Part shown: positions 1 to 64,000 of the stretch, one piece after another
How the letters are laid out: each line of letters starts with the position of its first letter
Numbering within the stretch: the stretch's first letter is position 1
Source: Glycomyces albidus
GTDB taxonomy: Bacteria > Actinomycetota > Actinomycetes > Mycobacteriales > Micromonosporaceae
Assembly (NCBI RefSeq): GCF_009451885.1
Contig: NZ_WIAO01000001.1
Span: 124,001-188,000 of the forward strand
Direction: 5' to 3'
Length of the DNA stretch: 64,000 nt
The notes under the pieces: generated by a model
Database searches by the model: none
What the model saw: only the letters and a program-made list of their open reading frames with translations
Told to the model about the DNA's origin: nothing
Made by a program: the position numbers and the translations under genes

Positions 1-396
1 GGCCTGGGCCTGTCGGTCGAGACGCATCCGATGGAACTGGTCCGCGACCTCCTCGACGCCGACGGGGTCCTCCCCGCCCGGCGCCTCCCGTTCGTGCCTG
101 ACGGCGAACGCGTCGAGGTCGCCGGGATCGTGACCCACCGCCAGCGCCCGTCCACCGCCAAGGGCGCGACGTTCCTGAGCCTGGAGGACGAGACCGGCAT
201 CGCGAACGTCGTCTGCTCCGAGGGGCTGTGGAAGCGCTGGCGGACCGTGGCCTCGGTCGCGAAGGCGATGCGGGTCAAGGGAACCGTGGAGAAGGCCGTC
301 GACGCGGCTTCGGACACGATGCCGATGATCGTGGCGTACAAGCTCATCCAACTGGACTTGAACAGCCCGGCGGCCCCGTCCCGCGACTTCCGCTGA
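1..396 (+). CDS. dnaE2: Error-prone DNA polymerase DnaE2, C-terminal fragment
   Basis: The reading frame is open from base 1, so the 5' part of the gene lies outside the window; 131 residues remain. They contain the OB-fold nucleic-acid-binding region typical of the DnaE2 C-terminus: GIVTHRQRP near residue 41, then LSLEDETGIANVVCS and LWKRW. In actinobacteria DnaE2 acts with ImuA'/ImuB in SOS-induced translesion synthesis. The polymerase catalytic part is not visible, so the call rests on the OB-fold signature alone. The replicative DnaE1 also has an OB fold, but not this HRQRP/LEDETG pattern at its extreme C-terminus. Confidence 0.85.
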   Translation, partial: GLGLSVETHPMELVRDLLDADGVLPARRLPFVPDGERVEVAGIVTHRQRPSTAKGATFLSLEDETGIANVVCSEGLWKRWRTVASVAKAMRVKGTVEKAVDAASDTMPMIVAYKLIQLDLNSPAAPSRDFR

Positions 397-418
397 CGCC
401 GCCGGCCGACCGGCGGCG

Positions 419-910
419 TCAGGTCAGACCGGGGGCGTTCATGATCTGGGTCTGCTCCATGGCTTTGACGTACTTCGGGTCCTGCATGCGCCGGGCCATC
501 TGCGCGGGGTCGACTTCCTCGACTCGTTCCTGGAGCCAATAGAGGTTGCCGAGCGGGTCTTGTACTCGTGCTATGCGGTCGCCCCACGCCTGGACGTCGG
601 TGACCGGGGTGACCACGGCCGCTCCGGCGCCGACGGCGCGCTGGAGTGCCGCCTCGGCGTCGGCGACGTAGAGGCGCAGCATCGCCGGCGTGCTGGTCGC
701 GAAGGGCGAGTCGAACATCATGACGATGGAGGTGCCGATACGGACCTCCGCGTGTCCGATCGACCCGGGAGCGGCACCCGGGACGCGACCGAGTTCCTCG
801 GCGCCGAACGCGGCCTTGAGAAAGTCGATCAGCGCCGCGGTGTCCTCGGAGAGGATCCAAGGGGTGACCGTGCCGTAGCCGTCGGGGATCGTGTCAGGTC
901 GGGTGGTCAT
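419..910 (-). CDS. VOC (glyoxalase/PhnB-like) family protein
   Basis: The 163-residue protein has one vicinal-oxygen-chelate module of the PhnB-like type: a DTAALIDFLKAAFGAEE helix, HAEVRIGTSIVMM, and a C-terminal RVQDPLGNLYWLQER strand. Such proteins act as glyoxalase-like enzymes or drug-binding proteins; the substrate cannot be read from the sequence. I chose the ATG at 910 because a GGAGGAG ribosome-binding site lies about 8 bases upstream. An in-frame ATG nine codons earlier (937) would place that site inside the gene. A good promoter with an overlapping palindrome lies just upstream (947-976), so it is probably monocistronic and regulated. Confidence 0.8.
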   Translation of the reverse strand: MTTRPDTIPDGYGTVTPWILSEDTAALIDFLKAAFGAEELGRVPGAAPGSIGHAEVRIGTSIVMMFDSPFATSTPAMLRLYVADAEAALQRAVGAGAAVVTPVTDVQAWGDRIARVQDPLGNLYWLQERVEEVDPAQMARRMQDPKYVKAMEQTQIMNAPGLT

Positions 911-946
911 GGCGGTCGCTCCTCCATCGGCGTGCATTGTCCCGCC

Positions 947-976
947 AGTATATCAGAACGGAATCATATGTTCCAA
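947..976 (-). promoter_or_regulatory. Candidate promoter with overlapping palindrome for the VOC gene
   Basis: Read on the minus strand this is TTGGAA, 18 bases, TATACT, placed 37 bases before the VOC start codon. The 15-base sequence GGAACATATGATTCC covers the -35 element and the first half of the spacer, and its GGAA and TTCC ends are inverted. A regulator bound there would block polymerase. No regulator gene is adjacent. Confidence 0.5.
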
Positions 977-1003
977 TCTTTGGCGACTGGCGCGGCCGGC
1001 GGT

Positions 1004-1876
1004 TCAGCGGAGCGGATCGGCGAGCACTTCTTTCAGCGTGCGGCGCTGGACGCCTTCAGGGTCGGTCCCGGAGACGCCCGCGATCATGATGAGGGCCTTC
1101 CACAGGGTCCAGGCCCGGGCGCGCGCCCAGGTGGCGTCGTCGAGGCCGGCCGCTTCGCGGAAGACGCGGCGTTCGGCGCCGGTGAAGTAGCCCCAGGCGA
1201 TCTGGAGGTCGCAGGCGGGGTCGCCGATGCCGCAGGTCCCGAAGTCGATGAGCGCCGAGAGCCGGCCGTCCGCGGCGAGGAGGTTTCCGACGGCGATGTC
1301 GCCGTGGAACCACACCGGCGGGCCCTGCCACACCGTGCGCATCCCTTCGGCCCAGACCGCTTCGCACGCGGCGGTGTCCACGGTGCCGCCCAGGCGCTCG
1401 AGGGCGCGCTGGACCTCGTGGCCGTAGGCGCTGGGGTGGCAGCCGCGGTAGAACGAGTGATGCCCGGCGACCGGGCCCTCCCCGGCGGGGGCCGCGCGCA
1501 GCGCCGTCAGGACGGCCCCGAGGTCGCGCGCCAGCCGGAACCGGTCCAGGTCGGGACTGTCCTGGACGGTGGTGCCGTCGAGCCAGCGCCGGATCGACCA
1601 CGGGTGCGGGTAGTCCTCGCCAGGGCGACCGGTGGCGACCGGTTCGGGTACCGGCACAGGCAGGTGCCGGGCGAGGACGGGCAGCACCCGGTCCTCCTTC
1701 GCGACGGCCAGTGCGTACGTCGGACCGGTGGGCATGCGGACCGTGAGCCCGCCCCCGAGCCGGAACGTCCGGTTGTCCCAGCCTTGGCGCTCGACCGGGG
1801 TCACGGGCAGTCCGGCCCAGTGCGGGAACTGCTCGGCGACGAGGGCGCGGGCGAGGTCGGCGGTGGGTTCAACCAT
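1004..1876 (-). CDS. Aminoglycoside phosphotransferase-fold kinase (APH family)
   Basis: The 290-residue protein has the APH/choline kinase fold. The catalytic loop reads VWFHGDIAVGNLL (HGD plus metal-binding N) and the Mg-binding motif ALIDFGTCGIGDPACDL follows. The family phosphorylates small-molecule hydroxyls, including antibiotics, choline and many unknown substrates. Resistance cannot be inferred from fold alone. The start at 1876 (MVEPTADL) is preceded by GGAG. The frame stays open upstream to 1984, but that stretch is Arg/Pro-rich low-complexity sequence and unlikely to be translated. It is convergent with nothing and stands alone between the VOC and sulfotransferase genes. Confidence 0.8.
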   Translation of the reverse strand: MVEPTADLARALVAEQFPHWAGLPVTPVERQGWDNRTFRLGGGLTVRMPTGPTYALAVAKEDRVLPVLARHLPVPVPEPVATGRPGEDYPHPWSIRRWLDGTTVQDSPDLDRFRLARDLGAVLTALRAAPAGEGPVAGHHSFYRGCHPSAYGHEVQRALERLGGTVDTAACEAVWAEGMRTVWQGPPVWFHGDIAVGNLLAADGRLSALIDFGTCGIGDPACDLQIAWGYFTGAERRVFREAAGLDDATWARARAWTLWKALIMIAGVSGTDPEGVQRRTLKEVLADPLR

Positions 1877-2071
1877 GCGGGGTCTCCGTCGTCGGGGGCC
1901 GGTGTCCGGGCGTGAGTCTAGAACGGTGACCGTGGTCGGGTCGATTGGTTTGCGGTGCGACCGCCGGTCGTCCGGCGGTCGCACCGCGTGGTGCTCAGGT
2001 CGGCCACGGGAAGCCGAGCGCGTCGGCGCGGAGCGCGTCCGGTGCCGCGCGGGGCCGGGTCTGCGACGGGC

Positions 2072-3319
2072 TCAGCCGGTGGCGATGCGCATGTAGTCGC
2101 TGCCGAACGCATCGTCCACTTCGGAGGGGTCGAGGCCGTAGCCGAGCAGGGAGTGCTCGTGTCGGCGCACGCCGTCGCGGCCGCCGCCCTGGCCGGTGCG
2201 GGTCAGGTGCTCCTCGAGGCGCGCCTCGTCGTCGGGGCCCCACGGCAGGTCGAGCTGCCGGAACAGGTCGGGCACGGCGGTGTGGGGCGACCCGGTCAGG
2301 CGGTGGTACTTGACGTCGATGAACCGGCCCGGCCGGCCCGAGGCGGCCCGGACCCTGCGGCACTCCTCCATGCCGTCGGCGAGTTCGCGCAGCCAGAACC
2401 GCCCGATCTCCTTGGGGTCGACCGCGCCGCGCTTGAGGTGGATGCTGTAGAGGCTCTCCACCATCGAGCACAGCGAGGACATGACCGTGTTCGGGTCGCG
2501 GTGGGTCAGGACGATCTGCGCGTCGGGGAACACCCGCAGGATCGAGTCGAGGTTGAAGATGTTCCCGGGGTGCTTGAGGACCCACCGGCGGTGCGGCCGC
2601 CCGGCCTGGAGGACCTGGAGCGCGTCGCGCACGAACCGGAAGTCGGTGTCGCGGTCGTACGACTGGCGGTACCAGTCGAGGTAGCCCGGGAGCGGGGCGA
2701 CCGTGGTGTGGAAGGTGGCGTGGAACTTCAGCCAGTAGTCCTCTTCGGGCCATTCGGCGTTCGTGGGGTGGATGGTGGTCCACGACTTCGACAGCAGCAG
2801 CGTCATGTCCAGGCGCTTCTGGGTCTGGCGGATGCGGCGCTCGCGCTCCTCGGGGGTGGGTTCGAGCCCGAGGTAGTACATCTCCCACAGGTACGGGGCC
2901 CGTGCGGCGTCCGAGCCGGCGATGATGTGCTGCGTCAGCGTGGTCGCCGTTCGCGGCAGGCCGAGGACGAAGATCGGGCGCTCGATCACCTCGTCGCGGA
3001 CCTGCGGGTGCTGCGCCTGGAGGCGGCGGACGGTGAGGAGGTTCGCGATCCGGGCGGCGACCATGTCCTTGGCCGAGCGCCAGCCCACCCCGGACAGGGC
3101 CGGCGTCGCGGCCCAGCAGTGGAGGAGGAACCGCAGGCTCTCCATGATCTCGGCGTCCGCCTCGGACAGGACGAGGCCGGTGGTGTCGGTCTCCTTGCGG
3201 GCTTTGGCGGTCATCTTGTCGAAGAGCGCGTCGACGTTGCGGGTGCCGCCCGACTCGGACCGGCGCCGGCCTTCCATGAGGACGTTGAGGACGCCCAGCA
3301 TCGGTGTGGTGCGCTGCAA
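2072..3319 (-). CDS. PAPS-dependent sulfotransferase family protein
   Basis: The 415-residue cytosolic protein has the sulfotransferase P-loop-like 5'-phosphosulfate site PIFVLGLPRTATT at about 115-127. A later 3'-phosphate site, VLTHRDPNTVMSSL, contains the conserved Arg and Ser. It should move sulfuryl from PAPS to an alcohol, sugar or lipid; the acceptor is unknown. The start is a TTG at 3319, chosen because AAGGAGA lies seven bases upstream. The next ATG (3301, MLGVLNV) would sit too far from that site. The sequence resembles the large bacterial group annotated sulfotransferase family (Stf0/PF13469-like) rather than carbohydrate 6-O-sulfotransferases. Confidence 0.82.
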   Translation of the reverse strand: MQRTTPMLGVLNVLMEGRRRSESGGTRNVDALFDKMTAKARKETDTTGLVLSEADAEIMESLRFLLHCWAATPALSGVGWRSAKDMVAARIANLLTVRRLQAQHPQVRDEVIERPIFVLGLPRTATTLTQHIIAGSDAARAPYLWEMYYLGLEPTPEERERRIRQTQKRLDMTLLLSKSWTTIHPTNAEWPEEDYWLKFHATFHTTVAPLPGYLDWYRQSYDRDTDFRFVRDALQVLQAGRPHRRWVLKHPGNIFNLDSILRVFPDAQIVLTHRDPNTVMSSLCSMVESLYSIHLKRGAVDPKEIGRFWLRELADGMEECRRVRAASGRPGRFIDVKYHRLTGSPHTAVPDLFRQLDLPWGPDDEARLEEHLTRTGQGGGRDGVRRHEHSLLGYGLDPSEVDDAFGSDYMRIATG

Positions 3320-3468
3320 GAGAGGTCTCCTTACGAGGTGGCCGACGGGAGGGACGCGCCGTCCGGCCGATCTGACACGAACGGTGACGGATCATCCGCT
3401 TTCTCGGTGCGCCACACGATACGCCGCCCGCTCGGGACCCCCGCTCGGAGGCCCTGGAGCGCAAGGGG

Positions 3469-3503
3469 AACCGGGCCCGGCCGCTGTGCGGCCGGGCCCG
3501 GTT
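3469..3503 (-). terminator. Hairpin terminator after the MFS gene
   Basis: A perfect 16-bp stem (AACCGGGCCCGGCCGC paired with its complement) with a three-base loop lies 13 bases past the MFS stop codon. No long T run follows, as is common in high-GC actinobacteria. Confidence 0.7.
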
Positions 3504-3516
3504 CTCGATCGCTCGA

Positions 3517-5022
3517 TCAGTGCGCGAGGGCCGGTGCCGCGCCTTCGGTAGCGGGCTTGCGGACGAAGAACGCCGCGGCCACGGCGATGACGGCCATGCC
3601 GGTGCCCCACAGGAACGCGGTGTGGATGCCGTCGGCGGTCGCGGTGACCGCGTCGGCGCCGGTCTCCAGGCTCGCGGTCGCGCCGGTGGTCATCAGCGTG
3701 ATGAACACGGCGGTGCCCACGGCGCCGGCGAACTGCTGGAGGGTGGAGAGGACGGCGCTGCCGTGCGAGTACAGGTCCATCTTCAGCGACCCGAGCGACG
3801 AGGTCATGAGCGGCGTCATGAGCAGGCTCAGGCTCAGGCTCATGACGACGTGGATGACGACGACGAACCAGACCGGGCTCGACTCGCTCAGCAGGGTCAG
3901 CCCCCCGAGCGCGCCGAGGAGCCCGAACGAGCCGGGGATCACCAGCGGGCGCGGACCGAACCGGTCGTAGAGGCGGCCGATCGTCGGGCCGGTCAGGCCC
4001 ATCGCGAGTCCGCCGGGGAGGACCACCAGGCCGGTCTGGAACGTCGAGAGCTCCAGGACGTCCTGCAGGTACATCGGCAGCAGGATGAGCGACCCGAACA
4101 GGGCCGCCATCGAGACCAGCAGCATGACGATGCCGACGGTGAACGTGCGGCTGAGGAACACCCGCAGGTCCATCAGGGCCGAGTCGGTGCGCTGGAGCAG
4201 GAGCTGGCGGTACACGAACAGCGCCAGGGAGACCGCCCCCGCGGTGATCGCCATCCACGGTTCGACGAACGGCTCGTGCCCGGCGGCGGCTTCGCCGAGG
4301 GAGCTGAGGCCGTAGATGAGGCCGCCGAAGGCGACCGCGGACAGCAGCGCGGAGAGCAGGTCGAACTTGACCGGGCGGGGCTCGCCGAGGTTCTGGATCT
4401 TGAAGGCGCCCAGGACCAGGCCGAGGACGGCGATGGGCAGCACCGACAGGAACATCCACTGCCAGGGCAGGTTCTCGAGGATGAACCCGGAGAAGGTGGG
4501 GCCGATCGCCGGCGCGACGGCGATGACGATGGTGATGAAGCCGATGGTGCGCCCGCGCCGGTCGGCGGGGACGAAGGTCATCACGGTGGTCATGAGCAGC
4601 GGCAGCATCACGGCGGTGCCGCTGGCCTGGATCACGCGCGCGGCGACGAGGACGCCGAACACCGGGGCCGCCGCGGCGAGGACCGTGCCGGCGGTGAACA
4701 GGGTCATCGCGGCGATGAACACGGTCCGGGTGGTGAAGCGCTGGAGGATGAGCCCGGTCATGGGGATCACGACCGCCATGGTGAGCATGAAGGCGGTGGT
4801 GAGCCACTGGACGGTGGAGGCGGTCAGCGTGAACTGCTCCATCAGCTCCGGGAGTGCGACGCCCATGATGGTCTCGTTGAGGATCATCACGAACGCCGCC
4901 ACCAGCAGCACGCCGAGCACGAGTTTGATCTGGGCCGGGACGCCCGTCTCCGCGGCGGGTTCGACCGTCTCAGGGGGTCCGGCCGCTTCGGGTGTGTCGG
5001 CCGGTCGCTGGTCAACGCTCAT
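3517..5022 (-). CDS. MFS multidrug transporter, DHA2 (EmrB/QacA) family
   Basis: The 501-residue integral membrane protein has 14 predicted hydrophobic segments, as in drug:proton antiporters of the DHA2 family. Family landmarks are NETIMGVALPEL in helix 1, QWLTTAFMLTMAVVIPMTG in helix 2, AARVIQASGTAVMLPL (the A-like motif region) and ADRRGRTIGF in the loop after it. It should export amphipathic compounds using the proton gradient. It is divergently placed from the TetR gene at 5141 with 118 bases between starts, the usual arrangement of a pump under its own repressor. A strong hairpin terminator follows it. Confidence 0.9.
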   Translation of the reverse strand: MSVDQRPADTPEAAGPPETVEPAAETGVPAQIKLVLGVLLVAAFVMILNETIMGVALPELMEQFTLTASTVQWLTTAFMLTMAVVIPMTGLILQRFTTRTVFIAAMTLFTAGTVLAAAAPVFGVLVAARVIQASGTAVMLPLLMTTVMTFVPADRRGRTIGFITIVIAVAPAIGPTFSGFILENLPWQWMFLSVLPIAVLGLVLGAFKIQNLGEPRPVKFDLLSALLSAVAFGGLIYGLSSLGEAAAGHEPFVEPWMAITAGAVSLALFVYRQLLLQRTDSALMDLRVFLSRTFTVGIVMLLVSMAALFGSLILLPMYLQDVLELSTFQTGLVVLPGGLAMGLTGPTIGRLYDRFGPRPLVIPGSFGLLGALGGLTLLSESSPVWFVVVIHVVMSLSLSLLMTPLMTSSLGSLKMDLYSHGSAVLSTLQQFAGAVGTAVFITLMTTGATASLETGADAVTATADGIHTAFLWGTGMAVIAVAAAFFVRKPATEGAAPALAH

Positions 5023-5106
5023 GGGGTTCCTTCAGGTGTGGTGGCCTTGCCGGTGCGGTCGGGTCCGCGCTGCGGTGACGACGCGGACGCACCGGAAGTG
5101 TCAGTG

Positions 5107-5123
5107 GCTGTCAATCATTGCAG
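5107..5123. promoter_or_regulatory. Candidate TetR operator between the MFS pump and its regulator
   Basis: The divergent intergenic region holds the inverted repeat CAATCATTG (5112-5120) inside the imperfect dyad GGCTGTCAATCATTGCA. On the minus strand the same bases contain TTGACA, a good -35 element for the MFS gene. The operator would sit on the promoter, and only about 20 bases from the TetR start codon, so both genes could be repressed from one site. Confidence 0.4.
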
Positions 5124-5140
5124 TTGCTACCATCCGGTGC

Positions 5141-5734
5141 ATGGCCGCCGGTGGGAGTCTGCGAGAAGTGTCACGTCGGGCCGTGCAGTCGCGCATTGCA
5201 CGGACCGCCGAGTCGCTGTTCGTGGCCAAGGGATTCGAGGAGACGACCGTCGACGAGATCGCCGCGGCGGTCGGCATGTCGCAGCGGAGCTTCTTCAGGT
5301 ACTTCTCCTCGAAGGACGAGGTCGTGCTCGACAGCCTGGAGCGGCTGGGAGAGGACCTCGCGGCGCGGCTGGCGTCGCGCCCGCCCGGCGAGCCCGAGTG
5401 GGACTCCCTGCGGCGCGCGTTCGACCCGGTGGTGGAGCGCTTCGGCGACCCAGTATTGCGCAGCCACGACGCCGCGATCCAGCGAATTATCGACGGCAGC
5501 CCGCGCCTGCTCGCCTCGTACCTGTGCCGGCTCGAGCGCCTCCAGCGGGTGCTGACCGAGGCGCTCATGGAACGGGCCGGCGACGGCGCCGACGCGGTAG
5601 TGCTGCGCGCCATGGTCGGCGGGGCCTTCGCGTGCCTGCACGCCTCGGCGTTCCCGACGATCGAGGACCCTGAGGCGTTCGGCCCGTGCCTGGACCGGAC
5701 CATGGCGGCGCTCAGGCCGGTCGCCGCGCGCTGA
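5141..5734 (+). CDS. TetR/AcrR family transcriptional regulator
   Basis: The 197-residue protein has the TetR N-terminal helix-turn-helix: RIARTAESLFVAKGFEETTVDEIAAAVGMSQ, with the recognition helix and YFSSKDEVV next to it. The C-terminal ligand-binding domain resembles the MftR-like TetR group. The start ATG at 5141 is 21 bases before the HTH region and fits the usual short N-terminal arm. The divergent DHA2 pump makes it the likely local repressor, released by a pump substrate. The frame is open far upstream, antisense to the pump gene; that extension is an artefact. Confidence 0.85.
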   Translation: MAAGGSLREVSRRAVQSRIARTAESLFVAKGFEETTVDEIAAAVGMSQRSFFRYFSSKDEVVLDSLERLGEDLAARLASRPPGEPEWDSLRRAFDPVVERFGDPVLRSHDAAIQRIIDGSPRLLASYLCRLERLQRVLTEALMERAGDGADAVVLRAMVGGAFACLHASAFPTIEDPEAFGPCLDRTMAALRPVAAR

Positions 5735-5804
5735 CGTTTGCGCCGAATGCCCGGTGCCGGGCCCCCGCGCGGTGGAAGATCCACGGTGACGGGAGGGGCG
5801 CGGC

Positions 5805-7106
5805 ATGGGCGAGCGGACGGGACCGGCGGCCGGGAAGACGGCGCCGGCAGGCGGGTACGCGCGCCTGCTCCTGCTCGCCGGCCTCGTCGGCGTCCCGGTG
5901 TCCGTGGCGGCGTTCGCGTTCCTGGCCCTGCTGCACTGGATGACCGCGTTCGTGTGGGAGGACCTGCCCGCCGACCTGGGCCTCGACCCGCTGCCGTGGT
6001 GGTGGCCGGCGCCGTGGCTGCTGGCCGCCGGGATCATCGTGGGCGCGGCCGCCGCGCGGCTGCCGGGCGGCGGCGGACACCGGCCGCTCGAGGGCCTGTC
6101 GGTCGAACCGGCGCCGCCCTCCTACCTGCCCGGTGTGCTGCTCGCGGCACTCGGCGGCCTGCCGCTCGGCGCCGTGCTCGGCCCCGAGGCGCCGCTCCTG
6201 GCCGTCGGCGGCGCGACCGCGCTGCTGCTGGCGCGGCGCCGGGGTCCCCGGCACGGGACGCCCGAAGCGGCCGTCCTCGGCGTCGCCGGCTCGGCCGCGG
6301 CCATCGCGGTGGTCTTCGGCGGCCCCCTCATCGCGGCCGTGTTCGTCCTCGAGGCCGTCGCCTCCTCGGGAGCGAAGCCGACCCGCGTGGTCCTGCCGTG
6401 CCTGCTGTCGGCGGGCGTGGGCGCGCTCGTGTTCACCGGCCTCGGCGACTGGACGGGGCTGCCGGTGTCGTCGCTGCACCTCCCCGGGCTCGAACCCGCG
6501 GCCCTGCACCTGGCCGACCTGCTGTGGACCGTCCCCGCGGCCGCCGCGATCGCCTTGGGCGTCAAGCAGATCCATGCGCTCGGGCACCGGCTCGTCCCAC
6601 TCGCCGAGCGCCGCCCGACAGCCCTCGCCGTCGCCGCGGGCCTCGTCACCGCGGTGTGCGCCGGCGCGTACGCGCTGGCGACGGGCCGATCCCCCGTCGA
6701 AGTCGTCCTCTCCGGGCAGGACTCGCTCGCGCGGCTCAGCACCGACCCGGCCGGATTCGGCGCGGGCGCGCTCATCGCACTGATCGCGTGCAAGGGCGTC
6801 GCGTACGCGATGTCGCTGGCGGCGCTGCGCGGCGGGCCGATCTTCCCCGGCCTGTTCCTCGGCGCCGCCGCCGGCGTGCTGCTCGGCGCCCTGCCCGGGT
6901 TCGGGAGCGTCCCCGCGCTGGCGGTCGGAATGGCCGCGGCGACCGCCGCGATCCTGCCCCTGCCGGTCTCGGCGGCGGTGCTCGTGACGCTGCTGCTGGG
7001 CGCCGACGCGGCGCCGATGGCGCCGGTCGTGCTCATCGCGGTCGTGGTCGCGTTCGCGACCGGGCAGGTCCTCGAACGGCCGCGGACCGCGGAGGCGGCG
7101 GCATGA
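5805..7106 (+). CDS. ClC-type chloride channel/transporter
   Basis: The 433-residue membrane protein is shaped like the ClC family. GPEAP at 126-130 matches the GxExP motif with the external gating glutamate (Glu128). GGPIFPG at 343-349 matches the helix N anion-binding motif. About ten hydrophobic helices alternate with short loops. The canonical GSGIP segment in the first half is not evident, so selectivity may differ from standard chloride carriers. A GGGAGGGG site precedes the ATG. It overlaps the next gene by four bases (ATGA), so a channel pair is co-translated. Whether it is a channel or a Cl-/H+ exchanger cannot be decided from sequence. Confidence 0.82.
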   Translation: MGERTGPAAGKTAPAGGYARLLLLAGLVGVPVSVAAFAFLALLHWMTAFVWEDLPADLGLDPLPWWWPAPWLLAAGIIVGAAAARLPGGGGHRPLEGLSVEPAPPSYLPGVLLAALGGLPLGAVLGPEAPLLAVGGATALLLARRRGPRHGTPEAAVLGVAGSAAAIAVVFGGPLIAAVFVLEAVASSGAKPTRVVLPCLLSAGVGALVFTGLGDWTGLPVSSLHLPGLEPAALHLADLLWTVPAAAAIALGVKQIHALGHRLVPLAERRPTALAVAAGLVTAVCAGAYALATGRSPVEVVLSGQDSLARLSTDPAGFGAGALIALIACKGVAYAMSLAALRGGPIFPGLFLGAAAGVLLGALPGFGSVPALAVGMAAATAAILPLPVSAAVLVTLLLGADAAPMAPVVLIAVVVAFATGQVLERPRTAEAAA

Positions 7107-7627
7107 ACCGGCCGAGGATGCCCGCGCCGGCGAGGTACGCGATCGCCTGCGCCGCGCTCGCCGTCGCGTACGCGGTCGTGCCGATCCGCGATGCCGGCGC
7201 GGTGTCGCTGGTCGTCCGCTGGGTCGCCACGGCCGCCATGCTGGTGGTGCTCGCGGTCGCCATCCGCTGGCAGGCGGTGCGGCAGCTGCGCGACCCGCGC
7301 GCGCCGCTGGGCGCGCTCATCGTCGGCATCGTCGCCGGGGTCCTGCTGTTCGCGCTCGTCGACTTCGCCCTCGCCGTGCACCGGCCCGGCGAGTTCACGG
7401 GCCTGGAGACCCGCGTCGACGGCCTGTACTTCGCGATGAGCACGCTGCTGACCGTCGGCTTCGGCGACGTGCACGCGCAAGGCCAGGTCGCTCGGGCGGT
7501 CCTGTGCGTCCAGATGGCGTTCAACATCACCGCGATCACCGGCTCGGCGTCGCTGGTCGCCCGCAAGCTCACCTTGCGCGCCCGCCTCCCGGGACGCGGC
7601 CGCGGCGGCGGTCAGCCGGGCCGGTAG
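7103..7627 (+). CDS. Small potassium-channel-like membrane protein
   Basis: The 174-residue protein has four hydrophobic segments. Between the last two is a pore loop with TVGFGD at 117-122, a close match to the K+ selectivity filter TVGYGD, preceded by the pore helix DGLYFAMSTLL. There is no RCK or cyclic-nucleotide domain; the tail is short and basic. Four such subunits would form a pore. The gene starts inside the stop codon of the ClC gene (ATGA), so the two are translationally coupled. Together they suggest balanced K+ and Cl- movement across the membrane, which is inference. Confidence 0.78.
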   Translation: MNRPRMPAPARYAIACAALAVAYAVVPIRDAGAVSLVVRWVATAAMLVVLAVAIRWQAVRQLRDPRAPLGALIVGIVAGVLLFALVDFALAVHRPGEFTGLETRVDGLYFAMSTLLTVGFGDVHAQGQVARAVLCVQMAFNITAITGSASLVARKLTLRARLPGRGRGGGQPGR

Positions 7628-7670
7628 CCGCGCCCGGGGTCGTCGCGATGACCGCGGGTCCGCCGAGCGT

Positions 7671-8711
7671 TCAAGGCCCGTCGAGCAGCGCCGCGTACAG
7701 CGTCAGGCCGGGGCCGAAGGCGAGCATGACGATCGGGCCGTCGGGCGGGCCGGTGCGGAGGATCTCGTCGAGGACCAGGAGCACGGTCGCGGAGGAGCAG
7801 TTGCCGTGGTCGGCCAGGACCCGCCGGGACGGATCGAGTGCGGTGGGGCCGAGGTCGAGGCCCTCGGCGACGGCGTCGAGGACGCGGGGACCGCCGGGGT
7901 GCACCGCCCAGGCGGCCACTTCGGAGCGGTCGAGGCCGTGCCGGGCGAGCAGGTCCTTCACCAGGGGGCCGACGTGCTCGGCGAGCGCGTCGGGGACCTC
8001 CGGCGACAGGCCCATGCGGAAGCCGAGATCGGTGACGCGCCAGGTCATGTGGCCGCGGCGGGCGGTGTCGGTGCGGGCGGCGACGTCGACCACGCGCAGG
8101 CGCGGGCGCTCGGCGTCGGGACGGAGCACGACCGCTGCGGCGGCGTCGCTAAACAGCGCGTGCACCACGGCCTGGTCGATGTCGCGGGTGCCGGGCTGGA
8201 CGTGGAGCGAGGTGAGTTCGACGCAGAGGAGGACCGCGGGACGCCGGTGGCCGGCGACGTAGTCGGCGACCGCGCCGAGGGCCGGGATCGCGGCGTGGCA
8301 TCCCATGTGGCCCACCAGGAGCCGCCGGGCGTCGGCGCGCAGCGGGAGCGCCTCGGCGAGGTCGATGTCGGTGCCCGGGGTCCCGTAGCCGGTGCAGGTG
8401 GCGACGGCGAGGAGCCCGATCTCGTCGGGCGCGGTGCCGGCGGCGGCGAGGGCCTGGCGGACGGCGCGCAGGCCGAGGGCGGGGGCGCGCTCGGCGTACC
8501 GGCGCATCCGCTCCTCTGTGGACCACTCGGCGGCGACGGCGAGTTCGTACGGCGGAGTCGAGGAGTGCCGGCGCTCGACCCCGGCGGTGTCGAACATGCG
8601 CCCGGCGATGCGGCTGCCGCCGAAGTGGTTGCGGAAGACGTCGTCCCACAGCCGCTGCTGCTCGTACTGCGGCGGCAGGGCGGTGCCGATCCCGGCGACG
8701 CGGGCGCTCAC
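7671..8711 (-). CDS. Type III polyketide synthase (chalcone/stilbene synthase-like)
   Basis: The 346-residue thiolase-fold enzyme carries the whole catalytic triad: Cys138 in GHMGCHAAIPAL, His271 in WAVHPGG and Asn304 in DHGNCSSATVLLVL. Such homodimers extend an acyl-CoA starter with malonyl-CoA and cyclise the chain to a pyrone, resorcinol or phloroglucinol. The starter is unknown. The start is a GTG overlapping the stop codon of the upstream flavoenzyme gene (GTGA); a second GTG lies one codon earlier. It is the last gene of a UbiA, flavoenzyme, PKS operon, which suggests that the aromatic product is oxidised and prenylated. Length and motifs are normal for the family. Confidence 0.88.
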   Translation of the reverse strand: MSARVAGIGTALPPQYEQQRLWDDVFRNHFGGSRIAGRMFDTAGVERRHSSTPPYELAVAAEWSTEERMRRYAERAPALGLRAVRQALAAAGTAPDEIGLLAVATCTGYGTPGTDIDLAEALPLRADARRLLVGHMGCHAAIPALGAVADYVAGHRRPAVLLCVELTSLHVQPGTRDIDQAVVHALFSDAAAAVVLRPDAERPRLRVVDVAARTDTARRGHMTWRVTDLGFRMGLSPEVPDALAEHVGPLVKDLLARHGLDRSEVAAWAVHPGGPRVLDAVAEGLDLGPTALDPSRRVLADHGNCSSATVLLVLDEILRTGPPDGPIVMLAFGPGLTLYAALLDGP

Positions 8712-9898
8712 CACCGCGGGACCGCCGTGTCGCGGTCGGGGTCGCCGCCGAGGGCGGCCGCGCCGAGCCAGTCGGCGCAGACGTCCGATGTGGCCGGTTG
8801 AAGGGCGCCGCAGCGGGCGTCCCGGTAGAGCCGTTCGAGCGGGTGGCCGCGCCGCGAGGCCGAGGTCCCGGCCGCTTCGAGGAGCGAGGAGGCGACCTGG
8901 AACGCGGTGTCGCCGGCGATGAGCTTGGCGCGCCACACCCACCGGTTGGTCGTGTCGTCGCCGGGGTCGGCGTCGATGCGCCGCGCGGCTTCGGCGACCA
9001 CGAGTTCGGCCGCGGCGACGGCGGCCTCGGCGCGGCCGATCCGGGCCCGGACCGGCGCGAGGGCGTCGAGGCCGCGGCCCCTGACGTGGTCGGCGGCGGC
9101 GTCGACGGCCGCGTGCGCGACCCCGGTGTAGACCGCGGCGTAGGAGGCCACGAGCCATTGCGGCATCGCCTCGGCGAGCAGCAGCGCGAGCCCTTCGACG
9201 CCGCCGAGGAGCGCTTCGGGGCCGACCTCGACGTCGAAGTGGACGTCGTGGCTGCCGGTGGCGCGCATGCCGAGCGAGTCCCAGGTCTCCTCGACGCGGA
9301 TGCCGTCCCCGGCGGGGACGAGGAAGTGCGAGACCAGCGGCTCCTCGGAGTCGGCGTCGCGGGCGGTCACCAGGTAGGCGTCCACGTGGCCCGAGCCGGA
9401 CACGAACGCCTTGGCGCCGGTGATGCGGAAGCCGTCCCCTGAGCGGCGGTAGGAGGTCGTGGTCCGCGAGAGCCGGGAGCCGCCGCCGCGCTCGCTCATG
9501 GCGACCCCGTAGAGCGCGCCGCCGGCGGCAGCTTCGAGGGCCTTGTCCCTGGCGGCGAAGAAGCTCTCGGGTGCGCCGAGCGCGCGCACCAGGTGCTCGG
9601 GGGTCTGGGCGAGCGCCCCGGTCACCGAGGCGTGCATGTTGAAGATGAGGGCCGTCGAGCCCGCGCCGCGCGCCAGGGCCGCCGCGACGGCCGCGTACTC
9701 GGCGAAGGAGGCGCCGAACCCGCCCAGGCGGGCGGGGACCATGAGCCCGGTCAGTCCGGCCTCGCGCAGCTCCGCGAAGTCGGCTTCGGGGAACCGGCCC
9801 CGTTCGTCATGCTCCGCAGCGCGATCGGCGAACCGCGGCGCCAGTTCGCGCGCCAGCGCGAGGGCTTCGCCGCCTCTGGACTCGGTCGGTGCTGGCAT
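8708..9898 (-). CDS. Acyl-CoA dehydrogenase-like flavoenzyme in the type III PKS operon
   Basis: The 396-residue protein has the acyl-CoA dehydrogenase fold: an N-terminal helical domain, the middle beta-barrel region (YGVAMSERGGGS, then FRITGAKAFVSGS), and the C-terminal helices ending RGHPLERLYRDARCG. Where classical enzymes have YEGTN with the catalytic Glu, this one reads QPATS. That Glu is also absent in the flavin-dependent hydroxylase branch (HsaA/DszC type), so oxygenation of the polyketide ring is a plausible alternative to dehydrogenation of a starter acyl-CoA. It is co-translated with the PKS. A 141-base gap separates it from UbiA upstream. Confidence 0.75.
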   Translation of the reverse strand: MPAPTESRGGEALALARELAPRFADRAAEHDERGRFPEADFAELREAGLTGLMVPARLGGFGASFAEYAAVAAALARGAGSTALIFNMHASVTGALAQTPEHLVRALGAPESFFAARDKALEAAAGGALYGVAMSERGGGSRLSRTTTSYRRSGDGFRITGAKAFVSGSGHVDAYLVTARDADSEEPLVSHFLVPAGDGIRVEETWDSLGMRATGSHDVHFDVEVGPEALLGGVEGLALLLAEAMPQWLVASYAAVYTGVAHAAVDAAADHVRGRGLDALAPVRARIGRAEAAVAAAELVVAEAARRIDADPGDDTTNRWVWRAKLIAGDTAFQVASSLLEAAGTSASRRGHPLERLYRDARCGALQPATSDVCADWLGAAALGGDPDRDTAVPRW

Positions 9899-10039
9899 GG
9901 GCGCTCACTCCTCGGGTCGGCGGACGCGGCCGCGCGCGGGGCGCGCCGGCCGTCCGACCGCTGTGCCCCGGCGGCGGGATGCCGAAACCGGTTGGAGCGG
10001 CCCGGTCGGCCTGGGACGCACTGGTTCGCAGGGCGGCCC

Positions 10040-10888
10040 TCAGCCGGCGGGCACCCCAGTATGGAGGAGCAGGGCGACGTCGACAAGGGCCACGAGCAGC
10101 ACGGCGTGGAACGCCGCCCGCGAGCCGGGGCGGCGCCCGAGGGCGAGGCCGGCGGCGAGGACGGCCGCGGCGAACGGGACGGCGGCGAGGACCAGCGGCG
10201 AAGGCGGACCGGGCGGGCCGAACGCGAGCAGTGCGGAGGCGGTGAGCACGAGGGCCGCGGCGAGGAAGCGGGTGGGTGCGGCGCCGAGGCGGTGCGGGAG
10301 GCCGCGGACGCCGGTGGCGGCGTCCGCGTCGAGGTCGGGGAGCACGTTCACGAAGTGGGCGCCGGAGCCGAGTGCGGCCGCGGCCGCCGTCAGCCACAGC
10401 GGCGGCCACGGGGAGCCGGGTTCGCCGAGGGAGACGATCGCGGGGAGGAGTCCGAAGGAGAAGGCGAAGGGCAGCACGGAGAAGGGCGTGGACTTGACGC
10501 CCAGGTCGTAGGCCCAGGCGGAGATGAGGGCGGCGAGGTGCGCGAGGGTGGCGGGGACGCCGGTGGCGAGGGTGAGGAGGACGGCGGCGGGGGCGCTGAC
10601 GGCGACGGCGGCGCTGACGACGGCGGGGTGGAGTTCCCCCGAGGCGATGGGCTTTCCGGCCCGTTCGGCCTGGGCGTCGCGGGGGGCGTCGACGAGGTCG
10701 TTGAGCCAGCCGACCGAGAGCTGTCCCATGAGGACGGCGGCGGCGACGGCGACGATCCCGGGAATCGAGCGGCCGGTGGAGACGGCGAGGCCGGCGGTGA
10801 CGAGGGTGACGGCGAGGGCCGGAAGCGGATGGGACGCTTGGATGAGCGACCTGCACATCGCCGCGGCCGGCCTTGCGAGGGTCAGCAT
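10040..10888 (-). CDS. UbiA-family prenyltransferase
   Basis: The 282-residue membrane protein has eight to nine hydrophobic helices and both aspartate-rich UbiA motifs. The first is NDLVDAPRD (63-71). The second is DLDADAATG (185-193), preceded by HFVNVLP. These bind Mg-diphosphate of an isoprenyl donor. The family prenylates aromatic acids and quinone precursors. Next to a type III PKS, the likely acceptor is a resorcinol- or quinone-like polyketide, which is inference. The start at 10888 is only 26 bases from the divergent methyltransferase start. An internal ATG at 10858 is an alternative that would leave more promoter room. Confidence 0.82.
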   Translation of the reverse strand: MLTLARPAAAMCRSLIQASHPLPALAVTLVTAGLAVSTGRSIPGIVAVAAAVLMGQLSVGWLNDLVDAPRDAQAERAGKPIASGELHPAVVSAAVAVSAPAAVLLTLATGVPATLAHLAALISAWAYDLGVKSTPFSVLPFAFSFGLLPAIVSLGEPGSPWPPLWLTAAAAALGSGAHFVNVLPDLDADAATGVRGLPHRLGAAPTRFLAAALVLTASALLAFGPPGPPSPLVLAAVPFAAAVLAAGLALGRRPGSRAAFHAVLLVALVDVALLLHTGVPAG

Positions 10889-10914
10889 GGGCCTCAGTGT
10901 GCCACTCTGGCCGT

Positions 10915-11667
10915 ATGCGACGCCAGAGCCGAAGACCCGCCCCGGACGGCAGTGCCGCTGCGACGCGCGGTGTCATTCCGAACGATCCTGCCCTGTACGA
11001 CCGGCTCGCCGGCGAGTGGTGGCGGCCGCGGGGCGTGTTCGCGGTGCTGCACTGGCTGGCCGCGGCCCGCGGCGCGATGGTCCCGGACGCGGAGCGGCCC
11101 GGCGCGGTGCTGGTGGACCTCGGCTGCGGGGCGGGGCTGCTGGCGCCGCACCTGGAGGGCAAGGGCTACACGCACATCGGGGTGGACCTGTCGCTCGAGT
11201 CGCTGCGGCGGGCCCGGTTGCACGGGGTCCTGGCGGTGCGCGGGGACGTGCTCGCGGTGCCGCTGGCGGACGGGTGCGCGGACGTGGTGGTGGCCGGGGA
11301 GATCCTGGAGCACGTGCCGGACCTGCCGCGCGCGGTCGCGGAGGCGTGCCGGCTGCTGCGTCCGGGCGGCCTGCTGGTGGTCGACACGCTGGCGGCCACG
11401 GCGCTGTGCCGGTTCCTGGCGATCACGGTGGCCGAACGCGTTCCGCGGATCGCGATGCGCGGCGTCCACGACCCGGCGCTGCTGGTGGACCGCGGCGTGC
11501 TCGTGGAGGAGTGCGCCCGGCACGGAGTGGCCCTGGAGCTCAAGGGCATCCGTCCGTCCATGGTGGATGCGGCGCTGTGGGCGCTCAAGCGCCGGGCGAC
11601 GGTGCGGATGGTGCCGGTGGCGACGACGGCCGTCCTGTTCCAGGCGCGGGGCCGCAGGCGCGGCTGA
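10915..11667 (+). CDS. SAM-dependent methyltransferase, UbiG-like
   Basis: The 250-residue class I methyltransferase has the SAM-binding motif VDLGCGAGLLAPHL, the acidic strand IGVDLS after it, and EILEHVPDLPRAVAEACRLLRPGG, which is typical of UbiG/UbiE-type methyltransferases. These O- or C-methylate quinone and polyphenol precursors. It is divergent from the UbiA operon and probably belongs to the same pathway. Its start codon lies just 26 bases from the UbiA start, so one or both messages must be leaderless or start further inside. A bidirectional hairpin terminator follows. Confidence 0.8.
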   Translation: MRRQSRRPAPDGSAAATRGVIPNDPALYDRLAGEWWRPRGVFAVLHWLAAARGAMVPDAERPGAVLVDLGCGAGLLAPHLEGKGYTHIGVDLSLESLRRARLHGVLAVRGDVLAVPLADGCADVVVAGEILEHVPDLPRAVAEACRLLRPGGLLVVDTLAATALCRFLAITVAERVPRIAMRGVHDPALLVDRGVLVEECARHGVALELKGIRPSMVDAALWALKRRATVRMVPVATTAVLFQARGRRRG

Positions 11668-11692
11668 GGCCGCGCCCTCGAAGGGCGCGGCC
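11668..11692. terminator. Bidirectional hairpin terminator
   Basis: A perfect 10-bp stem GGCCGCGCCC with a five-base loop lies directly after the methyltransferase stop codon. It separates it from the convergent GlsB-family gene, which ends 21 bases further on. Confidence 0.7.
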
Positions 11693-11713
11693 TCGGCGAC
11701 GTCGAGCGGCCCG

Positions 11714-11980
11714 CTAGTGGGCCGTGCTGCGGTGGCTCCGCGAGGCGATGGCCTCGGCGACACCGATGAGCAGCACCGATGCGATCACCGCGACCACGAA
11801 GCCGAGGACGTTCAGCTCCCAGATGTCGCCGGTGCCGAGCAGGTTCGCGATGGTCCCGCCGATCACTGATCCGACGAGTCCGAGGAGCAGGGTGGCGAGG
11901 ATGCCGAGCGACTGCTTACCGGGCTTGATCAGGCGCGCCAGCGCGCCGATGATGAGTCCGGCGACGATGAAACCGATCAT
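11714..11980 (-). CDS. GlsB/YeaQ/YmgE family stress-response membrane protein
   Basis: The 88-residue protein has three hydrophobic segments rich in glycine and matches the transglycosylase-associated (YeaQ/YmgE) family: MIGFIVAGLIIGALARLI at the start, then GILATLLLGLVGSVIGG. Family members are general-stress membrane proteins of unknown mechanism. GGAGG lies eight bases before the ATG. It lies 48 bases after the DUF4383 gene on the same strand and is probably part of that stress transcript. The hydrophilic tail EAIASRSHRSTAH is basic. Confidence 0.85.
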   Translation of the reverse strand: MIGFIVAGLIIGALARLIKPGKQSLGILATLLLGLVGSVIGGTIANLLGTGDIWELNVLGFVVAVIASVLLIGVAEAIASRSHRSTAH

Positions 11981-12028
11981 GTTGGAACCTCCAGGTTCGT
12001 TGCGTTGGGAATGGCAGGTGGCGGTGCG

Positions 12029-12475
12029 TCAGCGCCGGGCGCTCCGGGCGAACGCGGCTCCGAGGCCGATCATGCCGACGGCCAGGATCAGGTGGAGCCA
12101 GTTGTCGGCGTCGTTGACCGGCACGAAGTTCGCGCTCGAGTCGAGGTCGATGAGCAGCCCGTACAGCCACAGCACGAAGTAGATCGCGCCGCCGACGATG
12201 AGATAGGTGACCGATCCGCTCACGGACCGGGCCATCAGGAAGCCGACGACCCCGAACAGCAGGTGGACGAGGTTGTGGAGCACCGACACCTCGAAGATGC
12301 CGAAGAGCTCGGCCGACGAGTGGTGGCCGGCGAATGTCATGGAGTCGTAGTCGGTGGTGATCCCCGGGACGAACCCGAGCAGGCCCACCAGTACGAACAC
12401 CAGGGCGACGAACATCGTCGCTTTCTGCACCGGCGCACGTCCCCGTGGCGTCGCCCCCGCGTGTGCATGTGACAT
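12029..12475 (-). CDS. DUF4383 domain membrane protein
   Basis: The 148-residue protein has four hydrophobic helices with the DUF4383 pattern: FVALVFVLVGLLGFVPG, then LHNLVHLLFGVVGFLMAR, and a C-terminal DNWLHLILAVGMIGLG. Its function is unknown. The family is common in actinobacteria and often lies near stress genes. The N-terminus starts with a His-containing MSHAHAG stretch after a GGGAGGCAG site. A sigma-B-type promoter sequence (12514-12538) lies upstream, and the GlsB-family gene follows, so a stress-induced small operon is likely. Confidence 0.82.
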   Translation of the reverse strand: MSHAHAGATPRGRAPVQKATMFVALVFVLVGLLGFVPGITTDYDSMTFAGHHSSAELFGIFEVSVLHNLVHLLFGVVGFLMARSVSGSVTYLIVGGAIYFVLWLYGLLIDLDSSANFVPVNDADNWLHLILAVGMIGLGAAFARSARR

Positions 12476-12513
12476 CTCTGCCTCCCTTTTCGATGGGCTG
12501 AGGTGTCTGGTGT

Positions 12514-12538
12514 GTACCCGCTGAAGCCGGTTTCACAC
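12514..12538 (-). promoter_or_regulatory. Candidate sigma-B-type promoter for the DUF4383 gene
   Basis: On the minus strand the sequence is GTGT, 15 bases, GGGTAC, matching the GNNT-N14-16-GGGTAC/T pattern described for Streptomyces sigma-B-type factors. It lies 39 bases upstream of the DUF4383 start and overlaps the 3' end of the preceding small gene. Confidence 0.5.
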
Positions 12539-12664
12539 TGGCGGACCGCTTGATGCGGCCCGGTTCAAGCGCTGGGCGCGGCGGCGTTTGGCGACGCGCA
12601 GCACGTACCGCACGAGCGCCATGCCGATCGCGATTCCGATGTTCCTCAGAATCCAGGTCATCAT
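12533..12664 (-). CDS. Small membrane protein, 43 residues
   Basis: A short gene starting at ATG 12664 after a strong GGGGAGGAAAG site. The product begins MMTWILRNIGIAIGMALVRY, one membrane helix, followed by a very basic tail (VAKRRRAQRLNR). I do not recognise a family. The frame is open upstream to 12742, but the ribosome-binding site marks the shorter form. A sigma-B-like promoter inside a perfect palindrome lies just upstream, and two further small stress-type membrane proteins follow on the same strand. It could be a membrane-associated stress peptide. Confidence 0.6.
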   Translation of the reverse strand: MMTWILRNIGIAIGMALVRYVLRVAKRRRAQRLNRAASSGPPV

Positions 12665-12683
12665 GCGCTTTCCTCCCCTCGGT

Positions 12684-12717
12684 GCACCCGGGTACCCGGG
12701 TGCGCCCAGAAGAATGC
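12684..12717 (-). promoter_or_regulatory. Sigma-B-like promoter whose -10 lies in a 20-bp perfect palindrome
   Basis: On the minus strand GCAT, 16 bases, GGGTAC matches the same GNNT-N14-16-GGGTAC pattern seen before the DUF4383 gene. Its -10 element is the centre of the perfect palindrome GCACCCGGGTACCCGGGTGC (12684-12703), which also reads as two tandem copies of ACCCGGGT. A dimeric repressor could bind there. Confidence 0.5.
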
Positions 12718-12878
12718 GCGACGGCACCGTGTCCTGGTTCAAGGTGAAGCCGACGTCCCGGGGCTTGTCGATGCCGGGGTCCGGGTTCGAGCCCTCGGGT
12801 GCACGGCAGCGATCGCCGCATCCGGACAGAGCTCAGTGGAGGTCGGATTAGGGGCGGCGCCGCCGGAGGGGCGCCCGG

Positions 12879-13292
12879 TCAGCCGGACCGCGGCGGGGAC
12901 CAGACCCCTTCGGCCGTACCGGCGTTGACGCGGGCCTCGTAGATCACGACCTTGGCGTGGACGACCTGGAGGCAGGCGTCGAGCTCGGCGATCTTGGCGC
13001 GCACGTCGGCCTCGTGGCGCTGGAGGACCTTGAGGCGCTCGGCCTCGTTCCCGGGCCCGGCGGCCACCAGGCCCGCGAACTCGCGGATGGTCGCGATCGG
13101 CATGCCCGAGTCGCGCAGGCGGTTGAGCAGCGCGATCCAGTCGACGTCGGTCTCGTCGAAGACCCGGCGCCCGGCGGCCGAGCGCGGGATCTCCCGCAGG
13201 AACAGGCCCTCGCGCTCGAAGAAGCGGAGCGCGTGCACGCTCAGGCCGGTGGCCTCGGCGACCTCGCCGATCGAGAGTCCCTGGACGTCCAT
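12879..13292 (-). CDS. MerR family transcriptional regulator
   Basis: The 137-residue protein starts with the winged MerR helix-turn-helix: LSIGEVAEATGLSVHALRFFEREGLF, then RVFDETDVDWIALLNRLRDSGMP. A dimerisation coiled coil follows (EAERLKVLQRHEADVRAKIAELD). There are no conserved metal-binding cysteines, so it is a general MerR/BmrR-like small-molecule sensor without a separate effector domain. ATG 13292 is preceded by TAGGA; an in-frame ATG at 13301 is an alternative. It is divergent from the MFS gene at 13453 and probably controls it. Confidence 0.85.
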   Translation of the reverse strand: MDVQGLSIGEVAEATGLSVHALRFFEREGLFLREIPRSAAGRRVFDETDVDWIALLNRLRDSGMPIATIREFAGLVAAGPGNEAERLKVLQRHEADVRAKIAELDACLQVVHAKVVIYEARVNAGTAEGVWSPPRSG

Positions 13293-13452
13293 GGGCGACA
13301 TCCTAGCCCGGTCCCGCCCGCCGTGATATTTAGCGGTCAACCGGCTTCCACCTGTCGAAATGGTTTGTCGAACGGGCCGATCGGATGCAAGCTGGTCCGG
13401 TGCCCGGCCCCGCTCGGGCACCCGTACGCCCGAAACATTCGATTGGACCGAC
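13293..13452. promoter_or_regulatory. MerR-MFS divergent regulatory region
   Basis: This 160-base region holds two exact TGTCGAA copies at 13353 and 13366 (13-bp period) and the AT-rich element GATATTTA (13325-13332), unusual in this GC-rich stretch, which could be a minus-strand -10. MerR proteins act on promoters with long spacers, and the region is the obvious place for such a site. No single promoter could be fixed by eye. Confidence 0.35.
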
Positions 13453-14685
13453 GTGACCGAATCCTCCGTGCGCGAGCGCTCGCCCGGCACCGACCCCGTC
13501 CTGACGCGCTGGCGCAACGCCGTGTTCACGATCTTCGCGCTGTCGGGGTTCGTGTTCGCCAACTGGGCGGCGCGGGTGCCGAACATCCGCGACATCCTCG
13601 GGGCCTCGACGCAGGAGATGGGGGTCCTCATCCTCGGGCTCTCGGGGGGCGCGATCCTCGGGCTCGTCGCCTCCAGCCACGTGATCACGCACCTGGGCGT
13701 CAACCGGGCGATCCGCTGGTTCCTGGCGACCGCGGCCGTCGGGCTCATCGGTGCCGGGCTCATCGCCGGTTTCGTCCCGAACTTCTGGCTCCTGTTCGCC
13801 GCCCTCATGGTCTCGGGCGCGGGCAACTCGGTCCTCGACGTGGCGATGAACGTCGCCGGCGCGGCCAACGAGCGGCGCATCGGCAAGACCCTGATGCCGA
13901 TGTTCCACGCCGGGTTCAGCGTCGGCACCATGCTCGGCGCCGGCTGCGGCGCCCTGACCGAGCAGCTCGGCATCCCCGTCGCGGCCCACCTCGGCGTCAC
14001 CGGCGCCCTGGTCATCGCCGTCGACCTCTGGGTGGTCCGGTACCTCCAGCCCGCCGAGGAGCCGCACGAGCCGGGGACGGCCGCCGGCTGGCGCACCCGA
14101 CTGTCCGCCTGGACGGACCCGCGGATCCTCCTCATCGGCCTCATCATCCTCGGCATGGCCTTCACCGAGGGCACCGCGAACGACTGGCTCGGTCTGGCGA
14201 TGGTCGACGGCTACGGCCTGACCAACCCCGGCGGGGCCGCGGTCTTCGCCGTGTTCGTCACCGCCATGACCGCCGGGCGGATGTTCGGCGGAGCCGCGCT
14301 CGACCGGTTCGGGCGCGTCCCGGTCCTGGCCGGGTCGGCGTTCCTGGCGTTCGCCGGGCTCCTGCTGGTGATCATCGGCCCGACCGCGCCGATCGCGATC
14401 GCCGGATCGGTCCTGTGGGGCTTGGGCGCCTCGCTCGGCTTCCCCGTCGGCATGTCCGCCGCCGCCGACGACCCGCGCAAGGCCACCGCGAACGTCGCCG
14501 CCGTCGCCACCATCGGCTACCTGGCGTTCCTCGTCGGCCCGCCGCTCATCGGCCTCCTCGGCGACAGCGTCGGCCTGCGCAAGGCGTTCCTCGTGGTCCT
14601 CGTCCTGGTCGCGGTCGCCCTCATCTGCTCCCCCGCCGCCCGCAAGCCGAAGGTCCCCGCCGAGGACGGCGGGGACCGCGCGTGA
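13453..14685 (+). CDS. MFS transporter, FucP/YbjJ-like
   Basis: The 410-residue protein has twelve hydrophobic segments. The N-terminal signature FALSGFVFANWAARVPNIRD and the later GAGNSVLDVAMNVAG are typical of the YbjJ-like MFS group, whose substrates are mostly unknown. A GTG at 13453 is chosen because the hydrophilic leader MTESSVRERS leads straight into the first helix. No clear ribosome-binding site precedes it, so the message may be leaderless. It is divergent from MerR and ends in a bidirectional hairpin. A multidrug or sugar substrate is possible; the sequence does not tell. Confidence 0.8.
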   Translation: MTESSVRERSPGTDPVLTRWRNAVFTIFALSGFVFANWAARVPNIRDILGASTQEMGVLILGLSGGAILGLVASSHVITHLGVNRAIRWFLATAAVGLIGAGLIAGFVPNFWLLFAALMVSGAGNSVLDVAMNVAGAANERRIGKTLMPMFHAGFSVGTMLGAGCGALTEQLGIPVAAHLGVTGALVIAVDLWVVRYLQPAEEPHEPGTAAGWRTRLSAWTDPRILLIGLIILGMAFTEGTANDWLGLAMVDGYGLTNPGGAAVFAVFVTAMTAGRMFGGAALDRFGRVPVLAGSAFLAFAGLLLVIIGPTAPIAIAGSVLWGLGASLGFPVGMSAAADDPRKATANVAAVATIGYLAFLVGPPLIGLLGDSVGLRKAFLVVLVLVAVALICSPAARKPKVPAEDGGDRA

Positions 14686-14687
14686 CG

Positions 14688-14710
14688 GCGGCGCCGGAAC
14701 CCGGCGCCGC
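14688..14710. terminator. Bidirectional hairpin terminator
   Basis: A perfect 10-bp stem GCGGCGCCGG with a three-base loop fills the 27-base space between the convergent MFS and FtsX-like genes. Confidence 0.65.
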
Positions 14711-14712
14711 GA

Positions 14713-17046
14713 TCATTCGCTGCGCAGCGCTTCGGCGATGGTCAGGCGGGCGGCCCGGCGCGCCGGCAGGTAGGCCCCGGCGACCGCGATCGCGAGCCCC
14801 GCGAGCGCCAGGAGCACGAGCAGCGGCGCGTTCCAGGTCCGCAGCAGCGAGTCCGGCATGTCGATCTGCGAGGCCGCCGCGGCCAGGCGCATGACCTGCC
14901 GGTGCGCGAGCACCCCGAGGCCGATGCCGGCGAGGCCGCCGATCACGCCGAGGGCCGCCATCGACGTCACCATCATCGCCTCGACCTGCCGCGGGGTCAT
15001 CCCGATCGACTTGAGCATCGCCAGGTCGCGGCGGCGCTCGCGGGCGTCGAGGGCGACGGTGTTGAAGACCCCGAGGGCCGCGACCGCGCCCAGCATCAGC
15101 GCGAAGGCCGTGGCGAGGGCGACCACGGCGATGCCGGTCGCGTCCGACTGCCGCGTGGTCTGCCCGAACAGGCCCTCGTCCTCGACGGCGGCCAGGAACG
15201 CGGCCGGGTCGGTCCCGGACTCGAGCGCGACCTCGTAGACGATCGGCTGCCCCAGGCCCTCGACGTCCGGAGCCAGGCCGGTCAGGATGCCCCAGTCGGT
15301 GTAGACGGTGCCGGTGCCGCTGCCCATGACGACGCCGACGACCGACACGGTCGCGGTGCGGCCGTCGAGTTCGAGGGTGATCTCGTCCCCGGGCTCCACG
15401 CCGTTCTGGTGGACGAGCTTCGAGGAGACCACGGCCTCGCCGGGTGCGCCGAGCCAGCGGCCGTCCACGAGCTGCTCGTCGAACCCCATGTCAGAGGAGT
15501 CGCCGCGGATGAACCACAGCGTCGGCGTCTTCGCGAAGCCGAGCGCCGACACCGGCATCCGCAGGTTCGCCGTCACATTCGACACGTCCTCCATGCCCGC
15601 CAGCAGCGCCTCGGTCTCCCGGTCGCCCAGGGCGGTCCCCGATTCTGCGGCGGGACCGCCCGGGCCGCCCAGCACCTCGACCTCGGCGGCCTCGTGCCGC
15701 TGGATCATGGCGTCGACCTCGGTCGCGAACGCGGCCAGGCCGGCCGTGAAGGTCGCGGTCGTCACCCCGAGCACCACGGCCGCGGCCGTCAGCGCGGTGC
15801 GGCCGGGCCGCGCGAACGGCAGCCCCAGACCCAGGCTCACCGAGCGCGGCAGCGGCGTCCCGCTGAGCCGCCGCTGCACGCGCAGGCCGCGCCCGCTGCG
15901 GGGCGCGCCGCCCGCGCTGATCGCCTCGGCTGCCGAGAGCCGGTGGGCGCGCAGCGCGGGCGCCAGCGCGGCCAGGACCACCAGCAGCGGCATCCCCGCG
16001 AACGCGGCGGCGTCAGCCCACGGGCTGACCGTAGGGGACCCGAGCCCGGCGTCGCGGAACGTGTCGGCCATGACGCCCGTCGCCAGCAGGTGCCCGAGCA
16101 CGGTGCCGATCGCGGCGCCGGCGAGCGCCGGGAGCGACACCATCGCCAGGTACACCAGCACCACTTGGCGCGGCGTGAAGCCGAGGGCCTTGAGGATGCC
16201 GATGTGGCGCAGCCCCGAGACCACCGCGCCGCCGACCACGTTGGCGACGATGAGGACCGCCACGGCGAGCCCCAGGATCCCGAACACGGTGAGCAGCACC
16301 AGGAAGATGCCGAGCTCCGCGGAGACGTCCTCTTTGAGGGCGAGGTAGGACTGGGCGCCGGTGAACGCGTCGGCGGGCACGGCGGCGGTGATCGCGGCCA
16401 GGGCCTCGTCGATGTCGGCGTCGGTCTCGTGCTCGGTGAGGCGGTACAGCATCTGGGTCGCGGTGGGGCCCATGGCGGCCATCTGGTCGGCGGTGACCCA
16501 GGCGCCGGCGGTCCGGCCGAAGCTGGAGGCGAAGCCCACTACGGTGAAGCCGGTGCCGTCCGAGGCGGTGAGATCGGTGCCGACCTGGAACGGCGACGCC
16601 GAGCTGCCCTGGTCGGCGAACGCGCTGCTCAGCACGATCTCGCCAGGGGCCTCCGCCCAGCGGCCCTCGCGCAGGTCGACGCGGTCGACCGGCCCGCCCG
16701 GATCGTCCCGGCCCGCGATCGTGACCGGGAGCTGGACGCCGTGCTCGCCCGGCAGCTCGAGGACGGTGGCGATCTGCCCGAAGGGTCCGGCCGCGGCCGA
16801 GACGCCCTCGAGGCCGGCGGTCGCGGCCACGTCGGCGTCGGAGGCCAGCGCGGCGTCGAAGGTGACGGTCACGTGGGCGCTGCGCTGCTCGGCGAAGACC
16901 CGGTCGAACGGTTCGGAGGAGGCCGCGAGGAGGGCCAGCGCGGCCACGGCGGTCGCGCTCGAGAACAGGACGACGAGTGCGATGGCGAGGGTCTGGAAGC
17001 GGCGTCGGCGCACCGCCGCGCGCACGACCGACCAGACGGCGCTCAC
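14713..17046 (-). CDS. FtsX-like ABC transporter permease
   Basis: The 777-residue protein has the architecture of actinobacterial FtsX/MacB-type permeases with two FtsX domains. There is an N-terminal anchor helix, a first large extracytoplasmic domain, three helices, then a second anchor, a second extracytoplasmic domain and a final helix cluster ([29 protein letters not shown]). [13 protein letters not shown] and [12 protein letters not shown] are the two cytoplasmic coupling-helix segments. It pairs with the ATPase at 17043 (ATGA overlap). Such systems expel lipids or antimicrobial peptides or transmit envelope signals rather than import solutes. The divergent two-component system suggests peptide or envelope-stress control. 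Confidence 0.88.
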
Positions 17047-17750
17047 GACGCGCGCTCCAGGGTGCGCTCGCCGACGATGCGCCCGTCGGCGAACTCCACG
17101 ATGCGGCCGGCGCAGCGGACGGCCAGGTTCGGGTCGTGGGTGACGATCAGGAGGGTCTGGCCGATCTGGTTGAGGTCGATGAGAAGGTCCATGACCTGCT
17201 CCCCCGCCTGGCTGTCGAGGGCGCCGGTCGGCTCGTCGGCCAGGAGCAGGGCCGGGCGGTTGACCAGGGCGCGGGCGACGGCGGCGCGCTGGCGCTCGCC
17301 GCCGGAGAGCGTGGCCGGGTACAGGTCGCGCCGGTCGGCGATGCCGAGTTCGTCGAGCAGGTCGAGGGCGCGCTTGCGGGCCTGCGGGGCGCGGGCGCCG
17401 GCGAGCTGGGCGGCCAGGGCCACGTTGTCGAGGACGGTGAGGTCGTCGAGGAGGTTGAAGAACTGGAAGATCATGCTGATGGTGCGGCGGCGGAACAGGG
17501 AGCGGCCGGTCTCGTCGAGACCGCCGATCTCCTTGCCGTCGACGGTGACCGTCCCGGAGGTGGGTCGGTCGAGGCCCGCGATCATGTTGAGCATCGTGGA
17601 CTTGCCGGAGCCGGAGGGCCCCATGACGGCGAGGGCCTCGCCGCGGCGGATGGTGAGGGAGACGTCGTCCAGGGCGGTGGTGTCGCCGTACTCCTTGCGG
17701 AGCCGGTCGAGTTCGACCAGGACGGGAGGGGGGTCGGTCGCATCGTTCAT
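17043..17750 (-). CDS. ABC transporter ATP-binding protein (LolD/MacB type)
   Basis: The 235-residue ATPase has Walker [10 protein letters not shown], the Q-loop [12 protein letters not shown], the signature [15 protein letters not shown], Walker [14 protein letters not shown] and the switch His in [17 protein letters not shown] is typical of the LolD/FtsE/MacB subclass, which works with FtsX-like permeases. Its stop codon overlaps the permease start by four bases. ATG 17750 begins MNDATDPPP. It faces a histidine kinase gene 138 bases away, with a long inverted repeat between them. Confidence 0.92.
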
Positions 17751-17781
17751 GCCGTCAACGTACGGCCGGGCGCGGGGCGGT

Positions 17782-17857
17782 CGCATCGGTCGCGGGAGGC
17801 ATGTTCGCAGGCGGGTCATCCCGGCGATGTACGGGCGTGGACCCCGCGACCGATGCG
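17782..17857. repeat. Perfect 15-bp inverted repeat between ABC transporter and kinase genes
   Basis: CGCATCGGTCGCGGG at 17782-17796 is repeated in exact inverted form at 17843-17857, with 46 bases between. The arms lie 31 bases from each of the two divergent start codons, so the layout is symmetrical. It could be a paired binding site for the NarL-type regulator encoded next door, or a transcribed stem. Confidence 0.6.
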
Positions 17858-17888
17858 CGGCCGGGAGCGGGCCTGCGAGACTTGACCG

Positions 17889-18686
17889 GTGTGGACATTC
17901 GGAGCGATCCTCGCGTCGGCGTGCGCGGTCGCGCTGGGCGCGGCGCTGTTGCGTTCCCGTCTGGCGCACCGGAAGGCGCTGGAGGAGCAGCGGTGGCTGC
18001 TCGAGCGGGAGCGGGCGAACGCGACCCGGGTGGCCGTCGGCGCCGAGCGGGAGCGGATCGCCAGGGAGCTGCACGACATCGTGAGCCACAACGTGAGCCT
18101 GATGGTGGTCCAGTCCGCGGCCGCGCGCGAGGTGCTCCAGGCGATGCCCGAGGCGGCCGCGGAGGCGATGGCCGCGGTCGAGGAGGCCGGCCGTTCGGCG
18201 CTGACCGAGCTGCGGCACCTGCTGGGCGTGCTCGCACCGGCGCAGGGCGGCGAGGACGACGGGACCGGGCTGGGTCCCCAGCCGGGACTGGACCGGCTCG
18301 ATTCGCTGGTCGACCGGTTCGCGTTCGCGGGGCTGCCGGTGGAGGTGCGGATCTCGGGGTCGCCGCGGGCGCTGCCGCCGGGGATCGACGTGACGGCGTA
18401 CCGGATCGTGCAGGAGGCGCTGACGAACGCGCTCAAGCACGCCGAGGGCTCGCAGGCGCAGGTGACGGTGCGCTACAGCGACCGCTCGCTGCGCGTGGAG
18501 GTGCTCAACGGCGGGCCGAGCGTCCTCACCGGCGACCGCCCGCCGCGTGCGGACCGGCCGGGCGCGGGCCGGGGGCTGGTGGGGCTGCGGGAGCGCGTGG
18601 GCGTGTACGGCGGCGACCTCGACGCGCGGCGGCGGCTCGGCGGCGGTTTCCGGGTGCGGGCGCGGCTGCCGCTGGGGCGGCCGTGA
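17889..18686 (+). CDS. Sensor histidine kinase, NarX/DesK-like HisKA_3 type
   Basis: The 265-residue kinase has one N-terminal membrane helix, a short coiled coil, the HisKA_3 phosphorylation helix ERIARELHDIVSHNVSLM (His62), and a HATPase domain with YRIVQEALTNALKHAEG and GRGLVGLRERV. No extracytoplasmic sensor domain is present, so it probably senses through the membrane helix or the neighbouring ABC transporter. It begins with GTG and lacks a clear ribosome-binding site; a weak -10-like GAGACT lies six bases upstream, so a leaderless message is possible. The gene ends in GTGA overlap with its response regulator. Confidence 0.88.
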   Translation: MWTFGAILASACAVALGAALLRSRLAHRKALEEQRWLLERERANATRVAVGAERERIARELHDIVSHNVSLMVVQSAAAREVLQAMPEAAAEAMAAVEEAGRSALTELRHLLGVLAPAQGGEDDGTGLGPQPGLDRLDSLVDRFAFAGLPVEVRISGSPRALPPGIDVTAYRIVQEALTNALKHAEGSQAQVTVRYSDRSLRVEVLNGGPSVLTGDRPPRADRPGAGRGLVGLRERVGVYGGDLDARRRLGGGFRVRARLPLGRP

Positions 18687-19363
18687 GCGGCGGGCCGCGG
18701 GTGCTGGTCGCCGACGACCAGGCGCTGGTGCGGGCGGGCTTCCGGATGATCCTGACGGCGCGGGGCATCGAGGTGGTGGGCGAGGCCGCGGACGGTGCCG
18801 AGGCCGTCGCGGCGGTGCGCCGGCTCGTCCCGGACGTGGTGCTCCTCGACATCCGAATGCCCAATATGGACGGACTGGAGGCGGCGCGGCGTATCCTCGC
18901 GCTCACGCCCTCGTGCCGGGTGATCATGCTGACGACCTTCGACCTCGACCGGTACGTGTACGCGGCGCTCGCGGCGGGGGCGAGCGGGTTCCTGCTCAAG
19001 GACGTCACGGCCGAGCACCTGGCCGCCGCGGTGCGGCTGGTGGGGACCGGGGACGCCCTGCTCGCGCCGTCGATCACCCGCCGCCTCGTGGAGCGGTTCG
19101 CGGCCGAGCAGCCGCCGGGCGCGGCCGCGGCCCACGGCCGCCTGCGGGAGCTGACGCCGCGGGAGCTGGAAGTCCTCGGGCTCCTGGGGCGGGGCCTGTC
19201 GAACGGCGAACTGGCCGAGCGGCTGACGCTGAGCGAGGCCACGGTCAAGACCCACGTCGCCCGGATCTTCGCCAAACTCGGGCTTCGCGACCGGGCCCAG
19301 GCGGTGGTCGTCGCGTACGAGACGGGCCTGGTGGTCCCCGGAGGCGGCGGGCCGCAGGACTGA
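18683..19363 (+). CDS. NarL/LuxR-type response regulator
   Basis: The 226-residue regulator has a receiver domain (VLVADDQ acidic pair, phospho-acceptor Asp56 in VLLDIRMP, and conserved Lys in FLLKD). The C-terminal LuxR-type helix-turn-helix reads LTPRELEVLGLLGRGLSNGELAERL and SEATVKTHVARI. The GTG start overlaps the kinase stop codon. The likely target is the divergent ABC exporter and its own operon through the inverted repeat at 17782-17857, which is inference. A weak 6-bp hairpin lies at 19436-19450 before the convergent membrane-protein gene. Confidence 0.9.
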   Translation: MSGGPRVLVADDQALVRAGFRMILTARGIEVVGEAADGAEAVAAVRRLVPDVVLLDIRMPNMDGLEAARRILALTPSCRVIMLTTFDLDRYVYAALAAGASGFLLKDVTAEHLAAAVRLVGTGDALLAPSITRRLVERFAAEQPPGAAAAHGRLRELTPRELEVLGLLGRGLSNGELAERLTLSEATVKTHVARIFAKLGLRDRAQAVVVAYETGLVVPGGGGPQD

Positions 19364-19469
19364 GCGCCGGTGCGGCGAGCGGACCCGGCCGGACGGCGGC
19401 CGCCCGGGACGCTCGACCCCTGAAGGGGCCGAAGTCGTCCGGTTCGGACGGCTGTCCGGCCGGGTTCCC

Positions 19470-20567
19470 TCAACCGAGTCCGCAGGAGGGACACCGGCGG
19501 CGCCGACGCAGGTGATACGCGAGGGCGGCCGCGCCGAGCCCGGCGCCCCACAGGGGGAAGAACAGCTGCGGGACGTACATCGCCCAGGAGTCCCAGGCGA
19601 TGTCGGCGCCCCCGAGGGTGTAGTGGCGGACATAGGAGAGCCCGGTCGAGGTGATCAGGAGGGCGATCACCGAAGCCGGGACGATCGCCGTGCGCGGGCG
19701 CACCGTCCGGCCCCGCAGCCCCGGCATCCAGCGCGGATACACTTCGCCCCACTTCTGGACCAGGCCCAGCGTGAGCACCGCGCCGCCGAGCGCCAGCGTC
19801 GCGAGCAGGGCGCCGGCCCACCAGATGCCCGGGCTTTCGGCCTCCAGCTCGTCCAGGCCCTCCTGGGGCACCCCGAGCGGGATGTCGAGCGCCCACGCCC
19901 ACCTCGTGGCGGCGTACCCGACCGGCACGGCGACGGCGACCGCGACGGCCCAGCGGCCCCATCGAGCGGCGGCCGCCGGCGAGGTCCACCGGGACGCCTC
20001 CCGGTCGGATCGCCCGCAGCGCCGGCACGCGTCGTCGAGCCGCCGCCGGTGGGCGACGGCGGTTCCCGCCCACAGCAGGCCGCCCGCCATCAGCACGAGC
20101 TGGTTGACGACCGGCCAGGGCAGGAACGCGGAGAAGTAGTCCGCGGCCGTGAGGTCGTCGGGGACCAGGCCCAGTGGCGTTCCGATCAGCATCATGGGCG
20201 CGCGGATGAGGGCGATCATCGGCCGGGAGTCGGGGATCAGGACCGTCAGGCCCGCGGCCAGCGTCCAGGCGAACGCGGTCGGGCCGACCAGTCGGCGCCG
20301 CGGCCGCGGGCGGCTCATCGCCACCGCGATCACGGCTCCGAGCAGGCCCAGCGATGCCGCCGCCCATCCCGTCGGCTCCGGCTCGGCGCCGGCGAGGAGC
20401 GTGTTCTCCTCACCGAACGGGAAGGCGGCGCCGCCCAGCGCCCAGGAAAGGCCCAGCAGGCCGTAGGCGCCGGACCACACGGCCGTGACGTATCCGATCC
20501 ATTGTGGCCAGTTCGTGGCGGTTCTCTTGCGGTGCTCGGCTTCAGCGTCCGAGGTGCTCATGGTCAT
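19470..20567 (-). CDS. Hypothetical polytopic membrane protein with Cys-pair loops
   Basis: A 365-residue protein with about nine hydrophobic segments (for example WIGYVTAVWSGAYGLLGLSW, VVNQLVLMAGGLLWAGTAV, AIVPASVIALLITSTGLSYV). Two short Cys motifs, ACRRCGRSD in a cytoplasmic loop and CPSCGLG at the extreme C-terminus, are spaced like zinc-ribbon halves. I do not recognise a named family. Two ATGs lie in the first three codons; 20567 is used. It is convergent with one two-component system and divergent from another, so it may be a target or partner of the second system, but nothing proves it. Confidence 0.7.
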   Translation of the reverse strand: MTMSTSDAEAEHRKRTATNWPQWIGYVTAVWSGAYGLLGLSWALGGAAFPFGEENTLLAGAEPEPTGWAAASLGLLGAVIAVAMSRPRPRRRLVGPTAFAWTLAAGLTVLIPDSRPMIALIRAPMMLIGTPLGLVPDDLTAADYFSAFLPWPVVNQLVLMAGGLLWAGTAVAHRRRLDDACRRCGRSDREASRWTSPAAAARWGRWAVAVAVAVPVGYAATRWAWALDIPLGVPQEGLDELEAESPGIWWAGALLATLALGGAVLTLGLVQKWGEVYPRWMPGLRGRTVRPRTAIVPASVIALLITSTGLSYVRHYTLGGADIAWDSWAMYVPQLFFPLWGAGLGAAALAYHLRRRRRCPSCGLG

Positions 20568-20713
20568 GCGTAATTGTGGACGTTCGGCGAGGTCCGGCGC
20601 ATGTGCCGTTGTGCAGCGATTTCGTCCGGCGGAACCGCTACGCCTGTGCCGTTGGGCATGGGCCGGGCCGTCCGGATGCGGATAGAGTCGAGCGGTGGCG
20701 ACAGGGCAGCTCG

Positions 20714-21904
20714 ATGCGTGAAGGACCGCACTGGCGAGTACGTGCCGCGGTCGTCGCCGCCACGGGGGTGGCGGCGGCCGGACTGGGCATGACGCCGTTC
20801 TTCAGCGCCTGGATGACCGTACCGGCGGCGACGGCCGTGGCGGGCGCTCTCGCAGTGATGGTCGCGGGGCCCCGTGCGCATGGCGCGACGGTGTGCGTCA
20901 CCGGCGCCGTCGCGGTGGTCTCGTTGACGGCGACCGCGGGCATGATCCTCATGGATGCGACGTACGCGGAGCACGCCCGCGCCGCGACAGTGTGGGCGGT
21001 GGCCGAATCCTCGGCGCTGCTCGCCTTGATCGCGGTGACGGTGCGGGTCGCCCCTCGGAGCACCGGGAGTGCGGCGGCCGCCGCGGCGGCCGGACTGGCC
21101 GTCCCGGCATGGCTGCTGCGATTCACGTCGGGCCCGTGGGAACCGGAGATGCTGGCCGGGCTGGCGGTGTGGGCACTGGCGGGCGCGCTGGGGGCGACCG
21201 TCGGCCTCTACCTGCGAGCACTGGACGAGCGCCGGATCCGGGCCGTGGCCGAGGCGCGGAGCGTCCAGCGCCTCCAGCTCGCCCGCGACCTGCACGACTT
21301 CGTCGCGCACGACATCAGCGCCATGCTGGCGCAGGCGCACGCCGGCCAGATCCTCATCGAACGGGACACGGCCGCCGCGGCGGACGCGTTCCGGTCCATC
21401 GCGGACAGCGGGGAACGGGCCATGGCGTCCATGGACCGCGCCGTGCATGCGCTCCACGACGCCGAGGTCGGCGATCTCCGGTCCCTGGTGCCGGCGCTGA
21501 CCGACCTCCCCGGACTCGCGGCGAGGTTCTCGGCCGCCGGTGCCGCGCAGGTGCGCCTCGACCTCGACCCGGATCTCGAGGCGCTGCCCGGCGAGATCAC
21601 GGGCCTGGCGTATCGGATCGTCGTGGAGGCGCTCACCAACGTGCGCCGGCACGCGAACCGGGCGCAGCGCGTGGACGTGGCAGTGCACCGCACCGCCTCC
21701 GGGATCGCGATCACGGTCGCCGACGACGGTCCTGGACCGCGATCGGCGCCGGCCCCGCGCCGCAGCGGTCTGGGCCTCGCAGGGCTCACCGCGCGGGCGA
21801 GGACCCTCGGGGGATCGCTCGCGGCAGGCCCGGCCGAACCGACCGGCTGGCAGGTCACGGCGTTCCTGCCGGTTTCGACGCACCGTCCGGAGCACCATGG
21901 GTAG
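20714..21904 (+). CDS. Sensor histidine kinase, HisKA_3 type
   Basis: The 396-residue kinase has a membrane domain of about six helices (residues 8-170), then the phosphorylation helix RDLHDFVAHDISAM with His194, and a HATPase domain with YRIVVEALTNVRRHANR and SGLGLAGLTARA. It belongs to the DesK/NarX-like class common in actinobacteria, where the membrane domain is the sensor. ATG 20714 starts MREGPHWRVR immediately before the first helix. The upstream open frame is not needed. It overlaps the response regulator gene by eight bases. Confidence 0.87.
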   Translation: MREGPHWRVRAAVVAATGVAAAGLGMTPFFSAWMTVPAATAVAGALAVMVAGPRAHGATVCVTGAVAVVSLTATAGMILMDATYAEHARAATVWAVAESSALLALIAVTVRVAPRSTGSAAAAAAAGLAVPAWLLRFTSGPWEPEMLAGLAVWALAGALGATVGLYLRALDERRIRAVAEARSVQRLQLARDLHDFVAHDISAMLAQAHAGQILIERDTAAAADAFRSIADSGERAMASMDRAVHALHDAEVGDLRSLVPALTDLPGLAARFSAAGAAQVRLDLDPDLEALPGEITGLAYRIVVEALTNVRRHANRAQRVDVAVHRTASGIAITVADDGPGPRSAPAPRRSGLGLAGLTARARTLGGSLAAGPAEPTGWQVTAFLPVSTHRPEHHG

Positions 21905-22574
21905 CACCCCGATTCGCGTGCTGATCGCCGACGACCAGGCAGAGGTCAGGGGCGCGTTCCGCATCATCATCGACGCCGAGCCGGACATGGCCGTGGTCGC
22001 CGAGGCGGCCGACGGCGCCTCGGCCGTCGACCAGGCCCGCCACCTCAGGCCCGACGTGGCACTGGTCGACATCCGGATGCCGCGGATGGACGGACTCGAG
22101 GTGACCCGCCGGCTCGCCGGACCAGAGGTCGCCGACCCGATACCGGTCGTCATCGTCACCACGTTCGACCTCGACGAGTACGTCCACTCGGCGCTGTACC
22201 ACGGCGCGTGCGGCTTCCTCCTGAAGCGCTCCGGTCCCGCCCTGCTCACGGCGGCGGTCCGCGCGGCCGCGGTCGGCGACACCCTCATCAGCCCGCAGAT
22301 CACGGTCCGCCTGCTGCGCCATTTGCGGGGGCGCGGCGGTTCGCCGAAGGAGCGGGCCGCCCCCGGGCTGACGGAACGGGAGATCGAGATCGCCCGCATC
22401 CTCGCGCACGGCAAGACGAACGCCGAGATCGCCGCCGAGCTGTCGCTCGCTCCAGGCACGGTCAAGAACCACGTCGCCGCCATTCAGCGCAAGCTCGGCA
22501 CGCGCAACCGGGTGGGAATCGCCGCGTGGGCCTGGGGAACCGGTGTCGTGGGCGACGATCGCCGAGGACCATGA
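21897..22574 (+). CDS. NarL/LuxR-type response regulator
   Basis: The 225-residue regulator has a receiver domain with IADDQ, phospho-acceptor Asp58 in ALVDIRMP, Thr in VIVTTFD and Lys in FLLKRS. The LuxR-type DNA-binding domain reads LTEREIEIARILAHGKTNAEIAAEL and APGTVKNHVAAI. It is the partner of the kinase it overlaps. Binding targets are unknown; the divergent membrane-protein gene at 19470-20567 is the nearest candidate. The pair is a paralogue of the 17889-19363 system. Confidence 0.9.
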   Translation: MGSTPIRVLIADDQAEVRGAFRIIIDAEPDMAVVAEAADGASAVDQARHLRPDVALVDIRMPRMDGLEVTRRLAGPEVADPIPVVIVTTFDLDEYVHSALYHGACGFLLKRSGPALLTAAVRAAAVGDTLISPQITVRLLRHLRGRGGSPKERAAPGLTEREIEIARILAHGKTNAEIAAELSLAPGTVKNHVAAIQRKLGTRNRVGIAAWAWGTGVVGDDRRGP

Positions 22575-22595
22575 GCCGGCGCGGTCGGCGCCGCT

Positions 22596-22629
22596 GGTCA
22601 GCCTTCGAGCCCGGTCAGCCTTTGAGCCA
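22596..22629. repeat. Tandem 17-bp repeat at the 3' end of the APH-fold gene
   Basis: GGTCAGCCTTCGAGCCC is followed directly by GGTCAGCCTTTGAGCCA (15 of 17 identical). Each copy carries the TCA that is the stop codon of the minus-strand gene, so the last codons and stop have been duplicated by slippage or a small tandem event. Confidence 0.7.
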
Positions 22630-23622
22630 GGTCGCCCAGGTCGGGACCGCGTCGAGCATCGTGGTCAGGGCGGTGACGGAGCCGCGCAGGTCCCGCCCGA
22701 ACTGCGCCTGCTGCTCGGCGCTGCCGCCGCGGTGGCCGCAGGCCATCCACAGCTGCCACGCGGCCGAGGACAGGCGGCCGGCGAGGATGCCGATGAACGC
22801 CGACTCGCCGGCGTCCTGGATCCGGCCGCCCGCGGCGGCGTAGCCGGCGAGGCAGGCGTCGATGCTGGCCCGGTCGGGCTCCATGACGCCGAGTCCGGGG
22901 GCGCCCATCTCGATGGCGATCGCGACGAGCTCCCACCAAGGCACGTTCGGTCCGCCGGAGTCGAAGTCGATGAGCTTCGGGCCGTCGGGGGTCACCATGA
23001 TGTTCAGGTGGCTGAAGTCGCCGTGGACGACCAGCGTGGCGGGCTTCGCGGCGACGGCGGCTTCGCCGATGGCGGCGATCCGCAGCGCGGCGTCCTTGAG
23101 CGCGCGGGCCCCGGCGGCGTCGAGGACGCCCAGGTCCCGCGCCTGACCGAGCCATTCGTCCCAGTCGGATTCGGGGTGGAACCGGAAGGCGTAGTCGCCG
23201 GCTCCGTCCGGATCGGGGGCGATCGCGAGCCGTTCGAGGGCCGCGAAGGTCGCGCCGGCCCATTCGGCGAGGTGCGGCGGGACGGGGGCGGGGGCGGGCG
23301 CCCCTTCGAGGAATCGCGCGGCCCGGGCGTGCACACCGTCGCCGACCGGCGCCCACATGCCGGACGCGTCACCGGCGGGGAAGAACGGCTCGGCCATGTC
23401 GACGCCGGCCCGCCAGGCCGCGGCCTCCAGCCGCCCGGTCTGCGCCACGTCGTCGAACCAGTAGTCGCCGTGCGGCGCTATGGCCTTGACCACCCACGCG
23501 CCGGAGTCGGTCTCGAGCCGCCACACGGGCGACAGTTCATCGCGTTTGAGGATGCCGACCGGTCCGCGGAGGTCGCCGAGGCCGAGTGCGGCCGCTGCCG
23601 CTGCTGGTTCCATGGCGGCCAT
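22615..23622 (-). CDS. Aminoglycoside phosphotransferase-fold kinase (APH family)
   Basis: The 335-residue protein has the APH fold. LVVHGDFSHLNIMV is the catalytic loop and KLIDFDSGG the metal-binding motif. The N-terminal lobe has WRLETDSGAWVVKAI with the ATP-binding Lys. These kinases phosphorylate antibiotics, homoserine, fructosamines or other metabolites; no diagnostic residue assigns this one. It is not similar enough at motif level to the other APH-fold gene at 1004-1876 to be a recent duplicate. Two in-frame ATGs lie at 23622 and 23613. It is divergent from katG, with 161 bases between. Confidence 0.78.
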   Translation of the reverse strand: MAAMEPAAAAAALGLGDLRGPVGILKRDELSPVWRLETDSGAWVVKAIAPHGDYWFDDVAQTGRLEAAAWRAGVDMAEPFFPAGDASGMWAPVGDGVHARAARFLEGAPAPAPVPPHLAEWAGATFAALERLAIAPDPDGAGDYAFRFHPESDWDEWLGQARDLGVLDAAGARALKDAALRIAAIGEAAVAAKPATLVVHGDFSHLNIMVTPDGPKLIDFDSGGPNVPWWELVAIAIEMGAPGLGVMEPDRASIDACLAGYAAAGGRIQDAGESAFIGILAGRLSSAAWQLWMACGHRGGSAEQQAQFGRDLRGSVTALTTMLDAVPTWATWLKG

Positions 23623-23679
23623 TCAACCGCGACGCGATGTTCGGGCACAACCGAATTGCGGCCCGACGGACGGCCCCGA

Positions 23680-23720
23680 TTTAGACTCTGTCTAAACTGC
23701 GAGTAAGTTGTTGTTTAGAC
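23680..23720 (+). promoter_or_regulatory. Fur/PerR-like operator upstream of katG
   Basis: TTTAGAC and GTCTAAA form a perfect 7-bp inverted repeat with a three-base centre (23680-23696). A third half-site, GTTTAGAC, lies at 23713-23720. The AT-rich palindrome resembles boxes bound by Fur-type peroxide sensors that control katG in actinobacteria. It sits 64-104 bases before the katG start. Confidence 0.55.
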
Positions 23721-23729
23721 CCGGTGTAG

Positions 23730-26012
<2,283 letters not shown>

Positions 26013-26021
26013 GAGACCGCG

Positions 26022-26055
26022 CAGGGGAGGCGGGCCGGTCGGCCCGCCTCCCCTG
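26022..26055. terminator. Bidirectional hairpin terminator after katG
   Basis: A perfect 16-bp stem, CAGGGGAGGCGGGCCG with its complement and a two-base loop, begins ten bases after the katG stop. It also faces the convergent amidohydrolase gene. Confidence 0.8.
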
Positions 26056-26097
26056 TCGCCGTCCGCGGTCGGCGACGGCCGCCGGGATGCCCGCGCG

Positions 26098-27375
26098 TCA
26101 GCGGCGTGCGGTGCGAACGGCGAGCCACCCGGCCATGGCGCGGACGCCGTGGCCGATCGCGCGCTCGTCGGGGTCGAAGGTCGGGAAGTGCGGTGCGGCG
26201 GTCACGATGTCGGCGCCCGGGCGCAGGACCCCGAGGAAGCTGAAGGTGCCGGGGACCTCGTCGAGGAAGAGCGCGTAGTCCTCGCCGTTGAACGGGAACG
26301 CGGCGTGCATGACCGCGGTCGAGTCGCGGCCGGTGGCGCGGCGCAGGTGGCGCCCGAGGGCGTGGGCCTCGCGTTCGGGGCAGACCATCGCCGGGAACGG
26401 ATCGGTCGGGAACTCGACCTCCGCGTCCCCGTAGCCCGCCGCGGCGGCTCCGACCGCTTCGCGGATCTCGGTGTGGCGCTCTTCGGGCCAGCAGCGGTAC
26501 ACGACCTCGACGGTCGCCCGATCCTCGGTCGGGTCCTCCCCGGGGAAGGCACGCATGAAGATGAACTCCGCGAGCGGCCCGTCCGGGGTCTGGACGTCGG
26601 CCATGAGCCGTGCGACGTCGTCCGACGTCTCCGGGAACGGCACCGTGTTCAGCGCGCCGATGTCGGCGGCGAGCCGCTCGGCCCGCCCGGCGGCGTCGGC
26701 ACCGGTCAGCACCACCCGGCCCCGGTCCTGGCCCGGCAGGCCCGACCCCGGAGTGAGGGCGACGACGCCCAGCGGGAACGGGCCGCAGTGGAGGCCGTGG
26801 ATCTCCTCGGGGGCGAACCGCTCCATCACGCCTTCGGCGATCATCGCCCGCGCGCCCTTCAGCGACTCCTCGGCGGGCTGGAAGAAGAACACGACGGTGC
26901 CGCTCAGCTCCCGGCGCAGGCCCGCGAGCACTTGTGCCACACCGACGCCGATCGCGGTGTGGAGGTCGTGCCCGCACAGGTGCTCGGCCGCGGGGTTCCC
27001 GCTCACCGGGTCGGCGCCGGGGACGGCGTCCATGTCGGCCCGGTAGGCGACGGTCCGCCCGGGGCGACCGCCTTCGAGCACGCCGACGACACCGTGGCCG
27101 CCGATGCCGGGGTGGACGGTCAGGCCCGCGGCGGCGAGGTGCTCGGCGACGAGCGCGGCCGTCCGCTCCTCCTCCCCGGGGCCTTCGGGGTTCGCGTGGA
27201 GGTCGCGGCGGAGCGCGATGAGCGCGGGCTCGAGGTCCTCGGTCGCCGCATCGATCTGGCGCTGGCGGATGCCGCATGGTGCGGCGTTCGCGGCACTGGG
27301 CGAAGCGGCCGCGACGACGGCGGCCGCGGCGCCGCCGATCACGGCTCGGCGGGTCAGGGATTCGGGTCGGATCAT
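26098..27375 (-). CDS. Secreted M20-family amidohydrolase (Tat signal)
   Basis: The 425-residue protein begins with a twin-arginine signal: [17 protein letters not shown], with a likely cleavage at NAA. The M20D metal-dependent fold follows. HANPE (His near residue 60), [18 protein letters not shown] and the EES of [11 protein letters not shown] give the metal ligands and catalytic Glu expected for amidohydrolases acting on N-acyl amino acids and related amides. Tat export implies folding with metal in the cytoplasm before secretion. It ends 42 bases from the katG terminator and is transcribed alone. The substrate is unknown. Confidence 0.85.
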
Positions 27376-27669
27376 GGTTCCTCCAAGGGTGTCGGCGCTC
27401 CTTGCGCGGTCTGGCCGTGTCAGTGTGCGCCGATCGGCCCTTGGAAGTCAGTAGTGCTCGCCCCCGGCTCCACCCTGAAGCCAGCCTCCGCAACATGCCT
27501 GCGCCGCAACAGGAGTAGCTTGGGGTCACTCTGGTCGCGCGGCGGGTGCGGGCGGGGCGGCGGACCGGGCGGCGTCAGCCGGGTCCGGTTGAACGCGGGC
27601 GGGTGCGAGCAGACGCCGGGCGGCGTGCGCGGTGAGGTCGTCTCGGACGTGTGGAACGCCGGTGGTCCC
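27376..27669. other. 294-base intergenic stretch with a relic of the GNAT gene 3' end
   Basis: No gene was found here. It holds the promoter region of the amidohydrolase gene and, at 27575-27617, a diverged copy of the last 42 bases of the GNAT gene (28423-28464): 29 of 33 bases match across the best part, including the stop codon region, with one single-base indel. Both copies run in the same direction and flank the DinB-fold gene. Confidence 0.5.
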
Positions 27670-28317
27670 TCACCTGGGGTCGCAGCGTTCGCGGAGCGTG
27701 GCGGCTCCGTCGCCTTCGAGCTCGTCGCAGTAGACCGAGCGACCGGTCAGGGCCATGAGCAGGGCGATGGTCCTGCCGGTGACGAGCGGGCCCTCGCCCG
27801 CCGCGAACGGCCCGTCGGTCGCTTCGAGCCGCAGGCCGGCGGCGCGCTTTCCGGAGGGAACGGCCAGATTGGTGCGGTGGAAGAACTCGGCGGCCGCCGT
27901 CGCGGTCGCGACGGGATGGCGGCGCCGGATCCCGAGCGGGCGGCGGATGTCCTCGCCGTGCACGACGATCTCGCCGAGCATCGCCTTCGCGGGGAGCGGG
28001 CGGGTGGTGCTGGTGACGACGCCTTCGAACCGCTCCAGGGTCTCCGCGCCCGACCGTCCGAGCCGGCGCCGGAGCTGCATGTCGGACTGCCTGTCGAAGT
28101 CGAAGCGGCACTTGAGGACCCCGGCCATCCACCGGGGCCAGCTCAGGCTCGCCCCGGCGGTCAGGTGCGCGAGCACTTCGCGGACCGAGAGCCCCTCGCA
28201 CAGCGAGGGCGTCGCCCACGCCTCGGCGTCGAGGCCGGCGAGGTCGGCCGCAAGGGCGCCGCGCTCTTCGAATATCGCATTCCACACCGCCGCCCTCGGC
28301 GGCTTCGCATCGGCCAT
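27670..28317 (-). CDS. Maleylpyruvate isomerase/DinB-fold family protein
   Basis: The 215-residue protein matches the TIGR03083-type maleylpyruvate isomerase family: SLCEGLSVREVLAHLTAGA near the N-terminus is the DinB-fold helix with a metal-binding His (Leu-Ala-His), and IVVHGEDIRRPLG supplies further His residues. Relatives are mycothiol-dependent S-transferases or isomerases; most are uncharacterised. Mycothiol use fits an actinobacterium. The gene is alone, 105 bases after the GNAT gene on the same strand, so it may be the last member of the long operon or separately expressed. Confidence 0.78.
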   Translation of the reverse strand: MADAKPPRAAVWNAIFEERGALAADLAGLDAEAWATPSLCEGLSVREVLAHLTAGASLSWPRWMAGVLKCRFDFDRQSDMQLRRRLGRSGAETLERFEGVVTSTTRPLPAKAMLGEIVVHGEDIRRPLGIRRRHPVATATAAAEFFHRTNLAVPSGKRAAGLRLEATDGPFAAGEGPLVTGRTIALLMALTGRSVYCDELEGDGAATLRERCDPR

Positions 28318-28422
28318 GTTCGGATCTCCTCTCTTCTCCCGCTGGGACCGTTCAGCGGGCGGGACTCATCGCGGCGCATCGGACCGGTCGCACTAAGGAC
28401 GACGGCAAGGCCGCTCCGGCAC

Positions 28423-28941
28423 TCAGCCGAACCGGTCGAACGCGGGCGCGTACGAGTAGACGCCCCGCAGGTCCGGTCGCCAGGCGGCGAGGGTGCGGAT
28501 CTGGAAGTAGTAGCCCCATTCGGGGTGCTCGGACTCGACGCCGTGGTCGGCGGCGGGGACGAACCCGAAGCGGCCGTAGAAGCCCGGGTCGCCGAGGAGG
28601 AGGATCGCGGGCTCGTCCCGGGCGTCGGCGGCGGCGATGGCGGCGTGCATGAGGTCGGAGCCGATGCCCTGGCCGTGCCGGGCGGGGTCGACGCCGATGG
28701 GCCCCAGGCCGAGGACGGGTTCGCCGTTCAGCCGGCCGTAGCTGGAGACGACGTGGCCGGCGACCTTCCCGTCGATCTCGGCCACGAGCGAGTACTGCGG
28801 GGCCCAGCGGTCGGTGCCGCGGAGGGCGTCGACGAGGTCGGCCTCGTGCCCGGAGGCGTGCACGGCGGCCGCGAACGCGGCCTCCTGGAGGGCGTGGACG
28901 GCTTCGCGGTCGCCGTCGGTCTCGCGTCTGATGAGCGTCAC
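28423..28941 (-). CDS. GNAT family N-acetyltransferase
   Basis: The 172-residue protein has the GNAT core: LGPIGVDPARHGQGIGSDLM is the acetyl-CoA pyrophosphate-binding loop (motif A, Q/RxxGxG/A), followed by ILLLGDPGFYGRFGFVPA, characteristic of the YhbS-like subgroup. Acceptor unknown. It starts ten bases after the CitE-type lyase stop codon, so it is very likely the final gene of the LacI operon. Its role there is unclear; acetylation of an amino sugar or amine product would fit. A diverged copy of its 3' end lies downstream of the next gene. Confidence 0.8.
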   Translation of the reverse strand: MTLIRRETDGDREAVHALQEAAFAAAVHASGHEADLVDALRGTDRWAPQYSLVAEIDGKVAGHVVSSYGRLNGEPVLGLGPIGVDPARHGQGIGSDLMHAAIAAADARDEPAILLLGDPGFYGRFGFVPAADHGVESEHPEWGYYFQIRTLAAWRPDLRGVYSYAPAFDRFG

Positions 28942-28951
28942 CGGACGAGTA

Positions 28952-29737
28952 TCACCGAGCGGTCAGGATCGCCCGGGCGCGGCCCAGCATCGCCGGGTCG
29001 ACCATCTCACCGTCGGGAAGGGTCGCCACTCCCCCGCCCTCGAGCGCGGCGACGACCGCCTCGGCCCACGCGGTCTCCTCCGGGGTGGGCGCGAAGACCT
29101 CGCGGATCACCGGGAGCTGCTTGGGGTGCACGGCCGTACGGCCGCGCAGGCCCAGGGCCCGGCCGCGCTCGGTGTCGGCGCGCAGGCCCTCGAGGTCCTG
29201 GATCCGGGGGTAGACCGAGAGCATCGGCGCGGGCAGCCCGGCGGCGCGGGCGGCGACGAGGACGCGGATGCGGGCGTGGTCGAGGACGGCTTCGGCGGTG
29301 GAGCCGAGGTCGCTCGCCAGGTCGGACTCGCCGAGGGCGAGCGCGGAGACGGCCGGGTGGGCGGCGATCGCCTCGGCGTTCCGGAGGCCGCGTGCGGACT
29401 CGATGAGGGCGGTGAGCGGCAGGCCCGCGGCGAGGGACGCGATGATGCCGAGGTCTTCGGGCGCTTCGACCTTTGGGATGCGCAGGCCCGCGTGCGCGCC
29501 GGTGGCGCGGACGGCCCGGATCTCGTGGTCGGCGCCGACGTTGACGCGGACCTGCACCTCGGGCCCGCCGCTGCGGTCGCGGAGCCAGTCGGTGACGTGG
29601 TCGAGCGCGGCGGCCTTGGCCGATTCGGCGACGGCGTCCTCGAGGTCGAGGATGACGATGTCGGCGCCGGAGGCCGCGGCCTTGTCGAAGCGGTCCGGGC
29701 GGTCCCCGGGGACGTAGAGGGCGCAGACCGGATTCAT
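28952..29737 (-). CDS. CitE-type CoA-ester lyase (HpcH/HpaI aldolase family)
   Basis: The 261-residue TIM-barrel protein matches the citrate-lyase beta subunit/malyl-CoA lyase family: LYVPGDRPDRFDKA at the start, IVILDLEDAVAE with the acidic Mg-binding motif, VRVNVG with its Arg, and ALIESARGL with the metal-binding Glu. Such enzymes cleave malyl-, citramalyl- or related 3-hydroxyacyl-CoAs. Directly upstream, and overlapping it by four bases, is a CaiB-type CoA transferase, so the two probably activate and then cleave the same hydroxy acid. Pairs like this occur in glyoxylate and itaconate metabolism; a sugar operon is an unusual home. Confidence 0.85.
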   Translation of the reverse strand: MNPVCALYVPGDRPDRFDKAAASGADIVILDLEDAVAESAKAAALDHVTDWLRDRSGGPEVQVRVNVGADHEIRAVRATGAHAGLRIPKVEAPEDLGIIASLAAGLPLTALIESARGLRNAEAIAAHPAVSALALGESDLASDLGSTAEAVLDHARIRVLVAARAAGLPAPMLSVYPRIQDLEGLRADTERGRALGLRGRTAVHPKQLPVIREVFAPTPEETAWAEAVVAALEGGGVATLPDGEMVDPAMLGRARAILTAR

Positions 29738-30921
29738 ACGATCCCCTTCTCCCGCAATCGTTCCAGTTGCTCGCGGGTCACGCCGACCTCCGCGAGGACC
29801 TCGTCGGTGTCCTGGCCGTGGCGCCGTCCGGTCCAGCGGATCGCGCCGGGCGTCCCGGAGAGCCGGAACAGGACGTTCTGCATCTTGACCGGGCCGAGCT
29901 CCTCGTCCTCGACGGTCTGGACGGTGCCGATGGCCTGGTACTGCGGGTCGGCGAGGACCCCGCGGACATCGTAGACCGGGGCGACGGCGGCCTGGGCGGC
30001 TTCGAACGCGGCGACGACCTCGGCCGCGGGGCGGGCGCCGATCCAGGCGGCGACGGCCTCGTCGAGCTCGTCGGCGTGCTCGGCGCGGGTGTGCCCGGAC
30101 GCGAACCAGGGCTCGTCGACGAGGTCGCCGCGGCCGACCAGGCGCATGACGCGCTCGGCGATGGACTGGGAGCTGGTCGAGACGGCCACCCATGCGCCGT
30201 CGCCGGTCCGGTAGACGTTGCGCGGCGCGTTGTTGACCGAGCGGTTCCCGCTGCGCGGCTGGAGGACCCCGAGCTGGTCGTAGGCGGTGATCTGGCCTCC
30301 CAGGAGCATGAGGATCGGTTCGATGATGGCGAGGTCGATGACCTGGCCGGCGCCGTCGCGGTCGGCGGCGCGGAGGGCGACCATGACGGCGTAGGCGGTC
30401 GCCAGCGCGGCGATGCCGTCGGCGAGGCCGAACGGCGGGAGCGTGGGCGGGCCGTCGGGCTGGCCGGTGAGGGCCGCGAAGCCGCTCATGGCCTCGGCGA
30501 GGCTGCCGAAGCCGGGGCGGCCGGCGTAGGGGCCGGTCTGGCCGAACGCGGTGACGCGGGCGATGACGAGCCCGGGGTTGGCCTCGTGGAGCCGCTCGGG
30601 GCCCAGGCCCCAGCGTTCGAGGGTGCCGGGCCGGAAGTTCTCGATGAGGACGTCGGCGCCGGCGGCCAGGCGCAGCAGCAGGTCGGCGCCTTCGGGGGTG
30701 GCGAGGTTGACCGTGACGGTGCGCTTGTTGCGGCCGAGGGTCTTCCACCACAGGTTGACGCCGTCCTTGGCGGGGCCGTGGCCGCGGGCGGCGTCGGGCC
30801 GGGTCGGGTGCTCGACCTTGATCACGTCGGCGCCGAAGTCGCCGAGGAAGGTCGCGGCGATCGGCCCGGCGAACAGGGTCGAGACGTCGAGGACGCGCAG
30901 GCCCTCCAGCGGTGCGGTCAT
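29734..30921 (-). CDS. CaiB/BaiF-type CoA transferase (class III)
   Basis: The 395-residue protein is a family III CoA transferase. LEGLRVLDVSTLFAGPIAA opens it; DVIKVEHPTRPDAARG contains the conserved region before the catalytic Asp. NLWWKTLGRNKRTVTVNL, DVLIENFRPG and ARVTAFGQTGPYAGRPGF follow in the usual order. It moves CoA between carboxylic acids without ATP. It overlaps the fusion gene upstream and the lyase gene downstream by four bases each (ATGA). A CoA donor such as succinyl-CoA and a hydroxy-acid acceptor are expected, but the acid is unknown. Confidence 0.9.
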   Translation of the reverse strand: MTAPLEGLRVLDVSTLFAGPIAATFLGDFGADVIKVEHPTRPDAARGHGPAKDGVNLWWKTLGRNKRTVTVNLATPEGADLLLRLAAGADVLIENFRPGTLERWGLGPERLHEANPGLVIARVTAFGQTGPYAGRPGFGSLAEAMSGFAALTGQPDGPPTLPPFGLADGIAALATAYAVMVALRAADRDGAGQVIDLAIIEPILMLLGGQITAYDQLGVLQPRSGNRSVNNAPRNVYRTGDGAWVAVSTSSQSIAERVMRLVGRGDLVDEPWFASGHTRAEHADELDEAVAAWIGARPAAEVVAAFEAAQAAVAPVYDVRGVLADPQYQAIGTVQTVEDEELGPVKMQNVLFRLSGTPGAIRWTGRRHGQDTDEVLAEVGVTREQLERLREKGIV

Positions 30922-32930
30922 GAGGTCTCCTTCGCGGGCAGGTCCCAGGCGATGCGGAAGCCGATGCTGGGCGAGCGTTCCAGGCCGAGGCCGGGGAGGA
31001 GGAACTTGAGGCTGAACTCGGGGTCCCGGACGCCGCCGTCGGTGTACCAGTCGGAGCCTTCGGCGCGGTAGGCGCCGCCGCCTTTGAGCATCGCGAAGCG
31101 GGTGACGCCGTCGGAGTGCTCGCTCTCGGTCCAGTTCCACACGGCCGGTTCGCGGCGGGTGAAGCCGGGCCGGCCGGCGGCGAGCTGCCACTCGAACTCG
31201 TCGGGCAGGCGCGCGCCGGCCCAGGCGGCGTAGGCGCGGGCGTCCTCGAGGGACACGCCGGTCACCGGGGCCGCGGGGTCGGCGTCCTCGGTGCCGCACA
31301 GGAAGCGGTGCGGGACCTGCGGCTCGTAGCCGCTGCGGTCGAGGAAGATCCGGTACTGCATGACGCTGACCTCGTTGGCGGCCACGGCGACCGGGCCGGT
31401 CTCGACGTCGAGGACCGCCTCGCGGTGGTCGTGGAGGCGCGGCGGGAGCGGCTTCCACTCCTCGATGTAGGGGGCGCCCTGGTAGAAGCCGGTCTCGCGG
31501 CGGCGGTAGGCGACGGTGAGGCGGTGCGGGCCGGGTTCGACGCGGACGGCGGTGTTCGGCGGGCTCGCGATCGCGGACGGCCGCGGGCGGACGCGGACGG
31601 CCTCGCGCGCGGGGAAGCGGGCGTCGGCGGAGCCGGGGTCGGCGGCGGCCTCGCGCAGGAGCCCGTCGAGCCAGGCCGGGGGCGCGGCGCCGGGGGCGAG
31701 GTCGAGGACGCCGGCGATGCCGCGGGCGGGGACGGCGATCGCGCCGTGCACCTCGGTCCCGGCGGTCACGTCGAAGCGGCGTCCGGTCGGGGGCGCGGCG
31801 AGGGGGTCGCCGACCCAGTCGACGTCCCGCCGGTTCACGATGGTCCACAGTGTCATGTCGTCGAGGGTCCAGCGGGAGACGTGGACGCCGGCGGCGACCG
31901 CTTCGGGGGTCGCGCCTTCGAGCGGCGCCCATTCGCCGCCGATGAGGAGGTCGGCGGCGGCGCGCTGGACGCGGAGCATCCGGCGCAGGGTGGCCTCGTC
32001 GCGGCGGTTCCAGCCGACCCAGACGCCGAACACGGCGTCCCACACCAGGATCCCGGTGCCGTTCATCCACGCGGACTGGAGTTCGCCGGAGTGGTCGCGG
32101 TTCCAGCGGCGGATCGAGTGCATCATGTGGCGGCGCTCGTACCAGTGGGCGCGCTGCACGCCGGGGGCCTCGGAGTCGGCGAACCACTGGGCCCAGGACA
32201 GGAGGTGGTCCTCGACGCGCTGGTTGGGGACGCGGGACTCGCCTTCGAGGACCTGCGGCGGCTCGGTCGCGGTGAGCGCGCGGGTGAGCTTCGCGTCGCC
32301 TTCTTTGAGGGTGTCGAGGAAGACGCCGTCGGCGCCGATCTCGGTGACGAGCGCGGCGAGTTCGTCGGCGTCGTCCTGGCCGGTGCGGCGGGTGCCGGTG
32401 TCCCACGGGTTGTAGTCGACGAAGACGCGCAGGCCGCGGTCGTGGAGCTCGCGCACGAGTCCGGCCAGGCCGGGGACGTCGCGGTAGTAGTCGAACTGGT
32501 TGCGGTCGTCGATGCCGATCACGGGGTAGGCGTGCCACAGGACGAGGCCGTCGAGGCCGCCTTGGGAGGCGGTGGATTCGAGGAACCGGTCGACGGTGAA
32601 GCGCTGCTCGGCGTGGTCGAACAGCCGCTCGTCCCACAGCCAGACCTGGGCGACGGCGTACGCGCGGGAGGCCCAGCGGGTCCGCGGGTCCTCGTAGGCG
32701 GTGCCGCGGTAGGCGAGGCGCTCGCGGGCCTCGTCGCGCCAGGCGGCCAGGTCGGCGCGCCAGGCGGGCCAGTCGGCGGGGTCGGCGGGCGCGGCGAAGA
32801 TCTTGGCGACGTCGCCGGCCTCGGGGTCGATCTTCCCGCCGGGCGGCAGGGTCGTGGGCAGGTCGATGGGCCTGGGCACCAGCGGGTCGAACGTGTTGGT
32901 GGCGGCCTCGTCGGGGTCAGTGTGCGTCAC
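30918..32930 (-). CDS. Glycosidase-like barrel fused to SUMF1/FGE-like domain
   Basis: A 670-residue protein with two regions. Residues 90-370 look like a TIM barrel of a glycoside hydrolase: LDGLVLWHAYPV, RVFVDYNPWD (169-177), GADGVFLDT (Asp206) and VLEGESR (Glu229/231) are the strand ends where catalytic acids sit. A linking beta region covers 380-490. Residues 510-665 resemble the SUMF1/formylglycine-generating-enzyme fold: SLEDARAYAAWAGARLPDEF and WQLAAG, then GGGAYRAEG and GFRIAWD. The only cysteine is Cys545, so the copper-binding Cys pair of true FGEs is missing. No signal peptide. It is co-translated with ribokinase (14-base overlap) and CaiB (4-base overlap). A cytosolic sugar-binding hydrolase is my best guess. 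Confidence 0.7.
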   Translation of the reverse strand: MTHTDPDEAATNTFDPLVPRPIDLPTTLPPGGKIDPEAGDVAKIFAAPADPADWPAWRADLAAWRDEARERLAYRGTAYEDPRTRWASRAYAVAQVWLWDERLFDHAEQRFTVDRFLESTASQGGLDGLVLWHAYPVIGIDDRNQFDYYRDVPGLAGLVRELHDRGLRVFVDYNPWDTGTRRTGQDDADELAALVTEIGADGVFLDTLKEGDAKLTRALTATEPPQVLEGESRVPNQRVEDHLLSWAQWFADSEAPGVQRAHWYERRHMMHSIRRWNRDHSGELQSAWMNGTGILVWDAVFGVWVGWNRRDEATLRRMLRVQRAAADLLIGGEWAPLEGATPEAVAAGVHVSRWTLDDMTLWTIVNRRDVDWVGDPLAAPPTGRRFDVTAGTEVHGAIAVPARGIAGVLDLAPGAAPPAWLDGLLREAAADPGSADARFPAREAVRVRPRPSAIASPPNTAVRVEPGPHRLTVAYRRRETGFYQGAPYIEEWKPLPPRLHDHREAVLDVETGPVAVAANEVSVMQYRIFLDRSGYEPQVPHRFLCGTEDADPAAPVTGVSLEDARAYAAWAGARLPDEFEWQLAAGRPGFTRREPAVWNWTESEHSDGVTRFAMLKGGGAYRAEGSDWYTDGGVRDPEFSLKFLLPGLGLERSPSIGFRIAWDLPAKETS

Positions 32931-33837
32931 GGGACCCGCGCACCTCCTCCAGGGTCGGAATGGACGGGACGGCGCCTTTGCGCTGCACGGCGATCGCGGC
33001 CGCGGCGGTGGCGAAGGCGGCGGCGCCGGCGAGCGCCGCGGCCCCGGTGGCGTGCCGTTCGTCGGCGTCGATGGCCGCGGCGAGGTAGCCGACGAACGTG
33101 TCCCCCGCGCCGGTGGTGTCCACCACCGGGACCGGGACCGCCGGGACCTTGACCGGCTCGCCGCCGGGTGCGGCGACGAGGCAGCCGGCGGCGCCGAGGG
33201 TGACGACGACGGTGCAGCCGTACGCGGTCAGGGCGTCGACGGCCGCGTCGAGGTCGGCGCCGGGGTCGCGGCCGAGCAGGCCGTTGGCCTCGTGCTCGTT
33301 GACGACCAGGACGTCGACGTCGCCGAGCAGGTCTTCGGCGCGCCGGTCGGCGGGGGCCGCGTTCAGCACCACGGCGGTCGCGGCCGCGCGGGCCGCGCGG
33401 GCGGCCTCGGCGACCGCGCCCGGCGGGGTCTCGAGTTGCAGGACGAGCACGTCGGCGTCGCCGATCGCGGCCAGTTCGGTCGCGGTGAGGGCGGTGAGTT
33501 CGGCGTTGGCGCCGGAGTTCACGACGATCGAGTTCTCGCCGCCGCGGTCGACGTAGATCGAGGCGGTGCCGGTCGGTGCGTCGACGCGGCGGTCCAGGAG
33601 CGCGATCCCGGCGGCGCGGGCCTCCTCGGCCAGCCGGTCGCCGTTCTCGTCGCGGCCGAGGGCGGCGATGAACCGCGTCTCGGATCCGGCGCGGGCGGCC
33701 GCGACCGCCTGGTTGTTGCCCTTGCCGCCGGCGAAGGCGCCGTAGCCCCGGGCCAGGACGGTCTCGCCGGGCGCGGGGATGCGCTCGACGTCGTAGACCA
33801 GGTCGAGGTTGGCGGAGCCGAGCACGACGACGCTCAT
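32917..33837 (-). CDS. rbsK: Ribokinase (PfkB family sugar kinase)
   Basis: The 306-residue kinase has both PfkB signatures: GGKGNNQAVAAARAG near residue 37, and DTTGAGDTFVGYLAAA near 255 with the catalytic Asp. GSANLDLVYDVERIP and the Asn-rich VVLNAAPA are typical of the ribokinase branch rather than fructokinases. It should phosphorylate a pentose such as ribose at O5. GGAGGTGTCCCG precedes the ATG, inside the 3' end of the mini-ORF. Linked to two ADP-ribosylglycohydrolase-family genes, it would capture the sugar they release. Substrate specificity within the PfkB family is inferred. Confidence 0.87.
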   Translation of the reverse strand: MSVVVLGSANLDLVYDVERIPAPGETVLARGYGAFAGGKGNNQAVAAARAGSETRFIAALGRDENGDRLAEEARAAGIALLDRRVDAPTGTASIYVDRGGENSIVVNSGANAELTALTATELAAIGDADVLVLQLETPPGAVAEAARAARAAATAVVLNAAPADRRAEDLLGDVDVLVVNEHEANGLLGRDPGADLDAAVDALTAYGCTVVVTLGAAGCLVAAPGGEPVKVPAVPVPVVDTTGAGDTFVGYLAAAIDADERHATGAAALAGAAAFATAAAAIAVQRKGAVPSIPTLEEVRGSRDAH

Positions 33838-33923
33838 CGGGACACCTCCGGGGTGGAGGCGGTGGGTTGCGGGCCTTGCGCGGCGGGCGCGCCGGGGCCG
33901 GCGGCGTCCATGGCCTCGTTCAT
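33834..33923 (-). CDS. 29-codon linking mini-ORF between ADP-ribosylglycohydrolase and ribokinase
   Basis: A tiny frame begins MNEAMDAAGPGAP and ends TPEVSR. It starts in the stop codon of the upstream gene (ATGA) and ends in the start codon of ribokinase (ATGA), so ribosomes can pass through with no gap. Its 3' end, GGAGGTGTCCCGATGA, is also the 3' end of the upstream gene, so the junction appears to have been duplicated, and each copy supplies a ribosome-binding site. The peptide is Ala/Pro-rich with no recognisable domain. A coupling device rather than a functional peptide is likely. Confidence 0.5.
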   Translation of the reverse strand: MNEAMDAAGPGAPAAQGPQPTASTPEVSR

Positions 33924-35266
33924 CGGGACACCTCCAGGGTGCGGGCGGCGAGGGCGGTGAACCGGGCGCCGGCGAAGCCGGGGACGGAGGTCGCGAGGCG
34001 GTCGTCGAGCGGTTCGATCCATTGCGCGGGAAGGGCTTTCGCGCCGGTCATCGCTCCGGTGAGCGCACCGGCGGTGGCGCCGACGGAGTCGGTGTCCCAG
34101 CCGCCGGAGACGGCGAGGGTGATGGTGCGGTGGAAGTCGCCGCCGCCGCGGGCCAGCGCGAACGCGAGCAGGGCGGCGTTGTTGAGGACGTGGACCCAGT
34201 GCATGTCGCCGAAGGCGCGGTGGAGTTCGTCGACGGCGTACTCGTCGGCGAGGCCGCTGGCGGCCATGTCGATGCCGTACCGGATGGCGACGGCGTACCG
34301 GGAGCGGGCCGGGACGACGGAGAGGCCGGTCTCCAGCACAGTCGCGACCGGCGCGCCGGCCACTGCGGCGGCGCTCGCCGCGGCTGCGAACATGGCGCCG
34401 TAGAGGCCGTTGCGGCCGTGGGAGAGCCGTGCGTCGGTCCAGGCGAGGCAGGCCGCGCCGAGCGGGTCGCCGGGGCGGGTCCAGCCGTAGAGGTCGGTGC
34501 GGATCTGGGCGCCGATCCAGTCGCGGAAGGGGTTGCGCACGCGTCCGGCCTGCTCGGGTTCGATGCCGTCGAGGAGGTTGCGGTAGGCGATGCGCTCGGC
34601 GGTGAAGACGCGGCCGCCGGGGAGGAGGTCGAGCCAGGCCTGGGCGACGTGGTCGGTGGTGAAGCCGTCGCCGTGCCGTTCGAGGAGGTGGAGGGCGATG
34701 AGCGGGAAGTTGAGGTCGTCGTCCTCGGGCATGCCGTCGATGTTCTCGGCCAGGCTGGTCGGGCGCGACCGGCGGTTCCACGGGTACTGCGCGGCGATGG
34801 CGGGGTCGAGGCCCTGCTCGGTGAAGTAGCCGTTCAAGGGCCAGTTGCCGGTGGACTTCGCGATGGCGCGGATGCCTTCGAGCGGGAGCTTCTCGACGGG
34901 TTTGCCGAGGAGGCATCCGGCGGCGCGGCCGAGCCAGGCGCCGAGCACCCGGTCGGCGGTGTCGCCGGGTTCGGGGAGGGCGGGCGGTGCGGCGCCGGCG
35001 AGGATGGCGTCGAGGTCGTCGGGTTCGACCAGTTGCAGCCCTTCGGGATCGGGGAGTGCGTCGAGGACGGTGAGCACTTCGCGGGCGAGGTCGCGCAGCG
35101 TCTCGGAGGCGGGTTCGGGGGTGGCGCCGCTGACCGGTGCGAGGGTCGAGCCGCCGGCGGCGGTCCAGCGCTCGCGGATGCCGGCGGTGTCGCGGCCGTC
35201 GAGTTCGGCGGCGACGAGTGCGTGCGGGACGAGGTCCTCGGGCTGGGTCCAGGACAGGCGGATCAT
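33920..35266 (-). CDS. ADP-ribosylglycohydrolase family protein (second of pair)
   Basis: The 448-residue protein has a 100-residue N-terminal extension, then the DraG/ARH-type all-helical fold: LGAWLGRAAGCLLGKPVE, acidic EDDD at 181-184 where the first metal-binding motif belongs, and GGWDTDSVGATAGALTGA (388-405), the second metal motif. Members hydrolyse N- or O-glycosidic bonds to ADP-ribose or related ribosyl groups using two Mg ions. It overlaps its partner gene (35263) by four bases. The extension and the altered first motif set it apart from its neighbour, so different substrates or a heterodimer are possible. Confidence 0.83.
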   Translation of the reverse strand: MIRLSWTQPEDLVPHALVAAELDGRDTAGIRERWTAAGGSTLAPVSGATPEPASETLRDLAREVLTVLDALPDPEGLQLVEPDDLDAILAGAAPPALPEPGDTADRVLGAWLGRAAGCLLGKPVEKLPLEGIRAIAKSTGNWPLNGYFTEQGLDPAIAAQYPWNRRSRPTSLAENIDGMPEDDDLNFPLIALHLLERHGDGFTTDHVAQAWLDLLPGGRVFTAERIAYRNLLDGIEPEQAGRVRNPFRDWIGAQIRTDLYGWTRPGDPLGAACLAWTDARLSHGRNGLYGAMFAAAASAAAVAGAPVATVLETGLSVVPARSRYAVAIRYGIDMAASGLADEYAVDELHRAFGDMHWVHVLNNAALLAFALARGGGDFHRTITLAVSGGWDTDSVGATAGALTGAMTGAKALPAQWIEPLDDRLATSVPGFAGARFTALAARTLEVSR

Positions 35267-36459
35267 GCGGCGGCTCCGGTGAACGCGGTGCGGGCGGCGG
35301 CGACCTGCGCGGCGCGGGCGGCGTCGGCGGCCCAGACGTCGCGGGCGACCGCGGCGATGACCGGGCCGGTGGCGGTGACGTCGATGCGGCTGCTGTCGCT
35401 GACGTCCTTGATCCAGGTCGGGGGCACGGCGTCGAGGCCGCCGAGGGCGCCGGCGATCGACCCGGCCATGACGGCGATGGAGTCGGAGTCGCGGCCGTAG
35501 TTGACCGCGCCGAGGACGGCTTCGCGGTAGTCGCCGCGGGCGGCGACGAGCATGCCGAGTGCGATGGGGAGCTCTTCGATGGCCTTGGTGCGGCTGGGGA
35601 TGCGGGCGTCCATCGCGGGGGCGCGGTAGTCGGGGCCGACGGTGTCGTACGGTTCGACCGCGCGGCGCAGCTCGGCGAGGCCGGTGCGCCAGTCGGTGAC
35701 GCCGCGGGCGGTGTCGACGACCGCGGCGATGGCGGCTCGGGTGCCGTCCTTGGCGAGGCGCAGGGCGGTCGCGACGACGGATTCGACGTCGGCGCCCGGG
35801 CGCATGGCCTCGGCGACCGCGGCCGCGTACACCCCGGCGGCTTCGCGGCCGTAGGAGGACTGGTGGGCGCCGGCGACGTCGATGGCCTCAGCGTAGGCCG
35901 CGTCCGGGGCGCCGGCGTTGACGATGCCGATCGGGGCGGCGTACATGGTGGCGCCGCAGTTGACGATGTTCCCGACGCCGGCTTCGCGCGGGTCGACGTG
36001 TCCGTAGTGGAGGCGGGCGACGAGCCACTTCTCGGCGAGGAAGATCCGGTGGAGCAGCAGCGCCTCGGACTCGAACTCGGGGATCCAGCGCTTCTCGCCC
36101 ATGAGCAGCGGCACGAGGTGCGCGGCGATCGCGTGGGCGTCGAGGTGGTCGCGGACGGTGTCGTAGACGTCGACGAGCGCGCAGGTCATGAGCGTGTCGT
36201 CGGTGATGTGCCCGTCGCCTTTGTGGTAGGGGGCGATGGGCCGGGCGTTGCGCCAGTCCTCGTTGAAGGGCGGCACGATCCCCTCGATGAAGCCGCCGTA
36301 CCGCCGCTGGATCGCCTCGGGCGTGTTCCCTTCGGCGGCGCCGCCGAGCGCGTCGCCCACCGCGGCGCCCGCGAGCGCGCCCGTCGCCTTGTCCGCCAGC
36401 ACGTCGCCGTGCGGCGCTGCGGGCGCGGGGTTCGAGGCGGGGTTCAGCGGCTGGGTCAT
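35263..36459 (-). CDS. ADP-ribosylglycohydrolase family protein (first of pair)
   Basis: The 398-residue protein is a clear DraG/ARH family member. ALAGAAVGDALGGAAEG opens the fold, HITDDTLM (84-91) is the first metal-binding motif, and GRDSDSIAVMAGSIAGAL (322-339) the second; together these hold two divalent metals around the scissile ribosyl bond. The Ala/Pro-rich N-terminus (1-17) is disordered. In E. coli a homologue (yegU) lies beside a PfkB kinase (yegV) and a nucleoside permease. The same pairing here suggests that an imported ribosyl compound is hydrolysed and its ribose phosphorylated. Confidence 0.87.
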   Translation of the reverse strand: MTQPLNPASNPAPAAPHGDVLADKATGALAGAAVGDALGGAAEGNTPEAIQRRYGGFIEGIVPPFNEDWRNARPIAPYHKGDGHITDDTLMTCALVDVYDTVRDHLDAHAIAAHLVPLLMGEKRWIPEFESEALLLHRIFLAEKWLVARLHYGHVDPREAGVGNIVNCGATMYAAPIGIVNAGAPDAAYAEAIDVAGAHQSSYGREAAGVYAAAVAEAMRPGADVESVVATALRLAKDGTRAAIAAVVDTARGVTDWRTGLAELRRAVEPYDTVGPDYRAPAMDARIPSRTKAIEELPIALGMLVAARGDYREAVLGAVNYGRDSDSIAVMAGSIAGALGGLDAVPPTWIKDVSDSSRIDVTATGPVIAAVARDVWAADAARAAQVAAARTAFTGAAA

Positions 36460-36483
36460 CGTGTCTCCTCAGGTTCGTTCGGT

Positions 36484-36511
36484 GCCCGCCGGGGCCCAGG
36501 CCCCGGCGGGC
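36484..36511 (-). terminator. Strong intra-operon hairpin after the solute-binding protein gene
   Basis: A perfect 13-bp stem GCCCGCCGGGGCC with a two-base loop lies 16 bases after the solute-binding protein stop. Downstream genes are on the same strand, so it probably works as a leaky terminator or 3' mRNA protector that keeps binding-protein levels above those of the enzymes. Confidence 0.65.
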
Positions 36512-36527
36512 GTGGCGGGTCCGGGCG

Positions 36528-37808
36528 TCAGCCCAGTTCGTTCCAGCCGTCGGTGAGCTGCGTCTGCAGCTCCTCGAGGGTGATCTCGTTCGCGAAGTAC
36601 TGCTGGAGGGCCGGCGTGGCGTATTGGTCCTTCCACTGCGGGTAGTTCACGACCGACTGGAACGGCGCGGCCGACAGGCCCTCGCCGGAGGCGAGGATGG
36701 CGTCCCAGCCGTTCTCGCCGGCGGTCTGCTCGGCGACGAGCTCGCGGGCCGGGGTCGAGGACGGGATGAGCCAGTCGCCCTGGGCGAGCGCGGCCTGGTG
36801 CTCGGCCTGCATGAAGAAGTCGATGAACGCGGCCGACTCCTCGACGTGCTCGGACTCGGCGGCCACCGACATGGTCTGCGGGTTGGCGGCCTGGGTCGCG
36901 CCGGCGGTGCCCGCGAGCGGGGGCAGGACGGCCCAGTTGAAGCCCTCGGGCGCGGATTCGGTGATCTGCTGGGCGATGTAGTTGCCCGCCACGTACATGG
37001 CGTACTTGCCGTCGAAGAAGCCCGGCAGGACGTCGGAGCCGGACTGGGTGAGCGAGACCGGGTCGAGCGAGGCGTCCTCGTAGGCCATGGCGTGGATGCG
37101 CTCGGGCACGGCGAGTTCGTTCTCCCCCACGGTGATCTGGTCGCCGTCGAAGTAGGTGCCGTCGAAGCCGAGCGAGAGGTTCATGACCGTGGCGGTGGGC
37201 TGCTGGAGGCCCCACCCGACGCCGAAGCCGCCGTCGCCGCCGAGCTGCGAGGCGAGGGCCTGGAAGTCGTCCCAGGTGAGGGACGCCCCGGTCGGGATCT
37301 CGACGCCGGCGTCGGCGAACGCGTCGGTGTTGGCGAAGACCACGTAGGACTGGAGCAGGGTCGGTGCGGCGACGATCGCGCCGTCGGAGGCGGTCACGGT
37401 GCCCCAGATGTCCTCGGAGACGGCGGACTTGGTGTCCTCGCTGAGGTAGGGCTCGAGGTCGGCGAGGTAGCCCTGCTCGGCGAAGCCCATGATGTCGGCC
37501 GACTCGTCGTGGATGACGTCGGGCGCGGTGCCGCCCTGGAACTGGGTGACGAGCTGGTCGTGGACGTTGTCCCAGGAGCCCTGGACGAGTTCGACCTGGA
37601 CGTCGGGGTTGGCCTCGTTCCAGGCGTCGACGATGTCCTGCGTGGCGGCGATCGTCGTGTCCTGGTAGGCGAGGGACTGGAAGGTCAGGGTCACGGCCCC
37701 GCCTTCGTCGTCGTCGCCGACGCCGAAGGCCGAGCACGCCGTGAGCGCGAGGGGCAGGGCGAGGACGCCTGCTACCGCGGCGACGCTGGCGCTGGTGCGA
37801 GTGCGCAT
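36528..37808 (-). CDS. Extracellular sugar-binding lipoprotein of ABC importer
   Basis: The 426-residue protein starts with a lipoprotein signal: RTRTSASVAAVAGVLALPLA followed by the lipobox LTAC, so Cys is lipidated after cleavage. The mature part is a cluster B/carbohydrate-type binding protein (family 1): VTLTFQSLAYQ, IVDAWNEANPDVQVELVQG, APDVIHDESADI and AAAFIDFFMQAE-like C-terminal signatures. I start it at ATG 37808, after AAAGAGAG; a second ATG lies at 37826. The ligand is likely a sugar or sugar-containing molecule. A strong hairpin follows. Confidence 0.88.
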   Translation of the reverse strand: MRTRTSASVAAVAGVLALPLALTACSAFGVGDDDEGGAVTLTFQSLAYQDTTIAATQDIVDAWNEANPDVQVELVQGSWDNVHDQLVTQFQGGTAPDVIHDESADIMGFAEQGYLADLEPYLSEDTKSAVSEDIWGTVTASDGAIVAAPTLLQSYVVFANTDAFADAGVEIPTGASLTWDDFQALASQLGGDGGFGVGWGLQQPTATVMNLSLGFDGTYFDGDQITVGENELAVPERIHAMAYEDASLDPVSLTQSGSDVLPGFFDGKYAMYVAGNYIAQQITESAPEGFNWAVLPPLAGTAGATQAANPQTMSVAAESEHVEESAAFIDFFMQAEHQAALAQGDWLIPSSTPARELVAEQTAGENGWDAILASGEGLSAAPFQSVVNYPQWKDQYATPALQQYFANEITLEELQTQLTDGWNELG

Positions 37809-37840
37809 TTCGATCTCTCTTTCCATAGTGGTCGGCCCGG

Positions 37841-38677
37841 TCAGCCTTTGACCGCGCCGCTGAGGAGTCCGGCGGTGAGCCGTTTCTGGATGAGCATGAA
37901 GAACACGAGGCTGGGCAGGCACGCGAGGAGCGCGGCGGCGGCCAGCGGCCCGAGCTGGACCTGCCCCTCGGCGCCGACGAATCGGGCGAGGGCCAGCGGC
38001 AGGGTCTGCATGTCCGGTTCCTGGATGAGTACGAGCGCGAAGAAGAACTCGTTCCAGGAGTTGATGAACGTGAACAGGCTGGTCGCGACCAGGCCCGGCG
38101 CGAGGAGCGGCAGGACGATCCTGCGGAGCGTCTTGAACCGGCCGGCGCCGTCGACGGCGCTCGCCTCCTCGAGCTCGACCGGGATCGCGGCGACGTAGCC
38201 CTGGAGCATCCACAGCGCGAACGGGAGCGCCCAGACCGCGTACACCAGGACCAGGCCCAGCAGCGTGTTCACCAGTCCGATGTTCTTGAGCAGCAGGAAC
38301 AGCGGGATGATGATGAGGATGAACGGGAACACCTGGCTGAGCAGGATCCACCCGGTGGCCACCATTCGCAGCCTCGTGCGGAACCGCACCAGCGCGTAGG
38401 CGGCGGGCAGCGACACGGCCGTGACGATGACGGTGGTCGTGACCGCGGTCAGGAGGCTGTTGCCGGCGGCCCGGAACAGGTCGGCCCGTTCGATCGCGGC
38501 GGTGAAGTTGTCGAGGTTCAGGCTCTCGGGCAGGAACGACGGCTCGGGCGAGCGGATCTCTCGGTCGGTCTTGAACGCGGTCGTGAGCAGGAAGATCAGC
38601 GGGAACGCCAGGAAGCACATGTACGCCAGGAGCGCGAGGTACTGCAGCGGCCGGGTCAGGGGGTTGCGTCGGGTCAT
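37841..38677 (-). CDS. Carbohydrate ABC transporter permease (MalG-like)
   Basis: The 278-residue permease has six helices and the EAA loop ELEEASAVDGAGRFKTLRRIVLP, which couples to the ATPase. NSWNEFFFALVLIQ and the C-terminal LTAGLLSGAVKG are typical of MalG-type (CUT1) subunits. It starts two bases after the MalF-like gene. No ATPase gene is in the operon, so the pair must use a shared ATPase, such as the MsiK type used by many actinobacterial sugar importers. Confidence 0.9.
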   Translation of the reverse strand: MTRRNPLTRPLQYLALLAYMCFLAFPLIFLLTTAFKTDREIRSPEPSFLPESLNLDNFTAAIERADLFRAAGNSLLTAVTTTVIVTAVSLPAAYALVRFRTRLRMVATGWILLSQVFPFILIIIPLFLLLKNIGLVNTLLGLVLVYAVWALPFALWMLQGYVAAIPVELEEASAVDGAGRFKTLRRIVLPLLAPGLVATSLFTFINSWNEFFFALVLIQEPDMQTLPLALARFVGAEGQVQLGPLAAAALLACLPSLVFFMLIQKRLTAGLLSGAVKG

Positions 38678-38679
38678 GG

Positions 38680-39594
38680 CTACCGCCTCCGCATCTGGGC
38701 GCGCAGGTACACGAAGAGGAAGGCGCCGATGAGGACCACCATGACGTTGCCCATGGCGGCGGCGTAGCCGAAGTTCCCGTACCGGAACGCCTCGTTGTAG
38801 GCGAACAGGCTCGGCAGCATCGTGGTCCCGCCCGGGCCGCCCGCGGTCAGGACGAACACCAGCGCGAACGAGTTGAAGTTCCAGATCAGGTCGAGCGTCG
38901 TGATCGCGGTGATGATGGGCCGCAGCGCCGGCAGCGTCACGTGCCAGAACCGCCGCCACGTGGACGCGCCGTCGATCGCGGCCGCCTCGTTCAGTTCGGC
39001 CGGCACGGACTGGAGCCCGGCCAGGAGCGTGATCGTGGTCTGGGGCATTCCGGCCCACACGCCCACGATGATCACGACCGGCAGTGCGATCGCGGACTCG
39101 CCGAGCCAGTTGATCGCGCTCGGCAGACCGAGGGTCTCGAGGGTCCGGTTGACCGGCCCGTAGTTCGGGTTGAGCATGAGCTGCCACATGATCGCGATGA
39201 TCACCGGCGGCATCGCCCACGGGATGAGTGCGAGGGTCCGCGCCAGCCAGCGCAGCCGCAGGTCGAGGTTGAGCAGCAGCGCGAGTCCGAGGGAGGCCAG
39301 GAACTGCAGGGCCGTCACGGCGAACGCCCAGATCAGGCCGATCTTGAAGGAGTTCCAGAACAGCTCGTTCCCGGCCAGCGCCGTGTAGTTGTCGATCCCG
39401 TTGAAGTGCGTCTCGGCGTTGAGCCCGGCCTCGGCGTCGGTGAAGCCGAGCATCACGCCGTACACGAGCGGGTAGACGCTGAACAGCATGACCGGGAGCA
39501 GGGCGGGCAGGACCAGGAGCCAGGCGTCGCGGCCCTCGGTCGAGCGGCGGCGCTTGGGGGCGCGGGTCGGGGCGGGGGCGGCGAGCGCGGTCAT
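38680..39594 (-). CDS. Carbohydrate ABC transporter permease (MalF-like)
   Basis: The 304-residue permease has a basic N-terminus, six helices (LLVLPALLPVMLFSVYPLVY first) and the EAA loop ELNEAAAIDGASTWRRFWHV. LIPWAMPPVIIAIMWQLMLN and NFNSFALVFVLTAGGPGGTT are typical of the MalF side of CUT1 importers. The start codon overlaps the stop of lacI (ATGA). With the MalG-like subunit it forms the membrane channel for the lipoprotein-delivered ligand. Confidence 0.9.
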   Translation of the reverse strand: MTALAAPAPTRAPKRRRSTEGRDAWLLVLPALLPVMLFSVYPLVYGVMLGFTDAEAGLNAETHFNGIDNYTALAGNELFWNSFKIGLIWAFAVTALQFLASLGLALLLNLDLRLRWLARTLALIPWAMPPVIIAIMWQLMLNPNYGPVNRTLETLGLPSAINWLGESAIALPVVIIVGVWAGMPQTTITLLAGLQSVPAELNEAAAIDGASTWRRFWHVTLPALRPIITAITTLDLIWNFNSFALVFVLTAGGPGGTTMLPSLFAYNEAFRYGNFGYAAAMGNVMVVLIGAFLFVYLRAQMRRR

Positions 39595-40643
39595 GCCGGG
39601 CCTCCCGTGGACTCGCGGACCGACAGGGCCGGGGGGATCACGATCCGGCTGACGGGGGCGTCGGGTTCGGCGATGCGGCGGATCAGGAGCTTCGCGGCGG
39701 CCTTGGCGCGCTTGGCGGAGCCGAGGTCCACCGAGGTGAGCGACGGGGTCGCGAGTTCGGCGGCGTCGGTGTCGTCCATGCCGACCACCGCGACGTCGTC
39801 GGGGACGCGGGCCCCGGCGGCCGCGAGCTCCTTGAGCGCGGCCACGCCGAGGAGGTCGTTCGCGCCGATGATCGCGTCGGGGCTGGCCTGGCCCAGGAGC
39901 GCGGCCGTGGCCTTGCGGCCGGCCCGGTAGGTGAACGCGGTCGCGGTGACCTGGAGTTCGCTGGAGGTCGGGAGGCCGAACCGCTCGACCGCCGCGAGGT
40001 ACCCGGCGAGGCGGGCCGACCCGGGGACGGTGTCGACGGGTCCGTTGACGAGCGCGATGCGCCGCCTGCCCTGGGCCACCAGGTGCTCGACGGCGAGGCC
40101 GATGCCGGTGGCGGAGTCGGCGCGCACGTTGTCGAGCGCCACGTCGGCGGGGAGGGTGCCGATGACGACGATCGGGAGGCGGCTGGAGCGCATCGCCTCG
40201 ATCAGGTCCTCGGTGATGCGCAGCGGGCTCATGAGCAGCCCGTCGGCGTAGCCGCGGTTGAGGCTGGTGACCAGGTCGATCTGCGCCTGCGGGTCGCTGC
40301 CGGTGGAGGAGACGACGAGCCGGTACCCGGCCTTGGCGACGATCCCGGTGACGGTGCGCATCATCTGCACGTAGACGGGGTTGCCGACGTCGGCGACGGC
40401 AAGGGTGATCTGGTCGGTGCGGCCGGTGCGCATGCTGCGGGCGCTGGCGTGGGGCACGTACCCGAGTTCGGCGGCGGCGTCCCTGACTTTCCGCGCGAGT
40501 TCCTCGGAGGCGGAGCCGCCGTTGAGGACGCGCGACACGGAGGACACGGACACGCCGGCCTTGGCGGCCACGAGTTGGAGGTTGGACTGCGGTCCCGGCT
40601 TCTTCGGCTCGTGCGTCGAGCCCGACTTCATCGTCTCGGCCAT
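39591..40643 (-). CDS. LacI family transcriptional regulator
   Basis: The 350-residue regulator has an N-terminal LacI helix-turn-helix (LQLVAAKAGVSVSSVSRVLNG) with a 20-residue leader, the hinge YVPHASARSMRTGRT, and a periplasmic-binding-protein-like effector domain (ITLAVADVGNPVYVQMM, IGTLPADVALDNVRAD, DAIIGANDLLGVAALKEL). ATG 40643 follows GAACGAGG. It is the first gene of the operon and is translationally coupled to the importer, so it should be autoregulated through the repeats at 40669-40704. The effector is probably a sugar made by the pathway. Confidence 0.9.
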   Translation of the reverse strand: MAETMKSGSTHEPKKPGPQSNLQLVAAKAGVSVSSVSRVLNGGSASEELARKVRDAAAELGYVPHASARSMRTGRTDQITLAVADVGNPVYVQMMRTVTGIVAKAGYRLVVSSTGSDPQAQIDLVTSLNRGYADGLLMSPLRITEDLIEAMRSSRLPIVVIGTLPADVALDNVRADSATGIGLAVEHLVAQGRRRIALVNGPVDTVPGSARLAGYLAAVERFGLPTSSELQVTATAFTYRAGRKATAALLGQASPDAIIGANDLLGVAALKELAAAGARVPDDVAVVGMDDTDAAELATPSLTSVDLGSAKRAKAAAKLLIRRIAEPDAPVSRIVIPPALSVRESTGGPA

Positions 40644-40668
40644 CCTCGTTCCCTGCGTTCGGAGGGGT

Positions 40669-40704
40669 TTGGGAACGTTCTTAAGAACGTTCCCAAGAAC
40701 GATA
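40669..40704 (-). promoter_or_regulatory. Operator with three 12-bp iterons inside a 28-bp palindrome
   Basis: GAACGTTC occurs at 40673 and 40685, and the decayed copy GAACGATA at 40697, each 12 bases apart, with AA at the end of every repeat. The first two are palindromic with the central CG expected for LacI-family half-sites, and together form the perfect 28-bp palindrome at 40669-40696. It lies 26 bases upstream of the lacI start. Confidence 0.7.
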
Positions 40705-40777
40705 CCAAACCATCCGGAGAACGCAACACCAGTCACACCGGTGTCGCACCCGGGGAGTGATCCCGGAGGTGGGAGGC

Positions 40778-40813
40778 AAAAAGCGCGCCCACGGAACCCT
40801 CCGTGGACGCGCT
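40778..40813 (-). terminator. Rho-independent terminator of the DUF3817 gene
   Basis: A 14-bp stem with one mismatch, AGCGCGTCCACGGA on the minus strand, and a four-base loop is followed by five Ts on that strand. It is the only textbook hairpin plus T-run in this part of the window. It stops 18 bases after the DUF3817 stop codon. Confidence 0.85.
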
Positions 40814-40830
40814 CGTGAAGCGTGCAGGCC

Positions 40831-41148
40831 CTAGGCGGGCTGGACCCCTCGTTCGGCGGTGAGGAAGTCGTCGCGCTTGCGGTGGTGGAACCAGAACGGG
40901 GCGAGCGGCACGACGGCGCACACGAGCGCGAGGAGCGTGGTGCCGAAGCCCCACCCGAGGCGGCGGCGGATGAGGAGGGTGGAGCCGATCAAGAGCACGA
41001 ACAGGGCGCCGTGGAGGGCGCCGAGCGGCATCACCAGGTCGATCTCGGAGACGCGGCTGAGCACGGACCCGAAGACGAGGAGGAGCACGAAGGACCAGCC
41101 TTCGGCGAGGGTGAGCATCCGGTACAGGAAGACGGGGTTCTTTACCAC
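40831..41148 (-). CDS. DUF3817 domain membrane protein
   Basis: The 105-residue protein has three hydrophobic helices and the DUF3817 pattern: FLYRMLTLAEGWSFVLLLV at the start, PLGALHGALFVLL in the middle and APFWFHHRKRDDFL before the tail. The family has an unknown function and is common in actinobacteria. It stands between the LacI operator and the ArsR gene and ends in a classical terminator. Confidence 0.85.
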   Translation of the reverse strand: MVKNPVFLYRMLTLAEGWSFVLLLVFGSVLSRVSEIDLVMPLGALHGALFVLLIGSTLLIRRRLGWGFGTTLLALVCAVVPLAPFWFHHRKRDDFLTAERGVQPA

Positions 41149-41249
41149 CGCGGGCCCCTTTCAGAGTGGTTCCGCGCCGAACCTAGCACTGGGCCTTTGG
41201 AGGCGACCCGGCGTGGAGCACGCCTGCGCCGCAGCCCACCCGCGAGCGG

Positions 41250-41292
41250 TTGACGAACCGGCCCGTCCCGGTATATGAATGAAGCGGTATAT
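41250..41292 (+). promoter_or_regulatory. Promoter and candidate ArsR operator of the ArsR/SRPBCC operon
   Basis: TTGACG, 16 bases, TATATG (41272-41277) forms a good promoter. CGGTATAT occurs twice, at 41269 and 41285, with a 16-bp period. The first copy covers the -10 element and the second lies where transcription should start, so a bound ArsR-type dimer would block it. Confidence 0.6.
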
Positions 41293-41309
41293 AACCGAGG
41301 GAGTATGCA

Positions 41310-41642
41310 ATGGTGGTGTCCGCGGTCTTCGAAGTGCTCGCGCTGCCGGCGCGGCAGGCGATCGTCGAGCGGCTCCGGGAGGGGCCCGCGACGGTGGGCG
41401 AGCTGGCCGGGGCCCTGGGGCTGAGCCAGCCGCTCGCGTCGAAGCACCTGCGGGTGCTGCGGGATTGCGGGTTCGTCAGCGTCCGCGCCGATGCGCAGCG
41501 ACGCTGGTACGAGCTGCGGCCCGAGCCGCTGCGCGAGGTCGACCGGTGGCTGGAGCCGTACCGCTGGATGTGGGAGGAGCGCCTCGACCGGCTCGGGGAC
41601 CGCCTGGACGCCATGGCCCGGCACGAGAACGAGGAGAAGTGA
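41310..41642 (+). CDS. ArsR-family regulator
   Basis: The 110-residue protein is a winged-helix ArsR-type repressor: EVLALPARQAIVERLREGP, then TVGELAGALGLSQPLASKHLRVL as recognition helix, and FVSVRADAQRRWYELRPE as wing. It lacks the ELCVC metal-binding motif, so it belongs to the group that lies beside SRPBCC genes and senses something other than metal. GGGAG precedes the ATG at 41310. Its stop codon TGA overlaps the next start (TGATG). Confidence 0.88.
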   Translation: MVVSAVFEVLALPARQAIVERLREGPATVGELAGALGLSQPLASKHLRVLRDCGFVSVRADAQRRWYELRPEPLREVDRWLEPYRWMWEERLDRLGDRLDAMARHENEEK

Positions 41643-42487
41643 TGTCCGATCCCGAGATGCTCGCCGACCGCGGCCGACCGGCCGTCCGGATCGTGCGGCG
41701 CTACGACCACCCGATCGACCGCGTCTGGCGCGCGGTGACCGAGCCCGCGCACCTCGCGCAGTGGTTCCCGTTCGGTGCCGACCTGGAGCTGCGCGCGGGA
41801 GGGAAGGCCGATTTCGGCGAGGGCGGCGAAGGCGAGGTCCTCGCCGCGGACCCGCCGCGGCACCTGGTGTTCACGTGGGGCGGCGACAGGCTGGAGTTCA
41901 CGCTGGCCGAGGAGGGCGGCGGGACGCGGTTCACGCTCGTGCACGGCTTCGACGACCGCGGCGGGGCGGCGAGCTTCGCGACCGGGTGGGAGCAGTGCAT
42001 GGCGGGCTTGGACGAGGTCCTCGCCGACCGGAAGCCGGGCGATCCGGGCCGCGGCGTCGCCCGCCATGAGGAGCTGGCAGCGCGATTCGGGCTCAACGAG
42101 CCGCAGGTGGACGAGAGCCCCGGCGGCTGGACCGCGCGGTTCGAGCGGCAGCTCGTGTGCCCGGCGGAGACCGCGTGGGATCTGTTCTTCGGCGGGAAGC
42201 GGGCCCCGGGCGCGGGCGCGGAGTTCCGGGCGCCGCAGGCCCCGCATGTGCTGCTGGGCACCGTGATCGAGTGCGAGAGGCCGACGTCGTTCGCGTTCGT
42301 CGTCGCGGAAGGCGAGCCCGGAGGGGAGGTGCGGCTGCGCCTGGGCGAGGGCACCGGTCACGGCGCGCGGCTGTTCCTGGAGGTGCGCGGAGCCGACCCC
42401 GCGGAGCTCGACGCGGCCGTCGAGCAGTGGGGCGTCGGCGCGGTCGAGCACGTTGCGGCCGAGGCGGCGAGGCTCGCGACCGCATAG
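41642..42487 (+). CDS. SRPBCC/AHSA1 domain protein, duplicated domain
   Basis: The 281-residue protein has two START/AHSA1-type helix-grip domains. The first (residues 15-145) has HPIDRVWRAVTEPAHLAQWFPFG, FTWGGDRLEFTLAEEGGG and RFTLVHGFDD. The second (about 155-280) starts FERQLVCPAETAWDLFFGG and is shorter. Such proteins bind hydrophobic ligands. Genes for one are often preceded by this type of ArsR regulator. Translation is coupled by TGATG overlap. The second domain lacks the conserved W(F/L) sequence, so it may be a decayed duplicate. Confidence 0.8.
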   Translation: MSDPEMLADRGRPAVRIVRRYDHPIDRVWRAVTEPAHLAQWFPFGADLELRAGGKADFGEGGEGEVLAADPPRHLVFTWGGDRLEFTLAEEGGGTRFTLVHGFDDRGGAASFATGWEQCMAGLDEVLADRKPGDPGRGVARHEELAARFGLNEPQVDESPGGWTARFERQLVCPAETAWDLFFGGKRAPGAGAEFRAPQAPHVLLGTVIECERPTSFAFVVAEGEPGGEVRLRLGEGTGHGARLFLEVRGADPAELDAAVEQWGVGAVEHVAAEAARLATA

Positions 42488-42488
42488 A

Positions 42489-42519
42489 GCAGGGCCCGCC
42501 GATAATCGGCGGGCCCTGC
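42489..42519. terminator. Bidirectional hairpin terminator
   Basis: A perfect 15-bp stem GCAGGGCCCGCCGAT with a single-base loop centre starts right after the SRPBCC stop codon and faces the convergent copA gene. Confidence 0.75.
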
Positions 42520-42526
42520 CGTGCCG

Positions 42527-44785
42527 CTAGAGCGAGCGGCTCTTGAACGAGCGCAGCCGCAGGCTGTTGCCGACCACGAAGACGCTGGAGAAGGCCATGG
42601 CCGCTCCGGCGAGCATGGGGTTGAGCAGGCCCAGGGCCGCCAGCGGGATCGCGGCGACGTTGTAGGCGAAGGCCCAGAACAGGTTCCCCTTGATCGTGCC
42701 GAGGGTGCGCCGCGAGAGCCGGATGGCGTCGGCCGCGCCGCGCAGGTCCCCTCGGACGAGGGTGATGTCGGCGGCCTCGATCGCCACGTCGGTGCCGGTG
42801 CCCATGGCCAGGCCGAGGTCGGCCTTCGCGAGCGCGGCGGCGTCGTTGACGCCGTCGCCGACCATCGCGACGACCTTGCCCTGCCGCTGGAGCCGGTCCA
42901 CGGCCGCGACCTTGTCGGCCGGGAGGACTTCGGCGATGACCTCGTCGATGCCGACCTCGGCGCCGATGCGCTCGGCGACGGCCCGGTTGTCGCCGGTCAG
43001 CAGGACCGGCGTCAGCCCGATGGCCTTGAACTGGGCGACCGCTTCGCGGCTGGTGGGCTTGACCGTGTCGGCGACGACCAGGACGCCGCGGGCCTCGCCG
43101 TCCCAGGCCACCGCCACGGCGGTCTTGCCCTCGGCTTCGGCCGCGGCCTTGGCCTCGGCCAAGGCCGGGTCGAGTTCGAGAGTCCAATCCTCGAGGAGGC
43201 CGGCGCGGCCCACGACCACGTAGTGGCCCTCGACGACGCCTTGGACGCCTTTGCCTTCGACGTTCTGGAAGTCCTCGACCGCCGGGAGCGGGCCGGCCTC
43301 GGCGGCGCCCTTCGCGATCGCCTGGGCCACCGGGTGCTCCGAGGCGTGCTCGATCGCGCCGGCGAGCCGCAGCAGCTCGGCCTCGTCGACGCCGTCGGCC
43401 GCGACGGTGTCGACCAGGGTCATCTTGCCGGTGGTGACGGTGCCGGTCTTGTCGAGCACGATCGTGTCGACCTTGCGGGTCGACTCCAGGACCTCGGGGC
43501 CCTTGATGAGCACGCCCATCTGCGCGCCGCGGCCGGTGCCGACCAGCAGCGCGGTCGGCGTGGCCAGGCCCAGTGCGCACGGGCAGGCGATGATGAGGAC
43601 CGCGACGGCGGCGGTGAACGCCGTGGCCGCGGGGAACCCGGCACCGAGCCAGAACCCGAGGGTGCCGACCGCGATCGCGATGACCACGGGCACGAAGATC
43701 CCCGAGACCCGGTCGGCGAGGCGCTGGACCTCCGCCTTCCCGGACTGGGCCTCCTCGACGAGGCGGGCCATCTGCGCGAGCTGCGTGTCGGCGCCGACAC
43801 GCGTGGCCCGCACGACCAGGCGGCCGCCGGCGTTGACGGTGGCGCCGGTGACCGGGTCGCCCTCGGCGACCTCGACCGGCACGGACTCGCCGGTGAGCAT
43901 CGAGGCGTCGATCGCGGAGGTGCCCGAGACGATCACGCCGTCGGCGGCGAGCTTCTCCCCCGGGCGCACGACGAACTCGTCGCCGACCGCGAGCTGCGCG
44001 ATCGGGACGCGGGTCTCGGCCCCGTTGCGCAGGACCGCGACGTCCTTGGCGCCCATCTCGAGCAGGGCCCGCAGGGCCGCGCCGGCCCGGCGCTTGGACC
44101 GCTTCTCGAAGTACCGCCCGGACAGGAGGAACATCGTGACGCCCGCGGCGACCTCGAGGTACAGGTTCGAGGCGCCGTCGCTCGGCTCCACCGTGAGTTC
44201 GAACGGGTGCTTCATGCCGGGCGTGCCGGCCGTCCCCCAGAACAGGGCGTAGATCGACCAGGCGAACGCCGCGAGCGTGCCGACGGACACGAGCGTGTCC
44301 ATGGTGGCCGCGCCGTGGCGCAGGTTCTGGAAGGCCGCCTTGTGGAACGGCCACGCCGCCCACAGGACCACCGGCCAGGCCAGCGCGAGCGAGAGCCACT
44401 GCCAGTAGTCGATCTGGAGGGCCGGGACCATCGACATGGCGATGACCGGGATCGACAGGACGACGGAGGCGATGAGCCGGTTGCGCAGCGAGGTGAGCTC
44501 GGGGTCGGGGCGGTCCTCCTCGTCGGCCTCGGGTTCGGCGGCCTTGGGGAGGGCGGCGGTGTAGCCGGTGCGCTCGACGACGGCGATGAGCTCGGCCGGG
44601 TCGATGCCGTCGGGGGCGTCGATGCGGGCCTTCTCGGTGGCGTAGTTGACGCTCGCCGTGACGCCTTCGAGCTCGTTGAGCTTCTTCTCGATCCGCATGG
44701 CGCAGGAGGCGCAGGTCATGCCGCCGATCTCGAGTTCGATGCGGTTCGCGGCGGCGGGTGCCGATGCCATGGGCCTGTCTTTCAA
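42527..44785 (-). CDS. copA: Copper-translocating P-type ATPase (CopA-like)
   Basis: The 752-residue P1B-type ATPase has one N-terminal heavy-metal-associated domain ([11 protein letters not shown], Cys25 and Cys28), eight membrane helices, the CPC transport motif in [11 protein letters not shown], the phosphorylation site DKTGT, HP in [10 protein letters not shown] and [10 protein letters not shown]. It exports Cu(I). CPC and the single HMA domain are consistent with copper rather than zinc. I start it at TTG 44785, which has AGGAAGG nine bases upstream; ATG 44770 ([10 protein letters not shown]) is the alternative. It is the last gene of the copper operon. Confidence 0.92.
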
Positions 44786-44815
44786 GATGCTCAGCCTTCC
44801 TCTGCTCAGTATCGC

Positions 44816-45808
44816 TCAGTCGTCGTGCGAGGGCTCGGTGCCGTCGTGCCCGTGCGGGGACGCCGACTCGGTCGGGTCCTCGTGTCCGGGTTCGGCAGGC
44901 GCGGTGCCGTCGGTGTCGAGGACGAAGGGCGCGGTGTGGACCTGGCCGTCGACCTGGAAGTCGAGGTAGAGCAGGTACCGGCCTTCGGTGGGCGCCGCGG
45001 TCGCGAAGATGATCGCGGGGCCTGAGGTCGTCCCGGGCTCGGGCTCGTCGCCTTCGGGGTGGACGTGCAGGTAGCCGAGGTCGCCTTCGCGGAGGGCGAC
45101 GAGGTGGCCCCAGGCGCCGAGGTACGGCTCGAGGGCGGTGACGGGCGCGCCGTCCTTGGTGACCTCGACGGTGAGTTCGGTGGTGGTGCCCGCGGCGAGG
45201 TCGCCGGTGAGGGTGACGTCGAAGCCGTCGACGCTGGCGGTCCGGGTCACCGGGTTCGTTTCGCGCGGCGTGTAGTGGCCGGCGACCTCGACGGTCTGCG
45301 AGAGCGTCACGTCGAGTTCCTCGGCGGCGTCGCCGGGGACGAAGTCGGCGAAGACGCGGTAGGTGCCCGGCTGGTCCCAGGACCAGGGCAGGGACCAGGT
45401 CTGGCCGTCGAATTCGGGGTGGACGTGGCGGAACTCGGCGCCGTCGGCGCGGACGACGATGAGGTGCAGGTCCTTCTCGTGGGACTCGGTGTACTCGGTC
45501 AGCGGCCCGCCGTCGGGGGCGGTGATGCCGAAGGCGAGCACGCCCGCTTCGCCGACGGTCTGGGGGGCGGCGACCTCGCTCATGAGGTAGCCGTCCTGCT
45601 CGATCGAGAGGCCGCGCACCGGGTCGGCCTCGTGGCCGCCGTGGTCTTCCACTTCGGTCTCCATGTCCATGTCGTGCTCGGGTTCGGCGTCCGCCAGCCG
45701 GTCTTCGACGACGCCGTCGGGGACGACGTTCGCGGCGAGCGCGAACGTGCCCCCGAACAGCGCGGCGAGTCCGAGGCCGAAGGCGCCCAGTCGGACGGGG
45801 GTTTTCAT
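44816..45808 (-). CDS. Secreted or membrane-anchored His/Met-rich protein of copper operon
   Basis: The 330-residue protein has an N-terminal membrane/signal segment (LGAFGLGLAALFGGTFALA) and then an extracytoplasmic part. Residues 40-62 are acidic with Met and His (EPEHDMDMETEVEDHGGHE), a likely copper-binding patch. Two beta-rich repeats follow, each with a His motif: FRHVHPEFDG and YLHVHPEGDEP. The C-terminus ends HEDPTESASPHGHDG. I recognise no catalytic domain. It lies between copZ and copA with a four-base overlap at the 5' side, so a periplasmic-type copper carrier or chelator is likely. Confidence 0.72.
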   Translation of the reverse strand: MKTPVRLGAFGLGLAALFGGTFALAANVVPDGVVEDRLADAEPEHDMDMETEVEDHGGHEADPVRGLSIEQDGYLMSEVAAPQTVGEAGVLAFGITAPDGGPLTEYTESHEKDLHLIVVRADGAEFRHVHPEFDGQTWSLPWSWDQPGTYRVFADFVPGDAAEELDVTLSQTVEVAGHYTPRETNPVTRTASVDGFDVTLTGDLAAGTTTELTVEVTKDGAPVTALEPYLGAWGHLVALREGDLGYLHVHPEGDEPEPGTTSGPAIIFATAAPTEGRYLLYLDFQVDGQVHTAPFVLDTDGTAPAEPGHEDPTESASPHGHDGTEPSHDD

Positions 45809-46017
45809 GAGACCCGCACCGCCTGGTAGCCGGCCTCGTCGACGGCGGCGATCACCGCGGCGTCGTCCACCGGCGCTTCGGCCGTGACGACGAGCTTCCC
45901 GGTGGCGGCGCTGACGTCGATGTGCTTGACGGGGCCGATCTTGCCGACCTCTTCGCGCACGGACATCTCGCAGTGGCCGCAGCTCATTCCGGTGACCTGG
46001 TACTCGATGACGCTCAT
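45805..46017 (-). CDS. copZ: CopZ-like copper chaperone
   Basis: The 70-residue protein is one heavy-metal-associated domain: YQVTGMSCGHCEMSVREEV with Cys13 and Cys16 as the Cu(I) ligands, followed by the beta strands VKHIDVSAATGKLVVTAEA. It hands copper to the CopA N-terminal domain. GAGAGGAAG precedes ATG 46017; an in-frame upstream ATG at 46041 lacks a site. It opens the copper operon and is preceded by CsoR-type operators. Confidence 0.88.
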   Translation of the reverse strand: MSVIEYQVTGMSCGHCEMSVREEVGKIGPVKHIDVSAATGKLVVTAEAPVDDAAVIAAVDEAGYQAVRVS

Positions 46018-46039
46018 GACGACTTCCTCTCGGTCGATC

Positions 46040-46098
46040 ATACCCCTGGAGGGTATCTCCTTGATCTGAATTTATACCCCCTAGGGGTATCGCGTCAA
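46040..46098 (-). promoter_or_regulatory. Copper-operon promoter with two CsoR-type boxes
   Basis: On the minus strand TTGACG, 16 bases, TATAAA form a strong promoter (46071-46098). The 17-base palindrome ATACCCCCTAGGGGTAT (46074-46090) fills the space between -35 and -10. A second, slightly weaker copy, ATACCCCTGGAGGGTAT (46040-46056), lies downstream, 34 bases centre to centre. Both match the CsoR consensus, which is relieved by Cu(I). Confidence 0.8.
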
Positions 46099-46136
46099 CA
46101 GATGGGTCTCACTTTTTTCTCCGACCGCCCCCTCGT

Positions 46137-46166
46137 GATTCCGCCGTGGGCGTAACCGGTGGAATC
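46137..46166. promoter_or_regulatory. Inverted repeat upstream of the XRE regulator gene
   Basis: GATTCCGCC (46137-46145) and GGTGGAATC (46158-46166) are inverted with one mismatch and a 12-base spacer, 29 bases before the XRE gene start. A TTTACC element lies eight bases before the ATG. A self-binding operator is likely for this kind of regulator. Confidence 0.4.
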
Positions 46167-46194
46167 CTCCGGTCCCGCCGGTTTACCGTGAGTC

Positions 46195-46551
46195 ATGGCT
46201 GAGACTTCCCCGAACCCGGTCGCCGCGCCGGAGAAGACCCGAACCAGCGAACCCCGGCGCCGCGAACCGCTGTGGCGCGACGTCCTCGGCGAGCAGCTCC
46301 GCTCCACCCGCCGCGAGCGCGGCGAGACCCTGAGCGAGACCGCCGACCGCGCCGGCATCTCCCCGCAGTACCTCTCCGAGATGGAACGCGGCGTCAAAGA
46401 GCCCTCGAGCGAGATGATCGCCGCCGTCGCCGGCGCCCTCGACACGACCCTCGGCGACCTGGTCCTGCAAGTCGCCGAACGCATCATCCTCGAACGCACC
46501 GAGACCCCGTCCGGTCCGGTCTGCCAGGCGGCGTACGCGCTCGCGGCCTAG
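46195..46551 (+). CDS. XRE-family regulator with SsrA-like C-terminal tail
   Basis: The 118-residue protein has a Cro/C1-type helix-turn-helix: LRSTRRERGETLSETADRA and then ISPQYLSEMERGVKEPSSE. The last helix pattern (YLSEMERGxKEPSSE) matches the ClgR/PopR group that activates clp genes. The C-terminus ends QAAYALAA, the same last five residues (YALAA) as the classic SsrA degradation tag. In Streptomyces, PopR and ClgR are ClpP substrates with C-terminal alanines. Here clpP genes lie 1-2.5 kb away on the other strand, so a regulator that is degraded by the protease it controls is plausible. Confidence 0.75.
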   Translation: MAETSPNPVAAPEKTRTSEPRRREPLWRDVLGEQLRSTRRERGETLSETADRAGISPQYLSEMERGVKEPSSEMIAAVAGALDTTLGDLVLQVAERIILERTETPSGPVCQAAYALAA

Positions 46552-46600
46552 CGCCCGTCCGAAACGATCAGGGCGGCGCCGTCGGCGCCGCCCTGTCGCC

Positions 46601-47377
46601 TCACGTCTGCCCGGCGACCTCGTACCGCAGCCAGAGCATGCCGTCGTCCTCGGCGTCCGCTGACATGAGCCGCAGGCGCACCGGGGCGTCGCCTTCGGCG
46701 AGTTCAGGGCCGTCGAACAGCGACGGCACGCCCGTGCCGCCGATCGCCGCAGGCGCCACCAGCAGCTCCACCTCGTCGACCAGGCCGGCCCGCAGCAGCG
46801 CCCCGCCGAGCCGGCCGCCGCCGGTGGCGACCACGCACGCCACGCCCAGCCGCTCCCGCATCCGCCGCAGCGCCGCGCCGAGGTCCACCCGCTCCTCCCC
46901 CGCCACCAGGTACGGGATGCCTTCGGCGCGGAGGAACGAGAGGTACGCCGCCGGCGCCGCCCGAGCGGTCAGGACCAGCAGGTCCGCACCGCCCACGCGC
47001 TTCATGGTCCAGCGCACGCGGCCGCGCCCGTCGACGACCGCGAACCAGCTCTCGTGCCCCTCGCGCCCGACCAGCTCGGGCGGCAGGTGGTCGGCGAGCA
47101 GGTCCGGCTTTGACTCGTGCCCCGGACCGAACGGCGAGGCCGCCGCGTCGGCCACGAGGCTCCCGCTGCCTTCGAGCGTCGCGTAATGCCCGTACCGGTC
47201 GCGCAGCCGCTCGGCGCGCAGCGCCTCGAGGCGCTGCGCGCTCTCGGGCAGCATCGACTGCCAGGCGTCGGCATTGGCCGGCTCGATCAGGCGCCGGTCG
47301 CCGCCGAGCGTCAGCCGCCCGTCGACCGAGGTCGTCACGGAGACCACCACGCGCGGGCGCTCGGTTTCGGAGGCCAT
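46601..47377 (-). CDS. RibD-type dihydrofolate reductase-fold reductase
   Basis: The 258-residue protein has the RibD C-terminal/DHFR-like fold: RVVVSVTTSVDGRLTLGG at the start, CVVATGGGRLGGALLRAGLVDEVELLVAPAAIGG in the second half, and a NADPH-binding loop. It lacks an N-terminal deaminase domain, so it is a stand-alone pyrimidine-deazaflavin or general reductase rather than RibD itself. The start at 47377 follows GGGAGCGG. It is convergent with the XRE gene. Confidence 0.78.
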   Translation of the reverse strand: MASETERPRVVVSVTTSVDGRLTLGGDRRLIEPANADAWQSMLPESAQRLEALRAERLRDRYGHYATLEGSGSLVADAAASPFGPGHESKPDLLADHLPPELVGREGHESWFAVVDGRGRVRWTMKRVGGADLLVLTARAAPAAYLSFLRAEGIPYLVAGEERVDLGAALRRMRERLGVACVVATGGGRLGGALLRAGLVDEVELLVAPAAIGGTGVPSLFDGPELAEGDAPVRLRLMSADAEDDGMLWLRYEVAGQT

Positions 47378-47521
47378 CGCCGCTCCCTTCGACGTCGCAC
47401 CTCCATGCATACCGCGGACCTCCGACAATCGCGTCCCGACGTTCGCGTCTCGTCGATGCGAAGCGGCGGTCCCGGGGCGCCCCGGGACCGCCGCGCTCGG
47501 TTTCCTTGTCGCGGTGTTTCC

Positions 47522-48109
47522 TTACTGCGGTTCGAGGATGTTGTCGATCAGGCCGTAGTCCCGGGCCGTCTCGGCCGTGAAGACGCGGTCGCGGTCGGTG
47601 TCGGCGCGGAGCTGCTCGGCGGACTGGCCGGTGTGGCGCGCCAGGATCTGCTCGATGCTGTCGCGGACCCGCACGACCTCGTCGGCCTGGATGATCAGGT
47701 CCGGGATCGTCCCGCGGCCCTGCGCCGCGGGCTGGTCGAGGACGATCCTGGCGTGCGGCAGGGCCGACCGCTTGCCCTCGGCGCCGGCCGCGAGCAGGAC
47801 CGCGCCGACGCCCATGGCCTGGCCGACGCAGAGCGTGGCGACGTTCGGCCTGATGTATCGCAGCGTGTCGTAGACCGCGAGCATCGCGCTCGGGTCGCCG
47901 CCCTCGCAGTTGATGTAGAAGTTGACGTCCTTGTCGGGGTTCGCCTCCTCCAGGTGCAGCAGCTGCGCCACCAGCGCGTTCGCCACTCCCGCGTCGATGG
48001 CCGTCCCCAGGTAGATGATCCGCCCGGACAGCAGGTGCGAGTACACGTCCATGACGCGCTCGCCGCGGCCCTGGTCGACGATCACGTTCGGGATCATGTA
48101 GCTGCTCAT
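47522..48109 (-). CDS. ClpP-like subunit lacking catalytic Ser and His
   Basis: The 195-residue protein keeps the ClpP fold and length: SSYMIPNVIVDQGRGERVMD, RIIYLGTAI, FYINCEGGDPSAMLAVYDT and TDRDRVFTAETARDYGLID. The nucleophile motif, normally GQAASMG, reads GQAMGVG, so Ser is Gly100. The histidine motif, normally IHQP, reads VLDQP, so His is Asp125. Asp174 is retained. It is therefore a probable non-proteolytic subunit, like ClpR of cyanobacteria. It overlaps an apparently active clpP by four bases, so a mixed ring is likely. The gene is intact and not a decayed pseudogene by frame. Confidence 0.85.
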   Translation of the reverse strand: MSSYMIPNVIVDQGRGERVMDVYSHLLSGRIIYLGTAIDAGVANALVAQLLHLEEANPDKDVNFYINCEGGDPSAMLAVYDTLRYIRPNVATLCVGQAMGVGAVLLAAGAEGKRSALPHARIVLDQPAAQGRGTIPDLIIQADEVVRVRDSIEQILARHTGQSAEQLRADTDRDRVFTAETARDYGLIDNILEPQ

Positions 48110-48735
48110 CGGGTTCCCCTCTCCGCTGCGACGCGCAGGCCGATGCCCGGGCGCTCCTTCGGTGCGATCTCGTCGAACGAGGCCACGATGCCGTCGATGA
48201 ACCCGTATTCGCGGGCCTCCTCCGCGGAGTACCAGCGGTCGCGCAGCGAGTCCTCGAAGATCCGCTCGACCGGCTGGCCCGTGTCCTCCGCGATCAGGCC
48301 GAGGACCGTGTCCCTCGTGTAGCGCAGGTCGTTGGCCTGCAACTCGATGTCGACCGCGGCCCCGCCGATGCCCGAGGACCCCTGGTGCATGAGGATCCGC
48401 GCGTGCGGCAGCGCCCGCCGCTTCCCCCTCGTCCCGGCGGAGAGCAGGAACTGCCCTGCGCTGCAGGCGATGCCGAGGGCCAGCGTCGCGACGTCGCACG
48501 GCACCAGCCGCATCGTGTCGCGGATCGCCAGCATCGCCGGGACCGAACCTCCCGGGGAGTGGATCCACAGCGAGATGTCGCCCGACGGGTCCTCGATCGC
48601 CAGCGACAGCATCTGGGTCGCCAGCAGCGTCCCGTTGTCGTCGTCGAGTACGCCGTCGAGCACGAGCACCCGCTGCTGGTACAACTCGCGCCGCACGCGT
48701 TCGGAGAACTGCTGCGGCCTCTTGTCTTCGCTCAT
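48106..48735 (-). CDS. clpP: ATP-dependent Clp protease proteolytic subunit
   Basis: The 209-residue subunit has an intact triad: Ser92 in LGIACSAGQFLLSAG, His117 in HARILMHQGSSG and Asp166 in EDSLRDRWYS. The N-terminus is short. It should form a heptameric ring stacked with the divergent partner encoded downstream and work with a ClpX or ClpC ATPase. The nucleophile motif reads ACSAGQ rather than AASMGA, a noteworthy departure, so it is not the housekeeping ClpP1 or ClpP2. It is first in the two-gene operon. Confidence 0.88.
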   Translation of the reverse strand: MSEDKRPQQFSERVRRELYQQRVLVLDGVLDDDNGTLLATQMLSLAIEDPSGDISLWIHSPGGSVPAMLAIRDTMRLVPCDVATLALGIACSAGQFLLSAGTRGKRRALPHARILMHQGSSGIGGAAVDIELQANDLRYTRDTVLGLIAEDTGQPVERIFEDSLRDRWYSAEEAREYGFIDGIVASFDEIAPKERPGIGLRVAAERGTR

Positions 48736-48813
48736 GCCGCAACCCTGCGCGACACGGCCCCTTCCCCGCCACCGAATCCGCCCTGAGCAGATCCGCTCTG
48801 AGCAGCGCGGCCG

Positions 48814-48842
48814 CCGCGGGAGTCCAGAGCGGACTCTCGCGG
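48814..48842 (-). terminator. Hairpin terminator after the 48867 gene
   Basis: A 12-bp stem with one mismatch (CCGCGGGAGTCC against GGACTCTCGCGG) and a five-base loop lies 24 bases past the stop codon of the minus-strand gene at 48867. The same GAGTCC/GGACTC arms could also act as an operator for the clpP operon, 79 bases further on. Confidence 0.5.
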
Positions 48843-48866
48843 CGCGGCGGTGCTCCTCGTGTCGGG

Positions 48867-49271
48867 TCAGGCGTTGAGGGCCTCGGTGATCTTGCGGGTC
48901 ATCTCGGCCATGACCGGGCTCGGCGCGCCCTTGTGCGCGCGGTTCGCGGCTTCGACCGCGATGGCGACCGTGGTGCGGAAGTTCTCCGCCTCGGCCTCGT
49001 CCTGCGCATTGAGCAGTGCGACCGACTCCGACAGGGCCGGAAGGACGTAGTCGGCGATCTCGGCGGCGGACTTGCCCTTGACGTTGAAGTCGTTCTTCTT
49101 GGAGGCCAGCACGTGCCCGACCTCGCCGGTGGCGGAGGCGTACGCGAGCGAGCCCTCGGTGGCGACCTTGTGGGCCGACCCGGCGATGCCCGCGAAGGAC
49201 AGGAGGGTGACGGCGCCGAAGGCGGCGGTGCGAATGGTGGACTTGTCCTGGGCGGTGAGGTTGATCGACAT
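48867..49271 (-). CDS. Conserved hypothetical protein, 134 residues
   Basis: The protein begins MSINLTAQDKSTIRTAAFGA, has one hydrophobic stretch (VTLLSFAGIAGSA), and then a mostly helical region with SATGEVGHVLASKKND and PALSESVALLNAQ. Close relatives are known only as hypothetical proteins in actinobacteria. No domain or active site is recognised. AAGGAGC precedes the ATG. The gene is alone, with a 256-base gap upstream in which I see no gene. Confidence 0.7.
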   Translation of the reverse strand: MSINLTAQDKSTIRTAAFGAVTLLSFAGIAGSAHKVATEGSLAYASATGEVGHVLASKKNDFNVKGKSAAEIADYVLPALSESVALLNAQDEAEAENFRTTVAIAVEAANRAHKGAPSPVMAEMTRKITEALNA

Positions 49272-49527
49272 CGTGTGCTCCTTGGCTTGTCATCCGGGCG
49301 TTTCCCGTTGATGAAGCAACTGTCGGCGGTCGCCCTGACGGGGCGCTGACACGCGGCTGACACCGCCGGCGTCGCGGTTCCTCGGACGGTGTCAGCACGG
49401 CACGGGATCGCTTCCGCCCCCCGGACCGGACGGTGGACGAAGGGCGGCCGGCGCCAGCCGGGGCACGCCGCACCTGCGCCGTCGAAGTCCTGGTTTCGGA
49501 GGAGGCCCGCTCCGAGGTGGTCCGAAA

Positions 49528-50787
49528 TCAGCCGCGCGGTCCTGACCTGTGCCGATTCCGCGCACGCCGAGGGAGGCGTTCGACCAGGACGATCCCCGCT
49601 GCCGAAGCGGTCATGGCCGCGAGCGCGGCGAACATCTGGGGGTAGCCGCCCGTGAAGGCGGCGAGGTGGGCACCGGCCCAAGGACTGAGGGCGATGGCGA
49701 TCGTCGCCGGGGCGGAGAGGATGCCGTGCAGGGTCCCGTAGCCGGCCGGCCCCCAGCGGTCGGTGACGGCGGTGGCGTCGAGGAGGGTGAACGCGCCGCG
49801 GGCGGCGCCGAGGACGATGACGGTGGCGAAGACCAGCGCGAAGGGCCCGGCGGTGATCGCGACGGCGAAGGTGGTCGCGGCGGCGACGGCGAGGATGGCG
49901 ACCGTGCGGACCGTGGGGCGGGTGCGATTCGCGATCGGCGCGTATGCGATGCGGCCGAGGAGTTGCCCGGCGCCGCAGATGCCCAGGGCCCACGCGGCGG
50001 TAGTGGTGTCCATGCCGCGGCCGGTCAGAAGCGGGACGAGGTAGAGGTTCGAGGCGGACATCGCGAACGCGGCCAGGGCCATCGCGGCGGCAAGGGCGAT
50101 GAACGTCGGCGACAGGACGATCTGTTTGCGGCGCAGTGCAGGCGCGTCGATCTGCCTCCTGCCGTCCGCCGGCCTCGTTCCCGGCCAGGGCGGGCTGAGG
50201 GCGATGGCGTGGAGGGGGATCGTCGACGCGGCGAGGACGGCGGCGAGGACGAGGTAGACGCCGCGCCAGTCGAGGTGGTCGGCGAGCGTGGCGGTGAGGG
50301 GCGCGTAGACGGTGCTGGCGAGTCCTCCGGCGAGGGTGACGATGGTCAGCGCCTTGACGCGGTCGCTTCCGTACCAGGCGGTGATGGCGGCGAACGCGGG
50401 TTTGTAGAGGACGCCGGCCTGGGCGGCGCCGGAGAGCATCCAGGCGGCGGTGAACCACCACAGGTCGGGTGCGACCGCGATGGCCAGCACGGCGCCGGTG
50501 GCGATCACCGACCCTGCGGTCATGACGATGCGGGGCCCGTACCGGTCGAGGAGGTGCCCGGCCCCGATGCCGGCGAGTGCGGAGACCGCGAGTCCGGTCG
50601 AGAACGCGCCCATGATCCCTGCGGTGGACCAGCCGGTGTCGGCGCGGATGTCGCCGAGGAGGACCGGGAGGGTGTAGAACAGGATGCCCCAACTCGTGAT
50701 CTGAGTGGCGCACAGGGCGATGAGGACGCGGCGCGGAACGGGTGTGCGCGGCTCGGTGGTCTCGGGGGGTGCGGTGCGGGCGGTCAT
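49528..50787 (-). CDS. MFS transporter
   Basis: The 419-residue protein has twelve hydrophobic helices. The N-terminal ITSWGILFYTLPVLLGDIRADTGWS and the loop LLDRYGPRIVMTAGS (motif A region) match MFS carriers of the YbfB/OxlT-like group. The substrate is unknown; the family often carries monocarboxylates or exports small metabolites. The promoter appears to give a leaderless mRNA, as the -10 is six bases from the ATG and no ribosome-binding site is visible. Confidence 0.82.
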   Translation of the reverse strand: MTARTAPPETTEPRTPVPRRVLIALCATQITSWGILFYTLPVLLGDIRADTGWSTAGIMGAFSTGLAVSALAGIGAGHLLDRYGPRIVMTAGSVIATGAVLAIAVAPDLWWFTAAWMLSGAAQAGVLYKPAFAAITAWYGSDRVKALTIVTLAGGLASTVYAPLTATLADHLDWRGVYLVLAAVLAASTIPLHAIALSPPWPGTRPADGRRQIDAPALRRKQIVLSPTFIALAAAMALAAFAMSASNLYLVPLLTGRGMDTTTAAWALGICGAGQLLGRIAYAPIANRTRPTVRTVAILAVAAATTFAVAITAGPFALVFATVIVLGAARGAFTLLDATAVTDRWGPAGYGTLHGILSAPATIAIALSPWAGAHLAAFTGGYPQMFAALAAMTASAAGIVLVERLPRRARNRHRSGPRG

Positions 50788-50793
50788 CGGTCA

Positions 50794-50823
50794 GGTCTAT
50801 CCGATTTGCTTGCGGGAGTTCAA
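50794..50823 (-). promoter_or_regulatory. Candidate leaderless promoter of the MFS gene
   Basis: On the minus strand TTGAAC, 18 bases, TAGACC, then six bases to the ATG. Transcription would start at or next to the start codon. The rest of the 284-base gap up to 51071 shows no gene. Confidence 0.45.
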
Positions 50824-51071
50824 CACCAATGCGATGAAGGACCCGGCGACGCGGGAGGAGGCGTCGCAGGAGACGGCGAGCCGGTCCTCGTCGCCGAACG
50901 CGGGCCGGTCGATCTTCCACCAGGGATCGACCGGCCCGCGGGGCGAAGCCGCATTCAGCACGGCTTCGCGGGGCAGGGTCCGGCGGTCGGATCGGGCCGC
51001 GACCGGCGCACGTCCTGGGGGAGCGTGCCGGCGGCCCGCCGCCGCACCCGGGCATCGGGGTCCGCTCGCGC

Positions 51072-51350
51072 TCAGGTGTTCCGGGGCTCGGCGATCAGCC
51101 GGCGGGCCTGAGCGAGGATCCACTCGCACCACTCGTCGCCCTGCCAGGCGCCGAACCACTCGGGTATCGCTTCCGGTTCGTCGGCGAACCGGCAGATCTC
51201 CCGCGCCCCGGCCCCGTCGTTGCAATCGATCCGGTACATGGGCGGGCCGAGCGGGTGACCGCCGTTCACGGGGCCGAGACGGTGGAGCGCGAACACCGCC
51301 GGGCCCCTGTGGAAGTCGCCGAGCCAGCCGTCCGAGTCCGGTTCACCCAT
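51072..51350 (-). CDS. Hypothetical protein, 92 residues
   Basis: A short protein, MGEPDSDGWLGDFHRGPAV at the start and WQGDEWCEWILAQARRLI near the end, rich in Trp and acidic residues, with two Cys. No domain is recognised. It overlaps the previous gene by eight bases and so belongs to a two-gene operon that lies back to back with the Scr1-type regulator. A role linked to that regulator is possible but not shown. Confidence 0.55.
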   Translation of the reverse strand: MGEPDSDGWLGDFHRGPAVFALHRLGPVNGGHPLGPPMYRIDCNDGAGAREICRFADEPEAIPEWFGAWQGDEWCEWILAQARRLIAEPRNT

Positions 51351-51678
51351 TACAGAACCTCACGGCGCCACCGTGGTCCGGACGGTTCGCGATGAATCTT
51401 CCCGTGTAGAAGACTTTGAAGGCGGCGTCTTCCACCCACACCTTCCAGTCGGGCGCGAAGGTGCGCCAACCCTGGCCCCAAGTCGCATGCAGACGACCGG
51501 AGTTGAGCCCTGAGACGATCAGAACGATGTCGGCCGAGTTCCGATTCGCGCTGACCTGAAACGAGTCCGGCGCGACGGCGCTCGACGCGCGAACGGTGAA
51601 GTCGGTGTGGCCGTCGCTGAAACGCCCGCGCACCAACGCATCGGGGACCTCGGGTGTGTCTTGAAGCGTGTCCATCAT
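51343..51678 (-). CDS. Hypothetical protein, 111 residues
   Basis: The protein starts MMDTLQDTPEVPDALVRG. Two hydrophobic-polar beta-like blocks follow: DFTVRASSAVAPDSFQVS and ADIVLIVSGLNSGRLHATWG. WRTFAPDWKVWVEDAAFKVF is next. I recognise no family. GGAAGG lies six bases before ATG 51678. Coupled to the 92-residue gene by an eight-base overlap. It is divergent from the Scr1-type regulator with 252 bases between, and the repeats at 51807-51879 lie in that space. Confidence 0.55.
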   Translation of the reverse strand: MMDTLQDTPEVPDALVRGRFSDGHTDFTVRASSAVAPDSFQVSANRNSADIVLIVSGLNSGRLHATWGQGWRTFAPDWKVWVEDAAFKVFYTGRFIANRPDHGGAVRFCNG

Positions 51679-51806
51679 ACTCTGCCTTCCTCTCGATCGG
51701 ATGTCCTCGGCAAGCCCAGCACAACGTAAGCCCAGGTCAACGCGCATCGCCATGACGTCTTCTCCGCGCGGCACCGTCCTGCCGACCCGGCGCGGATTCG
51801 CCGCGC

Positions 51807-51879
51807 GGAAAATCCGATCGGGAAATCCGCTCCGAACCCCAGGGGAGAATCCGCCGGGCTTTTCCAAGCGGAGAACCCG
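51807..51879. repeat. Four short direct repeats upstream of the Scr1-type gene
   Basis: GGAAAATCCG, GGGAAATCCG, GGAGAATCCG and GGAGAACCCG begin at 51807, 51820, 51844 and 51870. Spacings are 13, 24 and 26. The first is also a palindrome-like CGGA-AAA-TCCG. They lie in the divergent control region and are candidate binding sites for the encoded HTH regulator. Confidence 0.5.
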
Positions 51880-51930
51880 TGGGCGCGTTGAGGTTGACAC
51901 GTTATGAATACGCAATGCGACCATCGTTGA

Positions 51931-52758
51931 ATGGCAGCCAGATTCGTGCAATCGCACCTTGCGAAGCTCCTGATCCACTACCGCGAGCTTCGCGGACTGT
52001 CCAAGACAGAGGCCATGTGGTTTCTCGGTACGTCGAAGGACATCATCGAGTCCTACGAGAGCGGCGAGCGCCAGTACATGGAGCCGCATGTCGTCGAAGG
52101 CTGGCTCCGCGACTACGGGGCGCCCGAAGAGGTCATCATCCAAGCGAAGGAGCAGGCCCGCTGGGTCCGTTTCGGCGATCCGGCCCGGATGCAGGAGAAC
52201 ACTCCGCCGTGGTTTAGCCGCTTTGTCCAGCTAGAAGCCACAGCCACCAGCATCGACATCTTTGAAGATGTCTACATCACCGGCCTGGGTCAGACTGCGG
52301 CATACGCCAAGGGGGCCCTGAGCGCAAGTCCCCTGCTCACTGCCGAAACGCTTCCGAAGACACTTGCTCTTCGAGCCCAACGCCAGACACTCGTCCTCAA
52401 CCGCGATGGGGGCGCGCCACTGATGCGAATCATCCAAGCAGAACATTCCATCACCCGCCTTCGCGGCATGCCGCTATACGAACAGCAGCTTGACTGGCTA
52501 TCAGAGCTCAACGAACTCGAGGAAGTCAACATCTTCGTCCTACCAGCAGACGGGTTTTACCCGCTGATGGGGCAGCCGTTCAGCATCCTGTCATTTGACG
52601 ATGCGAAGGAACCCGATGTGATCTACCAGGAGCATCTGTTCGGATCGCAGTACGAGGCTGATCCTTCAAGAGTTGATCAGATGCGTGCCGTATTCTCTGC
52701 CCTACTTGCGTTGACCATCACGCTAGAGGAGTGGAGAGAATCCGATGCTGACAGGTGA
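51931..52758 (+). CDS. Scr1-type XRE regulator (DUF5753)
   Basis: The 275-residue protein has an N-terminal XRE helix-turn-helix (KLLIHYRELRGLSKTEAMWFL, then IIESYESGERQYMEP) and the DUF5753 effector domain, with TATSIDIFEDVYITGLGQTAAYAKG and QAEHSITRLRGMPLYEQQLDWL. This pair is typical of antitoxin-like regulators partnered with a DUF397 protein in actinobacteria; the partner is the next gene, overlapping by 14 bases. The coding sequence has visibly lower GC and more A/T-ending codons than its neighbours, which points to acquisition by transfer. Confidence 0.87.
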   Translation: MAARFVQSHLAKLLIHYRELRGLSKTEAMWFLGTSKDIIESYESGERQYMEPHVVEGWLRDYGAPEEVIIQAKEQARWVRFGDPARMQENTPPWFSRFVQLEATATSIDIFEDVYITGLGQTAAYAKGALSASPLLTAETLPKTLALRAQRQTLVLNRDGGAPLMRIIQAEHSITRLRGMPLYEQQLDWLSELNELEEVNIFVLPADGFYPLMGQPFSILSFDDAKEPDVIYQEHLFGSQYEADPSRVDQMRAVFSALLALTITLEEWRESDADR

Positions 52759-52978
52759 ATGGAAGAAGTCCTCTCGTAGCGGGCAGACTGGTGGGCAGTG
52801 CGTCGAGGCCAGGTGGAAGAAGTCTTCACGCAGCGGGAGCACTGGTGGCGCTTGTGTGGAGGTCCGCGGGCAGGGAGATGTCATCCAGGTCCGCGATACC
52901 AAGCTAGGGGAAGACTCGCCGATCCTCGATGCGTCCCCTTCCGACTGGCGCGGTTTCCTCACGGCCGTCGCGAAGTAG
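52745..52978 (+). CDS. DUF397 protein with duplicated N-terminal motif
   Basis: The 77-residue protein is a DUF397 member, the partner of the Scr1-type regulator it overlaps. The motif WKKSSRSGQTGGQCVEA is directly followed by a second copy, WKKSSRSGSTGGACVEV, an in-frame 54-base duplication. The rest (GDVIQVRDTKLGEDSPILDAS and WRGFLTAV) is the normal C-terminal half. DUF397 proteins bind or neutralise their regulator partners; the extra copy could alter that. Confidence 0.85.
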   Translation: MLTGEWKKSSRSGQTGGQCVEARWKKSSRSGSTGGACVEVRGQGDVIQVRDTKLGEDSPILDASPSDWRGFLTAVAK

Positions 52979-53018
52979 CGAGTTTCCCGCGGTGCCCCAC
53001 GCCGCGAACCTGACTGAC

Positions 53019-53049
53019 CAGGGCTGGGAGCCAACGGCTCCCAGCCCTG
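53019..53049. terminator. Bidirectional hairpin terminator
   Basis: A perfect 14-bp stem CAGGGCTGGGAGCC with a three-base loop lies 40 bases after the DUF397 stop and before the convergent TetR gene. Confidence 0.75.
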
Positions 53050-53084
53050 AGCCGTTTGTCGAAGGAGGCGCCGACCCGGCCCTT

Positions 53085-53753
53085 TCAGTTGAGCAGACCG
53101 GACAGCAGCTTCGTGAGAGCGGCTTTGCGCCGCTCCTCGACCGAAACCTTCGCTGCGGCCAGGTCGCTCAGCACTGCGGCAATGCGCGGGTGGTCTCCAG
53201 TGGCGGCGACGTGGCCCAAGTAGGCGACCGCCTGCCGGGGCCGGTCGGCGGCGGCGCGCTCGTTGAGGGCGAAGGTGGCGACCACGGCGTTCAGGAGCGC
53301 GAAGATCTCGAGCTTCGCCGCGCCGTCCCCGGAGTGGTCCTCCAGTACCTCCAGGACGTGGTCCAGAACCCTGACGCCGTTGGGCCCGAGCGAGGGCCGC
53401 GTCAGGACGAGCTCCGGCAGCCATCGGTGCCGGGCCATGACCGCGTACATCCCCTCCCCCACTGCCACGAGGTCGCCCACCGGGTCCCCGGTCGGCGGTT
53501 CGAGACGGATGTCGCCGGCGGTCGCGTCGACCATGAGGTCCAGGAGGTCGTCGCGGCTTGAGACGTACCGGTACAGGGACGCGGCGCCGGTGCCCAGTTC
53601 CGCGGCGACATTGCGCATCGAGACCATCTCCAGGCCCTTGCCGTCCGCGACGGCCAGCGCGGCGGCGGTGATCTCGGGTCGGCTCCGCACTGCGGGCCGG
53701 CCGGTGGCGGCCCTTTCGGGCCGGAGCCAGATCGGCTCGTCGTAGTCGGCCAC
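53085..53753 (-). CDS. TetR/AcrR-family regulator with N-terminal arm
   Basis: The 222-residue protein has a 25-residue arm before the TetR helix-turn-helix: SRPEITAAALAVADGKGLEMVS, then MRNVAAELGTGAASLYRYVSSRDDLL. The tetracycline-repressor-like C-terminal domain follows (TetR_C_11-like). GTG 53753 is used because GAGGGGAG lies four bases upstream; another GTG is at 53780. The divergent alpha/beta-hydrolase gene and the large dyad between them mark the probable target. Confidence 0.84.
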   Translation of the reverse strand: MADYDEPIWLRPERAATGRPAVRSRPEITAAALAVADGKGLEMVSMRNVAAELGTGAASLYRYVSSRDDLLDLMVDATAGDIRLEPPTGDPVGDLVAVGEGMYAVMARHRWLPELVLTRPSLGPNGVRVLDHVLEVLEDHSGDGAAKLEIFALLNAVVATFALNERAAADRPRQAVAYLGHVAATGDHPRIAAVLSDLAAAKVSVEERRKAALTKLLSGLLN

Positions 53754-53772
53754 GTCACTCCCCTCGGTCTTT

Positions 53773-53816
53773 GCGAACACTGTACCCGAAGGCTAGACTT
53801 CGGGAACACCGTTCGC
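53773..53816. promoter_or_regulatory. 44-bp imperfect palindrome, TetR operator candidate
   Basis: Two 19-base arms match in inverted orientation at 16 of 19 positions around a six-base centre: GCGAAC-N2-TGT-N-CCCGAAG and CTTCGGG-N-ACA-N2-GTTCGC. It is immediately before both divergent genes. GTTCGCGAAC, a perfect 10-bp palindrome, overlaps its right arm. Confidence 0.65.
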
Positions 53817-53834
53817 GAACTCTGAGGAGGCGCC

Positions 53835-54755
53835 ATGGACCAGCACCCGACTCCCACTCCCCCTCCCACCGGCTATGCGACCAACGGGGACGTCCGCCTC
53901 GCCTACGACGACCTCGGCGGCTCGGGCGGCGAGCCGCTGCTGCTCGTGATGGGCTCGGCCGTCACCCGGTTCTGGTGGCCGGCCGGGTTCGTCGACGAGC
54001 TCATCGACCGCGGCTTCCACGTCGTGGCCTTCGACAACCGCGACTCCGGCCAGTCCACCCACTTCCCAGCGGCACCGGCCCGTCCGGTGAGCGCGCTGTT
54101 CCGCCGGGAGATCCCCGCCTACACCGGCGAGGACGTGGCCGACGACGCCGTCGCCGTCCTCGATGCGGTCGGCTGGGACTCGGCCCACCTCTTCGGACAT
54201 TCCAACGGCGGCCTGCGCGCCCAGCGCATCGCCCTCCGCCACCCCGGCCGGGTGCGCAGCCTCGCGGTCTCCGCCGCCGTCTCGTCGGACGCGGGCCGCT
54301 GGAAACTCCTGCGCTCCATCCGCTTCGGGTTCGTCGCCAAGATGGCCCGCCTGCGCTTCCCCGAGACCCGCGAGGGCGACCTCGCCATGGGCCTCGCGGT
54401 CTCCCGAGCGCTCGCCTCGCCCGGCTACCCCTTCGACGAGGCGGAGGCCCTGTCCCGCATCGAGAGGGACGCGACCAGTTCCGTGCGCGACCCGAACACG
54501 ATGGGCCGCCAGCTCGGCGCCCACTGGTCGGGCCCCGCGCTCGGGGCGATCCGGGTCCCGACCGTGGTCCTCCACGGTGACTCCGACCAGCTCCTGCGCA
54601 TCTCGGCAGCCCGCGACCTCGCCGCGGCGATCCCCGGCGCCCGCCTCGTCATCACTCCCGGGGTGGGCCACGACATCCCCGGCCCCATGTGGCCGGTCTA
54701 CGCCGACGAGATCAGAGCCAACGCCGACCGCGCGAACCGCCCGCGAGCGGGCTAG
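53835..54755 (+). CDS. Alpha/beta hydrolase
   Basis: The 306-residue protein has the alpha/beta-hydrolase fold with oxyanion-hole region LLLVMGSAVTRFWWPAGFV, nucleophile elbow GHSNGG, Asp in VVLHGDSDQLL and His in GVGHDIPGPMW. The substrate could be an ester, lactone or antibiotic. GGAGG lies six bases before the ATG. The gene lies face to face with a TetR regulator across a dyad, so its expression is probably ligand-induced. No signal peptide. Confidence 0.87.
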   Translation: MDQHPTPTPPPTGYATNGDVRLAYDDLGGSGGEPLLLVMGSAVTRFWWPAGFVDELIDRGFHVVAFDNRDSGQSTHFPAAPARPVSALFRREIPAYTGEDVADDAVAVLDAVGWDSAHLFGHSNGGLRAQRIALRHPGRVRSLAVSAAVSSDAGRWKLLRSIRFGFVAKMARLRFPETREGDLAMGLAVSRALASPGYPFDEAEALSRIERDATSSVRDPNTMGRQLGAHWSGPALGAIRVPTVVLHGDSDQLLRISAARDLAAAIPGARLVITPGVGHDIPGPMWPVYADEIRANADRANRPRAG

Positions 54756-55127
54756 GGTCCGCCGGAGAGGATCCATCCGACCGAAGACCGGATCGCCCCG
54801 ATCGAGGCGTCCGAGCCGTCGGTGCGACGGCGAGGATCGCGCCCGCCCTGTGCCATTCCGGTTTCGCCTGCGTGTGCCGCTACACCCCAGGCAGGTGCAT
54901 GGCGCCGGTTCCGAATCTCCGCGGAACCTGTCGAGCCTCCAGGTCGGACTCCCCATGGTCTCGCGTTTTCGAGTTTCCCTGGAATTCGGCCGGGCGCGGC
55001 TTATCGTGAGGTCGATTCGCGGACATCTGTCGATCGGCTCGCCTTCATGACGGCTCGACCCTGCAACCCGGGCGTTCGTCGGCGCTGAGCGATGCGCCGC
55101 AACGTATGCCTAGGAGGGCACCGCACC
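54756..55127. other. 372-base intergenic stretch, no gene found
   Basis: No frame with a start, ribosome-binding site and codon pattern is evident. The last part contains the TAGGAGGGCACC ribosome-binding site of the deacetylase gene. I see no clear terminator or RNA structure. Confidence 0.5.
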
Positions 55128-55808
55128 ATGCTGAACCGTCACAAGTCCATTCTCACCGCCATCATGGGATTCGTCCTGGGAGCCGCGCTGACCGTCACGC
55201 TACCCGCGGGCCCGGCGTACGCCCGGCCGTGCAAGGGATACGTGGGGCTCACCTACGACGACGGGCCCGAGAGCACGACCACCCTGCACCTGATCGACGC
55301 GCTCACCGAGAACGACCTCAGGGCGACCTTCTTCAACACCGGCCGCAACAGTGCGGCCCATCCGAACCTGGTGCGCGCCCAGCGGAACGCCGGCATGTGG
55401 ATCGGCAACCACTCCTATTCGCACCCGCACATGACGGAGCTGTCGAGGAGGGAGATGGCCTCGGAGATCCGGCGGGCGCAGCGGGCGATCAGGAAGGCCA
55501 CGGGGACGGCCCCGGAGTTGTTCCGTCCGCCTTGGGGCGAGACCAACGCGAAGCTCAGGGCGGTGGCGGCCGAGTTCGGGCTGACCGAGGTCCTATGGGA
55601 CGTCGACTCGCGCGACTGGGCCGGTGCCTCGACCGATGCGATCGTCAGGGCCGCTCGCAAGTTGCGCGATGGCGACATCATCGTCATGCACGAGGACGAC
55701 TGGGACACCATCGACGCGGTTCCGCGGATCGCCCGGGATCTGCGGTCCCGCGGCCTGTGCTCGGGCATGATCTCGACCTCGACCGGCAACGCGGTCGCGC
55801 CGGACTGA
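55128..55808 (+). CDS. Secreted polysaccharide deacetylase (NodB/CE4)
   Basis: The 226-residue protein has an N-terminal signal (SILTAIMGFVLGAALTVTLP, cleavage near AYA-RP) and a NodB domain. VGLTYDDGPE gives the catalytic base Asp44 and metal-binding Asp45, HSYSHPHM supplies the metal His95 and His99, and RPPWGE is motif 3. DVDSRDW and IIVMHED follow in order as motifs 4 and 5. It should remove acetyl groups from chitin, xylan or peptidoglycan outside the cell. The start at 55128 is chosen for its GGAGGG site. Confidence 0.9.
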   Translation: MLNRHKSILTAIMGFVLGAALTVTLPAGPAYARPCKGYVGLTYDDGPESTTTLHLIDALTENDLRATFFNTGRNSAAHPNLVRAQRNAGMWIGNHSYSHPHMTELSRREMASEIRRAQRAIRKATGTAPELFRPPWGETNAKLRAVAAEFGLTEVLWDVDSRDWAGASTDAIVRAARKLRDGDIIVMHEDDWDTIDAVPRIARDLRSRGLCSGMISTSTGNAVAPD

Positions 55809-56006
55809 ATCGGACGCGCCGATCGTACTCCAGGAACGGGCACCGCGACATGTCCGGTCGAATGTGCGGTCAGGACGTCCCGGTTCGCATCCGTGGCCGG
55901 AGCGGTGACAGGTCGAGCCGGTCGCGCCCCGGCGTAGATCCGCGCGCCCGCATCGGCGTCATCCATGCCCGGGAGCGCAGGGGCGCCGCCGGGCATGGAT
56001 GCCGTG

Positions 56007-56768
56007 TCACCCTTCGGTTTCGAGCCATTCCGCGAAGGCGGGTCCGGCGAGGGTCGCGTGCGGGCCCGGCAGAAAGGCCCCGGCCGCGGCGATGCCAGCG
56101 TCCGGGATGTCGGGGTCGTCGATGCCGACGACCTCGACGCCCCGGCGGGCGCCCAGGAGGGCCGCCGCTTCGGCCATGAGTTCCCTGCGGGGTCCGGCGA
56201 TCTCGGGAATAGGGGTGCCGGGCGTGTGCCGGGCCGGTGCGGCGGTGGCCAGGCGGACCAGTTCCTCTGCGACCGTGCGGGCAGCGACGAGCTGGGTGGG
56301 GAGGTTCGGGATGTAGGCGACGTCGCCCTGCCGCCATTCCAGGAGCTGTCCGACGAACTCGTGGAACTGCGCGGCCCGGAGGATGCGGGCCGGGAGGGCG
56401 CCGGACAGGTTGGCCTCCTCGTGGACCTGCTGGGCGGCGATGAAGCCGGCGGTGGCCTTGTCAGCGCCGATGATGGAGGCGGCGACGATGCCGCGGGCAC
56501 CGGCCGCCGCGCCGGCCTCGTGCAGGTTGCGGGTGGCCGTGCGGAAGAACTCGGCGGCCGCTTCCTGGTCGGAGGCGTGCCATGAGGCGACGTCGATGAT
56601 GACGTCGACCCCGGTGAGCGCCTCCGCGAGACCCTCGCCGGTGATGACGTCGACGCCCGTGGCGCGGGAGATCGGGACGAACGGGTGGCCCCGTTCGGTG
56701 AGGACGTCGGCGACGTGGCGGCCCAGGCGTCCGGTGGCTCCGGCCACTGCGATGGTGCCGATGGTCAT
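56007..56768 (-). CDS. NAD(P)-binding NmrA-like oxidoreductase
   Basis: The 253-residue Rossmann protein starts IGTIAVAGATGRLGRHVADVL (GxxGxxG) and has DVIIDVASWHASD as second strand region. It lacks the YxxxK of classical short-chain dehydrogenases and belongs to the atypical NmrA/TMR group that binds NAD(P) and often acts as a sensor. It follows the carboxymuconolactone-decarboxylase-fold gene by 28 bases and is probably controlled with it by the ECF41 sigma factor. A role in redox regulation is possible. Confidence 0.8.
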   Translation of the reverse strand: MTIGTIAVAGATGRLGRHVADVLTERGHPFVPISRATGVDVITGEGLAEALTGVDVIIDVASWHASDQEAAAEFFRTATRNLHEAGAAAGARGIVAASIIGADKATAGFIAAQQVHEEANLSGALPARILRAAQFHEFVGQLLEWRQGDVAYIPNLPTQLVAARTVAEELVRLATAAPARHTPGTPIPEIAGPRRELMAEAAALLGARRGVEVVGIDDPDIPDAGIAAAGAFLPGPHATLAGPAFAEWLETEG

Positions 56769-56796
56769 GTTCGTTGCCTCTCTTCGGTTTTCGTCG

Positions 56797-57303
56797 CTAC
56801 TGGTGGTAGTTCTGGCCGGGCGGCATGCCGGGGATCGGTTTGGCGATGAGCGCGGCGGGCGTGAAGAACCCGATGTGGGCGATCGCCATGACGAGGTCCC
56901 AGAGCTGCTTGTCGTCGTAGTGCGCGGCCGCTCTCGCGTGGAGCTCGTCGGCGACCCGCTCCCCGAGCGGGTTCGGGGTGAGCACGGCTTCGACGAGCTC
57001 CAGAGCGACCCGTTCGGCGTCGGTGAAGTACGGGGCGGTCCGCCAGGTCGCGACCGCGGTGATGCGCTCCTCGGATTCGCCCGCGGCGCGCAGGTTCGCG
57101 GTGTCCCGGACGGTGAAGTAGGTGCTGCCGAGGATCTGGCCGGCGCGCAGCTCCATCAAGCGGATGGTGGACTGCGGGACCGAACTGCCGAGGATGAGCT
57201 TGTGCAGGCCCTCGGCGAGGCCGGCCATCTCGGGGAGGAACGGCAGCGGGTTCGGCATGCGCGAGCGCAGGTGCTCGGTGCCGTTCGCGGCGGGTGTGCT
57301 CAT
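56797..57303 (-). CDS. Carboxymuconolactone decarboxylase-fold protein without active-site Cys
   Basis: The 168-residue protein has the CMD/AhpD fold: ELRAGQILGSTYFTVRDTANLRAAGE. Normal members have CxxC and a His in this helix; here the positions are Ser60, Phe63 and Asp67, so no peroxidase or thiol chemistry is possible. The gene is the first of a two-gene operon and is preceded by an ECF41-type promoter. CMD-like genes are the usual partners of ECF41 sigma factors, so the pairing is expected although the Cys loss is unusual. Confidence 0.85.
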   Translation of the reverse strand: MSTPAANGTEHLRSRMPNPLPFLPEMAGLAEGLHKLILGSSVPQSTIRLMELRAGQILGSTYFTVRDTANLRAAGESEERITAVATWRTAPYFTDAERVALELVEAVLTPNPLGERVADELHARAAAHYDDKQLWDLVMAIAHIGFFTPAALIAKPIPGMPPGQNYHQ

Positions 57304-57391
57304 GGCGGGTCGTCCTTTCTCGATCGCACCGGGCCGTGCGGCTCGGTGCGTGCGGTGTGCCGCCTATCAGGCGGCGTCCTGGTGCACACGA

Positions 57392-57418
57392 GACGTCGGC
57401 GGCGCCGGGCCTGTGACA
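57392..57418 (-). promoter_or_regulatory. ECF41-type promoter of the CMD-fold operon
   Basis: On the minus strand TGTCACA, 16 bases, CGTC, an exact match to the ECF41 consensus. It lies 89 bases upstream of the CMD-fold gene start. Confidence 0.8.
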
Positions 57419-57453
57419 GGTGCGGCGCTGTGACGAGGACCGCGGCCCGCTGT

Positions 57454-57480
57454 TGTCACAGAGCGGCGGCGGGCGGCGTC
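57454..57480 (+). promoter_or_regulatory. ECF41-type promoter of the sigma factor gene
   Basis: TGTCACA, 16 bases, CGTC, again an exact match, lies 45 bases before the sigma factor start on the plus strand. The two promoters face away from each other with 35 bases between, so the sigma factor should activate itself and its partner operon. Confidence 0.8.
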
Positions 57481-57524
57481 TCGTGCGTGTGACAGTGGGC
57501 AGGACGCGCAGTGAGGAGACCGGG

Positions 57525-58475
57525 ATGAGCGGACGGGACGCGGAGCCGTTCGGCGGCGGGCGGGCCGAGGCCGTGGACACCGCCACGGAAGTGTTCGTCG
57601 CCCATCGGAACCTGCTGTTCACCGTCGCCTACGAGATGCTCGGCTCGGCCGCCGACGCCGAGGACGTTCTCCAGGAGACCTGGCTGCGGTGGGTCGGCGT
57701 CGACATCGACACCGTCCGCGAGCGGCGCGCGTTCCTGGTGCGGATCGTCACCCGGCAGGCGCTGGACCGGCTGCGGGCGCTCGGCCGCCGCAAGGAGTCC
57801 TATGTGGGCCCTTGGCTGCCCGAGCCCTTGCTCACCGCGCCCGATGTGGCCGAGGACGTCGAACTCGCCGAGAGCGTCTCGATGGCGATGCTGCTGGTCC
57901 TGGAGACGCTCGCCCCGACCGAGCGGGCGGTCTTCGTCCTGCGTGAGGTGTTCGATCTGGGATACGACGAGATCGCCGAGGCCGTCGGCAAGACGCCCGC
58001 CGCCGTCCGCCAGATCGCCCACCGGGCCCGGGCGCACGTCGCCGAGCGCCGCCCCCGCGGCGCCGCCTCCCCGGCCGACACCCGCAGCGCGCTCCGGGCG
58101 TTCCAGCTCGCGGTCGAGACGGGCGAGCTCCAGCAGCTCCTCGACATCCTCGCCCCCGACGTCGTCGCGCTCAGCGACGGCGGGGGCGTCCGGCACGCAC
58201 TGCTGCACCCGGTCGTCGGGGCCGACAAGGTGGCGCGCCTGCTGGCCGTCGGCTGGTGGCGCCGCGACGCGGAGCGGACGGTCGAGCAGGTGCAGGTGAA
58301 CGGGAGCCCCGGGCTCCTGGTCCGCATCGACGGGCGGATCGACGGCGTGGTCGCCGTCCAGGTCGAGCACGGCCGCATCACCGGCGCCTACCACGTCCGC
58401 AACCCCCATAAGCTCTCCCGCATGGAGGCGGAGACCGGCGTGAGCCGCTGCCCCGGGCCTTCCGCGCGGCCCTGA
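57525..58475 (+). CDS. sigJ: ECF41-type sigma factor with SnoaL-like C-terminal domain
   Basis: The 316-residue factor has sigma2 (FTVAYEMLGSAADAEDVLQETWLRW) and sigma4 (LAPTERAVFVLREVFDLGYDEIAEAVGKTPAAVRQI) regions and then a SnoaL-like extension from about residue 190 to the end. ECF41 factors have no classical anti-sigma; this extension controls activity. GAGGAGACCGGG precedes the ATG. The neighbouring CMD-fold and NmrA-like genes are the expected regulon. The name sigJ follows the mycobacterial SigJ-like group and is provisional. Confidence 0.88.
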   Translation: MSGRDAEPFGGGRAEAVDTATEVFVAHRNLLFTVAYEMLGSAADAEDVLQETWLRWVGVDIDTVRERRAFLVRIVTRQALDRLRALGRRKESYVGPWLPEPLLTAPDVAEDVELAESVSMAMLLVLETLAPTERAVFVLREVFDLGYDEIAEAVGKTPAAVRQIAHRARAHVAERRPRGAASPADTRSALRAFQLAVETGELQQLLDILAPDVVALSDGGGVRHALLHPVVGADKVARLLAVGWWRRDAERTVEQVQVNGSPGLLVRIDGRIDGVVAVQVEHGRITGAYHVRNPHKLSRMEAETGVSRCPGPSARP

Positions 58476-58600
58476 CGGGTCGCAGCGGCGGCGCACGCCC
58501 GCCGGGACCGGTCCCGGCGAGGCCCCGGCATGATCGAGGCCGATCGACCCCGATGCCCGTCCCCTCCGGACGGGTGCCGACCGGCGAAGAGGAGACACCG

Positions 58601-59287
58601 ATGCGCGCACGTCCGCTTGTCGTCGCCGTGCTCGCCGCGCTGCTCAGCGCGGCGTGCGGGGAGTCCGGCGCCGAGGAACCCGACATCGCGGCCGAGTACG
58701 TCCGATCGAACCAGGTGCTCAACGACCCCTTCGCCACCGAGTCGTGCTGCGAGGACCGGATGGCGCAACTGGCCGCCATGGGCAGCCCGTCTGCGGTCGT
58801 GGGAAGTGTGCTGGGCGTCGCGCCGTGCGAGGACTCCTGCGAGTTGAACGACGCGGAGGCCGCGGCCGTGCGAGCGGCCGCCGGAGCCGACGCCGACGTG
58901 TACGTGCGCGGGATGCTGGTGAAGCACGGGGACGGCCTCCTGGAGGCGGCCTCGGTGCTCATCGCCCGCGGGGAGGGGAACGCCGTCATCGTCGACGCCG
59001 ACGGCGGCACCTATGAGGACCTCGACGATTTCAGGGCCGGGAACGACCTGTTCGAGCGCGAGGACTGGCTGCTGGTGGCCGAGGACATGACGTCCATCAG
59101 CGGCGGGGGTCCGATCGTGACGGTCACCGCCCGCACCACCCCGCCGCTCGTGTGGTGGCTGGTCGGCACCGGCGCGGCGGTGGTGGCCGCCTCGGTGGCC
59201 GCGGTGCTCGTCCGCGCCCGGTTCCGCAGGCGCATCGGTCTCGCCGAGGCGATGCGGCCGGTGTCGCCGGCCTCGCCGACCGCGTAG
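58601..59287 (+). CDS. Lipoprotein with C-terminal membrane helix, unknown function
   Basis: The 228-residue protein has a lipobox (LLSAAC) after VVAVLAALLSA. The exported part contains four further Cys in pairs (ESCCEDR and PCEDSCEL) and the acidic segment VIVDADGGTYEDLDDF. A second membrane helix lies at PLVWWLVGTGAAVVAASVAAVL with a basic tail inside the cell. I recognise no domain. GAGGAG lies six bases before ATG 58601. It is on the same strand as the sigma factor, 125 bases on, but separate promoter signals are not clear. Confidence 0.7.
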   Translation: MRARPLVVAVLAALLSAACGESGAEEPDIAAEYVRSNQVLNDPFATESCCEDRMAQLAAMGSPSAVVGSVLGVAPCEDSCELNDAEAAAVRAAAGADADVYVRGMLVKHGDGLLEAASVLIARGEGNAVIVDADGGTYEDLDDFRAGNDLFEREDWLLVAEDMTSISGGGPIVTVTARTTPPLVWWLVGTGAAVVAASVAAVLVRARFRRRIGLAEAMRPVSPASPTA

Positions 59288-59301
59288 GGCCCGGGGCCGG
59301 G

Positions 59302-59712
59302 TCAGTTCGCGGGTTCGGCCGGCTGCGGCCGGCCCAGCAGGCGCTCGATCAGTCGCGGCTCGCCGGGCCAGGCCGCCAGGAGGACCTCGCGCGGCACCTG
59401 CGGGCCGGCGTAGCGCAGGCACAGGGCGACCACCACGATGTCGTCCAACGGGCCGATGACCGGGATGAACTCGGGGATCAGGTCGATCGGGCTCGCCACC
59501 CAGACGCCGGCGAGGACCACGGCGATCTTCGCGCGCCGCGGGACCCGCGGGTCCTTGCGCAATCGCCGGGCGGTCGTCACGCAGTCGGGGATGAACGCGG
59601 CCAGGTCCCGCAGGATCCCCGGAGGGAGGCGCTTGGCGAGCACGAACAGCAGTCCCCAGGAGAGCAGCAGGGCTCCGAGCAGGACGCCGAGCCCGATCAG
59701 CCATTCCGTCAC
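59302..59712 (-). CDS. DUF1232 (YkvA-like) membrane protein
   Basis: The 136-residue protein has an N-terminal helix (LIGLGVLLGALLLSWGLLF), a basic loop and then the DUF1232 signature SPIDLIPEFIPVIGPLDDIVVV. The family is of unknown function and lies in the membrane. It is convergent with the lipoprotein gene, with 14 bases between. Confidence 0.85.
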   Translation of the reverse strand: MTEWLIGLGVLLGALLLSWGLLFVLAKRLPPGILRDLAAFIPDCVTTARRLRKDPRVPRRAKIAVVLAGVWVASPIDLIPEFIPVIGPLDDIVVVALCLRYAGPQVPREVLLAAWPGEPRLIERLLGRPQPAEPAN

Positions 59713-59997
59713 TCGCCGACTCCCAACGCAGACACCGGTACCGGTCGGCTCTGTCGCCCACCGGCCTCACTCGCGGACGCCTGAACCGGCGTTTCCCTCA
59801 CCCGCGGGCCCGCCGCCAAGTGGTCGCGGCGGGTCCGGTTCGGATGCTACGCCTACGGCCGGGACGGGACCGGTTCAGCGGACGCGCGGGCGGGACGCGC
59901 CATGGCCAGCGATGCCCCGCGGCACCGCTGAATTTCGGCGGCGCGCGTCGTCTACTCCTCGTGCAGCACGGTTCGATTCGTCTGGAAGGGGCGCGGT
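59713..59997. other. 285-base intergenic stretch, no gene found
   Basis: Divergent promoter region of the DUF1232 gene and the DUF1579-like gene. I see no ORF with a ribosome-binding site and no clear dyad. GGAAGGGGCG just before 59998 is the ribosome-binding site of the next gene. Confidence 0.45.
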
Positions 59998-60426
59998 ATG
60001 CGCAATGAGAGACTGGAGCGGCTCGAGGTGCTCCTCGGCTCGTGGAAGTTGACCTTGTCGGACGCCTGGTTCCTGGAGCCGGCCGGCATCGAGGTCCACG
60101 GTTCGGCCACTGTGGAGTGGCTCGGCGATGCGTTCCTGGTGATGCGCTGCGACCTCGACGGCGACTTGACGATGGTGTTCGGGCGCAGCGACGCGAACGA
60201 CGCCTATACGGCGCTGTACCACGACGACCGGGGCGTGTGCCGGGTGTTCGCGGTGACGCTGGAGGGCTCGCATCTGGAGTTCGTGCGCGAGGACCCCGAC
60301 TTCCACCAGCGGTTCGTCGCCGAGGTCGAAGAAGGCCGGATCCTCGGACGCTGGGAGGCGTCCGAGGACCAGGGCCAGACGTGGCGCAAGGACTTCGACC
60401 TGGTCTACGACCGGGTCGAGAACTGA
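59998..60426 (+). CDS. DUF1579-like small protein
   Basis: The 142-residue protein begins LERLEVLLGSWKLTLSDAWFLEP and contains ATVEWLGDAFLVMRCDLDGD and RILGRWEASEDQGQTWRKDFDLVYDRV. This fits the lipocalin-like DUF1579 group, which often includes GxW near the N-terminus. Function unknown; a ligand-binding role is likely. It ends eight bases before the convergent phosphodiesterase-like gene. Confidence 0.7.
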   Translation: MRNERLERLEVLLGSWKLTLSDAWFLEPAGIEVHGSATVEWLGDAFLVMRCDLDGDLTMVFGRSDANDAYTALYHDDRGVCRVFAVTLEGSHLEFVREDPDFHQRFVAEVEEGRILGRWEASEDQGQTWRKDFDLVYDRVEN

Positions 60427-60433
60427 CCGCGGT

Positions 60434-61768
60434 TCAGCGGCGGGTGTAGACGACGCCGATCTTGTCGACCTCGGCGCCCGCGCGGCCGTGGAAGCCGGCG
60501 ATCTGCCAGCCGTCCGGGGCGGTGTAGGTGGTGCAGTCGCCAGTGGCGGTGCCTCCGGCGAGAGTGCGGCCGGTGCTGGTGGTGAAGCGGGCGTAGAAGA
60601 TCCGTGTGTGCCCGTCGCGTTCGGCGCGGCACAGGTGCAGTGAGACGGGGTACTCGCCGGCGCCGAGCGTCAGCGTGGCGAGCGTGCCGCCGCTGCCGCC
60701 GTGGTCGAGGACGGTGCCGTCGGCGAGGGTCAGGCCGATGAGGTCGACGCGGGAGCCGGCGCGCAGCCGCAGGACGGCGGGGTCGTCCTGGGCGTCGAGG
60801 TCGTCCACGTCGGTGAAGAAGTCGCCGTGCGGGCCGCCGAACTGGTCGCTCAGGGTGAAGTCGCCGCTGGTGGTCCAGGAGAAGTCGACCGCGATCGGGT
60901 AGTGGTCGGAGAGGTTCTCGCCGTCGCCGTCGCGGAAGGCGGCGTGGTCGTTGCGGTAGTCCACGGCGTCCAGGCGGACGTGGTCGCCGGAGCGGTAGAG
61001 GACCTTGTCGACCACTTCGCAGGTCGCGTCGACGGTGGCGTCGTCGCAGACGAGCGCCGGGTCGCCGGCGTTCGGGGCGTCGCCGCCGCGGACGAGTTCG
61101 ACCCAGGCGTCGGTGAGACCGCTGCCGGCGGCGAACGCGGCGATGCCGTCGCCGCGGGTGTAGCGGGTGTTGGTGTCGCCGTAGACGATCACGGCGTTCC
61201 CTGCGGAGTGCTCGGCCATGTACGCGGCGACCTGCGCGAGGTTGGCTTCGCGGGCGGCGATGTCGGCGGGCTCGCTGCCGGCGTCGGTATGCAGGTTGTA
61301 CAGGTCGACCCAGACGCCCTCGGCGAGCCGGGCGCGCATGAACGTGAAGCCCTTGGGGGTCAGGCAGTCCCCGGACCCGGAGGCGCAGTCGTCCCAGGTG
61401 ACGCGTTCGAAGTCCTCGAACGGGTGGTCCGAGAGGGTGTTCAGTCCGGAGCCGAAGGGCACGCCGCCGCTGGTGGCGGTGCGGTGCGGATGGTCGTCGG
61501 CGGCGTACAGCGCGGCGTGGTAGTTGAAGTCCTCCTGGACGTGCACGATGTCGTAGGCGCCCAGGCGGGAGCCGATGATCGGCGTGTTCGTCTCGGGGTC
61601 GCCGTCGCCGAGGCCGAGCGGCAGGCCCGCGATGTTGTAGGACAGGACGGAGAGGTCGCCGCTTTGGACGGCGGCCTCCTGGGCCGCGGCGGGCGCGGGC
61701 GGGGCGGTGAACGGCAGCGCGGCGGCGGCGAGCGCGGTGAGCGCGGCCAGGCGGAGCGGGGTGCGCAT
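60434..61768 (-). CDS. Secreted endonuclease/exonuclease/phosphatase-fold protein with jacalin-like domain
   Basis: The 444-residue protein has a signal (LAALTALAAAALPFTAPPAPA, cleavage near AQEA), an EEP-fold catalytic domain and a lectin-like tail. LSYNIAGLP, HVQEDFNYH, DLYNLHTDAG, VIVYGDTNTRY and ENLSDHYPIAVDF supply the conserved Asn, Glu, Asp-His and Asp-His catalytic residues of sphingomyelinase/DNase-I-like enzymes. LSDQFGGPHGDFFTD and WQIAGFHGRAGAEVDKIGV are the two halves of a jacalin-like beta-prism, as in plant and bacterial lectins. It may bind a sugar surface and cleave a phosphodiester. GGAG precedes ATG 61768. Confidence 0.85.
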   Translation of the reverse strand: MRTPLRLAALTALAAAALPFTAPPAPAAAQEAAVQSGDLSVLSYNIAGLPLGLGDGDPETNTPIIGSRLGAYDIVHVQEDFNYHAALYAADDHPHRTATSGGVPFGSGLNTLSDHPFEDFERVTWDDCASGSGDCLTPKGFTFMRARLAEGVWVDLYNLHTDAGSEPADIAAREANLAQVAAYMAEHSAGNAVIVYGDTNTRYTRGDGIAAFAAGSGLTDAWVELVRGGDAPNAGDPALVCDDATVDATCEVVDKVLYRSGDHVRLDAVDYRNDHAAFRDGDGENLSDHYPIAVDFSWTTSGDFTLSDQFGGPHGDFFTDVDDLDAQDDPAVLRLRAGSRVDLIGLTLADGTVLDHGGSGGTLATLTLGAGEYPVSLHLCRAERDGHTRIFYARFTTSTGRTLAGGTATGDCTTYTAPDGWQIAGFHGRAGAEVDKIGVVYTRR

Positions 61769-62200
61769 GGGTCTCCAGTCATGGGTGCGGCCGAGGGGGC
61801 TCGGCTGATACGACAGCACGACCAGATTGCCCGAAATACACGAAATGCTCAAGACGTCGAAGATAACGCTGTCCCGACGCTTCGTGAAATGCGGACGCAC
61901 GGGCTTCGGCCGCCGTACCTCCTGCGGCCCTTCAGGAGTCGTCGCGCACACCCCGACCGCCTCGGCTTTATGCGTCGAAGACGGCTTCGGAGCCCTCGAC
62001 TTCGGGAGCCCGGACCGGGGGTCGGGCCCGGTCCGGAGCCGTGCGACCGGGACCTGAAGCAGCGCACCGGCTCCCCGCACGAGCCGTCGTCGGCGACCGG
62101 CAAACCCCAGGCGTGCGTCCCACCGGAGCGGGCCGACCGGCTCGCCGCGCAGGGCGGCGGTCTCACCGGCGGCGCAGCGGCGTGCGGCCGCCCGCTCCCG
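61769..62200. other. 432-base intergenic stretch, no gene found
   Basis: Lies between two minus-strand genes. The first 60 bases upstream of 61768 are less GC-rich (GATAACG and GAAATGCTC), which could hold the promoter of the phosphodiesterase gene. I see no coding frame with a ribosome-binding site and no strong hairpin. Confidence 0.45.
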
Positions 62201-62875
62201 TCACCGCCCTTCTGCGACCGCCTTGACGCCGGCGAGCCAGGAGTCGACGCCCGCTTGGAGGGCGGCGCTCGGGATGAGTGCGGCGATGACCGGCCCGGCG
62301 AGGGTCTCCCTGCACGACAGCCTGGTCTGGCCCTCGTCGGTGCGCTCGGTGCGGTAGACGTGGGTGAAGTTCGCTCCGGCGCTGGTGCTCACGTAGGTGA
62401 GGAGCCGTCCGGGTTCGACGGCACCGAATATCGAGGTGATCCGGTTGGGTCCGGCGCTCCATGTGAACGCGCCGCCGGGTCGGGCGGCTTCGTCGGCTTC
62501 GACGCTGTGGATGTCGGCGCGGACGGTCGGCCAGCGCTCGACGTCGGCGAGGACGGACCACACCGCCTCCGGTTCGGCGTCGATGAGGATCTCGCCCGCG
62601 GCCTGCGTAGGGGCGCGTTCGTCGACGAGGCCGTCGGCGACCGCGTCGAGGAGGGCGTCGAGTCCGGGTCCGGTGTAGAGCGCGGGGCCGAGCGGCGGAG
62701 CACCGCCGGCGAGCCAGCCGTCCGGGTCCTCCAGGACCGCGATCCCGGCCGCACCCGGGAGGGTCAGCCCGTCGGGTGCGGGTTCTTCGACGGCGCTCGG
62801 CTGCGCGCCGGGAGTGAGGGCGAGGACCGAGCGGCGGCCGTCTTCGCTCCAGCGCAGGATTCTGATGGTGCCCAT
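62201..62875 (-). CDS. SRPBCC family protein
   Basis: The 224-residue protein has a 90-residue N-terminal region of unknown type (GTIRILRWSEDGRRSVLALTP) and then a polyketide-cyclase/START-like helix-grip domain: ILIDAEPEAVWSVLADVERWPTVRADI, RITSIFGAVEPGRLLTYVS and CRETLAGPVIAALI. AAAGGAA precedes ATG 62875. Divergent from the TetR gene with an 87-base control region and probably regulated by it. Confidence 0.8.
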   Translation of the reverse strand: MGTIRILRWSEDGRRSVLALTPGAQPSAVEEPAPDGLTLPGAAGIAVLEDPDGWLAGGAPPLGPALYTGPGLDALLDAVADGLVDERAPTQAAGEILIDAEPEAVWSVLADVERWPTVRADIHSVEADEAARPGGAFTWSAGPNRITSIFGAVEPGRLLTYVSTSAGANFTHVYRTERTDEGQTRLSCRETLAGPVIAALIPSAALQAGVDSWLAGVKAVAEGR

Positions 62876-62891
62876 GGTGTTCCTTTCGTTC

Positions 62892-62918
62892 CCGTACATC
62901 GTACCGTACAACATACGG
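62892..62918. promoter_or_regulatory. CCGTA repeats between SRPBCC and TetR genes
   Basis: CCGTA occurs at 62892 and 62904 (12-bp spacing) and TACGG at 62914, forming the dyad CCGTA-CAACA-TACGG (62904-62918). This compact block is the likely TetR operator. Confidence 0.5.
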
Positions 62919-62950
62919 CAATCGGCCGGGTGTGGCAACTCGCGCGGCAT

Positions 62951-62962
62951 TAGAATCAGGTC
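62951..62962 (+). promoter_or_regulatory. Leaderless-type -10 element of the TetR gene
   Basis: TAGAAT lies six bases before the GTG start of the TetR gene, so transcription should begin at the start codon. No ribosome-binding site is present. The -35 side is weak. Confidence 0.5.
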
Positions 62963-63700
62963 GTGGATTCACGATGGCCTGACCCCGGCACTGCGCTGCC
63001 GCTGCTGTGGCGGACCGCCGAGCGTCCCAGCCGCGGCAGCGGCCTGACCGTCGGGGCGATCGTGGAGGCGGCCGTGGCGATCGCCGACGCCGACGGGATC
63101 GGCGCGGTGACCATGCGCAGCGTCGCCGAGCGGCTCGGCGTGGGCACGATGTCGCTGTACACCCATGTACCCGGCAAGCGCGAGCTGCACGCGCTCATGC
63201 TCGACCAGGTGTTCGCCGACGGCGCGGAGGCGCCCGAGGGCGGCCGGGACTGGCGGGAGCGGTGCGCGGCGATCGCGCGGCGGGACCGGGAGCGGTACCT
63301 GCGGCACCCGTGGCTGCTGGAGCTGCCGGCCGCGCGGCCGGCGTTCGGGCCGGGCGTGGCCGCGAAGTACGACCGCGATCTGGCCGCCTTGGAGGGGACC
63401 GGGTTGAGCGCCGCGGAGATGAATGCGGCCGTGATGGCGCTGACGAGTTTCGTGTACGGCGCGGCGCGGTTCCAGAGCCAGGCCCGGTCGGACGAGCGGG
63501 ACGGCCGGACCGAGCAGCGGTTCTGGCAGGCGCATGAGCCGTTCCTGCACCTGGTGCTCGATCCCGAGCGGTTCCCGACCGCCCACCGGGTGGCCGAGGC
63601 GGCCCGGCGCGAGGGGGACGCCGACCACGACTCGTCGTTCGAGTTCGGCCTCGAGCGGCTCCTGGTCGGCATCGGCGACCTCGTCGCACGCCGCCGCTAG
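62963..63700 (+). CDS. TetR/AcrR-family regulator
   Basis: The 245-residue protein has a TetR helix-turn-helix: GLTVGAIVEAAVAIADADGIGAVTM, then RSVAERLGVGTMSLYTHVPGKRELH, and a TetR_C-type effector domain. A 26-residue arm precedes it. The GTG start has an adjacent -10 element, so the mRNA is probably leaderless. It is divergent from the SRPBCC gene, its likely target. A ligand bound by the helix-grip protein could be shared with the repressor. Confidence 0.85.
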   Translation: MDSRWPDPGTALPLLWRTAERPSRGSGLTVGAIVEAAVAIADADGIGAVTMRSVAERLGVGTMSLYTHVPGKRELHALMLDQVFADGAEAPEGGRDWRERCAAIARRDRERYLRHPWLLELPAARPAFGPGVAAKYDRDLAALEGTGLSAAEMNAAVMALTSFVYGAARFQSQARSDERDGRTEQRFWQAHEPFLHLVLDPERFPTAHRVAEAARREGDADHDSSFEFGLERLLVGIGDLVARRR

Positions 63701-63878
63701 ACGGCCCGGCCCAGCCGAGTCCTTTCGACCGCCCGCGGGACCGCCCCGTTCTGCGACACCGCCCGGGGCCTGTCCGGTGAACCGGCCGGGCCGGAGGCGG
63801 CCTGGCGCGTTCACTGGACGGGCCCCGGGTGCCGGATCGCTGCGGCTTGCGGGTCCGGGTGCGGTGCTTCGGTTCCGG

Positions 63879-64000
63879 TCAGCCGGTGCGGCGGCGCCCG
63901 GCGAGGGCCAGGATCAGGCCCGAGAGCAGCGCGGTGGAGGCGGCGGCGATGAACCAGGCCGTGGAGGCCCCGGTCACCGGCAGCTTCGGCCCGCCGCCGC
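63879..64000 (-). CDS. LPXTG-anchored surface protein, C-terminal fragment
   Basis: The frame runs to the end of the window on the minus strand, so only about 40 residues are visible. They read KLPVTGAS, then the hydrophobic helix WFIAAASTALLSGLILALAG and the tail RRRTG. LPVTG plus helix plus basic tail is the sortase sorting signal; the protein is cut at Thr-Gly and joined to the cell wall. Its exported domain is outside the window, so function is unknown. Confidence 0.85.
   Translation of the reverse strand, partial: GGGPKLPVTGASTAWFIAAASTALLSGLILALAGRRRTG

Follow-up and report, generated by a model that had tools for sequence, protein, structure and literature searches.

A PopR-linked clpP operon of Glycomyces pairing an intact ClpP subunit with one that has lost its catalytic triad

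We analysed a stretch of 64,000 nucleotides of Glycomyces albidus DNA (the window, to which all coordinates refer) that carries two adjoining clpP genes, here called A and B. The locus has the following features.

46195..46551, plus strand: PopR-like XRE/HTH regulator of 118 aa ending in ...AYALAA, situated beyond gene B and facing the operon
46601-47428, minus strand: gene with a RibD_C domain, between gene B and the regulator
47522..48109, minus strand: gene B, ClpP2-type subunit of 195 aa with Gly100, Asp125 and Asp174 at the triad positions and N-Y-Y in the docking pocket
48106..48109, minus strand: ATGA, the 4-nt overlap of the stop codon of A with the start codon of B
48106..48735, minus strand: gene A, ClpP1-type subunit of 209 aa with the triad Ser92/His117/Asp166 intact and S-W-L in the docking pocket
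48777..48806, minus strand: pair of tandem 15-nt copies (GCTGCTCAGAGCGGA, TCTGCTCAGGGCGGA); the start codon of A follows after 41 nt
48867-49271, minus strand: gene of 134 aa without a Pfam match, preceding gene A

The Pfam family CLP_protease (PF00574) spans nearly the full length of both proteins, with 184 and 216 bits. A is similar to ClpP1 of the mycobacterial structure 4u0g, and B to the common ClpP/ClpP2 type. The triad by which ClpP is recognised as an active serine protease is present in A and incomplete in B. By numbering, Ser92, His117 and Asp166 of A are where the original prediction had placed them, and its second statement, that B has neither the serine nor the histidine, was borne out as well. 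The serine position of B is Gly100 (codon GGC at 47812-47810), there is no serine within its own GQAMGVG motif, and the histidine position is Asp125 (codon GAC at 47737-47735). Asp174 is the retained catalytic aspartate, so that two of the three triad residues are gone. The choice of the catalytic aspartate follows from numbered ClpPs and is consistent with the Asp166 that had been proposed for A. The rest of B had been called intact. This needs a small correction, since the NSPGG segment is NCEGG in B. The NCEGG variant is found in 117 of 207 PopR-linked pairs (defined below), and in 116 of these 117 the triad is lost. AlphaFold models of B and A had a mean pLDDT of 44 and 52, respectively; they were set aside and no conclusion makes use of them. 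An Rfam scan of the 64-kb window gave no match.

The Glycomyces genome (5.76 Mb) has four clpP genes, namely the A/B pair and a housekeeping pair on contig C6. Three Clp ATPase candidates are found in the same genome, one of which is a 454-aa frame adjoining the housekeeping clpP pair.

Two sets of loci were compared with the window. The first comprises 81 loci, the window and the best 80 of 441 related named loci, including members of the orders Streptosporangiales, Glycomycetales, Micrococcales, Propionibacteriales, Frankiales, Micromonosporales and Kitasatosporales. The second comprises 130 genomes with PopR-linked pairs, one row per genome, drawn from Glycomyces and from the survey loci described below and excluding the 80 named loci. 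A pair was counted as PopR-linked when a ClpP1-type gene lay on the same strand within 300 nt and a regulator match was found on the opposite strand in the fetched stretch.

The regulator gene was best matched by the NCBIfam model of ClgR, its paralogue, at 69.8 bits and thus below the cut-off of 170 bits; a second, weaker PopR/ClgR-like match with 43% identity occurs in the same genome. The terminal Ala-Ala of PopR is a degradation signal (PMC9775585). A regulator match was found in 76 of the 81 best loci, with an LAA end in 74, and 123 of the 130 PopR-linked genomes have a regulator with AA at its C-terminus. In a Hamadaea MAG (L055) the PopR-like gene (3929-4195) is upstream of A and divergent, whereas elsewhere it is downstream and convergent. 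Upstream of A, the second of the two tandem copies (48777-48791) differs by one mismatch from the PopR-box half-site TCTGCCNNNGGCRRA, which derives from the published PopR site quoted in a review (PMC9775585); the first copy fits less well, and the site is a predicted one. With up to one mismatch, a box-like site is present upstream of A in 70 of the 81 loci (best 80 of 441 plus the window) compared with 4 of 405 mononucleotide shuffles, and in 96 of the 130 genomes compared with 4 of 650 shuffles in two-base blocks. Of 27 regions that precede housekeeping clpP, only 3 have such a site. A looser pattern, written after the window had been read, matches twice in the 64 kb at one mismatch and exactly only here.

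The locus thus has a bicistron of a ClpP1-type and a ClpP2-type gene, a PopR-like regulator ending in Ala-Ala and a box before the first gene, as in the clpP3clpP4 type. Judged by these sequence features, A/B corresponds to the clpP3clpP4 operon that PopR controls in Streptomyces. The overlap of the A stop codon and the B start codon is found in 80 of the 81 best loci and likely leads to translational coupling of A and B. The RibD_C gene had no match in the 80 named loci (best 80 of 441, flanks of up to 5 kb) and therefore looks like a local insertion. The 134-aa gene was found among these 80 loci in three close Glycomyces only (L034, L035 and L036).

An orthologue of B is present in 19 of 22 Glycomyces genomes, three being without one. 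At the serine position these 19 orthologues have Ala (15) or Gly (4) and never Ser, and at the histidine position Asp (11) or His (8). In the set of 81 loci (best 80 of 441 plus the window) the serine position of B is Ala in 74, Gly in five, Asp in one and Ser in one. The histidine is kept in 71, and the other ten are all from Glycomyces; among these loci the loss of the histidine is therefore restricted to Glycomyces, and the loss of the serine is clade-wide. Asp174 of B and the complete Ser-His-Asp triad of A are kept in 81 of 81. A sequencing error or a normal triad in the close homologues had been named as findings that would overturn the original prediction. Neither was encountered: the serine is absent from 19 of 19 Glycomyces orthologues and from 80 of the 81 wider loci, which also rules out an accident of the strain, and triad loss is common to the close homologues. 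As far as can be judged from the genes, the claim that a single operon encodes an active and a catalytically dead subunit is supported.

The one locus with the serine is Actinomadura hibisca L048, where B (5001-5579) reads GQAVSVG, with His and Asp present and NCEGG unchanged. It is possibly a reversal, or else a natural test of reviving the site.

Compared with the window, the dN/dS ratio was 0.12-0.37 for B and 0.08-0.25 for A (nine Glycomyces loci each), and about 0.06-0.17 for the housekeeping ClpP2 (five loci). B is therefore under purifying selection, with weaker constraint than ClpP2. Together with the conserved A/B overlap, the dN/dS values rule out a pseudogene.

The wider distribution was assessed in two surveys. 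An even draw over the phylum (246 genomes) gave seven matches to B at E<=1e-75, one of them housekeeping-like. In a survey of the class (394 genomes) the cut-off of E<=1e-67 was reached in 150 genomes, some of the matches being housekeeping ClpP2, and in 244 it was not. From the 150, 80 further loci not yet included were fetched, down to about E 4e-71; four genomes in that range (G403, G365, G472 and G424) and all weaker matches, with any weaker PopR operons, were left out of this set. From one search of 41 genomes only the best matches were taken as loci. Proteins shorter than 150 aa were dropped (for A, shorter than 141 aa in the pair table).

In the 130 PopR-linked genomes the triad of A is intact without exception, and that of B is intact in 33, a frequency that is not unbiased because the sample was drawn by similarity to B. 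The serine of B is gone in 64 genomes, the histidine in 37 and the aspartate in 24; in four, Asp to Asn is the only change. Ala, Gly, Trp, Glu and Phe are among the replacements of the serine, Gly, Asp and Gln among those of the histidine, and Asn, His, Thr, Ser, Ala and Glu among those of the aspartate. A dead subunit of this kind had been expected to be notable in an actinobacterium. This expectation has to be given up, as 97 of the 130 genomes, sampled by similarity to B, encode a B-type subunit without at least one triad residue. Over the 113 PopR-linked survey pairs (window included) the loss extends to 29 of 43 genera and 11 of 16 families, and an oddity of Glycomyces alone is ruled out by this wider survey. 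Among 26 survey pairs with no regulator match the triad of B is intact in 18 and not intact in eight. The controls, taken as the best matches to a housekeeping query and in the 130-genome analysis also as having no regulator match, kept the triad throughout, both for ClpP2 (29 of 29 and 26 of 26 in the two sets) and for ClpP1 (28 of 28 and 26 of 26).

Some replacements are bulky or charged. Trp stands at the serine position in L176, L179, L208 and L226, Phe in L235, and Glu in L191, L209, L211 and relatives. Judged by the residues, these three would fill the active site, which goes beyond disarming it. One PopR-linked pair lies in the same phylum but outside the class (L118 of G134); its B has Ala for the aspartate, and the serine and histidine stay.

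Different clades lost Ser, His or Asp, which rules out a single common loss. A careful tree of 66 sequences, with one row per genus and state and the three triad columns removed, needs seven changes of the state "triad lost", five of which are forced by well-supported branches; a single origin was allowed in 0% of 200 bootstrap trees. A larger quick tree of 136 rows also needs seven changes, only three of them forced. An inactive B is no necessity, as 33 of the 130 genomes have a B with an intact triad.

The serine-less type of the operon is scattered over many families (L103, L121-L127, L150-L171 and L292). It occurs in Embleya, a member of the Streptomycetaceae; the histidine-less type is found in S. 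fungicidicus. One serine-less copy is on a Tsukamurella plasmid record, and a plasmid collection gave a further match (H1, Embleya). The scatter over families and the plasmid copy suggest horizontal transfer.

The loss of catalysis in B has a counterpart in A. In Streptomyces ClpP1P2, docking of the ATPases is restricted to ClpP2, whose pocket is the only one required (PMC9765437), and the mycobacterial ATPases require the ClpP2 face (PMC4416901). We scored the equivalents of E. coli Y74, Y76 and F96, the same three pocket positions that had been mutated in the Streptomyces (PMC9765437) and mycobacterial (PMC4416901) studies. Tyr65 and Tyr85 of B are spaced by 20 residues, which equals the spacing of the second and third of these positions. 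In the 130 PopR-linked genomes the second and third positions are both aromatic in 116 B and in three A subunits, a reading that covers three positions only and in which the Leu of A remains hydrophobic. The remaining 14 B subunits have His at the third position. Both aromatics are found in 49 of 54 housekeeping ClpP1 and in 55 of 55 housekeeping ClpP2. The first position is aromatic in one of 130 A subunits, compared with 31 of 54 housekeeping ClpP1. Mycobacterial ClpP1, which is on the non-docking side, has one aromatic out of three (PMC4416901), and in S. hawaiiensis ClpP1 the replacement of Tyr by Ser at the first position impaired ADEP binding (PMC9765437).

Both aromatics are kept by three of the 33 A subunits with an intact partner and by none of the 97 whose partner B has lost the triad. 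As even with an intact B only three of 33 A subunits keep both, this suggests that the loss of the pocket in A came first. Phe at the third position together with a non-aromatic second one is frequent, however, among the A partners of an intact B, so there was more than one route to the loss of the pocket.

At the level of sequence, the analysis shows which residues B has lost, that operon and box are conserved, that pocket and triad were lost reciprocally, and that there were several independent losses and purifying selection; the assembly of A and B, the docking side and the regulation in Glycomyces we infer. We consider it probable, at roughly 0.7, that A and B make up a reserve Clp protease under a PopR-like activator, in which A forms the cutting ring and B a dead docking ring. 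According to published work on Streptomyces, ClpP1P2 degrades PopR, failure of ClpP1P2 leads to expression of clpP3clpP4, and ClpP3P4 is insensitive to ADEP and non-isofunctional (PMC9765437, PMC12607617). By analogy, a working housekeeping ClpP1P2 of Glycomyces would degrade the PopR-like regulator via its C-terminal Ala-Ala, and A and B would be silent. Upon failure or inhibition of ClpP1P2 the regulator would accumulate, bind the box upstream of A and switch on both genes. Their coupled synthesis would provide one ring of A stacked on one ring of B. The Clp ATPases would dock on the B face via its conserved Tyr/Phe pocket and thread the substrate through B, which would act as a dead docking and gating ring, and the seven sites of A would do all the cutting. 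The viability of S. lividans requires clpP1clpP2 or clpP3clpP4 (PMC9765437); if its ClpP4 is without the histidine like that of S. fungicidicus, such a core can sustain a cell.

For the PopR operons of actinobacteria it may be a recurrent rule that the two rings split their jobs completely, A having lost the ATPase/ADEP pocket first and B then catalysis at least five times, through different residues. We put this forward tentatively, as a scenario that is quite possible and still short of probable. As ClpP3P4 is ADEP-insensitive and switched on when ClpP1P2 fails, natural ClpP-directed antibiotics may have driven the split. If this is true, the cutting ring offers no pocket to hijack and the docking ring no nucleophile to poison.

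The original prediction had compared the pair with the cyanobacterial ClpP3/ClpR, in which both subunits share a ring. If A and B mixed within each ring in this style, B would dilute the active sites per heptamer. That such rings can work is known from Synechococcus, where three ClpP3 and four ClpR alternate in each ring of an active core (PMC4673316), and B is a full-length ClpP by homology. We regard this arrangement as unlikely for A and B, since the reciprocal loss of the pocket in A and the triad in B is better suited to separate rings and the two-subunit bacterial cores of such kind that have been studied, as far as covered by our sources, are stacked rings of a single kind. ClpP3/ClpR, with its alternating subunits (PMC4673316), is thus probably not the nearest model, because the studied actinobacterial ClpP1P2 cores are described as having one ring per kind, with ClpP1 cutting and ClpP2 docking the ATPase. 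It is rather improbable, and somewhat more so than mixed rings, that B, instead of belonging to a reserve protease, interferes with the housekeeping core, joining ClpP1 or ClpP2 and blocking or retuning it in the way ClpP-ADEP acts on ClpP1. The idea draws on ClpP-ADEP of S. hawaiiensis, a partner of ClpP2 that breaks up the complexes of ClpP1 (PMC12607617). It fits poorly with the gene arrangement, as in 80 of 81 loci (best 80 of 441 plus the window) B has a 4-nt overlap with its active partner A, and with the finding that clpP3clpP4 can replace clpP1clpP2 for the viability of S. lividans (PMC9765437).

Two further explanations concern B itself. It could be catalytic via other residues or only in complex with A, like Listeria ClpP1, which has Asn for Asp (Asn172) and whose active triad is aligned in the complex (PMC9765437). 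The four of 130 PopR-linked B subunits with Asp to Asn as the sole change would be compatible with this, but 64 of 130 have lost the very nucleophile, with Ala, Gly, Trp, Glu or Phe in its place, and the GQAMGVG motif of the window offers no serine, which makes catalysis by B very improbable. Least probable of all, by a small step, is that B is decaying and that the triad losses are neutral drift toward gene loss. An orthologue is missing from three of 22 Glycomyces genomes, different clades lost different residues, and the constraint on B is weaker than that on the housekeeping ClpP2, all of which would be compatible with decay. The dN/dS values are nevertheless well below 1, the frames are open without stops, the replaced triad positions are stable across wide clades, and the pocket and the overlap are conserved.

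The PopR operon as such was known. What is new, as far as we searched the literature, is that catalysis was lost repeatedly in its second subunit, with a matching loss of docking residues in its first. In two records examined the dead subunits are labelled plainly as "ATP-dependent Clp protease proteolytic subunit". Database remarks on inactive "ClpP-like" entries of Streptomyces may exist. Our literature search gave no statement of triad loss in ClpP4 or the second subunit of PopR operons, and the founding study, Viala 2000, which was outside this search, may note one; the search also gave no biochemistry or structure of the PopR-operon core (ClpP3P4). The shares of the active sites in actinobacterial ClpP1P2 are known from mutants, and evolution seems to have made and kept such mutations repeatedly. 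For the ClpP3P4 core the reading of A as cutting and B as docking ring leads to a prediction of the ring used by the ATPase and of the ring that cuts, and the PopR-operon pairs would give structural studies naturally occurring cores in which a single ring is active. According to published work on mixed cores, the inactivation of one subunit can increase the rate (PMC4673316). ADEP-resistant mutants of S. lividans express the reserve core (PMC12607617), which makes it relevant to the targeting of ClpP by antibiotics.

Among known systems the PopR-controlled clpP3clpP4 of Streptomyces is the closest. As read in S. fungicidicus, it has the same order of a ClpP1-type and a ClpP2-type gene and an opposite-strand regulator ending in Ala-Ala; its regulation has been demonstrated in S. 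lividans only. The ClpP4 of the named S. fungicidicus also has a broken triad, with Gly for His. Without exception, the 24 PopR-linked rows that family f4 has outside the genera g172 and g175 show the same exchange (SGD in 23, SGE in one), and this family we take to be Streptomycetaceae because its ClpP4 is nearly identical to that of S. fungicidicus. The latter has kept the serine and lost the histidine, whereas B of the window has lost the serine, as has its clade, and the histidine as well, and the two belong to separate clades of the tree.

ClpR of cyanobacteria and plastids is likewise a ClpP relative without a working triad and a partner to an active ClpP. With two of three residues gone, B fits the definition of ClpR as a ClpP homologue without the triad (PMC7966870). 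B differs in keeping the aspartate, and Synechococcus ClpR alternates with ClpP3 within rings (PMC4673316). In the NCBIfam comparison of B the general ClpP models ranked first. PRK12552, which we take to be the ClpR model, came seventh and below its cut-off, with 168.1 of 263 bits.

The ClpP and ClpR of the apicoplast, one active and one inactive and each reported to be homoheptameric, have the layout that we propose for A and B (PMC7966870). They differ in belonging to a plastid without PopR control, and a stable ClpP/ClpR tetradecamer was not obtained in that work (PMC7966870). The housekeeping ClpP1P2 of Streptomyces and mycobacteria is asymmetric as well, with ClpP1 as the main cutter and ClpP2 docking the ATPases; in Streptomyces the serine mutant of ClpP2 is fully active and that of ClpP1 is dead (PMC9765437). 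There, however, both triads are complete (55 of 55 ClpP2 and 54 of 54 ClpP1 in our controls), whereas in the PopR operons the division between the two subunits is fixed in the sequence.
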